From an uncultured Flavobacteriaceae bacterium (lineage in GTDB: Bacteria > Bacteroidota > Bacteroidia > Flavobacteriales > Flavobacteriaceae), in contig CAJQLB010000004.1 in the NCBI GenBank assembly GCA_905479065.1, positions 62,001 to 126,000 of the forward strand: a stretch of DNA of 64,000 bases, in the 5' to 3' direction. The notes under the pieces are model-generated. The model saw only the letters and a program-made list of their open reading frames with translations, was not told the DNA's origin and did no database searches. The translations under genes were made by a program, and so were the position numbers. Each line of letters begins with the position of its first letter. The first letter of the stretch is position 1. Shown here piece after piece: positions 1 to 64,000 of the stretch.

Positions 1-51
1 AATTATCCTAATATTAAAGAGGACTTACAAGACAATAACGGTTCAGATTAA
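1..51 (+). CDS. Possible 3' end of a plus-strand gene cut by the window edge
   Basis: Frame 1 reads through 16 codons from the window edge to a TAA at 49-51. The residues are hydrophilic and end in DNNGSD, as many protein C-termini do. The piece is too short to assign a family. Frame 2 is also open, to about base 74, so the reading frame is not certain. Confidence 0.25.
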   Translation, partial: NYPNIKEDLQDNNGSD

Positions 52-214
52 GTTCAGATATTATTTAAGTTAAATATATTGACGAAGGGGTGACTATATG
101 TGCATCCCTTGTTTGATTTGTATAATTAGCAACGATGACTAGTTAAAACAAACAACAACTGTATAGCCATTATGTTTCTCAATGCATCCGTACATTAAGG
201 TGACCTAAAACAAG

Positions 215-1192
215 CTATTTATCCCTTGAAATAACATAATTAACCATCAAAACCAATGCTTCCTTATATTCAGAGTTTGGGTATTTTTTTAAAAGTTCAA
301 GTGCTTCTAATTGAAATTGCTCCATTTTAGACACAGCATACGCTAAACCTCCTTTTTCTTTAACAAACGCAATTACCTCCTTTACTCTAGCTTTATTTTT
401 ATTATGTTTTTTAACAGAATTAATAAGCCAATTTTGTTCTTTTTGTGTGCAATTGTTAAGAACATAAATTAATGGTAATGTCATTTTTTGCTCCTTAATG
501 TCTATCCCTGTAGGTTTTCCGATTTTTTCCTCTCCATAATCAAATAAATCATCTTTGATTTGAAACGCCATACCAATGAGTTCTCCAAATTTCCTCATCT
601 GCTCCACGTGATTGGTATTGGGCTTGACTGACGCTGCTCCTAAACTACAGCACGCGGCAATAAGTGTCGCTGTTTTTTGTCTAATTATGTCGTAATAAAC
701 ATCTTCTGTAATATCAAGTTTTCTGGCTTTATCGATTTGAAGTAATTCCCCCTCAACAATCTCTCTTACAGCTACCGAGATAATTTTTAACAAATCATAA
801 TCATTGTTGTCAATACAAACTAGCATGCCTTTTGACAAGAAATAATCACCAATTAAAACAGCAATTTTATTTTTCCATAGAGCATTAATTGAAAAGAAAC
901 CTCGTCGTCTGTTACTGTCGTCAACAACATCGTCATGAACCAAGGAGGCCGTGTGGATGAGTTCAATTACTGAGGCACCGCGGTATGTGCGCTCACTAAC
1001 CTCTCCATGATTGACTATTTTAGCAACTAAAAAAACAAACATAGGTCTCATTTGCTTCCCTTTCCGATTAACTATGTAATGTGTAATTCTGTTTAGTAAT
1101 GCCACTTTACTAGACATGGCTAAATGAAACTTTTGTTCAAACAGTTCCATTTCATAGTCGATAGGTTGCTTTATTTGCTCTACTATTTTCAA
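215..1192 (-). CDS. All-trans polyprenyl diphosphate synthase
   Basis: Trans-isoprenyl diphosphate synthase that chain-elongates allylic diphosphates with isopentenyl diphosphate, probably making the side chain of menaquinone. Both Asp-rich Mg-diphosphate motifs are present: DDVVD near residue 87 and DDLFD near residue 214. Length from this start is 325 aa, normal for the family. No ATG lies near the N-terminus. The longest frame would start at a TTG at 1213, but that TTG is the last three bases of a TAACTTTG promoter -7 box, so it cannot be in the mRNA. The next in-frame TTG at 1192 gives a start at KIVEQIKQPI, where flavobacterial homologues begin. Chain length cannot be read from sequence alone. 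Confidence 0.9.
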   Translation of the reverse strand: MKIVEQIKQPIDYEMELFEQKFHLAMSSKVALLNRITHYIVNRKGKQMRPMFVFLVAKIVNHGEVSERTYRGASVIELIHTASLVHDDVVDDSNRRRGFFSINALWKNKIAVLIGDYFLSKGMLVCIDNNDYDLLKIISVAVREIVEGELLQIDKARKLDITEDVYYDIIRQKTATLIAACCSLGAASVKPNTNHVEQMRKFGELIGMAFQIKDDLFDYGEEKIGKPTGIDIKEQKMTLPLIYVLNNCTQKEQNWLINSVKKHNKNKARVKEVIAFVKEKGGLAYAVSKMEQFQLEALELLKKYPNSEYKEALVLMVNYVISRDK

Positions 1193-1210
1193 TTCAAAAT
1201 AATTATACAG

Positions 1211-1238
1211 CAAAGTTACTAATAATGTCTACAACCAA
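1211..1238 (-). promoter_or_regulatory. Bacteroidota-type promoter of the polyprenyl synthase gene
   Basis: On the minus strand there is TTG (1238-1236), a 17-nt spacer, then TAACTTTG (1218-1211), matching the TTG/TAnnTTTG consensus of the Bacteroidota primary sigma factor. Transcription would begin about 5-8 nt further on, leaving a very short leader before the TTG start at 1192. Confidence 0.6.
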
Positions 1239-1269
1239 AAAAAGAAGTGTAATTATTGAAATTCTAATT

Positions 1270-2310
1270 TTAAGTTTTGTTGGCTAATTGTCCGCATGCT
1301 GCATCGATGTCCTTGCCGCGACTTCTCCTAACATTAACAACTATTCTGTTACTCTCTAGAGCACGAGTATACCCATCCAAACTCTCTTGAGAAGCCTGCT
1401 GATAAAGGCCATCATCAATTGGATTGTATTCAATTATATTGACCTTGCTAGGAACATACTTGCAAAACTTCACTAGAGCATCAATATCCTTCTGACAATC
1501 ATTAATTCCCTTCCAAATAACATATTCATAAGTTATTTGTCGATTGGTTTTTTTGTACCAATACTCCAATGCTTCGCGTAACTCAGCTAATGGAAATGTT
1601 TCATTGAAAGGCATAATTGATGTTCTAACATTATCAATTGCAGAATGTAGTGACACAGCCAAATTAAATTTAACTTGATCATCAGCCATTTTTCTGATCA
1701 TTTTTGGAACTCCTGATGTAGAGACAACAATACGCTTTGGTGACATCCCAAGTCCTTCAGGTGATGTGATTTTATCAATAGCTTTAAGAACATTATTGTA
1801 ATTCATAAGTGGTTCTCCCATTCCCATAAAAACAATATTCGACAACGGTCTATTATGATATAATTTACTTTGCTTATCAATGACTACGACCTGATCATAA
1901 ATCTCATCTGGATTCAGGTTACGCATTCTCTTTAAACGAGACGTAGCACAAAATTTACAATCTAAACTACATCCTACTTGACTCGAAACACAAGCCGTTG
2001 TTCGAGAGCCTGTAGGGATCAAAACAGATTCTACTGTTAAACCGTCATGTAATTTAACAGCATTTTTAATAGTTCCGTCAAGACTGCGCTGCATAGCATC
2101 TACTCGAATATGGTTGATCACAAAATTATTTTCAAGCATTTGCCTAGTTCCTTTTGAAACATTTGTCATCTCGTCAAATGAATAAGCAGCCTTAGACCAA
2201 AGCCACTCATAGACCTGATCTCCACGAAATGCCTTATCTCCTTCCTCTAAAAAGAAATCACGAAGTTGTTGTTTTGTTAGTGATCGAATGTCTTTTTTAT
2301 TTTCTTTCAT
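1270..2310 (-). CDS. rlmN: Dual-specificity RlmN: 23S rRNA A2503 / tRNA A37 C2-methyltransferase
   Basis: Radical-SAM enzyme that methylates C2 of A2503 in 23S rRNA and A37 in some tRNAs. The 346-aa length is typical. The radical-SAM cluster motif CSLDCKFC places ligands at Cys114, Cys118 and Cys121. The two other essential cysteines are present: Cys107 (in TTACVSS) and the methyl-carrying Cys339 (in AACGQL). The GMGEPLMNY SAM-binding motif is intact. It lies just downstream of the queA terminator, so it is probably transcribed separately from queA, and it ends 57 bp before the polyprenyl synthase promoter. Confidence 0.97.
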   Translation of the reverse strand: MKENKKDIRSLTKQQLRDFFLEEGDKAFRGDQVYEWLWSKAAYSFDEMTNVSKGTRQMLENNFVINHIRVDAMQRSLDGTIKNAVKLHDGLTVESVLIPTGSRTTACVSSQVGCSLDCKFCATSRLKRMRNLNPDEIYDQVVVIDKQSKLYHNRPLSNIVFMGMGEPLMNYNNVLKAIDKITSPEGLGMSPKRIVVSTSGVPKMIRKMADDQVKFNLAVSLHSAIDNVRTSIMPFNETFPLAELREALEYWYKKTNRQITYEYVIWKGINDCQKDIDALVKFCKYVPSKVNIIEYNPIDDGLYQQASQESLDGYTRALESNRIVVNVRRSRGKDIDAACGQLANKT

Positions 2311-2340
2311 TTTGATTGTAAAAGTAATGCAATATCAAAG

Positions 2341-2370
2341 CACAAAAAAGCCTCTGAAAAAGAGGCTTCA
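2341..2370 (-). terminator. Rho-independent terminator after queA
   Basis: Inverted repeat AAGCCTCT (2348-2355) / AGAGGCTT (2361-2368) with a 5-nt loop. Read on the minus strand the hairpin is followed by a run of six T, so it terminates transcription coming from queA ahead of rlmN. Confidence 0.75.
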
Positions 2371-2388
2371 ATATTTGATATTTTGTCT

Positions 2389-3438
2389 TTAGATAATCAA
2401 CATAGCATCTCCATAGCTATAGAACTTATAACCCTCTTTTATTGCCTCATCATATGCTTTCTTTATAAAATCATGACCAGCAAAAGCGGAAGCCATCATT
2501 AATAATGTTGATTTTGGAGTATGAAAATTCGTAATCATGCAATTTGCAATACTGAATTCATAAGGAGGAAAAATAAATTTATTCGTCCAACCCTCATATT
2601 CATTCAATGTTCCACTTGAAGATACTGAGCTTTCAACTGCTCGCATTGCAGTGGTTCCTACAGCACAAATACGTTTTTTGTTTTTTAATGCAGTGTTGAT
2701 TCCAGCTGCAGCAAATCTATCAATAGAAATTTCTTCACTGTCCATTTTATGCTTAGACAGATCTTCAACTTCCACAGGATTAAATGTCCCTAATCCAACA
2801 TGTAATGTGATTTCAGCAAAATTGATGCCTTTAATTTCTAAGCGTTTTAATAAATGTCTTGAGAAATGTAAGCCGGCAGTTGGTGCTGCAACAGCTCCTT
2901 CATTCTTTGCGAAAATTGTTTGATAGCGCTCCTCATCTTCTGGCTCGACATCTCTTTTAATGTACTTCGGAAGTGGTGTTTCTCCGAGTAGTGTCAATTT
3001 TTTTCTGAATTCGTGATATGACCCGTCGTATAAAAAGCGTAATGTTCTGCCTCTTGAGGTCGTATTATCAATTACCTCAGCCACTAGCATGTCATCATCA
3101 CCAAAATATAATTTGTTTCCAATTCTTATTTTTCTAGCAGGATCAACTAATACATCCCAAAGACGCTGCTCAGCATTTAATTCTCTCAATAAAAACACCT
3201 CAATTCTAGCACCTGTTTTCTCTTTATTTCCAAAAAGTCTTGCTGGAAAAACTTTTGTATTATTAAGAATCATGACGTCATCTTCATCAAAATAATCAAT
3301 AAGATCTTTGAATTGTTTGTGTTCTATTGTTTGATTGGCTCTATCTAAAACCATTAATTTTGACTCATCCCTGTGCTCTGAAGGGTATTCGGCTAGTAAT
3401 TCTTCAGGGAGTTCAAAATGAAAATGAGATAATTTCAT
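2389..3438 (-). CDS. queA: S-adenosylmethionine:tRNA ribosyltransferase-isomerase
   Basis: Transfers and isomerises the ribose of SAM onto 7-aminomethyl-7-deazaguanine in tRNA, giving epoxyqueuosine. The 349-aa length is normal. Family blocks are visible: [14 protein letters not shown] near the N-terminus, [22 protein letters not shown] and [10 protein letters not shown]. It starts at an ATG below its own promoter (TATATTTG at 3472-3465) and ends at a hairpin terminator, so it looks like an independent unit although all neighbours run the same way. Confidence 0.97.
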
Positions 3439-3464
3439 GTAGTTTTCGTTTTTTAGGAAAGTGG

Positions 3465-3496
3465 CAAATATACAATCTGAAGGTAGGGGTTGTCAA
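3465..3496 (-). promoter_or_regulatory. Bacteroidota-type promoter of queA
   Basis: TTG at 3496-3494, a 21-nt spacer and TATATTTG at 3472-3465 on the minus strand fit the TTG/TAnnTTTG consensus. The -7 box ends 26 nt before the queA ATG. Confidence 0.55.
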
Positions 3497-3513
3497 GTAA
3501 ATCAGTGGTTATT

Positions 3514-4740
3514 TTAAATTTCTTTTATTGTCATGCCAATATTTATTAAGTCGCGCCAATAATCAGGAAAGGATTTTGAAACAACATTTGCCTTATTGAT
3601 TATGAGATTAGTTTTCAATCCCAAGGGAGCAAAAGCCATGGCCATTCTGTGATCCTTGTAAGTTTCAACAGTAACATTATCATTCAAAGGTTGACTATTA
3701 TCCATTATCAAACTATTTTCTGTTATTGAAACAAACGTTCCAAATTTTTCAATTTCATTTTTCAATGCAACTAATCTATCTGTTTCTTTAATTTTAAGAG
3801 TATGAAGTCCATGAAGTTCACATTTTAATCGCAGACCTAAACACGTTACTGCAATTGTTTGAGCTATATCTGGGCATTTGACAAGATTAAAAGCTTTTGG
3901 CTTGTTATTTTTAGAGACTTTTTTAAGTATTATTGAATTATTATTAAATGTTGTGTTAACACCAAATTCCTTATAAATATCAGCTAAAACTGAGTCGCCT
4001 TGCAGTGAGCTTTTTCTGTATGACGACAAGGTGATTTGAGTCTCAAGATTACTTAATGCAACGAAACTGTAAAAATAAGAGGCTGAAGACCAATCTGACT
4101 CTACTATTAAAGATACTGGAGAAAGGTGCTCAATTACTGGTTTTACCGAAATAATATTATCTTTAAATTCTGCGTTAATATCTAATTGTCTTAGCAGACC
4201 CAAGGTCATATTTATATATGGAATTGACGTTATTTCACCTTCTAGCGTCAATTCTAATCCGTTTTTTAAACTCGGTGCAATAAGCATCAGGGCTGATATA
4301 TACTGGCTACTCACATTCGCCTTGATACTAGCTCTTTTTCCATTAATGTCTTGTCCAGTAATTTTTAATGGTGGATATCCTTCAATATTTTCATATGTGA
4401 TTTTTGCGCCTAATTGATTTAGCACATCGACCAAAATTTTCACTGGACGCTCTTGCATTCTTGAAGACCCTGTTAAGATGACTTCCCTGTCTTTTTGCGT
4501 TGCTAAAAATGCAGTTAAAAACCGCATGGCTGTTCCTGCGTGATGAATATCTATGATTTTAGAATCTGAACTTAATGCTTTTTGCATAAGCACTGCATCA
4601 TCAGCATTTGAAATATTTTGTATTCCGATATTTGGGAATAGTGCTTGTAACAGCAACAATCTATTAGATTCACTTTTGGAACCAGTAATGGTTATTGCAG
4701 ATTGTTCCTTTATGGAAGATTTTTTAATTTGAATATTCAT
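3514..4740 (-). CDS. aroA: 3-phosphoshikimate 1-carboxyvinyltransferase (EPSP synthase)
   Basis: Sixth step of the shikimate pathway: transfers the enolpyruvyl group of PEP to shikimate-3-phosphate. Family signatures are present: KSESNRLLL near residue 22, GTAMRFLTAF around residue 88, SSQYISALM, KETDR, and the C-terminal DHRMAMAFAPLGL. It is 408 aa, slightly shorter than the roughly 427 of the E. coli enzyme. It lies about 36 bp after the mazG-like gene. A TACTTTTG box (4765-4758) in that gap could give it an extra promoter. It makes the chorismate precursor used by the attenuator-controlled operon at 7.1-11 kb. Confidence 0.95.
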   Translation of the reverse strand: MNIQIKKSSIKEQSAITITGSKSESNRLLLLQALFPNIGIQNISNADDAVLMQKALSSDSKIIDIHHAGTAMRFLTAFLATQKDREVILTGSSRMQERPVKILVDVLNQLGAKITYENIEGYPPLKITGQDINGKRASIKANVSSQYISALMLIAPSLKNGLELTLEGEITSIPYINMTLGLLRQLDINAEFKDNIISVKPVIEHLSPVSLIVESDWSSASYFYSFVALSNLETQITLSSYRKSSLQGDSVLADIYKEFGVNTTFNNNSIILKKVSKNNKPKAFNLVKCPDIAQTIAVTCLGLRLKCELHGLHTLKIKETDRLVALKNEIEKFGTFVSITENSLIMDNSQPLNDNVTVETYKDHRMAMAFAPLGLKTNLIINKANVVSKSFPDYWRDLINIGMTIKEI

Positions 4741-4775
4741 AAAATAAAAATGTTACTCAAAAGTAAGTCGTAAAT

Positions 4776-5102
4776 TTATTTTAATTTCTCATTATTATGG
4801 TGTCTATTGTGATCTCTTTTTGTTTTTAGCTCCAATTTTTTATGAAATGCTTCTTCCAAATTAACTCCAGTCTGATTGGCTAAGCATAAAACCACAAATA
4901 TCACATCTGCTAATTCTTCGCCCAGATCTTTGTTTTTATCGCTTTCTTTTTCGCTTTGCTCACCATAACGACGTGCAATAATTCTAGCAACTTCTCCAAC
5001 CTCTTCAGTAAGTTGCGCCATATTTGTAAGTTCGTTAAAGTATCGAACACCATGAGCTTTTATCCAGTCATCTACTACTTTTTGTGCGTTTGTTATATTC
5101 AT
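4776..5102 (-). CDS. MazG-type nucleotide pyrophosphohydrolase
   Basis: Small all-alpha NTP pyrophosphohydrolase of 108 aa. The Mg-binding signature is visible: EEVGEVARIIARRYGE, followed by DLGEELADVIFVVLCLAN, i.e. the ExxE ... ExxD pairs of the family. Its likely role is removing non-canonical or damaged nucleotides; the substrate cannot be read from sequence. It sits between dtd and aroA on the minus strand, 64 bp after dtd. Confidence 0.85.
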   Translation of the reverse strand: MNITNAQKVVDDWIKAHGVRYFNELTNMAQLTEEVGEVARIIARRYGEQSEKESDKNKDLGEELADVIFVVLCLANQTGVNLEEAFHKKLELKTKRDHNRHHNNEKLK

Positions 5103-5166
5103 GATTAAGACCTTAAAATATTGTATTTAATTAAAAAGCTATTTACTATTTCCATATACACAGCCA

Positions 5167-5619
5167 TTACTCTTTGTTTTTTGTATCAATTATTATCGTA
5201 ACTGGACCATCATTTATTAATTGGACCTTCATATCTGCCCCAAATTCTCCTGTTTGAACTGATTTATTTATTTGCAATTCAAGCTGCTTTACAAAAGTTT
5301 CATAAAGCGGAACCGCGACATCGGGTTTAGCCGCTTTTATATAACTTGGTCTGTTACCTTTTTTAGTATTCGCATGGAGTGTAAATTGACTAACGACGAT
5401 AACATTCCCATTAATATCTAGTAATGACTTATTCATAACATCATTTTCATCTTCAAAGATTCGAAGATTTGAAATTTTATTACATAACCAATTAATATCT
5501 TCTTGAGTATCATCATTCACTATACCCAACAACACTAGCAATCCCTTTTTAATTGATGCAACAATATTCCCTTCAATGGTTACGCTTGCATGAGATACTC
5601 TTTGTATTACAACCTTCAT
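5167..5619 (-). CDS. dtd: D-aminoacyl-tRNA deacylase
   Basis: Hydrolyses D-aminoacyl-tRNA (and Gly-tRNA-Ala), recycling tRNA misloaded with D-amino acids. Length is 150 aa, typical. The N-terminal MKVVIQRVSHASV, the SQFTL catalytic motif (VVSQFTLHANTKKGNRP) and the Gly-cisPro motif near the end (NDGPVTI) are all intact. It overlaps the end of rsgA by 4 bases (ATGA), so the two are translationally coupled. Confidence 0.96.
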   Translation of the reverse strand: MKVVIQRVSHASVTIEGNIVASIKKGLLVLLGIVNDDTQEDINWLCNKISNLRIFEDENDVMNKSLLDINGNVIVVSQFTLHANTKKGNRPSYIKAAKPDVAVPLYETFVKQLELQINKSVQTGEFGADMKVQLINDGPVTIIIDTKNKE

Positions 5620-6566
5620 TCTTTTTCAAAATTATCAGTTCTGTAATGCTCCTCTTCACCGTCTAAAATTTGTAAATAACTTCTGTATCTTGAAATGGCT
5701 ATTTCATCTACATCTAAAGCTTCCTTTACAGCACACTTAGGCTCGTGAATATGCAAACAGTTATTAAATTTACAGTCTTGTTTTAACTCAAAAAACTCAG
5801 GAAAATAATCTCCAACTTCTTCTTTTTCCATATCTACAACACCAAAACCTTTGATCCCCGGTGTATCAATAATTTTCGCATCAAAACTAAGATCAAACAT
5901 TTCAGCAAATGTAGTAGTGTGCTGCCCTTGTTGATGTTGCTCTGAAATTTCTTTTGTTTTTAAATTCAATCCAGATTCTATTGCATTTATTAAAGTGGAT
6001 TTTCCAACGCCTGAATGTCCCGTAAAAATGCTCACATTATCAATCATCAATTGCTTTACCTTTTCAACATTCTTTCCTGTTTTGGCAGAAATACCAATGC
6101 ATTGATATCCAATTTTTCGGTATATAGAAGCTAAATATTTCACCTCTAAAATAGTGTCATCGCCGTAAGCATCTATTTTATTAAAAAGTAAAATTGTTTT
6201 GATAGAATAAGCTTCAGCAGAAACCAAAAAACGATCAATAAAACTTGTAAATGTTGGCGGATTATCAATTGTAATAAGCAGAAAAATTTGATCTACATTA
6301 CTAGCAATAATATGAGTTTGCTTAGACAAGTTAACTGATTTTCGAATCACATAATTTTTACGTTCATGAATTCTATGAATGATTCCCGTAACTTCATCAT
6401 TCTTTGTCTCCAATTCAAAATCTACAATATCTCCAACAGCAATTGGATTAGTACTTTTTATACCTTTTATTCGAAATTTACCTTTAATACGACATTCAAT
6501 GATTTTACCGTTAAGTGTTTTAACGGTGTACCAACTTCCTGTAGATTTGTAAACAAGTCCTGTCAT
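5616..6566 (-). CDS. rsgA: Ribosome small-subunit-dependent GTPase A
   Basis: Circularly permuted GTPase that assists late maturation of the 30S subunit. The order of motifs shows the permutation: an N-terminal OB-fold, then G4 (LFNKID), then G1 (GHSGVGKST), then G3 (DTPG), and a C-terminal zinc-binding segment with Cys and His in CKFNNCLHIHEPKC. At 316 aa it is of normal length. It is the first gene of the rsgA-dtd-mazG-aroA run and is divergent from the secreted protein at 6646. Confidence 0.96.
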   Translation of the reverse strand: MTGLVYKSTGSWYTVKTLNGKIIECRIKGKFRIKGIKSTNPIAVGDIVDFELETKNDEVTGIIHRIHERKNYVIRKSVNLSKQTHIIASNVDQIFLLITIDNPPTFTSFIDRFLVSAEAYSIKTILLFNKIDAYGDDTILEVKYLASIYRKIGYQCIGISAKTGKNVEKVKQLMIDNVSIFTGHSGVGKSTLINAIESGLNLKTKEISEQHQQGQHTTTFAEMFDLSFDAKIIDTPGIKGFGVVDMEKEEVGDYFPEFFELKQDCKFNNCLHIHEPKCAVKEALDVDEIAISRYRSYLQILDGEEEHYRTDNFEKE

Positions 6567-6645
6567 TTAATATTTTATACCTGCAAATTAACAATTAATA
6601 TAAAGAATAGTTTACCTTAACATTCAAATTTTAAACTTTAAAAAG

Positions 6646-7095
6646 ATGAATAAAATATTATTTGCATTTTCAATAGCAGCACTTTTTAGCTTAGATACGA
6701 TGGCTCAAGTCGAGTATAAAGTAATTACTAGTGTCGAATCTATCGTTCCCGGTGGGTTGGGTCGCTCGAGAATTGTATCAGCTGACGAGGACAGAGACTA
6801 CAAAGATTTTACCACGGGACAAACAAAAGAAGACAACACACGTAACAAGTCAAAAAGAAGTGATATTAGAGTGAAAGATTTTGAAGAAACTAAGCTTTTA
6901 AATTTTTATAATCTTGGGGGTATAAGGTTTCAAAATATTGTCGCAAATGATGCCCTAATTTCATCAAAGATTAACACCATGGTCAGTGAGGGATGGGAAC
7001 TAGCCTTTGTTTCAAGTGCAGTAGAAAGTGATGCTGGTAAAAATGATGGAAATGGAATTTTCATAACCCGCTATATTTTTAAAAGAAATAAATAA
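6646..7095 (+). CDS. Small secreted protein of unknown function
   Basis: 149 aa. The N-terminus (MNKILFAFSIAALFSLDTMAQ) is a signal peptide with a likely cleavage after Ala, so the protein is exported. The mature part has a polar, charged stretch (residues about 48-75) and a C-terminal segment with ISSKINTMVSEGWELAFVSS, which resembles the short DUF4177-like fold where a strand is followed by 'GWE'. That resemblance is weak and is inference. It is the only plus-strand gene in the first 17 kb, standing alone between rsgA and the aromatic operon, and it ends in a bidirectional terminator. Confidence 0.75.
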   Translation: MNKILFAFSIAALFSLDTMAQVEYKVITSVESIVPGGLGRSRIVSADEDRDYKDFTTGQTKEDNTRNKSKRSDIRVKDFEETKLLNFYNLGGIRFQNIVANDALISSKINTMVSEGWELAFVSSAVESDAGKNDGNGIFITRYIFKRNK

Positions 7096-7122
7096 AAAAA
7101 AGCGCTTTCAGCGCTTTTTTTT
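7094..7122. terminator. Bidirectional terminator between converging genes
   Basis: AAAAAAAGCGC, loop TTTCA, GCGCTTTTTTT. The stem is flanked by A and T runs on both sides, so it can stop both the plus-strand secreted-protein gene and the minus-strand aromatic operon, whose stop codon lies inside it. Confidence 0.8.
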
Positions 7123-8203
7123 ATTCTTTTAAGATTTTTTCTTGATGATTTATCGATTCTTGATGAATAGCTTTGAACATCCTAAGTACAAATTCTTCAC
7201 TCAATTGGTGTTGCTCCCCCTCGAGAATCATTTTTCCCAATATTTCATTCCATCGCTTTGATTGTAAAACAGCGACATTATTTTTCTTTTTAAGTTCACC
7301 AATACCCTCTGAAACCTTCATACGCTTTCCTAATACTTCAATTAATTGATGATCAATAACATCTATTTGAGTTCTTAGTGTATTTATTTTATTCTTATAA
7401 TCTGCTTCTGCTGATGTTTCTTTTCTAATTTTTAAGTCATCCATAATAGTGACCAAGTTAGAGGGTGTAATCTGTTGCGCTGCGTCACTCCATGCATTAT
7501 CTGGGTCATGGTGAGTTTCAACCATAAGCCCATCAAAATTTAAATCTAATGCTGTTTGACATAAATCAAATATAATATCTCGTCTACCTGCGATATGAGA
7601 TGGATCAAGTATCAACGGTAAATCAGGAAAACGATTTTGTAAATCAATGGGTAATTGCCACTCTGGATTATTGCGATATCTTGTTTTTTCATACGCCGAA
7701 AATCCTCTATGAATGACACCTAGATTATTTATTCCAGAAGTGTAAAAACGTTCTACTGCCCCCAACCACAGCGACAAGTCCGGATTTACTGGATTTTTTA
7801 TAAGCACAGGCTTATCCGTTCCTTTTAAGGCCTCCGCTATTTCTTGAACTATAAAAGGACTAACAGTCGTTCTTGCTCCTATCCATAAAATATCAACATC
7901 ATGTTGTAAAGCGAGATCAACATGATTTGCATTAGCAACTTCTGTTGTAATAAGCATTCCTGTTTCTTCTTTGGCCTTTTGAAGCCATTTTAGGCCTAAA
8001 GCACCAACACCCTCAAAATTACCTGGTCGTGTTCTTGGCTTCCATATACCTGCACGTAATACTGTTGCATCCGTATGTTTTAATTGATGCGCTATTTCCA
8101 AAACTTGTTTCTCTGTTTCAGCACTACAGGGACCTGCGATCACCAACGGGTGGTCTAATTCAAAATTATTTAACCACGTTCTTAATTCTTTTTTATTTTT
8201 CAT
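7121..8203 (-). CDS. Bifunctional DAHP synthase / chorismate mutase
   Basis: Two fused enzymes of 360 aa. Residues about 1-260 are a class I DAHP synthase (E4P plus PEP to DAHP), with VIAGPCSAET, RAGIWKPRTRPG, WIGARTTVSPF, VLIKNPVNPD, DPSHIAGRRD and VETHHDPDNAWSD. Residues about 270-355 are an AroQ-type chorismate mutase with INTLRTQIDVIDHQLIEVLGKRM and the catalytic KKKNNVAVLQSKRW region. The pathway entry step is thus joined to the branch toward prephenate. Such fusions let chorismate or prephenate bound to the mutase inhibit DAHP synthase; that this happens here is inference. It is the last gene of the attenuator-controlled operon. Confidence 0.95.
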   Translation of the reverse strand: MKNKKELRTWLNNFELDHPLVIAGPCSAETEKQVLEIAHQLKHTDATVLRAGIWKPRTRPGNFEGVGALGLKWLQKAKEETGMLITTEVANANHVDLALQHDVDILWIGARTTVSPFIVQEIAEALKGTDKPVLIKNPVNPDLSLWLGAVERFYTSGINNLGVIHRGFSAYEKTRYRNNPEWQLPIDLQNRFPDLPLILDPSHIAGRRDIIFDLCQTALDLNFDGLMVETHHDPDNAWSDAAQQITPSNLVTIMDDLKIRKETSAEADYKNKINTLRTQIDVIDHQLIEVLGKRMKVSEGIGELKKKNNVAVLQSKRWNEILGKMILEGEQHQLSEEFVLRMFKAIHQESINHQEKILKE

Positions 8204-8212
8204 GTTACTTTT

Positions 8213-9064
8213 TTAAGCGATTCCTTTTAATATTTCTTTAATATGATTAGTACTTTTCATCTCTTGATATATGGAGTCAAAGTCATCGTTTTCAATATGA
8301 TGTTTAAATTGACTCAAATTTGCTATATACTCTTCTAATGTTTTTAAAATATTTATTTTATTCTGTCTAAAAATAGGAGTCCACATTTCTGGTGAACTTT
8401 TCGCCAATCGAACTGTAGACTCAAAACCACTTCCTGCCATGTCAAAAATGTCTCTTTCATTTTTTTCCTTTTCAATAACTGTTTTTCCCAACATGAAAGA
8501 ACTAATATGTGATAAATGTGATACATAAGCGATATGTTGATCATGTGCTTTGGGTTTCATATATCTAATTCTCATGCCCATACCGTCAAATAGTTTTAAT
8601 GCCTTTTCTTGTAATTTAAAAGCAGTTTCCTCTACTTGACAAATAATATTTGTTTGCCCTTTATACAAACTGTGAATTGCGGAAGATGGGCCAGAGAATT
8701 CTGTTCCTGCAATTGGGTGAGTTGCCAAAAAATTCCTGCGTCTAGGATGGTTTTTAACTGCTTGACAGATAGCTTCTTTGGTTGATCCAGCATCAATGAC
8801 TAATGTGTTGTCTGAGATGTTTGATAAAATTATTGGTAACTGCTCAACAATGACATTAACGGGAATTGCAACCACCACTAAATCTGCATGGCTTAAATCA
8901 TTAACGGTTGCAACATCATTTATAATTCCTAAAGCACTTGCTTTAGTTAGGTTTAGCTCACTATGGTCAATCCCAAAAATATTAGCATTAGGATATAGTT
9001 GTCGTATATCTAATGCAAAACTCCCTCCGATCAAACCAACACCAATGATGTATATATTTTTCAT
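8213..9064 (-). CDS. tyrA: Prephenate dehydrogenase
   Basis: Oxidative decarboxylation of prephenate to 4-hydroxyphenylpyruvate, toward tyrosine. The Rossmann motif IIGVGLIGGSFALDIR opens the protein. HPIAGTEFSGP and the TyrA helical domain follow, including SHLSHISSFML. I start it at the ATG at 9064 (283 aa). The longest frame would add 15 residues that precede the Rossmann strand and lie inside the upstream gene. From 9064 the start overlaps the aminotransferase stop by 4 bases (ATGA), the coupling expected in this operon. No ACT domain is present. Confidence 0.94.
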   Translation of the reverse strand: MKNIYIIGVGLIGGSFALDIRQLYPNANIFGIDHSELNLTKASALGIINDVATVNDLSHADLVVVAIPVNVIVEQLPIILSNISDNTLVIDAGSTKEAICQAVKNHPRRRNFLATHPIAGTEFSGPSSAIHSLYKGQTNIICQVEETAFKLQEKALKLFDGMGMRIRYMKPKAHDQHIAYVSHLSHISSFMLGKTVIEKEKNERDIFDMAGSGFESTVRLAKSSPEMWTPIFRQNKINILKTLEEYIANLSQFKHHIENDDFDSIYQEMKSTNHIKEILKGIA

Positions 9065-10206
9065 AAAACTCTTGCTATTGATTCCTCTAATTCCTCTGTT
9101 GATGCACACAACGAAAACCTAATATATCCCTCACCTTTACTGCCAAAAACGGTGCCAGGAGCAATAAAAATATGATTGTTTTTTAAGATGGCATCAACAA
9201 ACTCTTCCGACTTAAAAAATGGAGGTATTTTTGCCCACACAAACAGCCCTGAAGCACTTTTATCATAAGTACAATTTAAAGCATCCGCAAGTTTCCAAAC
9301 TAATTCTCGTCTTTGTTCATAAACATTGTTTAGACTTAAATACCACAGTCGTGAACATTTCATTGCTTCAATAGCCCCTTTTTGAATTCCATAAAACATA
9401 CCAGAGTCCATATTGCTCTTTACTTTTAAAATAGCATTGATATGGGTATTGTTACCCATTACCATTCCAACTCTCCATCCTGCCATGTTAAATGTTTTAC
9501 TCAATGAGTTAAGTTCTAAGCAAATATCCTTCGCCCCATTCACACTCAATATACTCCGCGGTGTGTCGTTTAAAATAAAACTGTAAGGATTATCATTTAT
9601 GATGAGTATATTGTGTCGCTTGCCAAAAGTCACAAGTTTATTAAAAAAAGCGTGTGATGCTTTTACTCCAGTGGGCATGTTAGGATAATTAATCCACATT
9701 AATTTCACTCTAGTCAAATCCTTTTTCTCGATTAAATCGAGGTCTGGAAGCCAATTGCTTGTTTCGTCTAAATCATAAAAAACAGATTTTGCTTGCAATA
9801 GTTGTGTGACTGCATTGTATGTTGGGTATCCAGGATTTGGAATCAAAACTTCATCTCCCTGATTTAAAAACGCCATTGAAATATGCATGATTCCCTCTTT
9901 ACTTCCCATTAAAGGAAGAACTTCCGTGGCGGCGCTTAAATTAACTTGGTAATGTTCTTTATAAAAAGTAGCAATAGCATCTCTCAATTCTGGCAACCCT
10001 TGATAACTCTGATATTTATGGGCATTAATTTCTGATAACGCTTTTGTTATTCCTGTAAGAACTTTTTGTGGAGGTTGTAAATCTGGACTTCCAATACCAA
10101 GATTTATAATTGGTTTTCCACTTGCCTTTAACAAGGCAACCTCTCTTAATTTCTTTGAAAAATAATATTCTTGAACGCTATTTAGTCTTTGAGCAGAGTC
10201 AATCAT
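9061..10206 (-). CDS. Class I/II PLP aminotransferase (aromatic or aspartate type)
   Basis: Fold-type I aminotransferase of 381 aa. PLP-binding features are visible: the NYPNMPTG loop near residue 173, NDNPY at about 204-208, and the Schiff-base Lys237 in NSLSKTFNMAGWRVG. It sits between prephenate dehydratase and prephenate dehydrogenase with 4-base overlaps on both sides. The most likely job is therefore the final transamination to phenylalanine and tyrosine, although the family also includes methionine and aspartate aminotransferases and specificity is not readable here. Confidence 0.9.
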   Translation of the reverse strand: MIDSAQRLNSVQEYYFSKKLREVALLKASGKPIINLGIGSPDLQPPQKVLTGITKALSEINAHKYQSYQGLPELRDAIATFYKEHYQVNLSAATEVLPLMGSKEGIMHISMAFLNQGDEVLIPNPGYPTYNAVTQLLQAKSVFYDLDETSNWLPDLDLIEKKDLTRVKLMWINYPNMPTGVKASHAFFNKLVTFGKRHNILIINDNPYSFILNDTPRSILSVNGAKDICLELNSLSKTFNMAGWRVGMVMGNNTHINAILKVKSNMDSGMFYGIQKGAIEAMKCSRLWYLSLNNVYEQRRELVWKLADALNCTYDKSASGLFVWAKIPPFFKSEEFVDAILKNNHIFIAPGTVFGSKGEGYIRFSLCASTEELEESIARVL

Positions 10207-11030
10207 AATTTCGCATTTTTATATTCTCCCAATACTTTAAAATTTTGTGCCATAATTGTCATGATTGATTTTGCTTTTTCAAAATCTTCGTACTTTTCAA
10301 AAGTCACATCAGTAAAAAACGCATATTTCCAGGGTGTTTCAATTTTCGGTAAAGATTGAATTTTTGTAAGATTTAATCTACAATCACTCATCACATTAAG
10401 AATTGTGGCTAAACTTCCCCGTTTATGGTCAACATCAAATTTAAGTGATGATTTATTTACCTCTTTTTGTGGGATTTCATGAGATTCTCGTTTTGCAATA
10501 ATAAATCTTGTTTCATTTTGCTTAATCGTTTGAATACTCGAAGCTAAAATATTGAGTTCAAACAACTCAGCTGCCAATTTACTTGCAATTGCCGCCACAC
10601 CTTTAATTTGTTTTGCCTTAATACGTTCGGCCACCTCAGCAGTATCCTTATCTTCAATTAATTTAATGTGAGGATGTTTTTTGAAAAAATCTTTACACTG
10701 TAATAAGGCCATTGGATGTGAATACACTTCATAAATATCGTTCAATGATTGCTTTGGTAAAGCCATTAGATTATGCTGTATATCTAAATAATATTCACCA
10801 ATTACCTGTAAGTTTTTATTATCAATGAGCGCATAATTTGGAATGATGGAACCAGCGATTGAGTTTTCAATAGCCATGATTACAGCATCTGTTTCTTCAT
10901 TAATTAAGCTATCCACTGCACGATCAAATGACAAACACTCAAGCAAATGTATATCATTACCAAAATAATTTTTGGATACGATATGATGAAACGATCCTCT
11001 AATTCCCTGTATTGCCACTGATTTAATCAT
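10203..11030 (-). CDS. pheA: Prephenate dehydratase
   Basis: Converts prephenate to phenylpyruvate. The catalytic domain is residues about 1-185, with ENSIAGSI and NETRFIIA (the conserved TRF). An ACT regulatory domain follows from about 190 (GSLATILNVMSDCRLNLTKIQSLP). The usual ESRP phenylalanine-binding motif is replaced by IQSLP, which I recall as normal in Bacteroidota. I use the ATG at 11030 (275 aa). A TTG two codons upstream lies right after the attenuator T-run and adds nothing. First structural gene of the operon; it overlaps the aminotransferase by 4 bases. Confidence 0.94.
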   Translation of the reverse strand: MIKSVAIQGIRGSFHHIVSKNYFGNDIHLLECLSFDRAVDSLINEETDAVIMAIENSIAGSIIPNYALIDNKNLQVIGEYYLDIQHNLMALPKQSLNDIYEVYSHPMALLQCKDFFKKHPHIKLIEDKDTAEVAERIKAKQIKGVAAIASKLAAELFELNILASSIQTIKQNETRFIIAKRESHEIPQKEVNKSSLKFDVDHKRGSLATILNVMSDCRLNLTKIQSLPKIETPWKYAFFTDVTFEKYEDFEKAKSIMTIMAQNFKVLGEYKNAKL

Positions 11031-11032
11031 AT

Positions 11033-11106
11033 TCAAAAAAAAAGTCCCGATGTTAAATCGAGACTTATATTTAAATTTATTTATAATTTAATTACACATC
11101 GTCTCG
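11033..11106 (-). promoter_or_regulatory. Transcription attenuator of the aromatic amino-acid operon
   Basis: Three segments on the minus strand. Segment 1 is CGAGACGATGT (11106-11096), inside the last codons of the leader peptide. Segment 2 is AAGTCTCGAT (11066-11057). Segment 3 is ATCGGGACTT (11051-11042), followed by about nine T. Segments 2 and 3 pair over 10 bp (one G-U) with a 5-nt loop, forming an intrinsic terminator. CGAGAC of segment 1 pairs perfectly with GTCTCG of segment 2, forming an antiterminator. A ribosome stalled on the aromatic codons leaves segment 1 free and favours read-through. A ribosome reaching the stop codon masks it and favours termination. Confidence 0.85.
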
Positions 11107-11162
11107 CTTCTTTCATCAAAGAAAAAATAAAACCAGTTAAGATATGTGAAATTTAATGTCAT
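11088..11162 (-). CDS. Aromatic leader peptide of the pheA operon
   Basis: A 24-codon frame, ATG at 11162 to TAA at 11088. It contains NWFYFFFDERSE: one Trp, one Tyr and four Phe in six consecutive residues, plus an earlier Phe and Tyr. It lies just upstream of the terminator of the prephenate dehydratase operon, and its 3' codons form the antiterminator strand. The mix of Trp, Tyr and Phe fits an operon that also makes the common precursor DAHP. This is the arrangement of enterobacterial pheL and trpL leaders, reached here from sequence only. The promoter upstream is not clear. Confidence 0.85.
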   Translation of the reverse strand: MTLNFTYLNWFYFFFDERSETMCN

Positions 11163-11467
11163 TGTTTTGATTGTTGGGCTAATGTAAATAATATTTTTAA
11201 AAATCAAAATAGAAAATTTTCCTTTTTAAAAGTTTATGGTCATTATTATTGAATTCATAGAAAAACTGTGACTTAATCAATAATTATTTATTTATTTTAC
11301 GCCTTTTTCTTAAAAAACTAAGTTATTCAATACTTAAAATAAAGAAAACCGTGTGTTCATAGCATCAAAATAATTTTATTAATATTGGAATTTCATTCTA
11401 ATCGTTAATATTGAGGAATTTGTCTTAATTACTTAGGAGCTTCACAACTTTTTAGAAACAAGTACCC
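11163..11467. other. Intergenic stretch without recognised features
   Basis: About 300 bp of very AT-rich sequence between the leader peptide and the 3' end of the GIN-domain gene. It must hold the promoter for the aromatic operon, but I find only imperfect TAnnTTTG matches (for example TATTTTGA) and no stable hairpin or additional reading frame. Confidence 0.4.
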
Positions 11468-12214
11468 CTATTGAAATAATAAGGTTCCGGTGTAAAATTG
11501 TTCAACTTCAACAATAGCAGGTTCGTTTTTGGATATCACATCTCCTGTACCACGTAATTCCCCCCTTAATGACAGCTGCGGGTTAATAATCATGTCATTA
11601 CTGCCACGATGAAATAGACTGATATTTTGAGCTATCAAACCATCAGCTTCAAAACGTCCTGACCCTGAGAAAAAACCAATTGTTAAATTCGTAGTGCTAC
11701 CTGAAATAAAAAATGAAGAGATATTATTTGATATAATTTCTAAGTTGTTACAACTTAATTCTAACCTGTAATCACCAACGGTAAAATTGTTAGTCAAAGA
11801 AAAATCCTCTGATATAATCTTCAAATCAGGAAAGTTTAGAATTCCATCAGAAGACACGTCATATTGTGATGACTGTATTATTTGATTGATGTTAGGAGCC
11901 GAAACAAATATTTTGGTTAGGCCATAATCCCTTACAAAATTACACGTATTGTCGTCCGTTAATTGTAATTGATTTTCAATAACCTCAACTTTAATACCAC
12001 TTAAGAGATTTTGACCTGTTTCCACAATGACATTGTGGAATTGCTCTTGTTTTAAAATTAATTCAATGTCACGATTAACTAATATTTGATCAAATGACTC
12101 AATTTCAATTTCTTGCCGAATACGATTGCCCTCTCCTTGAATGCAATCAAAAATATTGTCACTGTTGCAATTATATAAAAACATAAAAGACAATAATATT
12201 AAGAGATGTTTCAT
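11468..12214 (-). CDS. GIN-domain (DUF2807) putative lipoprotein
   Basis: 248 aa. The signal sequence ends in LYNC with the lipid-anchored Cys at residue 16. The mature part is a series of short beta strands (IEIESFDQILVNRDIELIL, VIVETGQNLLSGIKVEVIENQLQL, and so on), the pattern of the GIN/DUF2807 domain seen in Bacteroidota surface proteins with a single-stranded beta-helix. Function is unknown. It follows the PagL-like gene by 26 bp on the same strand and is probably co-transcribed with it. Confidence 0.85.
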   Translation of the reverse strand: MKHLLILLSFMFLYNCNSDNIFDCIQGEGNRIRQEIEIESFDQILVNRDIELILKQEQFHNVIVETGQNLLSGIKVEVIENQLQLTDDNTCNFVRDYGLTKIFVSAPNINQIIQSSQYDVSSDGILNFPDLKIISEDFSLTNNFTVGDYRLELSCNNLEIISNNISSFFISGSTTNLTIGFFSGSGRFEADGLIAQNISLFHRGSNDMIINPQLSLRGELRGTGDVISKNEPAIVEVEQFYTGTLLFQ

Positions 12215-12240
12215 AGCTTTAATAGAGTGTTTTTATAAAA

Positions 12241-13341
12241 TTAAAGGCGAATTCCTATACCAAATTCAACTGCTTCTGCTTTCGCCACATGTGATTTTAA
12301 CGTAATCGCTACAAACCATTTTGATCCAAAATAACGTTTCACACCAATTCGCTGATACGTTCTTCCCTCGAAATCATAAGGATAATAAAGGTAATACCCC
12401 AACTGCGTCACAATCGATAGTTTATTTATAAATAATTCGTGTCCAACAAATAAGCCTAAACGTTTATAATCTGTCTCAGGATTAATATTGTAATCTGGAA
12501 ATGCTACTGATTGATAATAGATTAATTCTTTTAAAAAATTTGAAAAAAAAGCGTCAAAACCAATATGAACAGCACTTTTCCTAGATACTCTTTTGTCCAG
12601 ATATGTAGAAAGTATATAGAATGGAAATTGACCACTTCCAATGACATCACTTTCATTTACTCCACTTCTAAAAACAATATTGTACTTAATAGACTCTTGA
12701 TATCTTACATCATCAGTTAAGTCATATTGGTAGTAAGGATAGCTGTCATTTAAATTATAAATCACACCTGCATTAATGGTCAATGAATTAATACTCGTGT
12801 TTGGAGCTTTAACGTTGGCATTAGAATAATGAATAAGTGACAAACCAAACTGAAAACCAAACTGACTAAAAACACGCTCTTTTATATAATTTGCCATAAA
12901 ATAAGTACTACTCATCAGTCTTGTTCCAAAAGCATTATTTTTAAAATTCGTGTTTTTGTCATACGGATTAGTTGTTAAAGCAAGCCCTTGACCAATTCTC
13001 AGCATTAAGTTACGGTTGAAAAAATAAAAATTATAATGCCCGTAAATCGCATAATTTTGACCTAACACATCATATTTTAAATTTTGATAACTAAATGAAA
13101 GACCGTAATCAGGGTAGTTGTACCGTTGCTCCCATGCCTGTTTTCCAAATGTTTTTGTATTCCAACTGAGAATAACTCCTTCAGGGTGACCCTGTATTAA
13201 ATGAAGAATATCATCGTTATGAAGTGCAATATTTCCTGAAAAATAATTGATGTCAAAAGATGAAAATTGAGATTCACTTTGGTTTTGACCAAAACACAGG
13301 TAGACACCAAACAAAAACACAAAAACAAAGGTAATTCTCAT
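12241..13341 (-). CDS. PagL-like outer-membrane lipid A deacylase / acyloxyacyl hydrolase
   Basis: 366 aa from the ATG at 13341, with a signal peptide (MRITFVFVFLFGVYLCFGQ). The rest alternates short beta strands and ends in an aromatic/hydrophobic strand (AEAVEFGIGIRL), as outer-membrane barrels do. The motif HYSNA (His171, Ser173, Asn174) matches the catalytic His-Ser and nearby Asn of PagL-type lipid A 3-O-deacylases. The protein is much larger than classic PagL (about 150-190 aa), so substrate is uncertain. The longest frame starts at a TTG that lies inside a TATATTTG promoter box, hence the ATG choice. Confidence 0.75.
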   Translation of the reverse strand: MRITFVFVFLFGVYLCFGQNQSESQFSSFDINYFSGNIALHNDDILHLIQGHPEGVILSWNTKTFGKQAWEQRYNYPDYGLSFSYQNLKYDVLGQNYAIYGHYNFYFFNRNLMLRIGQGLALTTNPYDKNTNFKNNAFGTRLMSSTYFMANYIKERVFSQFGFQFGLSLIHYSNANVKAPNTSINSLTINAGVIYNLNDSYPYYQYDLTDDVRYQESIKYNIVFRSGVNESDVIGSGQFPFYILSTYLDKRVSRKSAVHIGFDAFFSNFLKELIYYQSVAFPDYNINPETDYKRLGLFVGHELFINKLSIVTQLGYYLYYPYDFEGRTYQRIGVKRYFGSKWFVAITLKSHVAKAEAVEFGIGIRL

Positions 13342-13350
13342 AACAAAAGA

Positions 13351-13358
13351 CAAATATA
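13351..13358 (-). promoter_or_regulatory. Promoter -7 box of the PagL-like gene
   Basis: TATATTTG on the minus strand, an exact TAnnTTTG match ending 9 bases before the ATG at 13341. The transcript would have almost no leader. It also rules out the upstream TTG as start. Confidence 0.5.
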
Positions 13359-13425
13359 ATGAATAAAAGCAGTGCTTAAATATTCAAAAGAATAAGTCTT
13401 ACAAAAGATCTCAAAACACTATAAA

Positions 13426-14415
13426 TTAAATGACTAATTTCATTGCTTTTTGAGAAAAAATACTATCTAACAAGTTAGATAATTGATCATGTTCAATTAA
13501 AAAGGCATCATGACCATGAATGGAATGTATTTCGTGAATTGTTACATTTTCTTTTGTTTTTTTGAGCTCTAAATAAGTATTCCAGTTTTCCTCTTTTTTA
13601 AAAAAAAGGTCAGAATTAATACTAACAATATGAATATCTGCTACTATTTGCCTAGCAACCTCTATGAAACTAGAAGTGTCATTTGTGATATCTATTGTAC
13701 GTAATATTTGATTCATAAGTTTATAAGCGGACAATTGGAATCTCTCATGAAGTGAGTTCCCATGATGATTTAACCATGCCTCAACATCAAAAAATATATT
13801 TTTTACTTTTCCTCTTTGAAATTTTTGCAAAAACGATTCTGGCGTTCTATACAATGTCATGGCATGTAACCGTGCATCAAACAAGGGTTTGCTTGAATTA
13901 TTTAAAATACTTTCCTGTATATGACAATTTGCAATTACCCAATCTGTTGCTTTCCAGTCTGATGCAATGGGAATAAGATTTTTAGTCAAATTCGGTTTTA
14001 AAGCTGCTAATTCCCAAGCAAGGCCACCACCAACAGAACCTCCAATTATGGCAAAAAGAGAAGTTATATTTAATTTTTCAAGACCAATCAAAAATATTTT
14101 TGCAATGTCTTTCGCTGTGAAGTCTTTGTAATTAAATATTAAATGTTCATTAATACCATCAAAACCGTTACCTGGAATATTAAAACTTAAAATAGAGTAA
14201 TAATCGGTATCAATACATTTACCCGAGCCCACAATAGGACTCCACCAGCCTGAGTTGCCTGTGACATTAGAATTTCCTGTTAATGCATGATTCACCATCA
14301 CAATTGGTGAATCATGCATACTGCGACCAAAAGTTTGATAAGAAAGCATTAAAGATACTGTCTTACCACTTTCAGTCTTGTAATTAAGAATTTCAATAAA
14401 ATTTAGATGCTCCAT
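13426..14415 (-). CDS. metX: Homoserine O-acetyltransferase (alpha/beta-hydrolase fold)
   Basis: Acetylates homoserine, giving the substrate of MetY. The alpha/beta-hydrolase triad is visible: Ser127 in GGSVGGG, Asp in SINSDLFF, His in HGHDAFLIE. VNHALTGNSNV is the early family block. The nucleophile elbow is GGSVGGGLAWE rather than the usual GGSMGGMQ. Length (329 aa) is below the roughly 350-380 aa of many MetX proteins. Assignment rests on these motifs and on lying 31 bp after metY under the same SAM riboswitch. Confidence 0.88.
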   Translation of the reverse strand: MEHLNFIEILNYKTESGKTVSLMLSYQTFGRSMHDSPIVMVNHALTGNSNVTGNSGWWSPIVGSGKCIDTDYYSILSFNIPGNGFDGINEHLIFNYKDFTAKDIAKIFLIGLEKLNITSLFAIIGGSVGGGLAWELAALKPNLTKNLIPIASDWKATDWVIANCHIQESILNNSSKPLFDARLHAMTLYRTPESFLQKFQRGKVKNIFFDVEAWLNHHGNSLHERFQLSAYKLMNQILRTIDITNDTSSFIEVARQIVADIHIVSINSDLFFKKEENWNTYLELKKTKENVTIHEIHSIHGHDAFLIEHDQLSNLLDSIFSQKAMKLVI

Positions 14416-14446
14416 GATGTTTTGGTGGTTCTAACAATATGAATTT

Positions 14447-15742
14447 TTAGTCTTGTAATTCTTTTGTTTTTAATAAGACAAAAACTTCTCTCAAATCACT
14501 TTTTAAATCCTCAATATTTTCTATACCTACAGACAATCGAATTAAATCTTTTGTAACACCTGTACTCAATTGAGCATCATCACTCAATTGTTGATGGGTT
14601 GTACTTGCTGGATGAATTATAAGAGATTTTGTGTCACCAATATTAGCCAAAAGTGAAAATAGCTTTGTTCTGTCTGCAATGATTTTTGCTGCTTCATAAC
14701 CGCCATGAACACCAAACGTCACAATACCACTTTGTCCTTTTGGCAAATACTCGTCAGCTAGTTGTTTAAAAGGACTAGATTTTAAACCAGGGTAATTCAC
14801 CCACTTCACCTCAGGTTGTTTTTGAAGCCACTCCGCTAATTCTAGGGCGTTTTCACTGTGCTTTTGTATTCTTAGTTCTAAGGTTTCTAAACCTTGTATA
14901 ATTTGAAATGCATTAAACGGACTCAAAGCACCTCCATAGTCCCTTAGTCCTTCTATTCGAACTTTAGCAATAAATGCAGCACTTTCTAATACTTCACTAT
15001 AAACTAAACCATGATACCCCTGCGACGGCTGAGTAAATTCAGGAAATTTTCCGTTTGTCCAATCAAAGGTGCCAGCATCAATAATTACTCCACCTAAGGC
15101 TGTTCCATTACCGTTGATATATTTCGTTAAAGAGTGAATAACGATATTAGCGCCGTATTTAATAGGATTTAGTAAATAAGGTGTTGCCACAGTATTGTCT
15201 ACAATTAAAGGAACTTTATAATTTTTTGCTTCAATTGAAATTGCTGAAATATCTAACACATCTAATTTGGGGTTTCCTAAAGATTCAATAAAAAAAGCAC
15301 GTGTATTTTCCTGTGCTGCTTCTTTAAAATTCTGTGGACTAGATGGATCAACAAATGTGGTCGTGATGCCATGCCTTGGCAAAGTAACACTCAGTAGGTT
15401 ATAGGTTCCACCATACAGGCTATTTGATGCAACAATATGATCGCCCGATCTTAATAACGTGAGCAATGATGTTGCAATGGCAGAGGTCCCTGATGATGTT
15501 ACCACTGCAGCAATTCCATCCTCGAGTGCAGCCAAACGCTGTTCTAGAATATCATTGGTTGGATTATTAATTCTAGTATAAATATTACCTGTTTCAGATA
15601 ATGAAAATAGGTTTGCCGCGTGATCAGAATCATTGAAAACATAAGCGGTAGATTGATAAATAGGAACCGCTCTTGTCCCTCCGTTTAATTGGACGTCGTG
15701 CCCTGCGTGCAAGGCTTTTGTTGCAAATTTTTGAGTACTCAT
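14447..15742 (-). CDS. metY: O-acetylhomoserine aminocarboxypropyltransferase (sulfhydrylase)
   Basis: PLP enzyme of the Cys/Met metabolism family that makes homocysteine directly from O-acetylhomoserine and sulfide. Length 431 aa, as expected for MetY and longer than the roughly 380-aa MetB/MetC. The Schiff-base Lys207 sits in HSLTKYINGNGTALGG. TSSGTSAIATSLL and YTRINNPTNDILEQRLAALE are further family blocks. First gene after the SAM-I riboswitch; metX follows, so the operon encodes the acetyl/direct sulfhydrylation route. Confidence 0.95.
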   Translation of the reverse strand: MSTQKFATKALHAGHDVQLNGGTRAVPIYQSTAYVFNDSDHAANLFSLSETGNIYTRINNPTNDILEQRLAALEDGIAAVVTSSGTSAIATSLLTLLRSGDHIVASNSLYGGTYNLLSVTLPRHGITTTFVDPSSPQNFKEAAQENTRAFFIESLGNPKLDVLDISAISIEAKNYKVPLIVDNTVATPYLLNPIKYGANIVIHSLTKYINGNGTALGGVIIDAGTFDWTNGKFPEFTQPSQGYHGLVYSEVLESAAFIAKVRIEGLRDYGGALSPFNAFQIIQGLETLELRIQKHSENALELAEWLQKQPEVKWVNYPGLKSSPFKQLADEYLPKGQSGIVTFGVHGGYEAAKIIADRTKLFSLLANIGDTKSLIIHPASTTHQQLSDDAQLSTGVTKDLIRLSVGIENIEDLKSDLREVFVLLKTKELQD

Positions 15743-15831
15743 TTTTCTAAGTTTTTTGAGTTAATAAATTAATCCAAAAGTTGAAGGCTAACACCCAACA
15801 ACATCAATAGAAAAATGTTAAAAAGAAAAAT

Positions 15832-15855
15832 TACAATCAACAAATAGTGATTGCA
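15832..15855 (-). terminator. Candidate terminator of the SAM-I riboswitch
   Basis: On the minus strand GCAATCA, an 8-nt loop and TGATTGT, followed by a T-rich tract (AATTTTTCTTTTT). It lies directly downstream of the aptamer P1 helix, where an OFF-switch terminator is expected. The 7-bp stem is AT-rich, so its strength is uncertain. I do not see a clear antiterminator partner. Confidence 0.45.
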
Positions 15856-15859
15856 TTTA

Positions 15860-15980
15860 GTTATCTATCTAAATAAATGAGTAAAATTCATTTCCTTTAG
15901 TAGAATTTAGCACCTTCTTTAAAATAATAAAGGGTTGCTAAGGTTTCAAAGGGTCTAATCCCTCCACCTTTCTTGATAAC
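15860..15980 (-). ncRNA. SAM-I (S-box) riboswitch upstream of metY-metX
   Basis: Read on the minus strand, the segment has the S-box core in order: P1 5' strand GTTATC (15980-15975), AAGAAAGGTGGAGGG, ACCCTTTGAAACC, TTAGCAACC, AAGGTGCTAAATTCTAC, then a P4 region and the P1 3' strand GATAAC (15865-15860). GCAACC and GGTGCTAA are the most conserved SAM-I blocks. P1 is 6 perfect base pairs. Binding of S-adenosylmethionine should turn off metY-metX, consistent with their role in methionine synthesis. Confidence 0.93.
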
Positions 15981-16036
15981 ATTTCAATAAATTTTGGAAC
16001 TTTAATAGTGCAATATTGAAAAATAAAATAATTAAA

Positions 16037-16053
16037 ACCAAATATTTTTTGGT
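16037..16053 (-). terminator. Candidate terminator after the 16059-17609 gene
   Basis: ACCAAA, loop AAATA, TTTGGT on the minus strand, followed by a T-rich stretch. The 6-bp stem begins just after the stop codon. It would insulate the metY riboswitch from transcription of the upstream gene. Confidence 0.5.
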
Positions 16054-16058
16054 AAAAT

Positions 16059-17609
16059 TTAATTTTTTAGATTTTTATTTTGAAATTTAGACCTTATGAT
16101 GGCGTCTACAGATTTATTTTCTATTTTACTTTCAAGCCATGAAATAATATCCAAATATAAGAAAGCACGACTTTCATAAGGATGGTCTTCATAAATTTTC
16201 AGTGTATTATGTAATTTTACAAATTCTGACCTTAGTTCATTTGGATAAATTTCTCCCAAGCTCCTTAAAAACTTAATCATTTCCTTTTGAACTTCATATA
16301 AGTCCTCCATACGTATCAAAAACTTATAAGTACTTTTTATTAAAATATCTAAATTGTAATCTAAACCTGCCTCGTAATGTGCAACAAGATTTAAAACCCT
16401 TGAAAAACACAATAAATCTTCTCGCATGGATAGTGATTTATTACTAATTATTTTACCAACAAACTCTATACATTTTTTATTCTCACCAATTCCAAAATAT
16501 AAACTCGCAATTTTATAGTAAAAAACCATAACGTGATGCTCATCAATACGGCTCTTATGTAATTTTATTCCGGCTAAAACCTCATCTATTAAAGGTAACC
16601 CTTCTCGAAATGTTCCCTCCATGAAGTGCAAATTAAACTTATTAGAATACACATATAAAAAGGTTAAACTTTCAACATTATCATTTTTGGGAAACCACGC
16701 TTCTTTTGTGATGGTTTCTAACTCTAAAAGTGCCTGTTGAAATTTACCATGGTGTTTTATGTAAAACAAGGCTTCCAATAAATATTGATTACCCCTAAGG
16801 AAAAATACAGGATTCAACTTCATGAGATCAGGATTAGCATAAAACAAATCAACCCACTTCCTTGAGTACTTATAGCAAGCTAAAAAATCTTGAATTAAAA
16901 AACTGTACCATAAGTACGACTGGTATAGCCATAGTTTTTCTCTAAAACCCAACTGCTTTATATCGTACTTTGGCAGTCTATGGTTAAAATATTTTGTCAC
17001 CCTAAGAAACTCATCGTCATTTTTAACATAACCTGTTTTTAAAAACAATCCGTAAAGTTGAAGTGAAAGATTTGATAATTTGCTCGACAAAATATTTTGA
17101 GAATTTAATTCTTTCGCTTGAATTGTTAACTCATCAGCACGATTGCTTATACTCCTTGTAATATACTGTGATTCAATAATTTTTTCAAGTTCAAGAATTT
17201 CGTATGCAATAATTTTCTCTTCATAATTTATCGCTAAATTTTTTGCTTTATCTAAAATTTTTAAGCTTTGCTTGTAAAGGCCTTTATGATAAAGTATTGT
17301 AGCAAAATCGAGCTGTTCTCTAATTTGAACTCGAATATTTTGATGTAATGGATTGAGTCGAAGACTTATGAGTATTTGCTTGTATAAATGCGCTTTTAAG
17401 TTTGATAATTGTTGTTTTTTAACAATATCTTTTTTTAAAATAACCTGCTCATTATACTCTGTCATTTTATCCATAGCATTAAATAACAACAAAAACTTTG
17501 AATCATCATTAACACCTAATCGCCCAACATAAAGTTTAAACTGCCTTTTTTCAGATTTTGACAACGACTTTACGAGTACAAATAAATTATCTTTTGGTTC
17601 TTTAGTCAT
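16059..17609 (-). CDS. Large helical protein of unknown function (possible TPR-like)
   Basis: 516 aa, no signal peptide and no clear membrane segment, so probably cytoplasmic. It opens with LVKSLSKSEKRQFKLYVGRLG, a block I associate with uncharacterised Bacteroidota proteins. The remainder is almost entirely predicted helix with recurring A-x-Y-x-x-G-x-Y patterns (ATILYHKGLYKQSLKILDKAK, IASLYFGIGENKKCIEFVGK), which suggests degenerate tetratricopeptide-like repeats. It is divergent from leuA, with a 149-bp shared upstream region. No enzymatic motif is visible and I do not assign a function. Confidence 0.8.
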   Translation of the reverse strand: MTKEPKDNLFVLVKSLSKSEKRQFKLYVGRLGVNDDSKFLLLFNAMDKMTEYNEQVILKKDIVKKQQLSNLKAHLYKQILISLRLNPLHQNIRVQIREQLDFATILYHKGLYKQSLKILDKAKNLAINYEEKIIAYEILELEKIIESQYITRSISNRADELTIQAKELNSQNILSSKLSNLSLQLYGLFLKTGYVKNDDEFLRVTKYFNHRLPKYDIKQLGFREKLWLYQSYLWYSFLIQDFLACYKYSRKWVDLFYANPDLMKLNPVFFLRGNQYLLEALFYIKHHGKFQQALLELETITKEAWFPKNDNVESLTFLYVYSNKFNLHFMEGTFREGLPLIDEVLAGIKLHKSRIDEHHVMVFYYKIASLYFGIGENKKCIEFVGKIISNKSLSMREDLLCFSRVLNLVAHYEAGLDYNLDILIKSTYKFLIRMEDLYEVQKEMIKFLRSLGEIYPNELRSEFVKLHNTLKIYEDHPYESRAFLYLDIISWLESKIENKSVDAIIRSKFQNKNLKN

Positions 17610-17618
17610 AGTGTAAAA

Positions 17619-17639
17619 AATGAGTTTATATACCTCATT
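17619..17639. promoter_or_regulatory. Inverted repeat in the region shared by leuA and the divergent gene
   Basis: AATGAG, 9-nt spacer, CTCATT, only 9 bases from the divergent ATG at 17609. The perfect 6-bp arms could be an operator or an early mRNA hairpin of the divergent gene. No protein can be tied to it. Confidence 0.3.
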
Positions 17640-17758
17640 ATCAGTAATTTAAATATGAAAAAATTAGGCTTAACATCGTAATAACGTCATGATGAACTCC
17701 CTTTACAGTAATCCAAAATATAAATTCGTAATACAATAAGAAAATTTATTTAGAATAA

Positions 17759-18931
17759 ATGTCAGATTACCAAGTACAAATTTTTGATACAACCCTAAGA
17801 GATGGTGAACAAGTTCCTGGTTGTAAACTAAACACAGATCAAAAGATAAAAATTGCAAAACAATTGGATTTCTTAGGAGTAGATGTTATCGAAGCTGGAT
17901 TTCCTGTGTCAAGTCCCGGTGATTTTAAATCAGTTGATGCTATTGCAAAAATTGTACAAAATGCAACAGTGTGCGGCCTAACTAGATCTGTAGAAAATGA
18001 TATAAAAATAGCGGCTGAAGCCTTGAAATATGCAGTTAAACCAAGAATTCATACTGGTATTGGCACTTCCGATTCCCACATAAAACATAAATTTAAAAGT
18101 ACTCGGGAAGATATTTTAGAACGTGCATTCAAAGCTGTTTCTTATGCAAAATCTTTTGTAGAGGATGTTGAGTTTTATGCCGAAGACGCGGGAAGAACGG
18201 ACAATTCATATCTGGCTCAAGTTTGTGAAGCTGCCATAAAAGCTGGAGCAACTGTACTAAATATTCCAGATACAACGGGTTATTGTTTACCACATGAATA
18301 TGGTGCCAAAATCAAATATTTGAAAGAAAATGTCAAAGGTATCGAAAAAGCTATTTTATCTTGTCATTGCCATAATGACCTAGGTCTTGCAACTGCAAAT
18401 TCAATTGAAGGTGTCATCAATGGGGCAAGACAAATTGAATGTACCATCAACGGAATTGGTGAACGAGCCGGCAATACGGCCCTTGAAGAGGTGGTGATGA
18501 TTCTCAAACAACATCCTTACTTAAATTTAGAAACCAACATTAATACGGAAATGTTATATGGTATCAGCCAATTAGTCTCCGAAAGTATGGGAATATACAC
18601 ACAACCAAACAAGGCAATCGTTGGTGCCAATGCTTTTGCCCACAGCTCTGGAATTCACCAAGATGGTGTAATTAAAAATCGCGAAACATACGAAATAATC
18701 AATCCCAAAGATGTTGGGGTTACCGAATCCGCAATTGTTTTGACTGCTAGGAGTGGGCGCGCAGCTCTCGCCTACAGAGCAAAAAATGTTGGATATGAGC
18801 TAACTAAATTACAACTAGATGATGTGTATAGTAACTTCTTAAAGTTTGCTGATATGAAAAAAGAAATCAATGATACTGATATCCATGAAATTATAGAGAC
18901 AAGTTCTATTTTCAATCAAATTATAGCTTGA
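17759..18931 (+). CDS. leuA: 2-isopropylmalate synthase (short form)
   Basis: First committed step to leucine: acetyl-CoA plus 2-oxoisovalerate. [13 protein letters not shown] near residue 10, [24 protein letters not shown] with the metal-binding HxH, and NGIGERAGN are intact. At 390 aa it ends after the catalytic and linker regions and lacks the roughly 130-aa C-terminal LeuA allosteric domain that binds leucine in the roughly 510-aa enzymes. First gene of a tight leuACDB operon. It starts at the ATG at 17759. The promoter is unclear; the best candidate is TAAATTCG at 17721-17728. Confidence 0.95.
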
Positions 18932-20328
18932 TGGGAAAAACCTTATTTGACAAAGTTTGGGATTCGCATGTTGTCGATTCTGTAGAGAATGGCCCCCAAG
19001 TATTATATATTGACCAGCATTTAATTCACGAAGTCACAAGCCCCCAAGCCTTCGAAGAATTGGAAAATCGAGACATTCCAGTTTTTAGACCTAGACAAAT
19101 TATTGCCACAGCAGACCATAATACTCCAACAACAAACCAAGATCTTCCAATCAAAGATGAGTTGTCAAAAAAACAATTAGAGCAACTATCAACAAATTGT
19201 TCAAAAAATAATATTACACTTTACGAATTAGGTCATAAATACAATGGCATTGTTCATGTCATGGCGCCAGAATTAGGTATCACACAACCAGGTATGACCA
19301 TGGTATGTGGAGATAGTCATACGTCAACTCATGGTGCTTTTGGAACAATTGCATTTGGTATAGGAACAAGTCAAGTTGCTCAAGTCTTCGCAAGTCAATG
19401 CCTATTACTACCCAAACCAAAAAGTCTTAGAGTTAATGTAAACGGTTGTTTAAAAAATGGTGTTTTACCAAAAGATGTCATTTTATATATTATTTCAAAA
19501 CTTGGTACAAATTCAGGAACCGGCTACTTTTGCGAATACGCTGGAAGCGTTTTTGAAACGATGAGTATGGAGGGGCGTATGACTGTTTGTAATATGAGTA
19601 TTGAAATGGGTGCGAGAGGCGGCATGATTGCTCCTGACGAAATCACCTTTAAATATTTAAAAAATCGGCAGTTTGCTCCATCAGGAAGTGATTACAAAAA
19701 TAAAGTTGCTTTCTGGAAGACACTTGCTTCAGATAAAAACGCTGTGTTTGATAAAGAATATTTTTTTGAAGCTGAGGATATTGAACCGATGATTACTTAT
19801 GGGACCAACCCAGGAATGGGAATAAAAATTTCAGATAACATCCCTTATGAAAGTAACTCCTCCTTTCTCAAATCATTGCTTTACATGAATTTAAATGCTG
19901 GAGAATCTTTAATCAATAAATGTGTGAATTACGTGTTTATCGGTAGCTGTACCAATTCAAGAATTGAAGATTTTAGAGTTGCTGCTAAGTATATAAAAGG
20001 CAGACGAAAAGCAGAAAATGTGACCGCCTGGCTAGTACCAGGAAGTAAACAGGTAGAAGCACAAATAGTGGAAGAGGGCCTAAAAGATGTTTTTGAATCT
20101 GCTGGTTTTAAATTAAGGCAGCCTGGATGTTCCGCTTGCCTAGCAATGAATGAGGACAAAATCCCAAAAGGAGAATACTGCGTTTCAACCTCAAATCGAA
20201 ATTTTGAAGGTAGACAAGGTCCTGGATCTAGGACCATTCTTGCAAGCCCACTTGTTGCTGCTGCTACAGCAGTTGCTGGGAAAATTATAGATATCACAAA
20301 AGAATTAGAAACGCTAGAGTTGACATAA
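18931..20328 (+). CDS. leuC: 3-isopropylmalate dehydratase large subunit
   Basis: Aconitase-family [4Fe-4S] subunit that isomerises 2- to 3-isopropylmalate with LeuD. 465 aa. The cluster cysteines are visible: Cys in [13 protein letters not shown], and the CSAC pair in [27 protein letters not shown] is the other signature. The ATG at 18931 shares one base with the leuA stop (TGATG). The longer frame begins at a TTG one codon earlier and is not needed. Confidence 0.97.
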
Positions 20329-20329
20329 C

Positions 20330-20920
20330 ATGGAGAAATTCACAACACTTTCGTCAAGAGCCATTCCATTGGAAGTTGAGAATGTTGACACAGATCAAAT
20401 AATTCCTGCACGCTTTCTTAAAGCAACAGATAAAAAAGGATTTGGGGATCATGTCTTTCGCGATTGGAGATATCATGAAAACGGTAAAATTAACGATGAA
20501 TTTATTTTAAATGATTCTACTTATTCAGGAAGTATTTTAATAGCAGGTAATAATTTTGGTTGTGGTTCAAGTCGTGAACATGCTGCATGGGCGCTGGCAG
20601 GATACGGATTTAAAGTTATTGTATCGAGCTTTTTCGCAGATATTTTTAGGGGAAACGCCCTTAATAATGGTATTTTACCAATACAAGTCTCAGAGGTATT
20701 TTTAAAAACACTTCTTGACAAGGTTTCCAAAATTCCTCAAACTCAAATTGAGGTAAACTTAGAGGAACAACTCATTTCTATTTCAGATACGTCACAGTCA
20801 GAAAAATTTGAAATAGACGCATACAAAAAGACGTGCCTAATAAATGGTTACGACGATATTGATTACTTACTAAGCATAACAAATAAAATTGAAGCTTTCG
20901 AAGCTCGAAAAAATAATTAA
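20330..20920 (+). CDS. leuD: 3-isopropylmalate dehydratase small subunit
   Basis: Swivelling domain that completes the LeuCD active site. 196 aa. [13 protein letters not shown] near the N-terminus and [15 protein letters not shown] in the middle are the substrate-binding family blocks. It starts one base after the leuC stop, so the stoichiometric partners are likely translationally coupled. Confidence 0.97.
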
Positions 20921-20923
20921 TCA

Positions 20924-22042
20924 ATGAAATTAAACATCGCTGTTTTACCTGGAGATGGGATTGGTCCCGAGGTCACAGACCAAGCTGTTAAGGCTTTAAA
21001 AGCAATTGCAATTGAATTCGATCATTCTTTCACGTTCACTTATGCCCCTGTTGGCGCTGTCGCAATTGATGAGACTGGAGATCCACTACCTGAACAGACA
21101 CTAGATCTTTGTAAAACAACTGATGCCATTTTGTTTGGAGCTATTGGAGATCCAAAATATGACAATAACCCTTCAGCCACTATACGACCTGAGCAAGGGT
21201 TGTTAAAGCTCCGTAAATCGCTTCAACTATTTGCAAATATTAGGCCTGTAAAAGCCTACAGTCAACTTCTTGAAAAGTCGCCATTAAAAGAACATATCAT
21301 CAAAGGTACCGATATTAGTATTTATCGCGAGCTCACAGGTGGCATCTATTTTGGAGAAAAGTATTTAAGCGATGATAAAAATACAGCATCTGATTTGTGT
21401 GAATATTCTAGACTAGAAATTGAAAGAATCTCACATTTAGCATTTAAAGCAGCACAATCAAGAAGTTTTAATGTTACCTTAATTGATAAAGCTAATGTTT
21501 TAGAAAGCTCTCGCTTGTGGAGAAAAGTCGTGAATGACGTTGCAAAAGAATACCAAGATGTCACGCTTGAGTTTTTATTTGTTGATAATGCGGCAATGCA
21601 AATGATTCTTAATCCAAAACAATTCGACGTCATTTTAACAGAAAACATGTTTGGTGATATTATAAGTGATGAGGCGAGCGTTATTGGCGGATCTATAGGT
21701 CTTCTGGCATCAGCGTCTGTAGGCGATAAGTATGCAATGTTTGAACCCATTCATGGCTCATACCCTCAAGCGAAAGGCAAGGGTATCGCAAATCCAATAG
21801 CATCAATATTGTCTGCAGCAATGCTACTAGAACATTTCAACCTTCAATCTGAAGCAAATCGTATCAAAAATGCTGTAGAAAAGTCATTGAAATTACACAT
21901 TACCACACCTGATATTAACGCAAAATATGACAACGTAACGACAGGTAAAGTAGGTGATTTTATTGAAGATTTTATATCAAATCCAAACGAGACAAATCTC
22001 AATTTCACCAATATCCATTTAGGTCAATCAACCATTATATAG
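20924..22042 (+). CDS. leuB: 3-isopropylmalate dehydrogenase
   Basis: NAD-dependent oxidative decarboxylation to 2-oxoisocaproate. 372 aa. Visible are LPGDGIGPEVTDQAVKAL, RPEQGLLKLRKSLQLFANIRP with the substrate arginines, the Lys/Asp region (DKANVLESSRLWR, TENMFGDIISDEAS) and EPIHGSYPQAKGKG for NAD. Three bases after leuD; last gene of the operon. The 38-bp gap to the converging gapN gene holds no obvious terminator. Confidence 0.97.
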   Translation: MKLNIAVLPGDGIGPEVTDQAVKALKAIAIEFDHSFTFTYAPVGAVAIDETGDPLPEQTLDLCKTTDAILFGAIGDPKYDNNPSATIRPEQGLLKLRKSLQLFANIRPVKAYSQLLEKSPLKEHIIKGTDISIYRELTGGIYFGEKYLSDDKNTASDLCEYSRLEIERISHLAFKAAQSRSFNVTLIDKANVLESSRLWRKVVNDVAKEYQDVTLEFLFVDNAAMQMILNPKQFDVILTENMFGDIISDEASVIGGSIGLLASASVGDKYAMFEPIHGSYPQAKGKGIANPIASILSAAMLLEHFNLQSEANRIKNAVEKSLKLHITTPDINAKYDNVTTGKVGDFIEDFISNPNETNLNFTNIHLGQSTII

Positions 22043-22080
22043 TCCTTCACGACTCAAATTTCAATATGGTTTTTTATTTT

Positions 22081-23673
22081 TTACAGGATATAATCCGTAC
22101 TAACAAAGTTAGATGCTTGTGAAGCTAACAAATCTTTTAAAATCTCATTATTGTAAGAATTATCTTTAGATGCAACAAAAGTTCTAATAGAGAATGATCT
22201 TAATGCGTCACGAACACTCAAAGTCGCCACAGCAGAATCCTTCCTTCCCGTAAATGGATAAACATCAGGACCACGTTGGCATGAACTATTGAGGTTCACA
22301 CGACAGACCAAATTTACAAGAGCATCAATTAGTGGGGCTAAGGTTTTAACATCTCTTCCAAAAAGACTTACTTGTTGACCATAATTTGAAGATGCCATAT
22401 CATTTAAAGGCTCTTCAATGTTAGAAAAGGGAACTATTGGAATCACGGGACCAAATTGCTCCTCCTCATATACACGCATATCGGTTGACGCTGGATATAA
22501 AACAGCCGGAAAAATATAATTTTTAAAAATTTCTCCTCCTCGTTTATTTTTTATTTTTGCTCCTTTCGATACTGCATCATCAATCAACTCTTGAATATAA
22601 GACGGCTTATCTGGTTCTGGTAGTGGTGTAAGTTTAGCGCCAGCATCCCAAGGATTTCCAAAGTTAAGTGCATCAACTTTTTCTGAAAATTGTCTAATAA
22701 AGTCATCAACTACATCCTTGTGAACATACAAAACTTTCAAAGCTGTGCAACGTTGGCCATTAAAAGATGTTGCCCCTGCAATACACTCATTTATAGCCAA
22801 GTTTAAATCTGCATCTGGCATTACAATTGCAGGATTATTAGCCTCCAAACCAAGAACCATTCTTAGACGATTACTTTTAGGGTGTATATTCTGTAATGCA
22901 TTTGCAGACTTGCTATGGCCAATCAATGCCAAAACATCTACACGACCATCTTTCATAATTGGTGAAGCCACTGTGCGACCTCTACCAAAGAGAATATTAA
23001 CAACACCTTTTGGAAAACTATTCTGAAAGGCCTCCATTAAAGGCGTTAAAAGAAGGACACCAAATTTAGCCGGCTTAAATATGGCGGTATTACCCATAAT
23101 AAGGGCCGGTATTAATAAGCAAAATGTTTCATTTAAGGGATAATTATAAGGCCCCAAGCACAAAACCACACCTAATGGGCCACGCCTAATGTGTGCATGA
23201 ATATTTCCACTTTTAAGAAATTTTGCACTATTACGATCCATTTTCTTGTAATCCTCAATAGTATCATAAATGTACTCAACCGTTCTGTCAAATTCCTTTT
23301 CTGAATCAGCTAAATTTTTACCAATTTCCCACATCAATAGCTTCACTACCTCTTCACGCTTCGTTTTCATTTGTTCAACAAACTTCTCCATGCATGATAT
23401 TCTGTCAGAAACCTTCATCGTAGGCCACAACCCCTGACCTTTATTAAATGCCGTTGAGGCAGCATCAAGAGCTTCTATTGCTTCTTTTTCTGTTAGCGTT
23501 GGAATACTTCCAAGCAATGTTGGGTGGTAGTTTTCGGTTGAAGAAATTGTTGAGTATATTTCAGACGTTTCACCTTTCCATTCTACCAGCTTACCATCTA
23601 ACAAGTACCTAGATTGGTGTATTAACTCTTTGATTTTAAATTGCTCAGGAATTGTCTTAAATCGCATTTTCAT
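22081..23673 (-). CDS. gapN: NADP-dependent non-phosphorylating glyceraldehyde-3-phosphate dehydrogenase
   Basis: Aldehyde-dehydrogenase superfamily enzyme that oxidises G3P to 3-phosphoglycerate, bypassing ATP formation but yielding NADPH. 530 aa. The catalytic pair is clear: Glu277 in [12 protein letters not shown] and Cys309 in [19 protein letters not shown] and the end region [19 protein letters not shown] support GapN rather than a generic ALDH. Two ATGs two codons apart are possible starts. It lies 65 bp after ilvA, on the same strand. An NADPH source beside NADPH-consuming biosynthesis is suggestive, but co-regulation is inference. Confidence 0.9.
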
Positions 23674-23738
23674 AAATTATTTTTTACACTTTCAAATTAC
23701 AACAAACAGTAGTTAAAATAGGTTAAGACTTTGTTAAG

Positions 23739-25001
23739 CTAAACCAAAAATTGAAATAAATCTGGCTTATTATTTAGATAATCACCATAAAAATTATGCA
23801 ACTTCATTTTAGTTATTAGAGGCTCTAAGTCCTTTGGAGATTTTAATTGCACACCAACTACAGCTACATCATTTTCTCTATTGACTTTTTTTGTATATTC
23901 AAAATGAGTAATATCATCATCCTTTCCTAAAATTTTAACCACAAACTCCCTTAAAGCTCCGGCTCTTTGGGGAAATTTTATCAGAAAATAATGTTTTAAA
24001 TTTGCATGAAGTAAAGCGCGTTCTTTTATTTCAGGAGTTCGTGTAATGTCATTATTACTTCCACTGATTAAGCAAATCACATTTTTACCTTTAATCTTTT
24101 CTGCATAAGCATCCAAAGCTGTAAGACTTAATGCTCCTGCTGGTTCAGCAACTATAGCATCTTTATTGTAAAGCTCTAAAATAACTTGACATATTTTCCC
24201 TTCGGGAACTGTGACTACAGCATCCAAATTTTGTTTACAAATTTCAAAATTTTTATCTCCTACTCTTCTCACAGCGGCACCATCTACAAAGCGCTCAATT
24301 TCTTTAAGCTCAATAATTTTATTAGCCTCAATAGATTTTGACATTGATGGTGCTCCTTCGGGCTCCACACCAATAATTTTGGTCTTTGGAGACATCATTT
24401 TAACCATTGCCGAAAGTCCAGACGCTAAACCCCCACCACCAACTGGAATAAAAATAAAATCAATAACTTCTTTTGATTGACTTAGGATTTCTAGCCCTAC
24501 AGTAGCCTGACCTTCAATAACTTTTTCATCATTAAAAGGATGTATAAACGTTTTATTTAAACGTTCGCATTCCAGCTTGGCTACTTCATAGGAATCATCA
24601 AATGTGTCACCGACTAAAACAACATTAATAAAATCTTCTCCAAACATTTTAACCTGTTCAATTTTTTGATTGGGGGTTGGTGAAGGCATAAATATGGTTC
24701 CTTTTACCTTTAGTAATTTACATGACAAAGCAACACCCTGCGCGTGATTTCCTGCACTAGCGCACACGATGCCATTTTCAACCTCAGTATCATTTAATGT
24801 TGACATTTTATTATAAGCTCCTCTTATTTTATAAGAACGAACTTGTTGTAAATCTTCCCTTTTAAACATGATATTACAACCGTAATGATTTGAATATCGC
24901 ATGTTTTTGGCAAGCGGACTAACAATAGCAATGTCTGATAAACGAGTCGCAGCTGCTTTTACATTTTTTAATGTTGGAAAATATGTCGTTGTAGTTTCCA
25001 T
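23739..25001 (-). CDS. ilvA: Threonine ammonia-lyase (threonine dehydratase)
   Basis: PLP enzyme converting threonine to 2-oxobutyrate, the entry into isoleucine synthesis. Schiff-base Lys58 in RSYKIRGAYNKM; ASAGNHAQGVALS and PVGGGGLASGLSAMVK (phosphate-binding) are intact. At 420 aa it has one short C-terminal ACT-like domain (from FPQRAGALREFVVKIL) rather than the two of the 514-aa E. coli enzyme, so feedback may differ. Three bases after ilvC; last ilv gene of the operon. Confidence 0.94.
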   Translation of the reverse strand: METTTTYFPTLKNVKAAATRLSDIAIVSPLAKNMRYSNHYGCNIMFKREDLQQVRSYKIRGAYNKMSTLNDTEVENGIVCASAGNHAQGVALSCKLLKVKGTIFMPSPTPNQKIEQVKMFGEDFINVVLVGDTFDDSYEVAKLECERLNKTFIHPFNDEKVIEGQATVGLEILSQSKEVIDFIFIPVGGGGLASGLSAMVKMMSPKTKIIGVEPEGAPSMSKSIEANKIIELKEIERFVDGAAVRRVGDKNFEICKQNLDAVVTVPEGKICQVILELYNKDAIVAEPAGALSLTALDAYAEKIKGKNVICLISGSNNDITRTPEIKERALLHANLKHYFLIKFPQRAGALREFVVKILGKDDDITHFEYTKKVNRENDVAVVGVQLKSPKDLEPLITKMKLHNFYGDYLNNKPDLFQFLV

Positions 25002-25004
25002 AAA

Positions 25005-26507
25005 TTAGTGAGTAGAAATTCCATTGACCTCTGATGTTGATTTTATTCGTTTCATCGCAGTCATCGCAGTCCGCAAATGTTTTCCAACAGCCTCAATAGG
25101 ATGATTACGAATAGCATCATTCACCTTTATTAGTTCAAGATTATCAACAGAATTTGAGGCCTTATAAGAAGATCCAATAACATCTGTTCCTATTGATTTC
25201 ATAAAATCGTCAAGCAAAGGTTTACAAGCATGGTCAAATAAATAACAACCATATTCAGCTGTGTCTGAAATGATTCTGTTCATTTCAAATAATTTTTTTC
25301 TTGCAACAGTATTAGCAATTAGAGGCAGTTCATGCAAGGACTCATAATAGGCTGATTCCTCAATGATTCCTGAATTAACCATTGTCTCAAAGGCTAATTC
25401 TACACCTGCTCGCACAAAAGCGACCATGATAAGACCATGGTCAAAATATTCTTGTTCTGAAATATAGTGGTTTGTTACAATAGTTTTCTCAAAAGCTGTT
25501 TCTCCTGTTGCTTTTCTCCATTTCAATAAATTAACATCGTCATTTGCCCAATCCTCCATCATCGTTTTCGAAAAATGTCCGGACATGATATCATCCATAT
25601 GCTTTTCGTATAATGGTTTCATGATGTCTTTCAACTCTTCAGACAACTCAAAAGCTTTAATTTTGGCTGGATTTGATAATCGATCCATCATCGTTGTTAT
25701 CCCACCGTGTTTCAGAGCTTCCGTAATGGTTTCCCAACCGTATTGAACTAACTTAGCGGCATAGCCTCCATTAATACCCTCAGCAACCATTTTATCAAAT
25801 AATAAGATAGAAGCTGTTTGTAACACTCCACATAGAATGGTTTGTTCTCCCATCAAATCACTTTTTACTTCAGCAACAAAAGAAGACTCTAAAACTCCTG
25901 CTTTATGACCACCAGTAGCAGCAGCGTATGCTTTTGCCTGGTCCCAACCCTTACCTTCAGGATCATTTTCAGGGTGAACTGCAATCAATGTAGGCACACC
26001 AAACCCCCTCATAAATTCCTCTCGAACTTCTGTACCTGGACACTTTGGAGCAACCATGATGACCGTTAAATCTTCACGTATATGTTTTCCTTCTTCTACA
26101 ATATTAAACCCGTGTGAGTACGATAAAGTAGCCCCTTTTTTCATCAGAGGCATAACATCCGAAACAACATTTGAATGTTGCTTATCTGGAGTTAGGTTAA
26201 GAACTAAATCAGCAGATGGTATTAAGTCATGATATGTGCCAATTGTAAAATTATTAGATTTGGCGTTTTTAAAAGATTGGCGCTCTTCATCAATTGCTTT
26301 TTGCCTTAGAGCATATGAAATATCCAAACCGGAATCCCTCATGTTGAGACCTTGATTGAGACCTTGGGCCCCACAGCCAATTATTACAATTTTTTTTCCT
26401 TTTAAAGCATTTACACCATCTTCAAACTCCGAAGTTTCCATAAAGCGACACTTCGAAAGTTGGTCTAACTTTTGACCTAGTGATAGAGTGTTAAAATAAT
26501 TTGCCAT
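25005..26507 (-). CDS. ilvC: Ketol-acid reductoisomerase (class II, NADP)
   Basis: Isomerises and reduces acetolactate or acetohydroxybutyrate. 500 aa places it in the long class II with a duplicated C-terminal helical domain. The Rossmann motif [19 protein letters not shown] begins near residue 46. The basic/polar loop after it ([19 protein letters not shown]) resembles the NADPH-phosphate-binding loop of the E. coli enzyme. Downstream are [13 protein letters not shown] and the metal-binding [12 protein letters not shown]. Confidence 0.95.
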
Positions 26508-26519
26508 TCTAGTAGTTTA

Positions 26520-27047
26520 TTAGTTATTAAATGCAGCTAGCATTTCAGTTATTTTCATTTCATCTTTTGTCACAGCAATCCTTCCTGAGCGGACAAACTG
26601 CATAATTCCAAAAACACTAAGTTCTCTATGTAATAATTCAATTTCATTTCTTCGTCCAGATTTTTCTAAAACAAAAAAAGCTTTATTTACAGTTACAATT
26701 CTTGCGTTACTATCTTTAATTATATTTTGTATTTGCCGCTCCTCAAATAACAAATCAGATTTTATTTTGAATAAGCACGACTCCTGATAAATCGTCTCGT
26801 CATCTGTGTGATAAAAGGCTTTAATTACCTCTACTTGCTTTTCTATTTGACCAATAATTTTCTTAACCTCTTTTTCGGTCATTTTCACTAAAATTGTAAA
26901 TCGAGAAACTCCTTCAATTTCAGATATTGATGTATTTAAGCTTTCAATATTGATGTGTCTTCTTTGAAAAATCGCAGAAATTCTATTCAACAACCCTATG
27001 TGATTTTCTGTATAAATTGATACTGTAAATAGTTCTTTTATTTCCAT
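26520..27047 (-). CDS. ilvN: Acetolactate synthase small (regulatory) subunit
   Basis: 175 aa. An N-terminal ACT domain (YTENHIGLLNRISAIFQRRHINIESLN) binds valine in this family and controls IlvB. A C-terminal AHAS-small domain follows. Length matches the IlvH/IlvN group. It begins two bases after ilvB, as expected for an obligate complex. Confidence 0.94.
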   Translation of the reverse strand: MEIKELFTVSIYTENHIGLLNRISAIFQRRHINIESLNTSISEIEGVSRFTILVKMTEKEVKKIIGQIEKQVEVIKAFYHTDDETIYQESCLFKIKSDLLFEERQIQNIIKDSNARIVTVNKAFFVLEKSGRRNEIELLHRELSVFGIMQFVRSGRIAVTKDEMKITEMLAAFNN

Positions 27048-27049
27048 AA

Positions 27050-28792
27050 TTATTCTAATCTAATATCTGAAACTGATGCTCCTGAGGGTACCATCGGAAA
27101 CACATTGTCTTCTTTTTCCACACATACTTCTAAAAAATATGCATCTTGACTTTTCATCATTTCTTCAATTGCTGATCCTAACTCCTCTCGCTCTGAGACA
27201 CGTCGTGCTTGGATATGATATCCTTTAGCAATAGCAACAAAATCAGGGTTTGTCATTTCAGTAGAGGCATATCGTTTATCAAAAAAGAGTTGTTGCCATT
27301 GACGCACCATCCCTAAAAAATTATTGTTCAAAACAACAATTTTTACCGCTGTTTTTTGTTGAAAAATGGTGCCTAATTCTTGTATCGTCATTTGATATCC
27401 TCCATCACCGATGATCGCAATAACTTCACGATTTGGAGCAGCCATTTTTGCGCCAATTGCAGCAGGTAAAGCAAACCCCATAGTCCCAAGTCCCCCTGAG
27501 GTAATATTGCTTTTACTCACATTGAAATCAGCGTAACGACAAGTAATCATCTGATGTTGACCAACATCAGAAACAATCGCAGCGTTTCCACCACTTTTCG
27601 AATTAATCTCATTTAAAACTTCACCCATTGTCAAACCATCTTTTGTTGGGTGTAAATCATTTTTTATAACCTTTTCAAATTCAATGGCATATAAATCTTT
27701 AAACTTTTGATGCCAAGATTTGTGAGTTTTGACTTCTAAAAGAGGTAGTATTTGGGTCAGGCTTTCCTTGGCATCACCTAAAACAGCGACATCTGTCTTT
27801 ACATTTTTATCAACCTCAGCAGGATCAATTTCAAAATGAATGATTTTTGCTTGTTTTGCGTATTCGTCTAGTTTCCCTGTTACACGATCATCAAAACGCA
27901 TCCCAATTGCAATCAACACATCACAATCGTTTGTGAGAACATTTGGAGCATAATTTCCATGCATTCCAACCATACCAATATTTAATGGATGAGAAGTTGA
28001 AATTGCTGATGCCCCTAAAATGGTCCAAGCAGCGGGAATCCCCGTTTTTTCTATCATGGCTTTAAGCTGCTCTTCAGCGTGAGCCAAAATCACACCTTGC
28101 CCCCAAACAATCATTGGTTTTTTAGCACCGTTGATTATCTCTGCTGCTTGATCAAGTGATGCTTTGTCTGTTTTAGGCACTGGTAGATAACTTCTTACAC
28201 CTTCACATTTTTTGTATTGAAAATCGAACTCTGCAAATTGTGCATCTTTTGTAATATCTATTAACACTGGTCCAGGTCTTCCACTTCTGGCTATGTAAAA
28301 AGCTTTGGCGATAACTTCAGGTATTTCTGCGGCATTTGTAATTTGATGATTCCATTTTGTAACTGGTGTCGATATCCCAACAATATCTGTTTCTTGAAAA
28401 GCATCACTACCCAATAAATGCGAAGCGACCTGACCGGTTATACAAACCATTGGGGTTGAATCAATTTGTGCGTCTGCTATTCCTGTAATTAAATTAGTTG
28501 CTCCAGGACCAGAGGTTGCCATGGCAACTCCAACTTTACCCGAAATCCTGGCATATCCTTGAGCAGCGTGGGTCGCTCCTTGTTCATGCCTTGTTAACAC
28601 GTGATGAATTTCGTTTTGGTACTTGTAAAGCTCATCATAAACAGGCATAATAGCCCCACCTGGGTAACCGTAAATCATATCAACACCCTCAGCCAATAAA
28701 CAACGTACAATCGCTTCACTTCCCGAAATACGCTCTTTTGGCTGCTCTAAATATTGCTTTTTTTTCATTGTTTGTAATTCTTCCATAATCAT
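27050..28792 (-). CDS. ilvB: Acetolactate synthase large (catalytic) subunit
   Basis: ThDP/FAD enzyme condensing pyruvate with pyruvate or 2-oxobutyrate. 580 aa. GYPGGAIMPVYDEL followed by RHEQGATHAAQGYAR carries the catalytic Glu. The ThDP-Mg motif is GDGGYQMTIQELGTIFQQ ... NNNFLGMVRQWQ. Three possible ATGs lie in the first nine codons; I keep the outermost, three bases after the ilvD stop. Its product is also the substrate of the acetolactate-decarboxylase-like lipoprotein at 61144. Confidence 0.95.
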   Translation of the reverse strand: MIMEELQTMKKKQYLEQPKERISGSEAIVRCLLAEGVDMIYGYPGGAIMPVYDELYKYQNEIHHVLTRHEQGATHAAQGYARISGKVGVAMATSGPGATNLITGIADAQIDSTPMVCITGQVASHLLGSDAFQETDIVGISTPVTKWNHQITNAAEIPEVIAKAFYIARSGRPGPVLIDITKDAQFAEFDFQYKKCEGVRSYLPVPKTDKASLDQAAEIINGAKKPMIVWGQGVILAHAEEQLKAMIEKTGIPAAWTILGASAISTSHPLNIGMVGMHGNYAPNVLTNDCDVLIAIGMRFDDRVTGKLDEYAKQAKIIHFEIDPAEVDKNVKTDVAVLGDAKESLTQILPLLEVKTHKSWHQKFKDLYAIEFEKVIKNDLHPTKDGLTMGEVLNEINSKSGGNAAIVSDVGQHQMITCRYADFNVSKSNITSGGLGTMGFALPAAIGAKMAAPNREVIAIIGDGGYQMTIQELGTIFQQKTAVKIVVLNNNFLGMVRQWQQLFFDKRYASTEMTNPDFVAIAKGYHIQARRVSEREELGSAIEEMMKSQDAYFLEVCVEKEDNVFPMVPSGASVSDIRLE

Positions 28793-28795
28793 GAT

Positions 28796-30475
28796 TTAAA
28801 ACTCATCGGTTACGCACCCCTTTGAAGCCGAGGAAACAGTTTTTGCGTATTTATAAAGGACACCTCTCTGAACTTTTAATTCAGGAGCTTCCCATTGATG
28901 TTTTCTTTTTAATAACTCTTCTTCACTTATTTCAAGCGTAATGGCATTGGTTTCAGCATCTATCGTTATGACATCACCATCATTGATCAAGGCAATGGGG
29001 CCACCTTCTTGTGCCTCAGGTGTAATATGTCCAACTACAAAACCGTGCGTGCCTCCTGAAAAACGACCATCAGTAATCAACGCAACATCGTTACCTAATC
29101 CTGCACCCATTATAGCTGCTGTTGGTTTTAACATTTCAGGCATACCTGGGCCACCCTTAGGACCTTCATAGCGTATAACCACTACGTCACCTTTATTTAC
29201 TTTTCCATCGCGAATACCATCATTCGCTTCATATTCCCCCTCAAAAACCTTAGCAGTTCCTCTGTACTTCAATCCCTCTTTTCCTGTAATTTTAGCAACA
29301 CTGCCTTCTGGCGCTAGGTTACCATACAACATTCTTAAATGACCTGTTATTTTTATTGGATTTTCAATTGACTTGATAACCTCCTGACCTTTTTTTAAAT
29401 CATCTACATTTGACAGGTTTTCCGCCAAGGTCTTTCCTGTTACTGTCATACAATCTCCATTGAGCAAACCTTTTTTAAGCAAATATTTCATAACCGCTGG
29501 AATCCCTCCAACTTCATGAACATCCTCCATGAGATATTTCCCGCTTGGCTTTAAGTCTGCTAAAAAGGGTGTATTATCACTGATTTTTTGAAAATCAGAC
29601 AATGTAAAGTCTATTTGCGCTGCTCTTGCTATGGCAAGAAAATGTAAAACAGCATTGGTTGAGCCTCCTAGAATAGTCACTAAACGAATGGCATTCTCCA
29701 GCGATTCTCTTGTTATGATATCAGATGGCTTGATGTCCTTTTCAAGTAGTAGACGCATCGCCTCACCAGCTTTTATTGCTTCATGTTTTTTTGCATCGCC
29801 TGTCGCTGGATTTGATGAATTATAAGGCAAGGTCATTCCTAAAGCCTCTATGGCAGAAGCCATAGTGTTTGCAGTATACATTCCTCCACATGCCCCTGCC
29901 CCTGGAATGGCTTTCTTAACAATGCATTCAAATTCATCTTGGTCCATAGTACCCGCGACCTTACTCCCCCAAGCCTCAAATGCCGAAACGACATCTAATT
30001 TTTTACCATTATGACATCCTGAATCAATAGTTCCACCATAAACCAAGATTGATGGTCGATTTAGTCTGATCATAGCCATAAGTGCCCCTGGCATGTTTTT
30101 ATCACACCCCACGACAGTTACCAGACCATCGTAACTCATCGCTTGAACTACCGTCTCCATAGAATCGGCAATAACGTCTCGTGATGGCAATGAATAGCGC
30201 ATACCAGGTGTTCCCATCGAAATACCGTCACTCACCCCTATCGTATTAAAAATTAACCCAATAACCTCTTGTTTTAAAGTCCCCTCCTTAACATACTTAG
30301 CCAAATCATTTAAATGCATATTGCATGGATTACCTTCGTAACCTGTGCTCGCTATTCCAACAAGGGGCTTTTTAAAATCTTGACGTGTAAGTCCGATACC
30401 ATGCAACATGGCTTGAGCAGCTGGCTGCGTTGGATCTTGTGTGACTGTTTTACTGTATTTATTTAGAGGCTTCAT
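28796..30475 (-). CDS. ilvD: Dihydroxy-acid dehydratase
   Basis: Fe-S dehydratase giving the 2-oxo acids of valine and isoleucine. 559 aa. Cluster/metal ligands are visible in [16 protein letters not shown] and [30 protein letters not shown] and [12 protein letters not shown] are C-terminal family blocks. First gene of ilvD-B-N-C-A, whose gaps are only 2-12 bases. The upstream 296 bp contains no leader peptide rich in Ile, Leu or Val. Confidence 0.96.
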
Positions 30476-30771
30476 GATGATTTTTTTATCCCTAAGTAAA
30501 ACTTAGTTAGCTCGAAATTATATGTTTCAATTATTAGTTGTAACAAGTGCTTTGTAAATGGTCTAAAGTCATTGACGCTAAGTATTACTCAACTTATTAA
30601 TAATCAGTAATTTATATTTATAATTATATGATGTTCAAGTTCTTAAAATAATGTGTAAAAAAAGACACCTAATTCTAGACTGTATAAAGCGGCTTTAAAC
30701 TGATAACATTCTTTTAATCACTGTAAAATTCTTTATATCACACGTTTTAGAATATACTTGTCTTTGAACGT
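30476..30771. other. Intergenic region between ilvD and gltD
   Basis: 296 bp. On the minus strand there is a candidate -7 box TAATTTCG (30520-30513), about 37 nt before the ilvD ATG. A short hairpin CTAAG/CTTAG follows it without a T-run, so it is not a terminator. A palindrome-like TAAAGC/GCTTTA occurs around 30685-30697. I found no riboswitch core and no Ile/Leu/Val-rich leader. Confidence 0.4.
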
Positions 30772-32238
30772 CTATAATCTTGGTAAATCGTAATCATCTT
30801 TAGTTGGTAAAAAGGAATCTCCCATTAAATACTTATCTACATGGTGAGCAGACTGGCGCCCTTCAGAAATGGCCCAAACTATTAAAGATTGTCCACGACG
30901 CATATCACCTGCAACAAAAACACCCGGAACATTAGTTTTGTAATCCTTGTTACTTGCCTGAATATTATTTCTAAAATCAAATTTTAATCCAAATGCATCT
31001 GCCAACGTTTTTTCAGAGCCTGTAAAACCAAGAGCCAATAGAGCCAATTCACAGTCCCATTCTTTTTCTGTCCCTTCTAATTCTTGTAATCGCGGTCTCT
31101 CACCATCCTGTAATATCCACTCAACATCAACGGTCTTTAATCCTACCAAATTTCCCTCTAAATCACCAATAAATTCTTTCGTAGAAGTGCTAAAAAATCG
31201 TTCCACTCCTTCCTCATGGGATGAAGTCGTTTTTAAACGCATTGGCCAATAAGGCCATGGTTGATGCGCAGGACGACCTTCTGTTGGCTTATTCAAAATT
31301 TCAAAATTTGTTATTGATTTAGCATTGTGTCGATTGGACGTTCCAACACAATCAGAACCAGTATCTCCTCCTCCAATTATAATGACATTTTTATCTTTTG
31401 CTGAAATTATATCATCAAAAGTTTTTAAGCCATCAACAAATTCATTATTTCGCTTTAAAAAATCCATTGCTTGCACCACTCCGTTTAAATCCGAGCCTGG
31501 AATTGGAATACTTCGTTTCACAGAAGCGCCCCCACAAATAATAATAGCGTCATGTTTTTCCTTGAGAGTACTTGCATCAATATTAACACCGACGTGTGCT
31601 CCTGTCTTAAAAATAATACCTTCCTTCTCTAAAATATTTAAACGTCTATCAATAATATGTTTTCCCAATTTAAAATCAGGAATACCATATCTTAATAAAC
31701 CACCTACTTTTTGATCACGCTCATAAACAATAACTGAATGTCCTGCTTTATTTAGTTGTTGTGCTGCAGCGAGCCCTGCTGGACCAGAACCAATTATAGC
31801 GACTGATTTTTCAGTTCTTTTATTTGGTGGACAAGGAACAACCCAACCATTATCAAAAGCTTTTTCAATTATATTTTTCTCAATATTCTCAATAGATACG
31901 GGGTCTTCATTAATTCCTAAAACACAAGCCTCTTCACAAGGAGCAGGACATAACCTTCCCGTAAATTCTGGAAAATTATTTGTACTATGCAAAATTTTAG
32001 CAGCTTCTTGCCACTTCCCTTGAAATACCATATCATTAAAATCTGGAATTAAATTACCAAGTGGACAACCACTATGACAAAATGGTATTCCACAATTCAT
32101 ACATCGCGCTCCTTGATTTTTTAACACCTCTTTGTCAAGTGGAATCGTAAATTCATCATAATTTAAAATTCTTTTTTTTGGTGATTGACACCCTTCGTTT
32201 TCTCGCTCAAACTCTAAAAAACCTGTAATTTTTCCCAT
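30772..32238 (-). CDS. gltD: Glutamate synthase, small subunit
   Basis: 488 aa. The N-terminal Fe-S region has CMNCGIPFCHSGCPLGN and CPAPCEEACVLG. FAD and NAD(P)H Rossmann motifs follow: AIIGSGPAGLAAAQQL near residue 150 and IIGGGDTGSDC near residue 290, ending in GVFVAGDMRRGQSLIVWAI. It passes electrons from NADPH to GltB. Begins four bases after gltB. Confidence 0.96.
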   Translation of the reverse strand: MGKITGFLEFERENEGCQSPKKRILNYDEFTIPLDKEVLKNQGARCMNCGIPFCHSGCPLGNLIPDFNDMVFQGKWQEAAKILHSTNNFPEFTGRLCPAPCEEACVLGINEDPVSIENIEKNIIEKAFDNGWVVPCPPNKRTEKSVAIIGSGPAGLAAAQQLNKAGHSVIVYERDQKVGGLLRYGIPDFKLGKHIIDRRLNILEKEGIIFKTGAHVGVNIDASTLKEKHDAIIICGGASVKRSIPIPGSDLNGVVQAMDFLKRNNEFVDGLKTFDDIISAKDKNVIIIGGGDTGSDCVGTSNRHNAKSITNFEILNKPTEGRPAHQPWPYWPMRLKTTSSHEEGVERFFSTSTKEFIGDLEGNLVGLKTVDVEWILQDGERPRLQELEGTEKEWDCELALLALGFTGSEKTLADAFGLKFDFRNNIQASNKDYKTNVPGVFVAGDMRRGQSLIVWAISEGRQSAHHVDKYLMGDSFLPTKDDYDLPRL

Positions 32239-32242
32239 ATCA

Positions 32243-35200
32243 TTAAGCTATTTCTAATTGTTCTTGTTTTAATCTTATAAGGGCTTTTCGATATTCCTCG
32301 GGTAGTACCTTTTTAAATTTTGGTAAATAAATTTTCCAATTACTTAATAGACGTTTTGCCAATGGACTGTTTGTCGCCAAAAAGTGATTCTCAACTAATG
32401 CCTTTAATTGGGATTCATCCTCTTGTGTTTCAATAGAGAATACGTTTAAAGATGATGAATTACACTGTTGTAAAAAGGATTTTTGTTCATCCAAAACATA
32501 AGCAATACCACCACTCATTCCTGCACCAAAATTACGACCAACCTCACCCAAAATAACAGCAATGCCTCCTGTCATATATTCACATCCATGGTCCCCAATA
32601 CCTTCAACGACAGCTTTGGCTCCTGAATTTCTAACACAAAAACGCTCCCCAGCCTTTCCGTTAATATAAACCTCTCCAGAAGTTGCGCCATATAAGGTCA
32701 CATTTCCCGTAATAATATTGTCTTCAGGCACAATTGAGCTACTGGATGGGACTTTTATATTTAGTATTCCTCCAGATAATCCTTTACCTAAATAGTCATT
32801 TGTATTGCCATGAACCGTCATAGTAACACCGCGTGTTGTGAATGCGCCAAAACTTTGTCCTGCCGAACCTCTAAAGTCAATATTAATGGTGTCTTTTGGA
32901 AGACCCTGTTCACCGTATATTTTTGAAATTTCATTGCTAACAATTGCGCCTACAGCCCTATCTCTATTGGTTATTTTAAGATCTAATCTGGTGCGTTGTC
33001 TTCTAAATAAAGCTTGATGGGCTTTTTTAATGATTTGAAAATCCAAATGCCTTTCTAAATTGTGATGCTGTGGCAACGTGTTGCATAAAGAAACTTCTTG
33101 AGGCACTTCTACTTTATGTAAAATTGGGGTTAAATCTACTCCCGAGGTTTTATAATGTTCGATTGCTTTATTTCTGTTCAACTTTTGAACTTGACCAACC
33201 ATTTCATTAATTGTTCTAAACCCGAGTTTCGCCATAATTTCCCGTAATTCTTGAGCGACGAAATACATGTAGTTTACAACATGCTCAGGCTTTCCTGTAA
33301 ATTTTTTTCGCAACTCTGGATTTTGAGTAGCAATCCCGACAGGGCAAGTATTTAAATGACAAACACGCATCAAAACGCAGCCTGATGCTACGAGTGGCGC
33401 TGTTGCAAATCCAAATTCTTCTGCGCCCAACAGGCAGGCTATGGCAACATCACGACCTGTTTTTAATTGCCCGTCACATTCTAAAACAACACGATTCCGT
33501 AAATCATTCATAACCAAGGTTTGCTGTGCCTCCGAGATTCCAAGTTCCCAGGGTAATCCTGCGTGACGTAATGAGGTTAAAGGAGATGCTCCGGTCCCTC
33601 CGTCAAAACCTGAAATTAAAATAACATCTGCTTTTGCCTTGGCGACACCTGCCGCAATTGTTCCAACACCAATTTCTGATACTAATTTGACATTTACGCG
33701 AGCTTCACGATTAGCAGATTTAATATCGTAAATTAATTGCGACAAATCTTCTATGGAATAAATATCATGGTGAGGTGGTGGAGAAATTAATCCAACATAG
33801 GGTGTCGAATTTCTTGTTTTGGCAATTTCAGGATTTACTTTTTCACCAGGTAACTGACCTCCTTCGCCTGGCTTAGCTCCTTGTGCAATTTTTATTTGAA
33901 TTTCTTTGGCATTGGTCAAGTAATTAGACGTCACACCAAAACGACCTGAAGCGACTTGCTTAATTGCCGAATTTTTCCAATCTCCTTGGGAATTTTTATA
34001 GAATCTTTCTTGATCCTCACCTCCTTCACCCGAGTTTGATTTACCTCCAATTCTATTCATTGCAATAGCTAAATTCTCATGAGCCTCTTTACTTATAGAC
34101 CCATAGGACATGGCTCCAGTTTTGAAGCGTTTAACAATTTCTGTCCATGGTTCCACTTCTTCTAAAGGAATCGGATCAAATTGATCAAATTCAAAAAGTC
34201 CTCTGATGGTCATAAGGCTTTTTGATTGATTATTGATAAGTTGAGAATATTCCTTATACGTGGAGGCTTTGTTGGTTCTTACACTCTCTTGAAGCTTGGC
34301 CACAGTAATTGGATTAAACATGTGTTTTTCTTGCCCACGTCTCCATCTATAGTCACCGCCTATTTCAATGTCTATGTTTGTGTCATTTATTTGAAATGCC
34401 TTCCTGTGACGTTTGACAATTTCTTGTTCTATCTCTCTTAGACCAATACCCTGAATTCTCGTAGGAGTATTTGGAAAATATTTCTTGACTGTTGCTGTGT
34501 CAATTCCTATACATTCAAATAATTGTGACCCTCGATAGGAATTTAAAGTAGAAATTCCAATTTTATTCATAACTTTCAAAATACCCTTACCAATACCTCT
34601 ATTGTAATTTTTGATAGCTGATAAATAGTCTAAATTATTTAGGTTGTTTGCTTCAATTTGAGCTTGTACTATTTCATTAACGATATAAGGATTTACAGCA
34701 CTAGCACCAAAACCAAATAACAGAGCAAAATGATGTACTTCACGAGGTTCTGCCGATTCAATAATTAAACTTATTTTGGAGCGCTTTTTTAATTTGTGTA
34801 ACGCATGATTTACATAAGAGCACGCTAATAAAGCTGGAATTGGGGCGTGCTGGTCATCTACATATCTATCTGATAATATGATAATATTGGCGCCAGCATC
34901 AATAGCCTGTGACGCTTTAAATACTAATTTTTCAAGAGCTTTTTCAAGTTCATTTAATCCTCTATTGACCTGATATAGAATGGAGATTGATTCAATCTTA
35001 AAGTTAGGATTTGAATCAAAATTTCTAATCTTATCTAAATCATGTTTTGAAATAACAGGATTTTGTATTTTTAATTTTTTACAATGGTTTTCATTGATTT
35101 GAAATAAATTAACATCACTCCCTAAAGTCAAGCTTATATCTGTAATTAACTCCTCTCTAATACCATCAAGAGGTGGATTAGTAACTTGTGCAAATAATTG

Positions 35201-36742
35201 TTTAAAGTAATTATACAATAACTGAGGATGTTCAGATAATATCGCAATTGGTGTATCACTTCCCATTGAGCCAATGGGTTCTTTACCGAATTCAGCCATT
35301 GGCCCTATAATTGTTCTTTTATCTTCTTGAGTGTAACCAAAAACGATCTCTCTCTTTTTTAAATCAATTTCCTCATACGAAATAGGACCTTTTTTTGCAG
35401 AAATATCTGATAAATGAACCATATTTTGACTTAACCATTTTCTATATGGATGTTTTTTCGCAATGCTTTCTTTAATCTCCTCATCATTGACAATCTTTCC
35501 CTTATTCATATCAACCAAAAACATTTTTCCCGGCTCTAAACGACCATGATATTCCACATTTTCAGGTTTAATATCAACCACGCCTGTTTCTGAAGACATA
35601 ATAACATTACCATTTTTAGTGACTGTGTAACGCGAAGGACGTAATCCGTTTCTATCCAAAACAGCCCCTATAAAATTTCCATCAGTAAACGGAATAGATG
35701 CTGGGCCATCCCATGGCTCCATCAAACATGAGTTATATTCATAAAATGCTTTTTTTACGTCTGACATACTTGGGTTTTTCTCCCAAGCTTCTGGCACAAG
35801 CATCATCATTGCCTCTGGTAATGATCTTCCAGAAATTAGCAATAACTCAACTACCATATCCAATGTTGCAGAATCTGATTTTCCTCTTAAAATGGTTGGT
35901 ATGATTTTTTTAATATCGTCACCAAGCTTATCACATGACAATATTTCTTCACGCGAAAACATTCTTGAAACATTCCCTCTTAACGTGTTAATTTCTCCAT
36001 TGTGACATATGTAGCGAAAAGGTTGTGCCAGGTCCCACGTAGGAAAAGTATTTGTCGAAAAACGCTGATGAACAAGAGCTAATCGCGTTACCAAAGTACT
36101 ATTGAATAAATCTAAGTAATATTCATTGATATGTTCAGGCTTTAGTAAGCCCTTAAATATGATTATTTTATTTGACAGACTTGGTATATAAAAAAAAGTA
36201 GACTCCGATAATTTGGAACTATAGATAGTATGTTCAGCTATTTTTCTAGCAGCAAAAAGCTTAAGATTAAATTCACGCTCCGTCTGAACATCAGAAGATT
36301 TTCCAACAAAAATTTGTTTGATAAAAGGCTCTGTTTTTTGAGCGACTTTCCCCAGGATTTTATTGTTGACGGGCACGTCTCTCCAACCTAATAATTTTAA
36401 GCCTTGTTTTTCTATTTCATGTTCTAAAATATCTTTACAATACTGACGTTGATTTTCTTTTTTGGGCAGAAACACATTACTTACAGCATACTCACCTATT
36501 TCAGGCAACTCAAAATCACAAAATATCTTAAAAAATTTATGAGGAATATCAATTAATATTCCAGCACCATCTCCTGTAACGCCATCCGAACTTACCGCGC
36601 CTCTGTGCTCCAACTTAACTAAAATTTCTAATGCCTTGTGAATAATATCATTGGAACGCTTACCATGTAAACTGCAGATAAATCCTGCGCCACAATTATC
36701 ATGTTCAAATTCTGGTAAATAAAGCCCTTGTTCTTTTAACAT
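32243..36742 (-). CDS. gltB: Glutamate synthase, large subunit
   Basis: Converts glutamine and 2-oxoglutarate to two glutamates. 1499 aa. The N-terminal Ntn glutaminase nucleophile is Cys17 ([11 protein letters not shown]), so about 16 propeptide residues must be removed. The FMN/synthase domain is marked by [27 protein letters not shown] and [14 protein letters not shown] 3Fe-4S type motif [15 protein letters not shown] and a C-terminal glycine-rich beta-helix follow. Divergent from the porin-PII-Amt operon across a 437-bp region; both belong to ammonium assimilation. Confidence 0.97.
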
Positions 36743-36936
36743 ACACGTAAATTTTTACTGTCTTACAACATTCGGAATTTACGAATATAGAGGGTCCCGA
36801 TGTATTAAAAAAAAAGCATAAAAAGTTTTATGAGATTAATAAAATAACATCATCTCATTATTATTTTAATCAATTTAGATGTCTTAAAATACGAAATTCT
36901 GAATACATAAAATCTAACAAAAATGTCTTTTTACTA

Positions 36937-36950
36937 CGAAAACGATTTCG
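36937..36950. promoter_or_regulatory. LacI-family-like palindrome
   Basis: CGAAAACGATTTCG, i.e. CGAAA, ACGA, TTTCG. The central AAACGATTT resembles LacI-family operators (AAAnCGnTTT). It sits about 195 bp from gltB and 230 bp from the porin ATG. No LacI-type regulator is encoded in the window. Confidence 0.3.
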
Positions 36951-37018
36951 AATAATTGCTATTACTGATAATACTTTAATAAAATCTTTATTTCGCCTCA
37001 TTTTCCAAATACATGAAT

Positions 37019-37090
37019 TATGAAATTATTTAAATTTAATTATTTTAACATGAGTGTATTAAAAAATAGGGGGTATAAATTACAAAAATG
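37019..37090 (+). CDS. Possible 23-codon upstream reading frame
   Basis: ATG at 37019 to TGA at 37090, reading MKLFKFNYFNMSVLKNRG and a few more residues. Its AGG GGG TAT codons form the first arm of the 10-bp repeat that precedes a run of T. If transcribed it could act as a leader whose translation opens the hairpin. However, the best promoter lies downstream of it, so it may be chance. Confidence 0.2.
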
Positions 37091-37126
37091 ATAAAAATAA
37101 ATACTATACCCCCTTTTTTTTGGGGG
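37068..37126. repeat. G5/C5 repeat array upstream of the porin-PII-Amt promoter
   Basis: AGGGGGTATA (37068-37077) and TATACCCCCT (37105-37114) are a perfect 10-bp inverted repeat with a 27-nt spacer. Eight T follow, and then a third copy, TGGGGGTCTA (37121-37130), in the same direction as the first. In this AT-rich DNA, three G5/C5 blocks in 59 bp stand out. The third copy overlaps the -33 region of the promoter, so the array could be an operator. As RNA it could be a terminator with an alternative CCCCC/GGGGG pairing. Confidence 0.6.
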
Positions 37127-37151
37127 TCTATTTTAAATTTATATAGATTTG
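37120..37151 (+). promoter_or_regulatory. Bacteroidota-type promoter of the porin-PII-Amt operon
   Basis: TTG (37120-37122), a 21-nt spacer and TAGATTTG (37144-37151) match the TTG/TAnnTTTG consensus. The -7 box ends 28 nt before the porin ATG. The -33 TTG is fused to the third G5 repeat. Confidence 0.6.
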
Positions 37152-37179
37152 TGACTCATTAATTGAAAAATATAACTTT

Positions 37180-38229
37180 ATGAAACAATTATTTACATTC
37201 TTTTTTATCATGTCTGCGTTTATGACAACCGCACAAGAGTCATCAGAGGAAATTACAGAAGCTAGCACTAATAAATCAATAACAATTTCAGGTAGTATTG
37301 ACGCTTACTATAGAGCCAATATTACGGCGCCTAATGATGAAAATGCAATTGCCCCTGCATCATCATTTGCCAACCTTCCAGGGTTTTCACTTGGTATGGC
37401 AAACATCATTTTTGGATACGAAGGTGAGAAAGTAGGATTTGTTGCTGACTTAGTTTTTGGCCCAAGAGGAACAGATGCGATATTCGCCTCACCCATGTAC
37501 TCTGCCACTGGAAACATCGTTAATCAATTGTATGCTTACTGGAATATTAGTGACTACTTAACATTAACCATGGGAAATTTTAATACATTCCTTGGCTATG
37601 AAGTTATTTCACCAACAGCAAATTTCAATTATAGCACTTCCTATCTTTTTTCTTATGGTCCTTTTAGTCATACAGGTTTGAAAGCCGATATAACGCTAAG
37701 CAATGACGTTAGTCTTATGCTGGGGGTTTTTAATGATACAGATTTAACAGAATTTAATCCAACAGGAAATTACGCTTTTGGTGCACAATTGGGATACAAA
37801 AATCAATATTTGAACTTATTATTAGACCCATCGTTTACCGAAATTGATTTTACAGGTGGAGTAGACATTTCAGACACCTTCTTTTTAGGTGTAAATGCAG
37901 CCTATCTCGACGTTGAAAACAGTGGTTCTTTTGCAGGTGTCGCATTGTATCCACAAATAACGACTTCTGAAGCCTTTACAATTGGATTGAGAGGCGAGTA
38001 TTTTTTAGAAACAGAACTTGGAGTAGGTGCAATTGGCAGCTATGACAATAAAGGTGACGCTTCTGTTTTTGCAATAACACTAACTGGAAGTTACCAAATC
38101 GATAATCTAATTATTAAGCCAGAAATAAGACTTGACTCAGCCAGCGAAAATGGAGCCTTCATTGACAACGATCTTGCAGCTGCTAAAAGTTTAGGATCCT
38201 TTGTGTTGGCTGCTATTTACGCATTTTAA
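37180..38229 (+). CDS. Outer-membrane porin (beta-barrel porin-2 / OmpL-like)
   Basis: 349 aa with a signal peptide (MKQLFTFFFIMSAFMTTAQ). The rest is amphipathic beta strands and ends in SLGSFVLAAIYAF with a terminal Phe, the outer-membrane insertion signal. The N-terminal GSIDAYYRANI and TMGNFNTFLGYEVI resemble the putative beta-barrel porin-2 family. First gene of an operon with PII and the ammonium transporter (gaps of 26 and 5 bp). A role in letting ammonium or small N-solutes into the periplasm is therefore likely, but is inferred from context. Confidence 0.85.
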   Translation: MKQLFTFFFIMSAFMTTAQESSEEITEASTNKSITISGSIDAYYRANITAPNDENAIAPASSFANLPGFSLGMANIIFGYEGEKVGFVADLVFGPRGTDAIFASPMYSATGNIVNQLYAYWNISDYLTLTMGNFNTFLGYEVISPTANFNYSTSYLFSYGPFSHTGLKADITLSNDVSLMLGVFNDTDLTEFNPTGNYAFGAQLGYKNQYLNLLLDPSFTEIDFTGGVDISDTFFLGVNAAYLDVENSGSFAGVALYPQITTSEAFTIGLRGEYFLETELGVGAIGSYDNKGDASVFAITLTGSYQIDNLIIKPEIRLDSASENGAFIDNDLAAAKSLGSFVLAAIYAF

Positions 38230-38255
38230 TTAATAAAAACTGAAAAATAAAACTT

Positions 38256-38594
38256 ATGAAGAAAGTTGAAGCTATTATTCGGAAATCAAAATTTTCCGCA
38301 GTCAAAAAAGCCCTCCACGAAGTTGGTGTAAATTTTTTCTCGTATTGGGATGTTACAGGACTCGGGAATGAAAAAGAAGGACATGTCTATCGTGGTGTTT
38401 CTTATAGCACAAGTGATATTCAAAGAAGATTCTTATCTATTGTTATCAATGATGACTTTGAATCAGTAACCATAAAAGCAATCCTTGAAGCTGGCTCAAC
38501 AGGTGACGTTGGAGATGGTAAAATTTTTGTGTCTCACATTGAGGAAGTGTATAGAATACGAACAGGGGAAAAAGGAGGTCAAACTTTAAAATAA
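38256..38594 (+). CDS. PII-family nitrogen regulator
   Basis: 112 aa trimeric PII signal protein that reads ATP/ADP and 2-oxoglutarate and usually blocks Amt channels. It opens MKKVEAIIRKSKFSAVKKAL. The T-loop (residues about 37-56) keeps the position of the classical modified tyrosine as Tyr50 in RGVSYST, but the surrounding sequence (GHVYRGVSYSTSDIQRR) differs from GlnB. The nucleotide-binding B-loop TGDVGDGKIFV is intact. The direct link to amt, 5 bp away, supports a GlnK-type role. Confidence 0.93.
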   Translation: MKKVEAIIRKSKFSAVKKALHEVGVNFFSYWDVTGLGNEKEGHVYRGVSYSTSDIQRRFLSIVINDDFESVTIKAILEAGSTGDVGDGKIFVSHIEEVYRIRTGEKGGQTLK

Positions 38595-38599
38595 AAAAC

Positions 38600-39832
38600 A
38601 TGGAATTATTAACTACAAATAATGTATGGATGATGATCTGTACAGCACTCGTTTTCTTTATGCATTTAGGATTTGCATTTTTAGAAATTGGATTGACACG
38701 TCAAAAAAATACAATTAATATCCTATTTAAAAATATTTTTATTATTACCATAGGTCTGCTGCTATATTGTTTAGTTGGATTTAATTTAATGTATCCAGGA
38801 GAGTTTAATGGCTATTTAGGATTTGCAGGTTTTGGTTTAGAATCTCCACTTACAGAAGCAGGTGTTTTAGACTTGACCTATAATGAAGGTTACACCTATT
38901 GGACTGATTTCTTATTTCAGGGAATGTTTGCAGCTACAGCAGCAACAATTGTATCCGGAGCGGTAGCCGAGCGCATGAAAATCGGACCTTTCATGATATT
39001 TACCGTTTTATATGTTGGTTTTATTTATCCTATTGCTGGTTCTTGGAAATGGGGTGGAGGCTTTTTGCAAACACTTGAGACTCCTTTTTATGATTTTGCG
39101 GGATCAACATTAGTGCATTCTGTTGGCGGCTGGGCAGCCCTTGTCGCTGTATGCTTACTCGGATCGCGCATCGGAAAATTTAAAAATGGTAAACTTCAAG
39201 CCATTCCTGGTCATAATATCCCGTTGGCTACAGCCGGTGTTATTATTTTATGGCTCGGTTGGTTTGGATTTAATGGAGGCTCTGTTTTATCTGCAAACCC
39301 TGAATCAACATCATTAACTTTAGTCACAACATGCTTAGCAGCAGCGGCTGGTGGTGTAGTAGCAGCATTAGTATCATTTATAAAATTTAAAAATTTAGAT
39401 TTAACAATGTTTTTAAATGGGATTCTAGGAGGATTAGTCGGTATAACTGCAGGTGCAGATCAAATGAGTCCAACTGATGCTATTCTCATCGGAATTGTTG
39501 CAGGTGCAATCATTGTTGTTGCTGTCTCCTTAATTGATAGATTAAAATTAGATGATCCCGTTGGAGCCATAGCAGTGCATTTGGTATGTGGTGTTTGGGG
39601 AACTTTGGCTGTTGGGGTATTTGGAAACCTTGCAAGCAAAGCTCAATTCATGAGCCAACTTACAGGTGTTGTGTCTTATGCGGCTATATGTATCATTTCC
39701 TCATTTGCCATTATATACTCACTCAAGAAGGTTGTCGGGATTAGAGTTTCTGAACGAGAGGAGTTAGAAGGTCTTGACGCTCACGAACACGGCATGGATG
39801 CCTATCCAGATTTTAGATTAAATGAGCATTAA
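38600..39832 (+). CDS. amt: Ammonium transporter
   Basis: Amt/Mep/Rh channel of 410 aa with about 11 transmembrane helices. The signature DFAGSTLVHSVGGWAAL carries the first pore histidine, and VHLVCGVWGTLAVG carries the second of the twin-His pair. The N-terminus (MELLTTNNVWMMICTALVFFM) has no separate signal peptide, so topology may begin with TM1 directly. Downstream of the PII gene, its usual regulator. Ends at a strong bidirectional terminator. Confidence 0.96.
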   Translation: MELLTTNNVWMMICTALVFFMHLGFAFLEIGLTRQKNTINILFKNIFIITIGLLLYCLVGFNLMYPGEFNGYLGFAGFGLESPLTEAGVLDLTYNEGYTYWTDFLFQGMFAATAATIVSGAVAERMKIGPFMIFTVLYVGFIYPIAGSWKWGGGFLQTLETPFYDFAGSTLVHSVGGWAALVAVCLLGSRIGKFKNGKLQAIPGHNIPLATAGVIILWLGWFGFNGGSVLSANPESTSLTLVTTCLAAAAGGVVAALVSFIKFKNLDLTMFLNGILGGLVGITAGADQMSPTDAILIGIVAGAIIVVAVSLIDRLKLDDPVGAIAVHLVCGVWGTLAVGVFGNLASKAQFMSQLTGVVSYAAICIISSFAIIYSLKKVVGIRVSEREELEGLDAHEHGMDAYPDFRLNEH

Positions 39833-39857
39833 CTTTTAGTTAGTTATGCTATTTTAC

Positions 39858-39893
39858 ACAAAACCCTTCAACATTTCTATTGAAGGGTTTTTA
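39858..39893. terminator. Bidirectional terminator between amt and ppc
   Basis: AAAACCCTTCAA (39860-39871), 8-nt loop, TTGAAGGGTTTT (39880-39891): 12 perfect base pairs with A and T runs on either side, between converging genes. Confidence 0.85.
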
Positions 39894-39917
39894 ATATAGT
39901 TCAGCTATTCGAAATGT

Positions 39918-42497
39918 TTAAGCAGAATTTCTACTAGCATTTATATTTCCATACAATGAGCGTGTAACCATGGTACGATAAACTTCCAGGTCTTCATCCT
40001 TGGTCATTCCTGATTTTTCTAATTCTTGAATTTTCTTTAATGCATATTGCTGAATTGTCAAAAGTGGCAACACAATAGATTCGCGCACCGCAATTGACGC
40101 CTTTCCTGTAGGCTCTTCTTCCATGAGTTCATCATATCCTGTTAATTTCAAAATGAGATCTTTGGTAGTGATGTATTCTTCATAAATAAGCTTCCAAAAG
40201 TCTCCATATTCTGCATCTTCAGACATGTATTTTGTTAAGTTAAAAAATGACTTAGATAAAGACATCATACTATTTTCAATTAGAGTCTTGAAAAAATCAG
40301 ATGTTTTAAACAATCGCCGAGCTTTATCAAACTCACCAATATCGTCGTAATGCTTTAAAGCAGTTCCAACACCAAAAAATCCAGGAACATTTTGTTTTAA
40401 TTGGCTCCATGAACCCACAAACGGAATAGCTCTTAAATCTTTGAACACAAGCTCTTTTGATTGTCCTCGTTTTGCAGGCCTACTCCCAATATTAGTTTTA
40501 GCATAATACTTCAAGGTGCTCATGTGCTCCAAATACGAGATAAACTTAGGATGTGCCTTAAAATCACTGTAAGCCTCAAAGCTAAGTCTTGCCAAATCCT
40601 CCATAATATCCCTGTTTTCAGGAAGCATACTTAGATCTACATCACTTAAAGTGTTGGAAATTCCAGCACTTATTAATTGCTCCAAATTATATTGGGAAGA
40701 TTCTAAAGTTCCAAAATTAGAACTAATTGTTTGGCCTTGTACTGTTAATTGAACTTCTTCATCTTCAATAGTTGGTCCTAAAGACGCATAAAAGTTATGT
40801 GTTTTCCCTCCTCCACGAGCTGGAGGACCTCCTCGACCATCAAAGAAAATAACAGTAACACCATGATTTCTTGAAATTGTGGTTAATTTTTCTTTGGCTT
40901 TATAAATTGCCCAATTGGCCATTAAATAACCGCCATCTTTGGTCCCATCACTAAATCCAAGCATGATGGTCTGTCTGTTTTTTCGTAATTTTAAGTGTGC
41001 AGCATAACCAGGATTAGAATATAATTTCTCCATAACGCTAGGCGCATTTTCTAAATCAGTAATCGTTTCAAATAATGGTCCAATATCTACAGTCAAATCC
41101 CCCTGAAAGGCAACCAACTTCAACATAGCATATAATTGCATAACGTTTAGTGCCGTTTGGTTGTTACTTATGATATAGCGATTAGCTGCTTTTTCACCAT
41201 TCGTTTCTTGAATGGTTTTAATGACTTTCATTGTATTTAAAGCCTTAAATGCATCTTTATCTTTAATTAAATTTAAATCAACATAACCTTTGACATTGGA
41301 CAATACGGATACTTGTTCATTTTCAGAAAGTTCAAAATAATTGATTGGGAAAATTTTACTACCGTTTTCTAATAAGGTTTTGACCATTTCATTAAAAAAT
41401 TGATTATGTTTTCGGCTATCCTGTCTGATATCTAAATTTGCAAAATGAAAGCCAAACAAGTGAATTTTATTCAATAAACTATTCACTTTAGACACATACA
41501 ATGATTGATGCTCGTCAATTAACAATTGCTTTATTGCACTCATTTCTGACGTAAAATGCTCGAGTGTGAGATTTGATTTTTTATTAGTAATGATTTTATA
41601 AAGTTCTGTTTCTATAATAACAATTCTATTTTCTACACCCTGAAATGTAAGTTTTCTCCTTAGATTTCGAATATCACGATAATAATTTTTAATAATTGTA
41701 TCTCTTAATCTTTTTGCAACACTTAATGTGATTTCGGGAGTCACAAAAGGATTTCCGTCTCGGTCACCCCCGGGCCAAAAACCAATATTTATGATGTCAT
41801 TTGCAATGTGTTCTCCGTTAAATATGTGTTGTTGAATATAATCGTAAACACGCCCAAAAGAATTATAAAAAACATTTTCTAAATACCAAATTAAGCTCAC
41901 TGCCTCATCATAAGGACTAGGTTTTTTATGCTTAAAAAAAGATGTTTTTCCAAGCTGTGCTAACGAGTCATTTATCTGTAGAAGATTGTTTTGCTTGATT
42001 GCTTTTGTTAGATCTGTTATTATCCCAAGAACAGATCCTGGATAAAATTGCGTTGGATGTGCGGTCAAAACAATACGAACTTTGAATTCCGTTAAACACC
42101 TTTTAAGCCTTTCCAACTTATCTTCAGAAGAAACTGTCTCTTTTAAACTTCGTAACGTGCCAATTCCATCCATATTGTTAACTACTGGAAATGCAGCATC
42201 TTCAATGGCATCAAATAAAACCACTTGTCTCTCAATATATTGAATGAATCGAAACAGTAAATTAATTTGACTCTTAGAAGAGCGTCTTGCTTGGTACTTT
42301 TTAAAAAAGGCTTCAACTATTAGGGTTGGACTATCTCCTTTCTCAAATCCTTTCCTACAAGTTTCATGAAACAAGGGTAATAAAACCCCTGTCTTTGTAA
42401 TTGTATCAAAAGGTAATGTCATAAATATGCTGTTGTAGATCTGATATTTAGATAAAACGTTTTGATTAAATCGTGTTAGCTTCGGTTGAATTGACAT
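39918..42497 (-). CDS. ppc: Phosphoenolpyruvate carboxylase
   Basis: Carboxylates PEP to oxaloacetate, replenishing the TCA cycle and supplying aspartate-family carbon. 859 aa. Catalytic blocks are intact: VLTAHPTQ with His147, GFWPGGDRDGNPFVTP, GFSDGTKDGGYLMANW and the mobile loop FFDGRGGPPARGGGKTH. It ends in NASRNSA, whereas the well-known enzymes end in ...NTG. That Ala terminus may be normal for this phylum. A member of the anaplerotic support for the N-assimilation genes next door. Confidence 0.95.
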   Translation of the reverse strand: MSIQPKLTRFNQNVLSKYQIYNSIFMTLPFDTITKTGVLLPLFHETCRKGFEKGDSPTLIVEAFFKKYQARRSSKSQINLLFRFIQYIERQVVLFDAIEDAAFPVVNNMDGIGTLRSLKETVSSEDKLERLKRCLTEFKVRIVLTAHPTQFYPGSVLGIITDLTKAIKQNNLLQINDSLAQLGKTSFFKHKKPSPYDEAVSLIWYLENVFYNSFGRVYDYIQQHIFNGEHIANDIINIGFWPGGDRDGNPFVTPEITLSVAKRLRDTIIKNYYRDIRNLRRKLTFQGVENRIVIIETELYKIITNKKSNLTLEHFTSEMSAIKQLLIDEHQSLYVSKVNSLLNKIHLFGFHFANLDIRQDSRKHNQFFNEMVKTLLENGSKIFPINYFELSENEQVSVLSNVKGYVDLNLIKDKDAFKALNTMKVIKTIQETNGEKAANRYIISNNQTALNVMQLYAMLKLVAFQGDLTVDIGPLFETITDLENAPSVMEKLYSNPGYAAHLKLRKNRQTIMLGFSDGTKDGGYLMANWAIYKAKEKLTTISRNHGVTVIFFDGRGGPPARGGGKTHNFYASLGPTIEDEEVQLTVQGQTISSNFGTLESSQYNLEQLISAGISNTLSDVDLSMLPENRDIMEDLARLSFEAYSDFKAHPKFISYLEHMSTLKYYAKTNIGSRPAKRGQSKELVFKDLRAIPFVGSWSQLKQNVPGFFGVGTALKHYDDIGEFDKARRLFKTSDFFKTLIENSMMSLSKSFFNLTKYMSEDAEYGDFWKLIYEEYITTKDLILKLTGYDELMEEEPTGKASIAVRESIVLPLLTIQQYALKKIQELEKSGMTKDEDLEVYRTMVTRSLYGNINASRNSA

Positions 42498-42751
42498 TAT
42501 ATGACGACTTTATTAACTAGTAAATGTAGTAAAGCTAATGCATACTCTTATAGATTTTAAAAATTTTTGCGAATAATCCTATTATTTGAATTTTAAATAC
42601 ACAAACCATAATAAACTAGCTATTAATTTTAATATTCTTTATTACGCCGAAAGAATAACTAATTTTTCAACATTCTGATTGAAGTTATAGACTATTTTTC
42701 TTTTTCATATTGATTTCTATCAAAACCATTTTTTTGTTGGATGATATTATT
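42498..42751. other. Intergenic region between divergent ppc and metK
   Basis: AT-rich. The only notable element is an inverted repeat ATTCTTT (42634-42640) / AAAGAAT (42650-42656) with a 9-nt spacer, which could be an operator or a weak hairpin. Near the ppc start, TAGCTTTA on the minus strand is a poor -7 candidate. No reading frame of note. Confidence 0.35.
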
Positions 42752-42759
42752 TACATTTG
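42752..42759 (+). promoter_or_regulatory. Promoter -7 box of metK
   Basis: TACATTTG, an exact TAnnTTTG match. TTG trinucleotides lie 12-15 nt upstream, which is short for a -33 element. Transcription from here would begin near 42766, giving a leader of about 115 nt that starts right at the structured element. Confidence 0.5.
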
Positions 42760-42771
42760 TTAAGAATTTTC

Positions 42772-42858
42772 GAGGAAAACTTTGATCTGATTGCAACCTC
42801 AATAAAAAATGCTAAAGCAGTAGTTTACAAATTCCTACAGCCTTAGCCATCAAAGTTT
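42772..42858 (+). ncRNA. Structured metK leader RNA, candidate SAM-responsive element
   Basis: Three overlapping structures. (1) AAACTTTGAT (42777-42786) pairs perfectly with ATCAAAGTTT (42849-42858), closing the element. (2) A hairpin inside: GCTAA/TTAGC, GC/GC, GTAG/CTAC (42811-42823 with 42835-42847). (3) A competing small helix GAGG (42772-42775) / CCTC (42797-42800) enclosing GATCTGATTGCAA. The order GAT..ATTGCAA, helix, ATAAA..GCTAAA recalls the SAM-II/SAM-V core. GCAACC followed by TGCTAAA also recalls S-box pieces, but neither class fits fully. Position before SAM synthetase makes SAM sensing plausible. Confidence 0.55.
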
Positions 42859-42881
42859 ATCGATACTAATTTAAAGAGTTC

Positions 42882-44138
42882 ATGGCTTATTTATTTACAT
42901 CAGAAAGTGTCTCAGAAGGGCATCCAGACAAAGTTGCAGATCAAATTAGTGATGCATTAATTGATAATTTTTTGGCATTTGACAAAGATGCTAAAGTCGC
43001 TTGTGAAACTTTAGTAACCACAGGCCAAGTTGTTTTAGCTGGAGAGGTGAAATCTACCACTTATCTGGATGTTCAAAAAATTGCAAGACAGACAATTAAA
43101 GATATTGGCTACACAAAAAGTGAATACATGTTTGACGGTGATTCTTGTGGAGTGTTCTCAGCAATTCACGAACAGTCAGATGACATTAACAGAGGAATCG
43201 ACAGAGAAACTAAAGAAAAACAAGGCGCGGGTGATCAAGGAATGATGTTTGGTTATGCAACACGCGAAACAGAAAACTATATGCCTTTAGCGTTAGATTT
43301 AGCGCATCGTATTCTAACAGAACTTGCCGAATTACGAAGAGAAAATAGAGATATTACGTATTTACGTCCTGATTCAAAAAGTCAAGTCACCATTGAATAC
43401 AATGACAATAATGTCCCCCAAAGAATCGATGCAATCGTAGTCTCAACACAACACGATGACTTTGATGCTGACGCTGTCATGCTTAAAACAATCGAAAATG
43501 ACATCAAAACTATTTTAATACCTCGTGTAATTGCCAAATTACCACAGCATACTCAAACATTATTTACAAATGATATTAAGTATCACATCAATCCAACTGG
43601 AAAATTTGTCATTGGTGGGCCACATGGGGATACTGGACTTACCGGACGAAAAATAATTGTGGACACCTATGGCGGCAAAGGAGCACACGGAGGGGGCGCT
43701 TTTTCTGGGAAAGACCCGAGTAAGGTAGACAGAAGTGCTGCTTATGCTACCAGACATATTGCAAAAAATCTAGTTGCTGCAGGTGTTTGTGATGAAGTAT
43801 TAGTTCAAGTTAGTTATGCAATTGGTGTTGTTGAACCCATGGGGATTTTTATTGACACCTATGGTTCATGCCCTTTTAATATGACAGACGGTGAGATTGC
43901 AAAAAAGGTGTCAGACATTTTTGATATGCGACCTGCTGCAATTGAGAAACGATTAAAGCTTCGAAATCCAATGTATAGTGAGACTGCCGCTTACGGTCAC
44001 ATGGGAAGAGAAAATGAGACCATTTCCAAAACATTTGAACAACCAAATGGCAATACAGTTACCATGGAAGTTGAGCTTTTCACATGGGAGAAATTGGATT
44101 TTGTAGACAAGGTAAAAAAGGCTTTTCGATTGGACTAA
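42882..44138 (+). CDS. metK: S-adenosylmethionine synthetase
   Basis: Makes SAM from methionine and ATP. 418 aa. [41 protein letters not shown] and [19 protein letters not shown] are the hallmark ATP, phosphate and metal-binding blocks. It stands alone, divergent from ppc, behind a structured leader of about 115 nt. Its product is the ligand of the riboswitch at 15860-15980. Confidence 0.97.
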
Positions 44139-44172
44139 ATCCTCAAAATGAAACCCTCACAGACTATTTACA

Positions 44173-45726
44173 TTAATTGTCCAATCCTCCTCTTCGTGTA
44201 GGAGATCGCTGTGATGGCCATTTCATTTGCTTACCTGTACGTCTACTCACCGGAAGGACTATTTTTTCTGTTGAAGTTTTGTCAGGATCTTCACTTGCCA
44301 TGTAAGTTAAGATTGCTGTTAATATGGCATTATTTTTTAAATCATCAAATATAATTTTATCATAAGTATCACGATTGGTATGCCAGGTGTAGTTCCAATA
44401 TGACCAATTTAAGGCACTCAGATTAAAAGCAGGGGCACCAGCAGCTAAAAAAGATGCGTTATCAGAGCCTCCTCCACTTGGAGAGCCTGGATAATTAGTT
44501 TCAATATGTTGTGTAATATCTCTAGGAACCGCTGCCAACCAACTTCCCAGATAATCATAAGCATGTAAAAAGCCAGCTCCTGAAATATTGACCACGCGAC
44601 CAGTTCCATTATCTTGATTAAATGATGCCTGAATATTTTTAACTATTTCTGGATGATCTTCTACGAAAGCTCGAGAGCCATTAAGTCCTTGCTCTTCACT
44701 ACCCCAATGACCAACGATAATAGTTCGTTTTGGATTTGGATAAAACTTTTTCAATAATCGCATTGCTTCCATCATAACCAAGGTACCTGTTCCGTTATCC
44801 GTGGCTCCTGTCCCTCCATCCCACGAATCAAAATGGGCAGATAATACAATATATTCTTTTGGCTTCTCTGTGCCTCTGATTTCTCCGATAGTATTAAATG
44901 TAGGCACCTCTCCTAATTCTTTAGATTCTGCAACAATTTTAAGAATTGGTTTGTCCCCATATTCTACCATTCTATAAAGCATCGTGTAATCTTCCAACTC
45001 CATATCCACTGTTGGAATAACTTTCGTTCGAGCACTAAATATTTTATTAACCCCAAACCCTCTTGACCAATTACTTGCCACAATTCCAGCAGCACCAGCA
45101 TCCTCAAGAGCTCTTATTATTGAACGTCTATTAAAACCAGTACGTCTTAAATTGGTTCGCCACGACATGGTGAGACTATCACGTTCATCTTTCATTTTAG
45201 TAAATGACTCTTCTGTTGCAAACTCTTCCCAGTTATAGTCTGGTCTACCTGTTGGTTGTTTCATTGAAACCAAAACAAATTTTCCTTTAACATTAGGTAA
45301 CCATTGTTTAAAATCTAAAGAATCTTTTACGTTTTCTGGTAACGTAATAACTTCGGCAGTTACCCCTGCACTTCCCGTACTTGGATTCCAGGCCAATTGC
45401 ATCCCGTCAAGTGTTTGAATTCTTGGAGAAATCATGTCAATATGTGTAATACCACGCTCCCATCCACGCCAAGTTCCATATTGTTCCTGTCTTGCTTCTA
45501 TACCCCATTTTTTGTACTGCTCAATAGCCCATTGACTCGCGTGTTGCATTTGAGGTGTTCCTACCAAGCGAGGTCCAACGACGTCTAAAAGCTCATGTGC
45601 TAAACGTTCTAGATCAGAGTTGCTACTTGCCTCTTCAACCATATCATCAATAATGCTATTTTGAGCAGATGTATTGCTAAAAGAAATCAAAAATAATAGT
45701 AAAAATAGTGTATAAAGATGCTTCAT
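44173..45726 (-). CDS. Exported M28-family zinc peptidase
   Basis: 517 aa with a signal peptide (MKHLYTLFLLLFLISFSNTSAQ). A PA-like insert occupies residues about 130-270 (DAGAAGIVASNWSRG). The M28 zinc ligands follow: His in LSAHFDSWDGG, the bridging Asp in GATDNGTGT, the Glu pair in GSEEQGLNGS, Asp in FNQDNGTGR, and the final His in WHTNRDTYD. It is probably an aminopeptidase or carboxypeptidase acting on peptides outside the cytoplasm. It has a basic Arg/Ser/Gly-rich tail. Alone on its strand between metK and the barrel gene. Confidence 0.92.
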   Translation of the reverse strand: MKHLYTLFLLLFLISFSNTSAQNSIIDDMVEEASSNSDLERLAHELLDVVGPRLVGTPQMQHASQWAIEQYKKWGIEARQEQYGTWRGWERGITHIDMISPRIQTLDGMQLAWNPSTGSAGVTAEVITLPENVKDSLDFKQWLPNVKGKFVLVSMKQPTGRPDYNWEEFATEESFTKMKDERDSLTMSWRTNLRRTGFNRRSIIRALEDAGAAGIVASNWSRGFGVNKIFSARTKVIPTVDMELEDYTMLYRMVEYGDKPILKIVAESKELGEVPTFNTIGEIRGTEKPKEYIVLSAHFDSWDGGTGATDNGTGTLVMMEAMRLLKKFYPNPKRTIIVGHWGSEEQGLNGSRAFVEDHPEIVKNIQASFNQDNGTGRVVNISGAGFLHAYDYLGSWLAAVPRDITQHIETNYPGSPSGGGSDNASFLAAGAPAFNLSALNWSYWNYTWHTNRDTYDKIIFDDLKNNAILTAILTYMASEDPDKTSTEKIVLPVSRRTGKQMKWPSQRSPTRRGGLDN

Positions 45727-45836
45727 CAGTATAGTTATTTGAGTTAAGACATTAAAAGAAATCTAAATTAACTAAAAAAAAGTAATTTAATTCTGAAATA
45801 TCAAGTCAAACCAAAATAAAATAGTCACTTGTAATA

Positions 45837-48581
45837 CTACAATTGATAGATTAATCTAAATGTGACAAACCGTGGCTGAATAAAGGTCTGTGTGGATGAA
45901 ACAGATAAATTATTTGCACTGTTATTTAAGCGAGATTCTATATTTAGCAAATTTGTAGCTTTTATTTCATATTCTAACTTTGCATCCCTGTCTTTTCGGT
46001 ACGATAAAGAAGCATTCCAAGTTTTAAAGGAGTCACTATTTCCCGCATCTGTGCTTTGCTTTGTGTAGGTGAAATCTGATCTTAAAGTTAAAGATTTCCA
46101 AATGTAGGCGTCAAAATCAATCGATGGCGCATTTGTATAAAACGTTGTCTTATTACCTCCTTGATCATTAGTTGACACGCTATAGCGGTATTTAACGCTT
46201 ACGTTTGGTGCTACTTTAAAATTAGTTCTAAGTCCTGGTGTATAACTTTGAGTAAATCCCTCGTTAAGAGATTGTCTGTTTTGAATGAACTGATTGATTT
46301 TACTATAATTAAAATTTGCATTTAACGTTGCTCTAATTTTACCGAATGTACGCTGAATACGTCCAAATGCTGAAACGTTTTCATCAGCAAAACTTGAATT
46401 AAAAAAAGTGCTTGTTGTGATCACATTTTCAAAATTCGTTAATCCTCGAATTTGATCAATGTTTTTAGAATATGCTAAACGCCCAAATACGTTGGTATAG
46501 TTAAATAAATTAAAGCTTGAATAAAATAAACTAACATTGTGAGACAAAGCATTTTGTAATTCAGGCTCTCCATATTGGATGCTGTTAAAGTTGTTTAAAA
46601 CTAGTCCCTGTGCCAATTTTGTAACATCAGTAAAACGATTTCGCATGTCATAACTAAATGTCAAACTCTCACTCTTTTTAAATTGAATACGTGCTTCAAA
46701 ATCTGGTAAGATTCTAAAAAAATTATCACTGTATGTCTCATCAAATTGGCTATTATTATTGCCATAAGAATGTAGTGAAAATCCAGGAGTCAACGTAAAC
46801 TTACCTGCTTTGACTCTGTAGTGAAACCCCAAGTAAATATCATTAAAATTATATTCTGTGTCGTTAGTTGCACGTCCATCATTGAAGGTAGGTGTAGGAT
46901 CAAAAACCGAACCATCCTCAAGAAATTGAAAAATATTAGAATTAAAACTTTGACGGCTTAAAATCGTTCCAAATGTCAGGTTTAAATTACTTTTACCATT
47001 GATGATGTAATAGTAATCCAATTTTGCATCAAGTTGATTAGATTTAATTCGTCTGTTCTGAGCTAAATCATAATTATCGAGTGAAGTATTTAATCCCAGA
47101 GCTTCAGCTGTTGTATCAAAAGCATCTCTATTATCTGGATTAACATCATCATTATTTGTAGGATCATTAACGAGTATGGCATTGTAAAAAGGATCCTCAT
47201 CTTTAATTAAGTGTTGCGCCTCAAATGCAAAAATATTTTTGTCGTTTAAAGTATAATAATAATTCATGCTCTGACTGATACTGAAAGGTGTAGTCTCATC
47301 AATTTGATTCGTTGAGCCTAAAACTGATGATAAGAAATTTTGTCGTTGCTCATCCTTTGAAAGACGCCCTAAAATATCATAATCTAACTGATTATTAACG
47401 TTAGGTTTGTAAGAAACGCTCAACTTAAGTAATCCTTGATTAGAACGTTCATCACTAATCTGCTCTGTAGATTCATCTGGTATACCCAAATCTGAATCAG
47501 TATATTCTCTAAAACTTTTTTGTTTAGAAGCGATACGACTAACATTGTAAATTGCAAATCCACTGATGTCTAATGCCTTATTTGGTGAATAACTAAAATT
47601 TGTTGCCCCTAACTTATTTTCAACATCTAAAGCATTATTTTGGCTCGTTAAAAAGCCAAGACTGTTATCTCCTAGATTGATATCTGTTCCACTACTCCTA
47701 CTCGGAGCTTGGAATCCAAACCCACCTCCAAAATTTCTAATATCTCGTCGTGACAGGGCAACCTCTCCAATATTATTCAAATCGCCAATAAAATTCAGAC
47801 TAAATTTTGGACTGTAATAAAACAACTTGGGCTGAGCTAGGTACAAGTTCTCGTCTGGAGATTGCCCTGCTCCTGCTGTAACATTTCCAAACCAAAAATT
47901 TTCTTTACCTTCTTTCAGTTTAATATTCAAAGCCACATTATCTTGATTATTTGTTACACCACTCAATTGCCCAACCTCAGAGTAATTGCGTAACACTTGT
48001 ATTTTATCGACTGCATTTGATGGAATATTTTTGGTAGCAACTTTAGTGTCTCCGTCAAAAAAATCTTTACCATTAACCATGAGTTTATTGACAACTTTAC
48101 CCTCTACTTCAACTTGACCATCTTCATTTATTTCAACACCTGGCAAATTCTCCAGGACATCCTCAAGTTTTCGGTCGGCTCCTGTTTTGAAAGAATCAGC
48201 ATTATAGACTAGTGTATCTCCTTTGACAGTTACTGGCATTTCATAGGTCAATTCAACAGCATCCAAGGCGTTGTCGGGTAATAAAGTAAAGTTTTGAGTA
48301 ATATTGGCTTCGATGGTAGTAACCTCCTGCTCCAAACTCTTCATTCCTATATAACTAACCTGAAATTTATAGGTTTCATTTTTTCCAAGACTTAATAAAA
48401 AATAGCCTTTTTCATCTGTTATAGCATATGACTCTAATGCACTAGTTGACTTATTAATGGCAATGACGTTAGCCAATTCCAGAGCTATTCCTGAACTATC
48501 TTTGACGACACCTTCAAATCTAAGTTGGCTGTGAGAAAAACAGGTTATTGTCAAAAAAAAGAATACGAGTATATTTTTCAT
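45837..48581 (-). CDS. Outer-membrane beta-barrel receptor with carboxypeptidase-like N-terminal domain
   Basis: 914 aa. Signal peptide at 1-18. A carboxypeptidase-regulatory-like beta sandwich spans about 21-105 (RFEGVVKDSSGIALELANVIAI). A plug-like region follows at about 115-220 (VLENLPGVEINEDGQ, VNGKDFFDGDTKVATKNIPS). A large barrel extends to FVTFRLIYQL. This is the TonB-dependent-receptor-like architecture. I do not see a convincing TonB box, so energisation is uncertain. It follows two GLPGLI genes on the same strand, a pairing common in Bacteroidota. Confidence 0.88.
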   Translation of the reverse strand: MKNILVFFFLTITCFSHSQLRFEGVVKDSSGIALELANVIAINKSTSALESYAITDEKGYFLLSLGKNETYKFQVSYIGMKSLEQEVTTIEANITQNFTLLPDNALDAVELTYEMPVTVKGDTLVYNADSFKTGADRKLEDVLENLPGVEINEDGQVEVEGKVVNKLMVNGKDFFDGDTKVATKNIPSNAVDKIQVLRNYSEVGQLSGVTNNQDNVALNIKLKEGKENFWFGNVTAGAGQSPDENLYLAQPKLFYYSPKFSLNFIGDLNNIGEVALSRRDIRNFGGGFGFQAPSRSSGTDINLGDNSLGFLTSQNNALDVENKLGATNFSYSPNKALDISGFAIYNVSRIASKQKSFREYTDSDLGIPDESTEQISDERSNQGLLKLSVSYKPNVNNQLDYDILGRLSKDEQRQNFLSSVLGSTNQIDETTPFSISQSMNYYYTLNDKNIFAFEAQHLIKDEDPFYNAILVNDPTNNDDVNPDNRDAFDTTAEALGLNTSLDNYDLAQNRRIKSNQLDAKLDYYYIINGKSNLNLTFGTILSRQSFNSNIFQFLEDGSVFDPTPTFNDGRATNDTEYNFNDIYLGFHYRVKAGKFTLTPGFSLHSYGNNNSQFDETYSDNFFRILPDFEARIQFKKSESLTFSYDMRNRFTDVTKLAQGLVLNNFNSIQYGEPELQNALSHNVSLFYSSFNLFNYTNVFGRLAYSKNIDQIRGLTNFENVITTSTFFNSSFADENVSAFGRIQRTFGKIRATLNANFNYSKINQFIQNRQSLNEGFTQSYTPGLRTNFKVAPNVSVKYRYSVSTNDQGGNKTTFYTNAPSIDFDAYIWKSLTLRSDFTYTKQSTDAGNSDSFKTWNASLSYRKDRDAKLEYEIKATNLLNIESRLNNSANNLSVSSTQTFIQPRFVTFRLIYQL

Positions 48582-48701
48582 AGGTTTAATGTCTTGAGTT
48601 GATTTACCCTAATTTGACTGCAATGATATGATTTGGTTTAATAGTGTTATGTTAAATAAATGCCAAAATAATGAGCCCAAATATTCCTTTAAAAAGGACA
48701 T

Positions 48702-49502
48702 TTAATTTCGCCTTCTACCTCGGTTATTTCTCATTTCCATCATCTTTCCTGCAATGGTCGTTTGATAGTCTTTTTTATTGATGATTTTACCTTTTTGAGG
48801 AGCTTCAATAGTTGACTTTTCTTGCGGATTCATCACTATTTTTGAACATAACATCGTGGTATTTCCAACATTAACTTCAAGAATGAGTCCAGGTAACCCC
48901 CAGTACTCCAAAGGCCCTTGACTAACTGGGATTTGCGGAGAATACCACGCGATGACTTCAGTTGTTTTAACGCTATCGTCCTCTTTCTGTGACATACTAC
49001 TCCATGAAAAATTGTACCATTCTAAATCTGCTACTGGGATTGTTGCCGTAGCTTTGAAACAAGTATAGTTTCCTATTTTTTTTGTTTCAGAACCCATACT
49101 CCACGCAATCTCTAATAACTTATCCTCTACTAAAAATTGTTTACCGTAAAATTCTTGACTTTGTAATAAGCTATTTGTCTTCACATTTTTGTATTGCTTT
49201 CCTGGAGAAAAGTTTTTACCCCACGAGTCTGTAGCACCTGACATAGCGTCTAATTTCTCGTCTTCTTCAAAAAAAGATTCTTCTTTATTGAATGTAAGGA
49301 TATAGGTTTTTTCCAAACGGTTTTTCAGTCCAGCTTGAATTTGTTTTTTCTGGGCCTCGCTCATGCGGGCTCCAAAGTTACCAAGATCCATGGTAGATTT
49401 TGAAAAATAAAAGGCCTTACCTTGAAAATCTTGAGACACAACATTTAGAGGTAATAACAGTATTAATAATGTAAAAATTGATAGTGACATCGCGCTTTTC
49501 AT
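48702..49502 (-). CDS. GLPGLI family protein
   Basis: 266 aa, signal peptide, and the defining motif in EYWGLPGLILEVNVGNTT. The family is named for this motif, occurs in Bacteroidota and has no established function; members often neighbour TonB-dependent-like receptors, as here. The mature start (FQGKAFYFSKSTMDLGNFG) is nearly the same as in the next gene upstream, so the two are paralogues from a tandem duplication. C-terminus is short and basic (RNNRGRRRN). Confidence 0.9.
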   Translation of the reverse strand: MKSAMSLSIFTLLILLLPLNVVSQDFQGKAFYFSKSTMDLGNFGARMSEAQKKQIQAGLKNRLEKTYILTFNKEESFFEEDEKLDAMSGATDSWGKNFSPGKQYKNVKTNSLLQSQEFYGKQFLVEDKLLEIAWSMGSETKKIGNYTCFKATATIPVADLEWYNFSWSSMSQKEDDSVKTTEVIAWYSPQIPVSQGPLEYWGLPGLILEVNVGNTTMLCSKIVMNPQEKSTIEAPQKGKIINKKDYQTTIAGKMMEMRNNRGRRRN

Positions 49503-49520
49503 GATATGGTTGGGTATTGG

Positions 49521-49560
49521 TTTTGTTCAACAAAATTAAAAAAATGTAAAACACTAGTGT
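49521..49560. promoter_or_regulatory. Palindromes around the promoter of the second GLPGLI gene
   Basis: TTTTGTT-C-AACAAAA (49521-49535) overlaps a TAATTTTG -7 box (49538-49531, minus strand), and the perfect 10-bp palindrome ACACTAGTGT (49551-49560) lies at about -33. Two palindromes on one promoter suggest binding of a dimeric regulator. Its identity is unknown. Confidence 0.4.
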
Positions 49561-49726
49561 CGTGTTTACGATAACATTAACATAGTACTATCGTTTGAAT
49601 TGGGTAATTAAATGATACATAGCTCTTAAAGAAAATCCTTAAGAGACGATTAATAAAATCAAAATTATTAGAAACTGTGATTAAGAATATTAAGTTTAAT
49701 ATCCCTGTGAATTGGTGTATTTCGTT

Positions 49727-50593
49727 CTACATTTTTATTTTTCCACCTCGACCACCTCGACCACCGTACATCTCTCTCATCTCTCTCATTTTTTTTGAAA
49801 CAATTTCCGTATACTCGGCCTGAGTGACTTCTTTACCTTTGGTTGGCCTTTTAATATCCTCTTTTTCTTCAGGGTTCATGACAATCTTTGAACACAGTAT
49901 GGTCGTCCTTCCTGCACTTACCTCTAAAATTAAACCAGGAAGCCCCCAGTACTCGCCAGGACCCTGGTTGATTGGGATTTGAGGAGTGTACCAAGCAGTA
50001 ACCTTTTGTTCTTTTGGAATTTCAATTTCGTCCATAGGATTGTTAGATGATTTTGTTGAGTCCTTTTCTTTACCTTCACGTCCTTTGCTTCTTCTGGCCG
50101 ACATAAAATCAGTATCATCTAATTTTTTTGTAGCAGTGGCTTTTATGGCTAAATATTGTCCAATCTGTTTAGTTTCAGTTGACATGATCCATTCCAATTT
50201 TTCTAAACTATCCTTCACCAAAAACTGTTTCCCAAAAAATTCATTCTCAACGATTAGTTTATTTTCTTTTATGTTTTTATACTCATTTCCGCCACCCATT
50301 GACATGCTAAAACCCCATCCTCTTCCACCACCAGGGGCCTCCAATTTTTCCTCTTCTTTATAAATGGACTCTTCTTTATTAAAGGTTAAAATAAATGTCT
50401 TTTCAAACATACCCTTCATTCTTTCTGCAATTTGCTTTTTCTGCTGCTCACTCATCTTGCCACCCCAACTACCCATGTCCATAGTAGACTTTGAGAAATA
50501 ATACGCTTTTCCTTGAAAATCTTTTTGTGCAAACGAGCCTATTGTAAATGATAAACAAACAAGTGACAATAATATTTTTAAATAATACTTCAT
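49727..50593 (-). CDS. GLPGLI family protein (paralogue)
   Basis: 288 aa with a signal peptide (MKYYLKILLSLVCLSFTIGSFAQ). EYWGLPGLILEVSAGRTT is the family motif, and the mature start FQGKAYYFSKSTMDMGSWG aligns with the neighbouring paralogue. Two insertions set it apart: a glycine-rich segment at about 90 (GGGRGWGFSMSMGGG) and a charged Ser/Lys segment at about 170 (RRSKGREGKEKDSTKSS). The C-terminus is Gly/Arg-rich (GGRGGRGGKIKM). A TATTTTTG box (50624-50617) lies 23 nt before its ATG. Confidence 0.9.
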   Translation of the reverse strand: MKYYLKILLSLVCLSFTIGSFAQKDFQGKAYYFSKSTMDMGSWGGKMSEQQKKQIAERMKGMFEKTFILTFNKEESIYKEEEKLEAPGGGRGWGFSMSMGGGNEYKNIKENKLIVENEFFGKQFLVKDSLEKLEWIMSTETKQIGQYLAIKATATKKLDDTDFMSARRSKGREGKEKDSTKSSNNPMDEIEIPKEQKVTAWYTPQIPINQGPGEYWGLPGLILEVSAGRTTILCSKIVMNPEEKEDIKRPTKGKEVTQAEYTEIVSKKMREMREMYGGRGGRGGKIKM

Positions 50594-50812
50594 GATAATG
50601 AGATTTGTGTTTTGGCCAAAAATAACTATTTTGTTAAGTAATAGACAGCTTTTAGTTCTTTTAGTTTAATGTGTTTTAGTTAAATTATTCTTAAACTATG
50701 TGCCAACTCATCTTTCCTTTTTTTTCAATATTCCCTCAAGGAGCTATAATCTTTTAACAGTAAAAATAAAATTACTCAAAAATAAATTGATTTTTGTACT
50801 TTTCAGTATCAT

Positions 50813-51592
50813 ATGAAAATCATCAATTATCTTTTTATTTTTATAAGTACATGGCTGTTTTCTCAAGACAGTATTCAAACTAATTTTGTAAAAAAAATTA
50901 GAATTGAACAAAACCAATTGGCGGCCATAGACAATTTTGGCAATTACTATTTCACAGACCTCAACACCATCGCCAAACAGGTAAAAACCAATGAATTTAT
51001 ATACAATAACATGCAATTGGGTGAAATAAGTTCCATAGATGCTTTTAATGCTTTAAAAACGACTGTCTTTTACAGAGATTTCAATACAGTCATTATCTTA
51101 GACAATCGTTTGTCTGAAATAATGAAAATTGATTTTAACCAAAACGTCCCATTTCGAAATATATCACATGTGTCAACCGGTTATGACACGACAATTTGGT
51201 GTTTTAATCAAGAAACACAAGAATTAGAGCTTTTTGATTATCGCAATAAAACGACTAGGGTGAAATCTTTTCCTGTAAATGACAATGCTATTGCCATGAT
51301 AAGTAATTACAATACCTGTTGGTTACTTACAGAAAATTATCTTTATCATTATAATTACTTTGGTAGTTTATTAAAAAAAATAGCTCATGATGGTTTTACA
51401 TCGATGAGAGAAAGTGACGGAAATCTTATTTTAAAAAAAGATGAGTTTTTACATTATTTAGACACAACTACAGAATTAATGACGCCAATTCAAGATCACA
51501 ATTTGTTAATAAAACAGTTTTTTGTAACGAATGAAACCTTGTATATTTACGATGATGAATTTCTTCATCAATATCAACTTATAAAGGAATAA
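50813..51592 (+). CDS. Secreted beta-propeller-like protein of unknown function
   Basis: 259 aa. N-terminal signal peptide (MKIINYLFIFISTWLFSQ). The mature protein repeats short beta units with the pattern 'ideas of variable, hydrophobic strand, turn with Asp/Asn' (LAAIDNFGNYYFTDL, TVIILDNRLSEIMKID, TIWCFNQETQELELFDYR, CWLLTENYLYHYNYFG), suggesting a beta-propeller. No catalytic residues are apparent. It is three bases upstream of the deoxynucleoside kinase gene and surely co-transcribed, although one product is exported and the other cytoplasmic. Confidence 0.8.
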   Translation: MKIINYLFIFISTWLFSQDSIQTNFVKKIRIEQNQLAAIDNFGNYYFTDLNTIAKQVKTNEFIYNNMQLGEISSIDAFNALKTTVFYRDFNTVIILDNRLSEIMKIDFNQNVPFRNISHVSTGYDTTIWCFNQETQELELFDYRNKTTRVKSFPVNDNAIAMISNYNTCWLLTENYLYHYNYFGSLLKKIAHDGFTSMRESDGNLILKKDEFLHYLDTTTELMTPIQDHNLLIKQFFVTNETLYIYDDEFLHQYQLIKE

Positions 51593-51595
51593 ATT

Positions 51596-52210
51596 ATGCA
51601 CGTTGCAATAGCAGGAAATATTGGCGCAGGAAAAACAACACTCACAAAATTACTAGCAAAACATTACAAATGGGAAGCTCAGTTAGAGGATGTAGTTGAT
51701 AATCCTTACCTAGATGATTTTTATAATCAAATGGAACGATGGAGTTTCAATTTGCAAGTATATTTTTTAAATAGCCGTTTCAGACAAGTCCTGCAAATTC
51801 ATCAAAGTGGAAAAGACATTATCCAAGACAGAACTATTTACGAGGACGCTCACATATTTGCACCAAATTTGCATGCCATGGGACTGATGACAAACCGTGA
51901 TTTTAATAATTATTCCTCCCTTTTTGAATTGATGGAGTCTTTAGTCAAAGGCCCAGATTTATTAATTTATTTAAGAAGTTCAATACCCAATCTAGTCAAT
52001 CAAATTCACAAACGTGGCCGAGACTACGAAAACTCAATAAGTATCGACTACTTAAGTCGATTAAACGAACGTTATGAAGCTTGGATTCATGGTTATGATA
52101 AAGGGAAGCTATTAATTATTGATGTTGACAAACTTGATTTTGTAGTTAATCCCGAGGACTTAGGAAATATCATAAACAAAATAGATGCAGAAATAAATGG
52201 CTTATTTTAG
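51596..52210 (+). CDS. Deoxynucleoside kinase
   Basis: 204 aa. P-loop GNIGAGKTTL at residues about 7-16, the substrate/catalytic segment QDRTIYEDAHIFA, and the lid with arginines in HKRGRDYENSI are the deoxyribonucleoside kinase family marks. It phosphorylates deoxyadenosine, deoxyguanosine or related nucleosides for salvage; which one cannot be told. Second gene of the pair starting at 50813. Confidence 0.9.
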   Translation: MHVAIAGNIGAGKTTLTKLLAKHYKWEAQLEDVVDNPYLDDFYNQMERWSFNLQVYFLNSRFRQVLQIHQSGKDIIQDRTIYEDAHIFAPNLHAMGLMTNRDFNNYSSLFELMESLVKGPDLLIYLRSSIPNLVNQIHKRGRDYENSISIDYLSRLNERYEAWIHGYDKGKLLIIDVDKLDFVVNPEDLGNIINKIDAEINGLF

Positions 52211-52403
52211 TTCGTTTAGATCAATTCTTTATTTTTGAAATCGCATCTCAATAAACATGACATTTTAGTGATTATTTGTGCGTAATATTACTGTTTTTTG
52301 AGCTATCACTACTTCAAAAAATATCAATTTTAGCCCTTTATTAACGTGATTTAATCTGGTATAGATTTCTTATATTAGGTGGCGAAAACAAGACTATTTT
52401 ATT

Positions 52404-54935
52404 ATGCCATTAAACACTAAAAAAGAAATAATTACCCTGTTAAGTATTTTTCTAAGTTACTCATCTTTATACTCTCAAAATGAAACAACTCGTCAAACTC
52501 CAAAAGCAAATTACCGACAGGCTGCAAAATATTCCCCTAAACAACTAGGGAAGCTCGTACATTCAACCTCAGTGCGTCCACATTGGTTAAAAAATGGAAA
52601 TCGCTTTTGGTATCAATACAAAACGACTGATGGCTCAAATTACTACCTTGTAGATGCAGACAAAGGTATTCGCACAAAGCTTTTTGATAATGCTAAAATG
52701 GCTCAGTGGCTTACTGAAATCACCAAAGATCCTTATGATGCGCAACATTTACCACGATTTAATTTCAAATTTGTTAAAAATGAGTCTGCTATAAGATTTA
52801 GAGTAACAGCTACTGAAGAGGTCTTGTCTAAAGAAGAAGAAAAAATCACAAGCAAAACAGACACAACATTGTCAAAACAAAAGAATCATAAATCTAAAAT
52901 GGTAAAAAAGACTTACCATTTTGAGTACAAGCTTGGAAGCAGTAATCTTACAGTGATTGATAACAAAAAAGAGGAGAAAAAGGAATGGGAAAAATGGGCT
53001 AATATTGCTCCAGATAGCTCTATCGTCATATTTTCAAAAAACTTTAATTTATTCTGGATGGATAAAGAAAATTTTTTAAAAGTAGTAAAAGATGATAAGG
53101 ACTCTACAATTGTTGAACATCAATGGACCTCCGACGGAGAAGAGAATTACAGCTATGGTGGCGCTCGTAGAGGTGAAAATAATGAAGACAAAGAGAAAAA
53201 TAAAAACGACAGGAAAGGAGTTCGTGTAATATGGTCACATAATTCGAAAAAATTTGTTTTTCAAAAAACAGATTCACGTCATATTAAAGATTTGTGGGTT
53301 GTCAATTCAACTGCAAACAAAAGACCCACTTTGGAAACTTACAAGTATCATATGCCAGGAGAAAATGAGTATTACAAGACAGAATTATTGATTTTTGATG
53401 CCATCTCCAAAGACATTAAAAAAATTACCCTAGACACCATCAAACAACAAAGTATCTCTGTTTATCGTGAACCAAGAAAAAAGTCAAACATGGATGATGA
53501 TTTCCAGCCTTCGTTATTGTTATCAAAAAAAGATCACGTTTATTTCAGCTCCATAAGTAGAGACCGTAAAAAGTTAGATATCTGTGTTGCTGATATGAGC
53601 ACAGGAGTTGTCAAAACATTAATTGAAGAACGTTTTAACACCTATATTGAAACACGCCCCTTAGTTCTTCTAAATAATGAAACTGAAATGTTGCACTGGG
53701 CTGAACGCTCTGGTTGGGCTCACTATTATCTCTATGACATATCCGGAAATTTGAAAAATCAAATAACCAGAGGGGCATATCATGTTGAAAATGCTATTGG
53801 TATAAACGAAAAGTCACGTACGTTATACTTTACAGCTCATGGAATACCAAAAAATCAAGATCCCTATTTCGAGCACATATATAAGATTAACTTAAACGGT
53901 ACAGGCTTGAAAGCACTGAATTCAGGAGATTATAATACAAGTACAAGTATGTCTGATTCTAATGAGTTTTTTGTAAATAATTACTCACGAGTTAATACCA
54001 CTCCAAAATCAGAATTAAGAAATAATGCCGGTACTGTTATTATGCAATTAGAAACAGCGGATCTGTCACAACTTATGGCTTCGGGATATCACTTCCCAGA
54101 ACCTTTCAAAGCTAAAGCAGATGATGGTATTACAGATATTTACGGTGTCATGTATAAACCTTTTGATTTTGATGAAACAAAAATCTATCCTCTACTGGAA
54201 TATGTATACCCTGGCCCTCAAACTGAAGCAGTAAATAAATCTTTTTCAGTAAGAATGGATCGCTTAGATCGTATGGCACAGTTAGGGTTTGTGGTAATTA
54301 CATTAGGAAATCGAGGGGGGCATCCAGACCGTTCAAAATGGTACCATAATTACGGTTATGGAAATCTAAGAGATTATGGTTTGGCAGATAAGAAATATGT
54401 TGCTGAACAATTAGCCAATAAGCACGATTATATTGACATTGATAAAGTTGGTATTTATGGCCATTCGGGAGGTGGGTTTATGTCAACTGCAGCAATGCTC
54501 GTTTATCCTGATTTTTTCAAAGCAGCCGTTTCATCAGCAGGTAATCATGATAATAACATTTACAATAGTTGGTGGAGTGAGACTCACCATGGCGTTAAGG
54601 AGGAAATGGATGACGATGGCAATATTAAATATAAATATATTATTGACGACAATCAGTCCTTGGCCAAAAATTTAAAAGGAAATCTCATGCTAGTTCACGG
54701 AGATGTCGATAATAACGTTCACCCAGGAGGTACTATTAGAATGGCTAATGAACTTATTAAAGCGAACAAACGTTTCAACTTTATGATCATGCCCGGGCAG
54801 CGTCACGGATTTGGGGGCATGACAGAATATTCGTTTTGGTTAAGAGCTGATCATTTTAGTAAATACTTACTTGAGAAAGAAGCAACTGATATTGATATTA
54901 CAGAAATGAATAGAGATCAGCCTCAAAATAATTAA
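52404..54935 (+). CDS. S9-family prolyl oligopeptidase / dipeptidyl-peptidase
   Basis: 843 aa with an N-terminal hydrophobic segment that looks like a signal sequence (TLLSIFLSYSSLYSQ). Residues about 60-560 form a beta-propeller with a charged insert at about 250-290. The C-terminal alpha/beta hydrolase has Ser688 in GHSGGGF, Asp in HGDVDNNVHPGG and His in GQRHGFGG. LEYVYPGPQ and HNYGYGNLRDYG are typical of DPP-IV-like members. Probably a periplasmic peptidase. Ends at a strong terminator. Confidence 0.93.
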   Translation: MPLNTKKEIITLLSIFLSYSSLYSQNETTRQTPKANYRQAAKYSPKQLGKLVHSTSVRPHWLKNGNRFWYQYKTTDGSNYYLVDADKGIRTKLFDNAKMAQWLTEITKDPYDAQHLPRFNFKFVKNESAIRFRVTATEEVLSKEEEKITSKTDTTLSKQKNHKSKMVKKTYHFEYKLGSSNLTVIDNKKEEKKEWEKWANIAPDSSIVIFSKNFNLFWMDKENFLKVVKDDKDSTIVEHQWTSDGEENYSYGGARRGENNEDKEKNKNDRKGVRVIWSHNSKKFVFQKTDSRHIKDLWVVNSTANKRPTLETYKYHMPGENEYYKTELLIFDAISKDIKKITLDTIKQQSISVYREPRKKSNMDDDFQPSLLLSKKDHVYFSSISRDRKKLDICVADMSTGVVKTLIEERFNTYIETRPLVLLNNETEMLHWAERSGWAHYYLYDISGNLKNQITRGAYHVENAIGINEKSRTLYFTAHGIPKNQDPYFEHIYKINLNGTGLKALNSGDYNTSTSMSDSNEFFVNNYSRVNTTPKSELRNNAGTVIMQLETADLSQLMASGYHFPEPFKAKADDGITDIYGVMYKPFDFDETKIYPLLEYVYPGPQTEAVNKSFSVRMDRLDRMAQLGFVVITLGNRGGHPDRSKWYHNYGYGNLRDYGLADKKYVAEQLANKHDYIDIDKVGIYGHSGGGFMSTAAMLVYPDFFKAAVSSAGNHDNNIYNSWWSETHHGVKEEMDDDGNIKYKYIIDDNQSLAKNLKGNLMLVHGDVDNNVHPGGTIRMANELIKANKRFNFMIMPGQRHGFGGMTEYSFWLRADHFSKYLLEKEATDIDITEMNRDQPQNN

Positions 54936-54952
54936 ACTTGATGTATACAAAT

Positions 54953-54984
54953 AAAAAACCACGCTTTAAAGGCGTGGTTTTTTT
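54953..54984. terminator. Bidirectional terminator between the S9 peptidase and the pyrophosphatase
   Basis: AACCACGC, 7-nt loop, GCGTGGTT, flanked by A and T runs, between converging genes. Confidence 0.85.
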
Positions 54985-55002
54985 ATAAATACATTAAAGC
55001 TT

Positions 55003-57453
55003 TTAATTTTCTGGCATCACTTCTTCAATTTCTTTTTCAACCATAATTGTGTTTTCAGTTAAAGTAACTTTTACATTATCTAGACCTTCCAACTTTTCTG
55101 TAACCTCTTCATCTGAACCCTCAAAAACCTCATACTTCGTCTCTGTTTTTCCATTTTCTGTGGAGATTGTGGTTACTGTTGCTTTGACACTTCCATCATC
55201 ATTTTTTATTTTTTCTACTTTAATTTCCTTAGATATATCAGCCTGCCCACTTAACATGGCTGTAGCCTCTTCATTGGCATGCCCTCCTAAGATGGGAGCT
55301 ATAACTAACCCTATTAAACACGTAAGTTTAATTAGAATATTCATAGATGGCCCAGAAGTATCTTTAAATGGGTCACCAACAGTATCTCCAGTCACTGCTG
55401 CTTTGTGTGCCTCAGAACCTTTATAAGTCATTTCTCCATTAATCTCAACACCTGCTTCAAAAGATTTTTTAGCATTGTCCCATGCACCTCCAGCATTATT
55501 TTGGAAGATTGCCCATAGTACACCAGAAACTGTGACACCTGCCATATAACCACCTAACATTTCTGCTATGGCCTGATTATCCATCCCAAACAACATTGGT
55601 ACAAAGGCAATGACTAACGGGAATCCAATAGTCAACAGACCAGGTAACATCATTTCTTTTAAAGATGCTTGTGTAGAAATTGCCACACACTTATCGTATT
55701 CAGGTTTTCCAGTTCCTTCCATAATTCCGGCAATATCTCTAAACTGACGACGTACTTCTTCTACCATTTCCATAGCAGCTTTACCTACAGCATTCATTGC
55801 CAAAGCAGAGAATACTACTGGGACCATACCACCCACAAATAACATGGCTAATACTGGTGCTTTAAATATATTAATTCCATCTATTCCTGTAAATGTTACA
55901 TACGCTGCGAATAATGCCAATGATGTTAATGCAGCAGAAGCAATAGCAAAACCTTTACCTGTAGCTGCTGTTGTATTACCAACTGAATCTAAAATATCTG
56001 TTCGTTCTCTAACTATAGGTTCTTGTTCGCTCATTTCAGCAATACCACCTGCATTATCAGATATTGGTCCAAAAGCATCAATTGCTAATTGCATGGCAGT
56101 TGTAGCCATCATGGCAGAAGCAGCTAATGCGACACCATAAAATCCTGCTAATGCATAAGATCCCCAAATCGCACCGGCAAATAACAATACTGATGGGAAC
56201 GTAGATATCATTCCTGTTGCAAGACCAGCAATAATGTTTGTGCCTGCACCGGTACTAGATTGTTGTACAATATTTAAAATTGGTTTTTTACCTAAACCAG
56301 TATAATATTCAGTAACAGAAGAAATCACAGCTCCTACAAATAAACCAACTAAGGTTGCATAGAATACACGCATTGCGGAAATTTCTTGTAATCCTTCTCC
56401 GAAAAAGTTCATTTGCATTGTTTCTGGCAACATCCATGTTACTAATATAAAACATGCAGCAGCAACTAAAGCAATAGATGTCCAGTTACCAATATTTAAA
56501 GCGCCCATGACCTGAGCTTCTTTAGCATCATTACTCTTTATTTTAACTAACACAGTCCCTATGATAGAGATGATGATTCCTGCACCAGCAATTGCCATTG
56601 GTAATAATATTGGGCCAATCCCTCCAAAACCATATTCAGAAATATTTCCACCCATGTCTTTAATCACATAATTACCAAGTACCATGGCAGCAAGGACAGT
56701 TGCTACGTATGATCCAAATAAATCGGCACCCATACCTGCAACATCCCCGACGTTGTCACCAACGTTATCTGCAATAGTCGCTGGATTTCTTGGATCATCT
56801 TCTGGGATTCCAGCTTCAACTTTTCCAACTAAATCGGCACCAACATCCGCAGCTTTAGTATAAATACCACCACCTACTCTTGCAAATAAGGCAATTGATT
56901 CGGCACCTAATGAAAACCCAGCTAGGGTTTCTAACACTAGAGTCATATCATCTGTATTTGTCCAACCTTCTGGCATAAATATGAACTTGTAAAATATAAT
57001 AAAGAATGCTGTTAATCCTAATACCGCCAAACCAGCAACACCAAGACCCATTACAGTTCCACCACCAAAAGATATTTTTAAGGCTTTTGGCAAACTAGTT
57101 CGTGCAGCTTGAGTTGTTCTGACATTTGTTTTAGTTGCGATTTTCATTCCTATATTTCCTGCAAAAGCAGAAAAAATTGCACCGCAGACAAAAGCAATTA
57201 CAATTAAATAACTAGTAGTTGGTACAAAGTAGGCTACTACTGTTAGTAGTAAACTAACTATGACTACAAATATTGAAAGCAATCTATATTCGGCATTTAA
57301 GAATGCCAAGGCCCCTTCATAAATGTGGTCTGAAATTTCTTTCATTTTACCATCTCCTGCGTCTTGTTTCATTACCCAATTTTGCTTGACTATCATGTAG
57401 ATTAGTCCTAATAACGCCAAAGCTATTGGCATGTAAATCATCAGTGATTCCAT
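55003..57453 (-). CDS. hppA: Membrane-bound ion-pumping pyrophosphatase with C-terminal extension
   Basis: Couples pyrophosphate hydrolysis to Na+ or H+ export. 816 aa, about 16 transmembrane helices. Active-site loops are intact: [31 protein letters not shown] (shown in parts elsewhere), [17 protein letters not shown] and [24 protein letters not shown] has Ala where K+-independent enzymes have Lys, so this should be the K+-dependent type. The last helix ends near residue 724. Then come 92 extra, mostly acidic residues ([17 protein letters not shown] onward) absent from typical 670-730-aa enzymes. Na+ versus H+ cannot be decided. Confidence 0.94.
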
Positions 57454-57485
57454 ATGTTTATTGTTAGATTAGTTTTTAACGTGTG

Positions 57486-57493
57486 CAAAAATA
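57486..57493 (-). promoter_or_regulatory. Promoter -7 box of hppA
   Basis: TATTTTTG on the minus strand, an exact TAnnTTTG match 32 nt before the hppA ATG. The -33 element is not clear. Confidence 0.45.
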
Positions 57494-57694
57494 GTAAAAT
57501 CAATATTAATAGGAAATTCTTTTTAAGCGAATTTATAAAGGGGGCTATTTAGAATGTTATTAAACTAAAAACAACGCTTGTAAATAATTTTTAGACAAAG
57601 TCTAACCGAATTGATATTGACACAAAAATAAATTAACTTCGTTCAAACAGAAACTCAATTATTCACTTTGAGTAATTAGTACAAAATCACAATT

Positions 57695-59884
57695 ATGAAA
57701 TCACTATTATTTCTTCTAAATGTATTGCTTATTATTGGATGTAAAGATGGCTCAGACATGACCGTTGAAGAAATTAGATGGCAAAAACATGTGGCAAATA
57801 CTGAAATTATTAGAGATGATTTTGGTGTTCCACATATTTACGGTAAAACTGATGCTGATGCTGTATTTGGATTACTTTATGCGCAATGTGAAGACGATTT
57901 TAATCGTGTTGAAAGCAATTACATTTGGGCTATAGGAAGACTTGCGGAAGTTGAAGGAGAGGCCGCTTTGTACAGTGATTTGAGAGCTAGACTGTATATG
58001 ACCAAAGACGAAGCTGTCGAAAATTTCAAAAATTCACCAAAGTGGTTACAAGACCTCTGTGTTGCTTTTGCTGACGGGATTAATTATTATTTAAAAACAC
58101 ACCCCGAAGTACAGCCAAAATTATTAACTCGTTTTGAACCTTGGATGCCCATGTACTTTAGCGAAGGCTCTATTGGAGGTGATATTGAGAGAGTCTCAAC
58201 AAACAATATCAAAAAGTTTTATGGTGATTCTGAACATCCGATGGTTGTCAATGATGGATTAATTAGGCTAAAAGATAATGAACCAAGAGGTTCAAATGGA
58301 TTCGCAATTTCAGGAGAACGTACACAATCTGGAAATGCCATGTTGTTAATTAATCCTCACACCTCCTTCTTTTTCAGGGGTGAAGTTCATGTGGTTAGTG
58401 AAGAAGGATTAAATGCCTACGGAGCAGTCACCTGGGGACAGTTTTTTGTATACCAAGGGTTTAACGAAAAAACAGGCTGGATGCATACCTCAACAGGGAC
58501 AGATATCATCGATGAATTTGAAGAGACCATTGCATTTTCAAATGATAAAAAATCTTATGTGTATGGTGACAAATTGCTTCCAATTGATTCCATTCCAGTT
58601 GCTCTAAAATACAAGTCTGTTGATGGCGTCTTAGATAAAAGTTTTATGATTTATCGTACTCATCACGGACCAATTACCCACAAAAGAGATGATAAATGGG
58701 TGTCGACAGCATTAATGTGGAGTCCAATAAATGCGTTGGAGCAATCGTTTACAAGAACTAAAAAATCAAACCACGATGAATTTCATGAAATGATGGATAT
58801 TCGTACAAATTCATCAAATAATACGGTTTATGCAGATGCAGATGGAACTATTGCCTATTACCATGGCAACTTTATCCCAAAAAGAAATCAACAGTTTGAT
58901 TATTCTCAACCTGTTGATGGCAGTAACCCAGAAACAGATTGGGATGGCTTACATTCTTTGGAGGAAACAATTATGGTTATCAATCCACCAAATGGTTGGA
59001 TTCAAAATTGTAACTCAACACCGTTTACAAGTGCTGCTGAATATAGTCCTAAAATGGAGGACTACCCGAAGTACATGGCTTCTTTTCCTGAAAACTTTAG
59101 AGGGATGCATGCCATTCCTCTGCTCAAGAATGCAACTAAATTAACTCTTGACAGTCTCATTGATTTGGCCTATGACCCCTACCTTCCCGGAGCAGATTTA
59201 CTAATTAGTGGTTTACTAGATGCCGCAAAAAATAGTGAGCTTAATAACGTAAAAATAAAGGCTGCGATAGCATTACTAAAAAACTGGGATTTTAAAGTTT
59301 CTGAAACATCAATTGGTATGACGTTAGCACAATTTTATTTAAACACTTATTTAAAATCAGAATTAATTCCAAATATGATAGGTAATAAACGCATTACTAG
59401 ACTGGAGAGATTTAACTACATGAGTAAAATGGCTTCTGCCAAAGAACGTTTAGGTGTTTTTCAGATAGCTTTAGAAACATTAGAAAGTGATTTTGGCTCG
59501 TGGCAAACTGCATGGGGCTCCTTCAATAGATATCAGAGAAATAACGGTTCAATTTTTCAAACTTTTGATGATAACAAAGAAAGTCTCCCTGTCGGAATGG
59601 CATCAGGCACCTGGGGTGCACTTGCTTCATATGGAACTCGTTTTGGCAAGGACACAAAACGTCAATACGGCGTTGCTGGCAATAGTTTTGTTGCAGTTGT
59701 TGAGTTTGGAGAAAAGCTGAGAGCTAAATCGATGTTAGCAGGTGGTCAAAGCGGTGATCCAACATCACCCCATTTTGATGACCAAAGTGAGCGCTACGCA
59801 AATGGCACCTTTAAAAATGTTGCTTTTTATCGTTCTGATGTTGAAAAAAGAGCAATTTCCACCTATCATCCCGGTGAAAAATAG
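57695..59884 (+). CDS. Penicillin-acylase-type Ntn hydrolase, lipoprotein
   Basis: 729 aa. Lipobox IIGC with Cys16. Family N-terminal block EIIRDDFGVPHIYGKTDADAVFGLLYAQ (in parts). The precursor is cut before Ser200 (EPRG|SNGFAIS), which becomes the N-terminal nucleophile of the beta chain. Substrate could be an N-acyl amino acid, a lactone-type signal or a beta-lactam side chain; sequence does not say. Nine bases upstream of a thioredoxin-like lipoprotein gene, so the two are probably co-transcribed. Confidence 0.9.
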   Translation: MKSLLFLLNVLLIIGCKDGSDMTVEEIRWQKHVANTEIIRDDFGVPHIYGKTDADAVFGLLYAQCEDDFNRVESNYIWAIGRLAEVEGEAALYSDLRARLYMTKDEAVENFKNSPKWLQDLCVAFADGINYYLKTHPEVQPKLLTRFEPWMPMYFSEGSIGGDIERVSTNNIKKFYGDSEHPMVVNDGLIRLKDNEPRGSNGFAISGERTQSGNAMLLINPHTSFFFRGEVHVVSEEGLNAYGAVTWGQFFVYQGFNEKTGWMHTSTGTDIIDEFEETIAFSNDKKSYVYGDKLLPIDSIPVALKYKSVDGVLDKSFMIYRTHHGPITHKRDDKWVSTALMWSPINALEQSFTRTKKSNHDEFHEMMDIRTNSSNNTVYADADGTIAYYHGNFIPKRNQQFDYSQPVDGSNPETDWDGLHSLEETIMVINPPNGWIQNCNSTPFTSAAEYSPKMEDYPKYMASFPENFRGMHAIPLLKNATKLTLDSLIDLAYDPYLPGADLLISGLLDAAKNSELNNVKIKAAIALLKNWDFKVSETSIGMTLAQFYLNTYLKSELIPNMIGNKRITRLERFNYMSKMASAKERLGVFQIALETLESDFGSWQTAWGSFNRYQRNNGSIFQTFDDNKESLPVGMASGTWGALASYGTRFGKDTKRQYGVAGNSFVAVVEFGEKLRAKSMLAGGQSGDPTSPHFDDQSERYANGTFKNVAFYRSDVEKRAISTYHPGEK

Positions 59885-59893
59885 ATAGATACC

Positions 59894-60424
59894 ATGAATG
59901 CATTTAAAGCAATACTTGTACTTTTCTTACTCAATTCATGCCAACAACTAAACCCTGCGACACCTCTTGTTGTAAACAGTAATAGCATCACATCAAATTT
60001 AATCATAGCAAATGACCACATAAAAACTTTCAAAACCAATGCAACTTTATCGAACGAGTACTTTGATTTTGATGATTTAAAAGGGAAATATATGCTCATT
60101 GACTTCTGGGGTACTTGGTGTGCACCATGTGTAAAAGAAATGCCCCAAATAAAAAAAATTTATGAATACTACAGTGATAAACTTTACGTACTGGGTATAA
60201 ACACAAGGGACAATAAAGCACGTTTAAGACAATTTATCACGTCCAATGAGTATCCTTGGACTCAACTCATAAATGGAACAGGTTTATCAGATTTTGTTCT
60301 AAAATTTAACGTAGTTGGCTTTCCAACAAAACTCATCGTAGATCCAAACGGAAAGATTTTACATCGCTTTGTAGGCAGTGGTGAAAAAGCATTTGACAAA
60401 TTAGAAGAGCTTTTGAAAAAATAA
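59894..60424 (+). CDS. TlpA/ResA-like thioredoxin lipoprotein
   Basis: 176 aa. Lipobox LNSC with Cys16 anchors it in a membrane outside the cytoplasm. The redox motif WCAPC (Cys76, Cys79) lies in IDFWGTWCAPCVKEMPQ, and the cis-Pro in GFPTKLI is present. Probably a thiol-disulfide reductase for exported proteins. The upstream acylase may be a client, but that is speculation. Confidence 0.92.
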   Translation: MNAFKAILVLFLLNSCQQLNPATPLVVNSNSITSNLIIANDHIKTFKTNATLSNEYFDFDDLKGKYMLIDFWGTWCAPCVKEMPQIKKIYEYYSDKLYVLGINTRDNKARLRQFITSNEYPWTQLINGTGLSDFVLKFNVVGFPTKLIVDPNGKILHRFVGSGEKAFDKLEELLKK

Positions 60425-60523
60425 TAAGTTGTTTGTTATATAACCATAGCGATCGGTTTCAAACACTAACATCAGAGCTATTCTACCCCGCAAGCATATC
60501 TCTTATTTTGTATTATTGTAAAT

Positions 60524-61147
60524 ATGAAAAAATTAAATTCAATTGATCTCTTTATAGACAAACTGTCCACACAAGTTGTTTCGAACAACACAACAAACAT
60601 GTATTTTGGAAATACAATTGCATCACAGATTTGTAGAAAAAACTTAAAACTTTATCTAAATAAAATGATTGATGTGAAGCCATCACATCTTTTATTAGGT
60701 GAAGCGCCTGGGTACAAGGGTTGTGGAATTACTGGCATTGCATTTACGAGTGAACGTATTTTGAATGAAAACACGTTTTATAAAAATCAAGGCTTTCGAT
60801 GCTTAAATAAGCCGTCAAAACTAAGTAGCGAAATTTCTGCAACCATTGTGTGGAGTGTATTGGATAATTACACGAACATACCTTTGATATGGAATATTTT
60901 TCCATTTCACCCCCATGACACATCAAAAAAAAAATCAAACAGGACTCCGACTGAAACAGAATTAGAATTAGGAAAAGTGTACTTAAACTTACTTTTAAAA
61001 ATATTTAATATTGATAATATAATTGCTCTAGGAAGAAAACCTGAATCTAAACTTAAAGGTTTTGGGTATCATTATGGTTACATTAGACATCCTGCCAATG
61101 GAGGAAAAAATAAATTTGTTAATGGCCTAAAAGAAGTATTAAAATGA
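60524..61147 (+). CDS. Uracil-DNA-glycosylase-superfamily protein
   Basis: 207 aa, cytoplasmic. The motif GEAPGYKGCGITG (residues 59-71) matches the first active-site loop of the UDG superfamily, and HPANGG (His189) matches the position of the HPS loop near the C-terminus. PLIWNIFPFHPH is the central beta strand block. The iron-sulfur cysteines of family 4 are not seen. Whether it excises uracil or has another substrate cannot be told. It overlaps the next gene by 4 bases. Confidence 0.8.
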   Translation: MKKLNSIDLFIDKLSTQVVSNNTTNMYFGNTIASQICRKNLKLYLNKMIDVKPSHLLLGEAPGYKGCGITGIAFTSERILNENTFYKNQGFRCLNKPSKLSSEISATIVWSVLDNYTNIPLIWNIFPFHPHDTSKKKSNRTPTETELELGKVYLNLLLKIFNIDNIIALGRKPESKLKGFGYHYGYIRHPANGGKNKFVNGLKEVLK

Positions 61148-61890
61148 AACTAATTAATATAAATAGACTCCCCTTAGTATTGGTTCTTATGTTGCTTGTC
61201 ACAATAAGTTGCCAATTAAAAAAAAAGAGTGAACACCTAAGTCATCCTATTTCTAACACTAACGTTACAATTGTTGGAGCTATGAAAAATGTTATGTGGA
61301 AGGGAGAATTGAGTGGTCGCATTTATTTAGACACCATGTCAAACAAAGAAGGGCTTTACGGCCTTGGTCCTGAAAGTTATTTAACAGGAGAGTTACTAGT
61401 AAACAATGGAGTAAGTTATCTGTCAAAAGTAATTTCTGATTCAAGCATGAACGTTGAGCGTCGATTTGATGTTTCAGCGCCCTTCTTTGTCTACTCTAAT
61501 GTAAACGCTTGGCAGCATGTAAAACTTCCTTCTAACATCAAAACTATTAAAAATTTAGAAAAATTTATTGATACTTTGAGAGCCGACTTTCAAAATCCAT
61601 TTGTATTTAGATTAACCGGACAGGTAAAAGATGCGACAATTCATATTCAAAATTTGCCTTTTGACACAAAAGTATCCTCTCCAGAAGAGGCGCATCAAGG
61701 TCAAATTAATTACGACATAACCAATGTCGAATCAGAAATAATTGGTTTCTTTTCAACAAAACATAAAGGAATATTCACCCATCACGATTCGTATCTTCAC
61801 ATGCATTTAATAACATTAGACCAAAGACAAATGGGCCATCTAGATACATTAGAAATTGGCAATATGACATTGTATTTGCCTAAGGAATAA
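61144..61890 (+). CDS. Alpha-acetolactate decarboxylase-like lipoprotein
   Basis: 248 aa. Hydrophobic N-terminus ending TISC (Cys23), an imperfect lipobox. The zinc ligands of acetolactate decarboxylase are kept with the right spacing: His219-x-His221 and His232 (LHMHLITLDQRQMGH). GPESYLTGELLV holds the conserved Glu region and FRLTGQ the Arg. The family turns 2-acetolactate into acetoin. Here it seems to be exported and is translationally coupled (ATGA overlap) to a UDG-like gene, an odd pairing. No acetolactate synthase is adjacent; ilvBN are 32 kb away. Confidence 0.82.
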   Translation: MKLININRLPLVLVLMLLVTISCQLKKKSEHLSHPISNTNVTIVGAMKNVMWKGELSGRIYLDTMSNKEGLYGLGPESYLTGELLVNNGVSYLSKVISDSSMNVERRFDVSAPFFVYSNVNAWQHVKLPSNIKTIKNLEKFIDTLRADFQNPFVFRLTGQVKDATIHIQNLPFDTKVSSPEEAHQGQINYDITNVESEIIGFFSTKHKGIFTHHDSYLHMHLITLDQRQMGHLDTLEIGNMTLYLPKE

Positions 61891-61914
61891 ACCTTAATTT
61901 TAATACTTTTGTTG

Positions 61915-64000
61915 TTAAAAATAAAATCCAAAAGTCCCGGTAACCCCAAACTTCCTAGCACTAGGACGATCTAAATAGTTGCCTCTAAAATTAAAATCAA
62001 CTCGAAAAATTTTGAATATATTACCGATGCCAATACCGTACTCATAATACATATTCTTATCAGGAGCCTCATAAAGCAATCCCGATGCGTTTAAAAGCTT
62101 ATTCTCATCAGAAATTTCTCCCCAAGCAGTTCGAAAGCTGATAATTTCACGTAAATTAAGCTTTCTTAAAAAAGGAATTCTTGAAAATAAACGGCCATTA
62201 AAATTGTGTTGTAAATGAAGTGATACGTAAGTGTCTGTTACAAACTCATAAAAATCAAGTTGCGAAAACGTGTTGTAAATTGAAAAATAGGACTGGTTTC
62301 CTGGGATGACACTTAATAGACCAAGTGGAACATTACCAAACGTTTTTCCAAATTCAATATTAGAATAGAATCTTCCAAAACCTCCAAGTTGCCAAGGCTG
62401 AAAATATGAAAATTGAAATTTTGTATAATTAAAGTCTCCCTTAAAGACATCTTTATCACCAATACTTATTTGAGCAAAAATTTGAGCATAATCATCATTT
62501 GCATCATACCGCTCTACTCCAAAGCCTGTCATTTTACGCTTTGGAAAATACGCCAAGGAGAACGATGTTTCAAATTGCTGTATTTCAGAGGAAATTCCTG
62601 TTGAAGAAGCCGAGTCGATATAATCTAAACTAAAAGTGTCTGATGCAGATTCTAACGTTCTGTAATTTGCTGATAATCTCATTATCAAATTACGCCAAGG
62701 TTCTATTTCTACAGCTGCGCTAGTCAAGTTAATGGAAGTAAGCTTATCATTGGTTCCTGTTCCAACTAACGAAGAAGAAGCAAAACTACGCCCTAAAACA
62801 TCTGTGGATGTGGTCAAACTTGCACCAATTTGCTCAACATCTCTTCGATTTCCTCCTGAAATAATGAGTCGGCTTTTTTTATCAAGTAACCATTTCCCCG
62901 AAATCCCGTATTTGAATTTATCATCTCTAAAGCCGTAGGCTAAAAATCCTTCTAGGCGCCACAAGTCATTTCTTCCAAAATAAGTTCTCCCTCCTGTTCT
63001 TAATCGAAGTCCCTCTACATAATTAAAACCAAACGTTGAAAAAATAGGACCGTAATCAAGTGGCAAACTGTTAAACTCAATGTAGCCAGAAGTTAAAATA
63101 CTGCCAAGGTTATATAAGCGATTAAATTTTTTAACTGTTGTTAAGGTGTCTAACATTTTATAAACCCCTAACTCATCCTTATTAAGTTTTTCTAATCTAT
63201 TCGCATTCCAAAAACTCGAATTTCTATCATATACATCCTTATCATAGAAGTAAACCTCCTCATCATAAAACTTTTTTTCTTTGGGCTCATCAAAAACATA
63301 ATTATTATACAACGTGGTGCGCTTTCCATAAACACCTCTCGATTTTTCCTTTTTATTAAAAGCAAAATCAGACATCATGTAATCACGCTTTACTAAAAAT
63401 AAAGAATCATTTAAAACATCAAATTCTTGTTCGATATATATTTCTTTAACCCAATTTATATTGGCACTTTTTGATGCTTGTAAATTTATTTCCTTAATGG
63501 CATAAGTCGTATCGGCAACCCAAAAATCTCCTTTAAAGGTTAATTCATTTTTTCGTCTTGGATAATAGATAATATTATAGCACCACTTGTTATCAATGTA
63601 TGAACTATCGGATAACACATAATTATAAGTATTAATTCCCGTTTGGGATAATGGACTCACAAAGCTTTTATCAAAAAACTTTAAATAATTATCGTAGATG
63701 TTATAATCAGAATATAATTCATCAACGAAGTCAATGATAATTTGATTATCATTAAATCCAGAGTTTTTGTTTCCCTCTAAAACTTCCTTTTCCTTCTTCT
63801 CAAGGTTATCGCCGTAAACTTTTGTGACCGATTCATTAATGAATATTGGTAAATATGTTTTACCCGTTACCCTAGAAGTATCAACCTCATTAAAAACAAA
63901 CTCCATCCCCTTGAATAATTTACTTTTTATTAAGGTACTGTCTATGGTATTAAGATCAAACTCAACTTTTTCATATTTATCATATTCATATTGTTTAAAC
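61915..64000 (-). CDS. DUF5686-family outer-membrane protein (N-terminus beyond window)
   Basis: The frame is open to the window edge: 31 more codons precede the internal ATG at 63906 and read on as YDKYEKVEFDLNTIDSTLI, typical of DUF5686. So this is a truncated view of a longer gene, probably with a signal peptide and a carboxypeptidase-like domain upstream. The visible part has a beta-sandwich-like region, then a barrel (RTGGRTYFGRNDLWRLEGFL and later strands) ending in TGTFGFYF with terminal Phe. Function of the family is not established. Confidence 0.88.
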   Translation of the reverse strand, partial: FKQYEYDKYEKVEFDLNTIDSTLIKSKLFKGMEFVFNEVDTSRVTGKTYLPIFINESVTKVYGDNLEKKEKEVLEGNKNSGFNDNQIIIDFVDELYSDYNIYDNYLKFFDKSFVSPLSQTGINTYNYVLSDSSYIDNKWCYNIIYYPRRKNELTFKGDFWVADTTYAIKEINLQASKSANINWVKEIYIEQEFDVLNDSLFLVKRDYMMSDFAFNKKEKSRGVYGKRTTLYNNYVFDEPKEKKFYDEEVYFYDKDVYDRNSSFWNANRLEKLNKDELGVYKMLDTLTTVKKFNRLYNLGSILTSGYIEFNSLPLDYGPIFSTFGFNYVEGLRLRTGGRTYFGRNDLWRLEGFLAYGFRDDKFKYGISGKWLLDKKSRLIISGGNRRDVEQIGASLTTSTDVLGRSFASSSLVGTGTNDKLTSINLTSAAVEIEPWRNLIMRLSANYRTLESASDTFSLDYIDSASSTGISSEIQQFETSFSLAYFPKRKMTGFGVERYDANDDYAQIFAQISIGDKDVFKGDFNYTKFQFSYFQPWQLGGFGRFYSNIEFGKTFGNVPLGLLSVIPGNQSYFSIYNTFSQLDFYEFVTDTYVSLHLQHNFNGRLFSRIPFLRKLNLREIISFRTAWGEISDENKLLNASGLLYEAPDKNMYYEYGIGIGNIFKIFRVDFNFRGNYLDRPSARKFGVTGTFGFYF

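What the first reader, a model, noticed from the sequence alone, without database searches (positions are those of the whole stretch)
42752..42881. Unassigned structured leader RNA upstream of SAM synthetase
Seen: a promoter box at 42752-42759 and a leader of about 115 nt. The leader holds a perfect 10-bp long-range helix (42777-42786 with 42849-42858), an internal hairpin, and a competing GAGG/CCTC helix around GATCTGATTGCAA. Known: metK leaders in other phyla carry SAM riboswitches (classes I, III, VI). SAM-II and SAM-V share a loop ending ATTGCA followed by a GCTAAA block, which occurs here in the right order. Inference: a SAM-II/V relative with an insertion, or a distinct class. The same genome uses SAM-I for metYX, so two different SAM-sensing folds would coexist.
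Basis: partly seen in the sequence, partly recalled or inferred. Interest (0 to 1): 0.75.

Follow-up and report, generated by a model that had tools for sequence, protein, structure and literature searches.

The report
SAM-II riboswitch before SAM synthetase gene

Summary
The sequence features are real, but the RNA is not unassigned. Window 42766-42825 matches Rfam RF01726 (SAM-II long loop) at 54.6 bits against a cut-off of 44; the class is in print since 2010 (PMC2864571, passages) and found in 373 of 397 genomes of this family. A SAM-I in the same genome is usual too: 114 of 149 genomes carry both (my cross).

What I add is the switching part. The 10-bp helix is not aptamer: its 3' strand and the adjoining CUACAGCCUUAGC form an anti-aptamer that can pair with the aptamer or, through AGCCAU (42845-42850), with the metK start AUGGCU. 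With the aptamer blocked, predicted P(unpaired) of A, U, G falls from .88/.84/.44 to .14/.06/.01. Over 79 leaders, one per genus, linkers fit their own aptamer (z -8.3) and own start region (z -6.6) better than those of other genera, the latter mostly in short leaders. Terminator-like sites: 0 of 79. Against: fixed-register covariation of the 10-bp helix is not significant, and the window's linker-start pairing alone is no better than shuffles. A translational OFF switch is likely, unproven.

The parts
42752..42759 (+). promoter box TACATTTG (TAnnTTTG type)
   Evidence: Sequence; such a box in 75 of 79 leaders, 4.0 expected. Start of transcription not measured.
42766..42825 (+). SAM-II long-loop aptamer (RF01726): P1 GAGG 42772-42775 / CCTC 42797-42800, core GCTAAAG 42811-42817, candidate pseudoknot CTG 42787-42789 / CAG 42818-42820
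   Evidence: 54.6 bits, cut-off 44; CTG/CAG in 169 of 179 leaders
42777..42786 (+). AAACTTTGAT, aptamer-side strand of the 10-bp helix
   Evidence: Sequence; pair probabilities .60-.77 in the free fold
42835..42858 (+). proposed anti-aptamer strand: CTACAGCCTTAGC (pairs with 42811-42823), C, ATCAAAGTTT (pairs with 42777-42786)
   Evidence: linker-aptamer matched-partner test, window's own aptamer first of 79; fixed-register covariation not significant
42845..42850 (+). AGCCAT, part of the anti-aptamer, complementary to the metK start ATGGCT
   Evidence: Pair probabilities .80-.94 when aptamer bases are blocked, about .02 when free
42882..42887 (+). ATGGCT, start codon and codon 2 of metK, proposed target of 42845-42850
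   Evidence: start-codon segment ranks 2 of 79 for this linker
42882..44138 (+). metK, S-adenosylmethionine synthetase, 418 aa
   Evidence: Pfam PF00438, PF02772, PF02773

Best explanation
The leader is a SAM-II long-loop riboswitch (RF01726) that senses SAM and represses SAM synthetase. Shown from sequence: the aptamer, the promoter box, the anti-aptamer strand and its complement at the start codon. Inferred: with little SAM, strand 42835-42858 pairs with the aptamer's loop and core in one long hairpin (the 10-bp helix plus the inner hairpin), the AUG stays open and metK is translated. With SAM, the aptamer pseudoknot forms, the strand is released, and its AGCCAU pairs with AUGGCU and closes the start codon. 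It is a translational OFF switch of three strands, the middle one choosing between sensor and start site.
For: Class: RF01726 at 54.6 bits over the cut-off of 44. Anti-aptamer: linker-aptamer complementarity beats dinucleotide shuffles (mean z -2.66 over 132 leaders, 72% at p<=.05; 57 of 79 genera); matched partners gain 2.22 kcal over mismatched ones (z -8.3, 0 of 5000 permutations), window's own aptamer first of 79; own loops fit own linkers (mean rank .289 of 131.5 expected; window .05). Start site: P(unpaired) of A, U, G .88/.84/.44 to .14/.06/.01 on blocking the aptamer; opening cost 2.48 to 6.49 kcal in the window, mean 3.68 to 5.63 over 132 leaders against 4.84 to 5.03 with shuffled linkers; linker versus own start region z -6.6 with two coding and two upstream controls at z -0.1 to -0.4. 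No terminator-like site in the window leader and 0 of 79 leaders.
Against: No experiment. Fixed-register covariation of the 10-bp helix in 24 aligned leaders is not significant, and the RNAalifold consensus shows no pair changed on both sides. The window's own linker-start duplex is no better than shuffled linkers (45% of 60 shuffles as good), and for the whole start region its own partner ranks only 29 of 79. The start signal is strong in short leaders (n=32, z -6.2) but weak in long ones such as this (n=47, z -2.5). In 79 genera the blocked-state opening cost is not significantly above shuffles (p=.15). Congeners L032 and L033 do poorly in the loop-variant test (ranks .86 and .82). The window carries C at a loop position that is A in 175 of 177 leaders. 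SAM binding was modelled only by forbidding pairs to aptamer bases.
Confidence: 0.6

Rival explanations
1. Same SAM-II aptamer, but SAM controls transcription: the leader ends early (intrinsic or Rho-dependent termination) when SAM is bound.
For: Most SAM-II switches are described as transcriptional (PMC6061858, passages); Rho-dependent control was not tested here.
Against: No terminator-like site in 42600-43000 and 0 of 79 leaders, 1.2 in shuffles (a crude pattern). Linkers fit their own start region.
Confidence: 0.2
2. Same aptamer, and SAM controls translation, but not through the AGCCAU/AUGGCU helix; the ribosome site is hidden by another fold or by the aptamer's neighbourhood, and the start-codon complement is chance.
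For: A six-base complement is short; the window's linker-start duplex is matched by 45% of shuffles; in most genera the signal lies in the 15 bases before the start (z -6.7), not at the AUG (z -1.4).
Against: For the start-codon segment the window's own partner ranks 2 of 79, and the helix dominates the blocked-aptamer fold.
Confidence: 0.16
3. A decayed or ligand-altered SAM-II relative, or a distinct class, that no longer senses SAM in the usual way.
For: The window has C where 175 of 177 leaders have A, and its score (54.6) is below that of two congeners (63.8, 62.9); the third has 44.9.
Against: It passes RF01726's cut-off over the full model, and the base opposite the changed one in the anti-aptamer is changed too (C-G against the common A-U), which suggests the switch is maintained.
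Confidence: 0.04

Closest known systems
SAM-II long-loop riboswitch, Rfam RF01726 (Weinberg et al. 2010, PMC2864571; passages seen)
   Same: Aptamer sequence and P1 over the full model, phylum, and metK as target.
   Different: Loop carries AC where the consensus has GA; one internal consensus pair is non-standard. The switching part downstream lies outside the Rfam model.
Alphaproteobacterial SAM-II, Rfam RF00521; S. meliloti metA (PMC9373788; abstract and outline seen)
   Same: Same core (GCUAAA, UUGCA, UUUGA) and, in S. meliloti metA, translation lowered by SAM.
   Different: Only 13.2 bits against a cut-off of 36. There the Shine-Dalgarno sequence is sequestered; here the start codon is proposed.
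SAM-V riboswitch (PMC6061858; passages seen)
   Same: Same pseudoknot type as SAM-II; translational OFF switch.
   Different: No SAM-V match to this leader at E up to 10. SAM-V hides a Shine-Dalgarno in its own P2a helix; here a separate downstream strand is proposed.

Membership tests
SAM-II long loop (RF01726) | score at or above the curated cut-off | tested here: met
   54.6 bits, cut-off 44
SAM-II long loop (RF01726) | P1 stem and conserved core TTTGA, GATTGCAACCTC, AAAAAATGCTAAAGCAG | tested here: met
   alignment; sequence
SAM-II long loop (RF01726) | pseudoknot between the loop and the 3' strand | tested here: met
   Window has CTG/CAG; 169 of 179 leaders have it, changed on both sides and still paired in a few (e.g. 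L210, L078), unpaired in 4 (partner sought at any offset in 10 bases, so some of the few may be chance)
SAM-II long loop (RF01726) | found in Bacteroidetes | tested here: met
   373 of 397 genomes of the family, 45 of 296 of the phylum
SAM-II long loop (RF01726) | selective SAM binding | not testable with these tools
   needs in-line probing or calorimetry
Alphaproteobacterial SAM-II (RF00521) | score at or above the curated cut-off | tested here: not met
   13.2 bits, cut-off 36
SAM-I, SAM-III, SAM-V, SAM-VI | Rfam match in the leader | tested here: not met
   none among the 7 matches at E up to 10 in 42700-42900
Translational OFF riboswitch | start site hidden in the ligand-bound fold, open in the free fold | tested here: inconclusive
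   predicted, matched-partner support, weak in long leaders, window alone not above shuffles; no experiment

The most novel reading that the evidence does not exclude
In Flavobacteriaceae the SAM-II long-loop class regulates metK translation by a fast-drifting three-strand switch: one linker strand co-evolves both with the aptamer and with the start region, sliding in register between genera, and in this window it is aimed directly at the start codon and codon 2.
Probability: 0.5. Interest if true: 0.4.

Novelty: new member of a known kind. Interest (0 to 1): 0.25.

Why it matters
It removes a claimed new SAM-sensing class. It gives a concrete, testable model of how the Bacteroidetes SAM-II class may switch genes; in seven searches of an open-access library I found no description of that switching part, and one paper describes most SAM-II switches as transcriptional (PMC6061858, passages). 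It also shows that two SAM-sensing folds in one genome are common in this family (114 of 149 genomes).

Tried and rejected
A new SAM class: rejected by the RF01726 match. Intrinsic termination: no site in the window, 0 of 79 leaders. Consensus folding of 24 MAFFT-aligned leaders recovered P1 and a hairpin at the core, but none of 15 pairs was changed on both sides, and the exact 10-bp register was not significant (2 pairs changed on both sides, reached by 56 of 500 shuffles; covariation score by 86 of 500). I then used matched-versus-mismatched partner tests, which need no fixed register. One search used a wrong offset for the inner helix; one search corrects it. A trimmed version of the start-region test that lost 13 of 79 leaders gave only z -1.5, and one adjacent-segment control far upstream gave z -2.0. 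A search for DUF6580 in the own genome found nothing, but no control genome rang either. Paper PMC12121620 (passages) and PMC2704228 (passages) held nothing on the switching part of this class.

Rows dropped: one search listed 150 places, the best-scoring ones, of matches in 373 genomes, so the sample leans to consensus-like aptamers. 30 came as loci; of the other 120 I fetched 115 and left out five (G354, G079, G333, G278, G210). With the genus search and the window this gave 148 aptamer loci, two duplicates removed. 137 were recognised before metK; of the other 11, L010, L018 and L034, whose loci are cut by contig ends, also precede metK and were missed by the fixed offset. 132 of 137 had the core pattern, 131 of 132 the loop pattern, and 79 remained with one per genus. 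The 24 rows of the first alignment were picked by hand from 42 found by a linker pattern; rows with long inserts, such as L034, were left out.

Full report
What is there. Scanned against Rfam 15, 42766-42825 matches RF01726, the SAM-II long-loop aptamer, at 54.6 bits against a curated cut-off of 44, over model positions 1-60. The alphaproteobacterial SAM-II model gives 13.2 bits against 36. No SAM-I, III, V or VI match is among the 7 listed at E up to 10 in 42700-42900. The class is on record since 2010 as 'SAM-II long loops', Bacteroidetes and marine (PMC2864571, passages).

How common. RF01726 is found in 4 of 4 genomes of the genus, 373 of 397 genomes of the family (358 above cut-off) and 45 of 296 genomes drawn from the phylum (41 above cut-off). 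Of 148 aptamer loci examined, 137 were recognised directly before metK and three more precede it. SAM-I (RF00162) is in 118 of 149 genomes of the family; four of these 118 lack SAM-II, so 114 of 149 carry both. The window's SAM-I at 15858-15982 (-) precedes a metY-like PLP enzyme and a metX-like hydrolase. Coexistence is usual here.

Aptamer integrity. P1 is GAGG/CCTC. The pseudoknot strand pair CTG/CAG is found in 169 of 179 leaders; six have other letters that still pair, among them L210 (CAG/CTG) and L078 (TTG/CAA), and four have no partner (the partner could lie anywhere in 10 bases, so some may be chance). The loop base before TTTG is A in 175 of 177 leaders; only the window (C) and its congener L034 (T) differ. 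Read by eye in the six-sequence alignment, the facing base is G in the window and A in L034, so that T-A there stands against C-G here. What this does to SAM affinity is unknown.

The extra helix. The free-state fold pairs 42777-42786 with 42849-42858 and 42811-42823 with 42835-42847 (probabilities .60-.77, and .90-1.0 for the standard pairs, at 37 C). The 5' strands belong to the aptamer, so this fold excludes the SAM-bound one: it is an anti-aptamer. Linker-aptamer complementarity exceeds dinucleotide shuffles (mean z -2.66, 72% of 132 leaders at p<=.05; 57 of 79 genera). Own loops fit own linkers better than other loop variants do (mean rank .289 of 131 leaders.5 expected; 39 rare variants .387; window .05, but congeners L032 and L033 .86 and .82). 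With one leader per genus, matched aptamer and linker gain 2.22 kcal over mismatched (z -8.3, 0 of 5000 permutations), and the window's own aptamer ranks first of 79 for its linker. Against this, fixed-register covariation of the exact 10-bp helix in 24 aligned leaders is not significant; I infer that registers slide between genera.

The start site. AGCCAU 42845-42850, inside the anti-aptamer, is complementary to AUGGCU 42882-42887. With aptamer bases 42772-42821 blocked as a stand-in for SAM binding, this helix takes over (.80-.94) and P(unpaired) of A, U, G falls from .88/.84/.44 to .14/.06/.01; at 20 C from .95/.93/.22 to .12/.08/.01. Over 132 leaders the cost of opening the start region rises from 3.68 to 5.63 kcal on blocking, against 4.84 to 5.03 with shuffled linkers (101 of 132 rise more than their shuffles); in 79 genera 59 do, although the blocked-state cost itself is not significantly above shuffles (p=.15). 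Linkers fit their own start region better than those of other genera (-1.39 kcal, z -6.6), aptamer versus start gives +0.21, and two coding and two upstream segments give z -0.1 to -0.4. The signal stays when the last 10 linker bases are cut (z -6.1) but is strong in short leaders (n=32, z -6.2) and weak in long ones (n=47, z -2.5, 42 of 5000). A version that also trimmed the linker's beginning and lost 13 leaders gave z -1.5; one adjacent upstream control gave z -2.0, one adjacent coding control z -0.8. The window is a long leader. Its own start region ranks 29 of 79 as a whole, 55 for the 15 bases before the AUG, and 2 for the segment -3 to +9. Taken alone, its linker-start duplex is matched by 45% of shuffles. 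So the start-codon lock is supported by the family pattern and by folding, not by the window alone.

Transcription or translation. No terminator-like site lies in 42600-43000 or in any of 79 leaders (1.2 expected from shuffles). Rho was not tested. SAM-II switches are described as mostly transcriptional (PMC6061858, passages), with Shine-Dalgarno sequestration by SAM reported for S. meliloti metA (PMC9373788, abstract and outline). I found no account of the switching part of RF01726 in seven searches of the open-access library; supplementary files and most subscription papers are not held there.

Verdict. A member of a known riboswitch class, taken for unassigned, with a plausible and partly tested translational switching mechanism.

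Noticed in passing
L009 1501-2624; also L116, L129, L149, and L147: In some small genomes of the family a second SAM-II long-loop aptamer precedes a QueF-like gene (Pfam for L009; the others by likeness), followed in L009 by a membrane protein that looks like DUF6580; in L147 the aptamer directly precedes DUF6580. A SAM-controlled transporter is a lead.
   Followed up: partly
L020, L121, L153: A SAM-II long-loop aptamer precedes a metY-like PLP enzyme gene (Pfam for L020 only), the gene that SAM-I precedes in the window. G004, the source of L121, shows no SAM-I, which suggests a swap of riboswitch class.
   Followed up: partly
G005, G009, G027, G038, G107, G117 (places): SAM-I and SAM-II elements lie back to back on opposite strands, about 125 to 310 bases apart, so two SAM-sensing leaders appear to share one divergent promoter region.
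   Followed up: no
L034, L037, L041, L047, L058 and others: Many metK aptamers carry an inserted hairpin between CCTC and the A-rich stretch before TGCTAAA.
   Followed up: no
L004, L005, L013, L022, L115: Short leaders hold a stem such as GTTGCTTT / AAAGCAAC that ends a few bases before the ATG and encloses the anti-aptamer strand (sequences): a clearer start-region lock than the window's.
   Followed up: partly
window 15858-15982: SAM-I riboswitch (RF00162, 79.8 bits, - strand) before the metY-like and metX-like genes; the only SAM-I found in this genome.
   Followed up: yes
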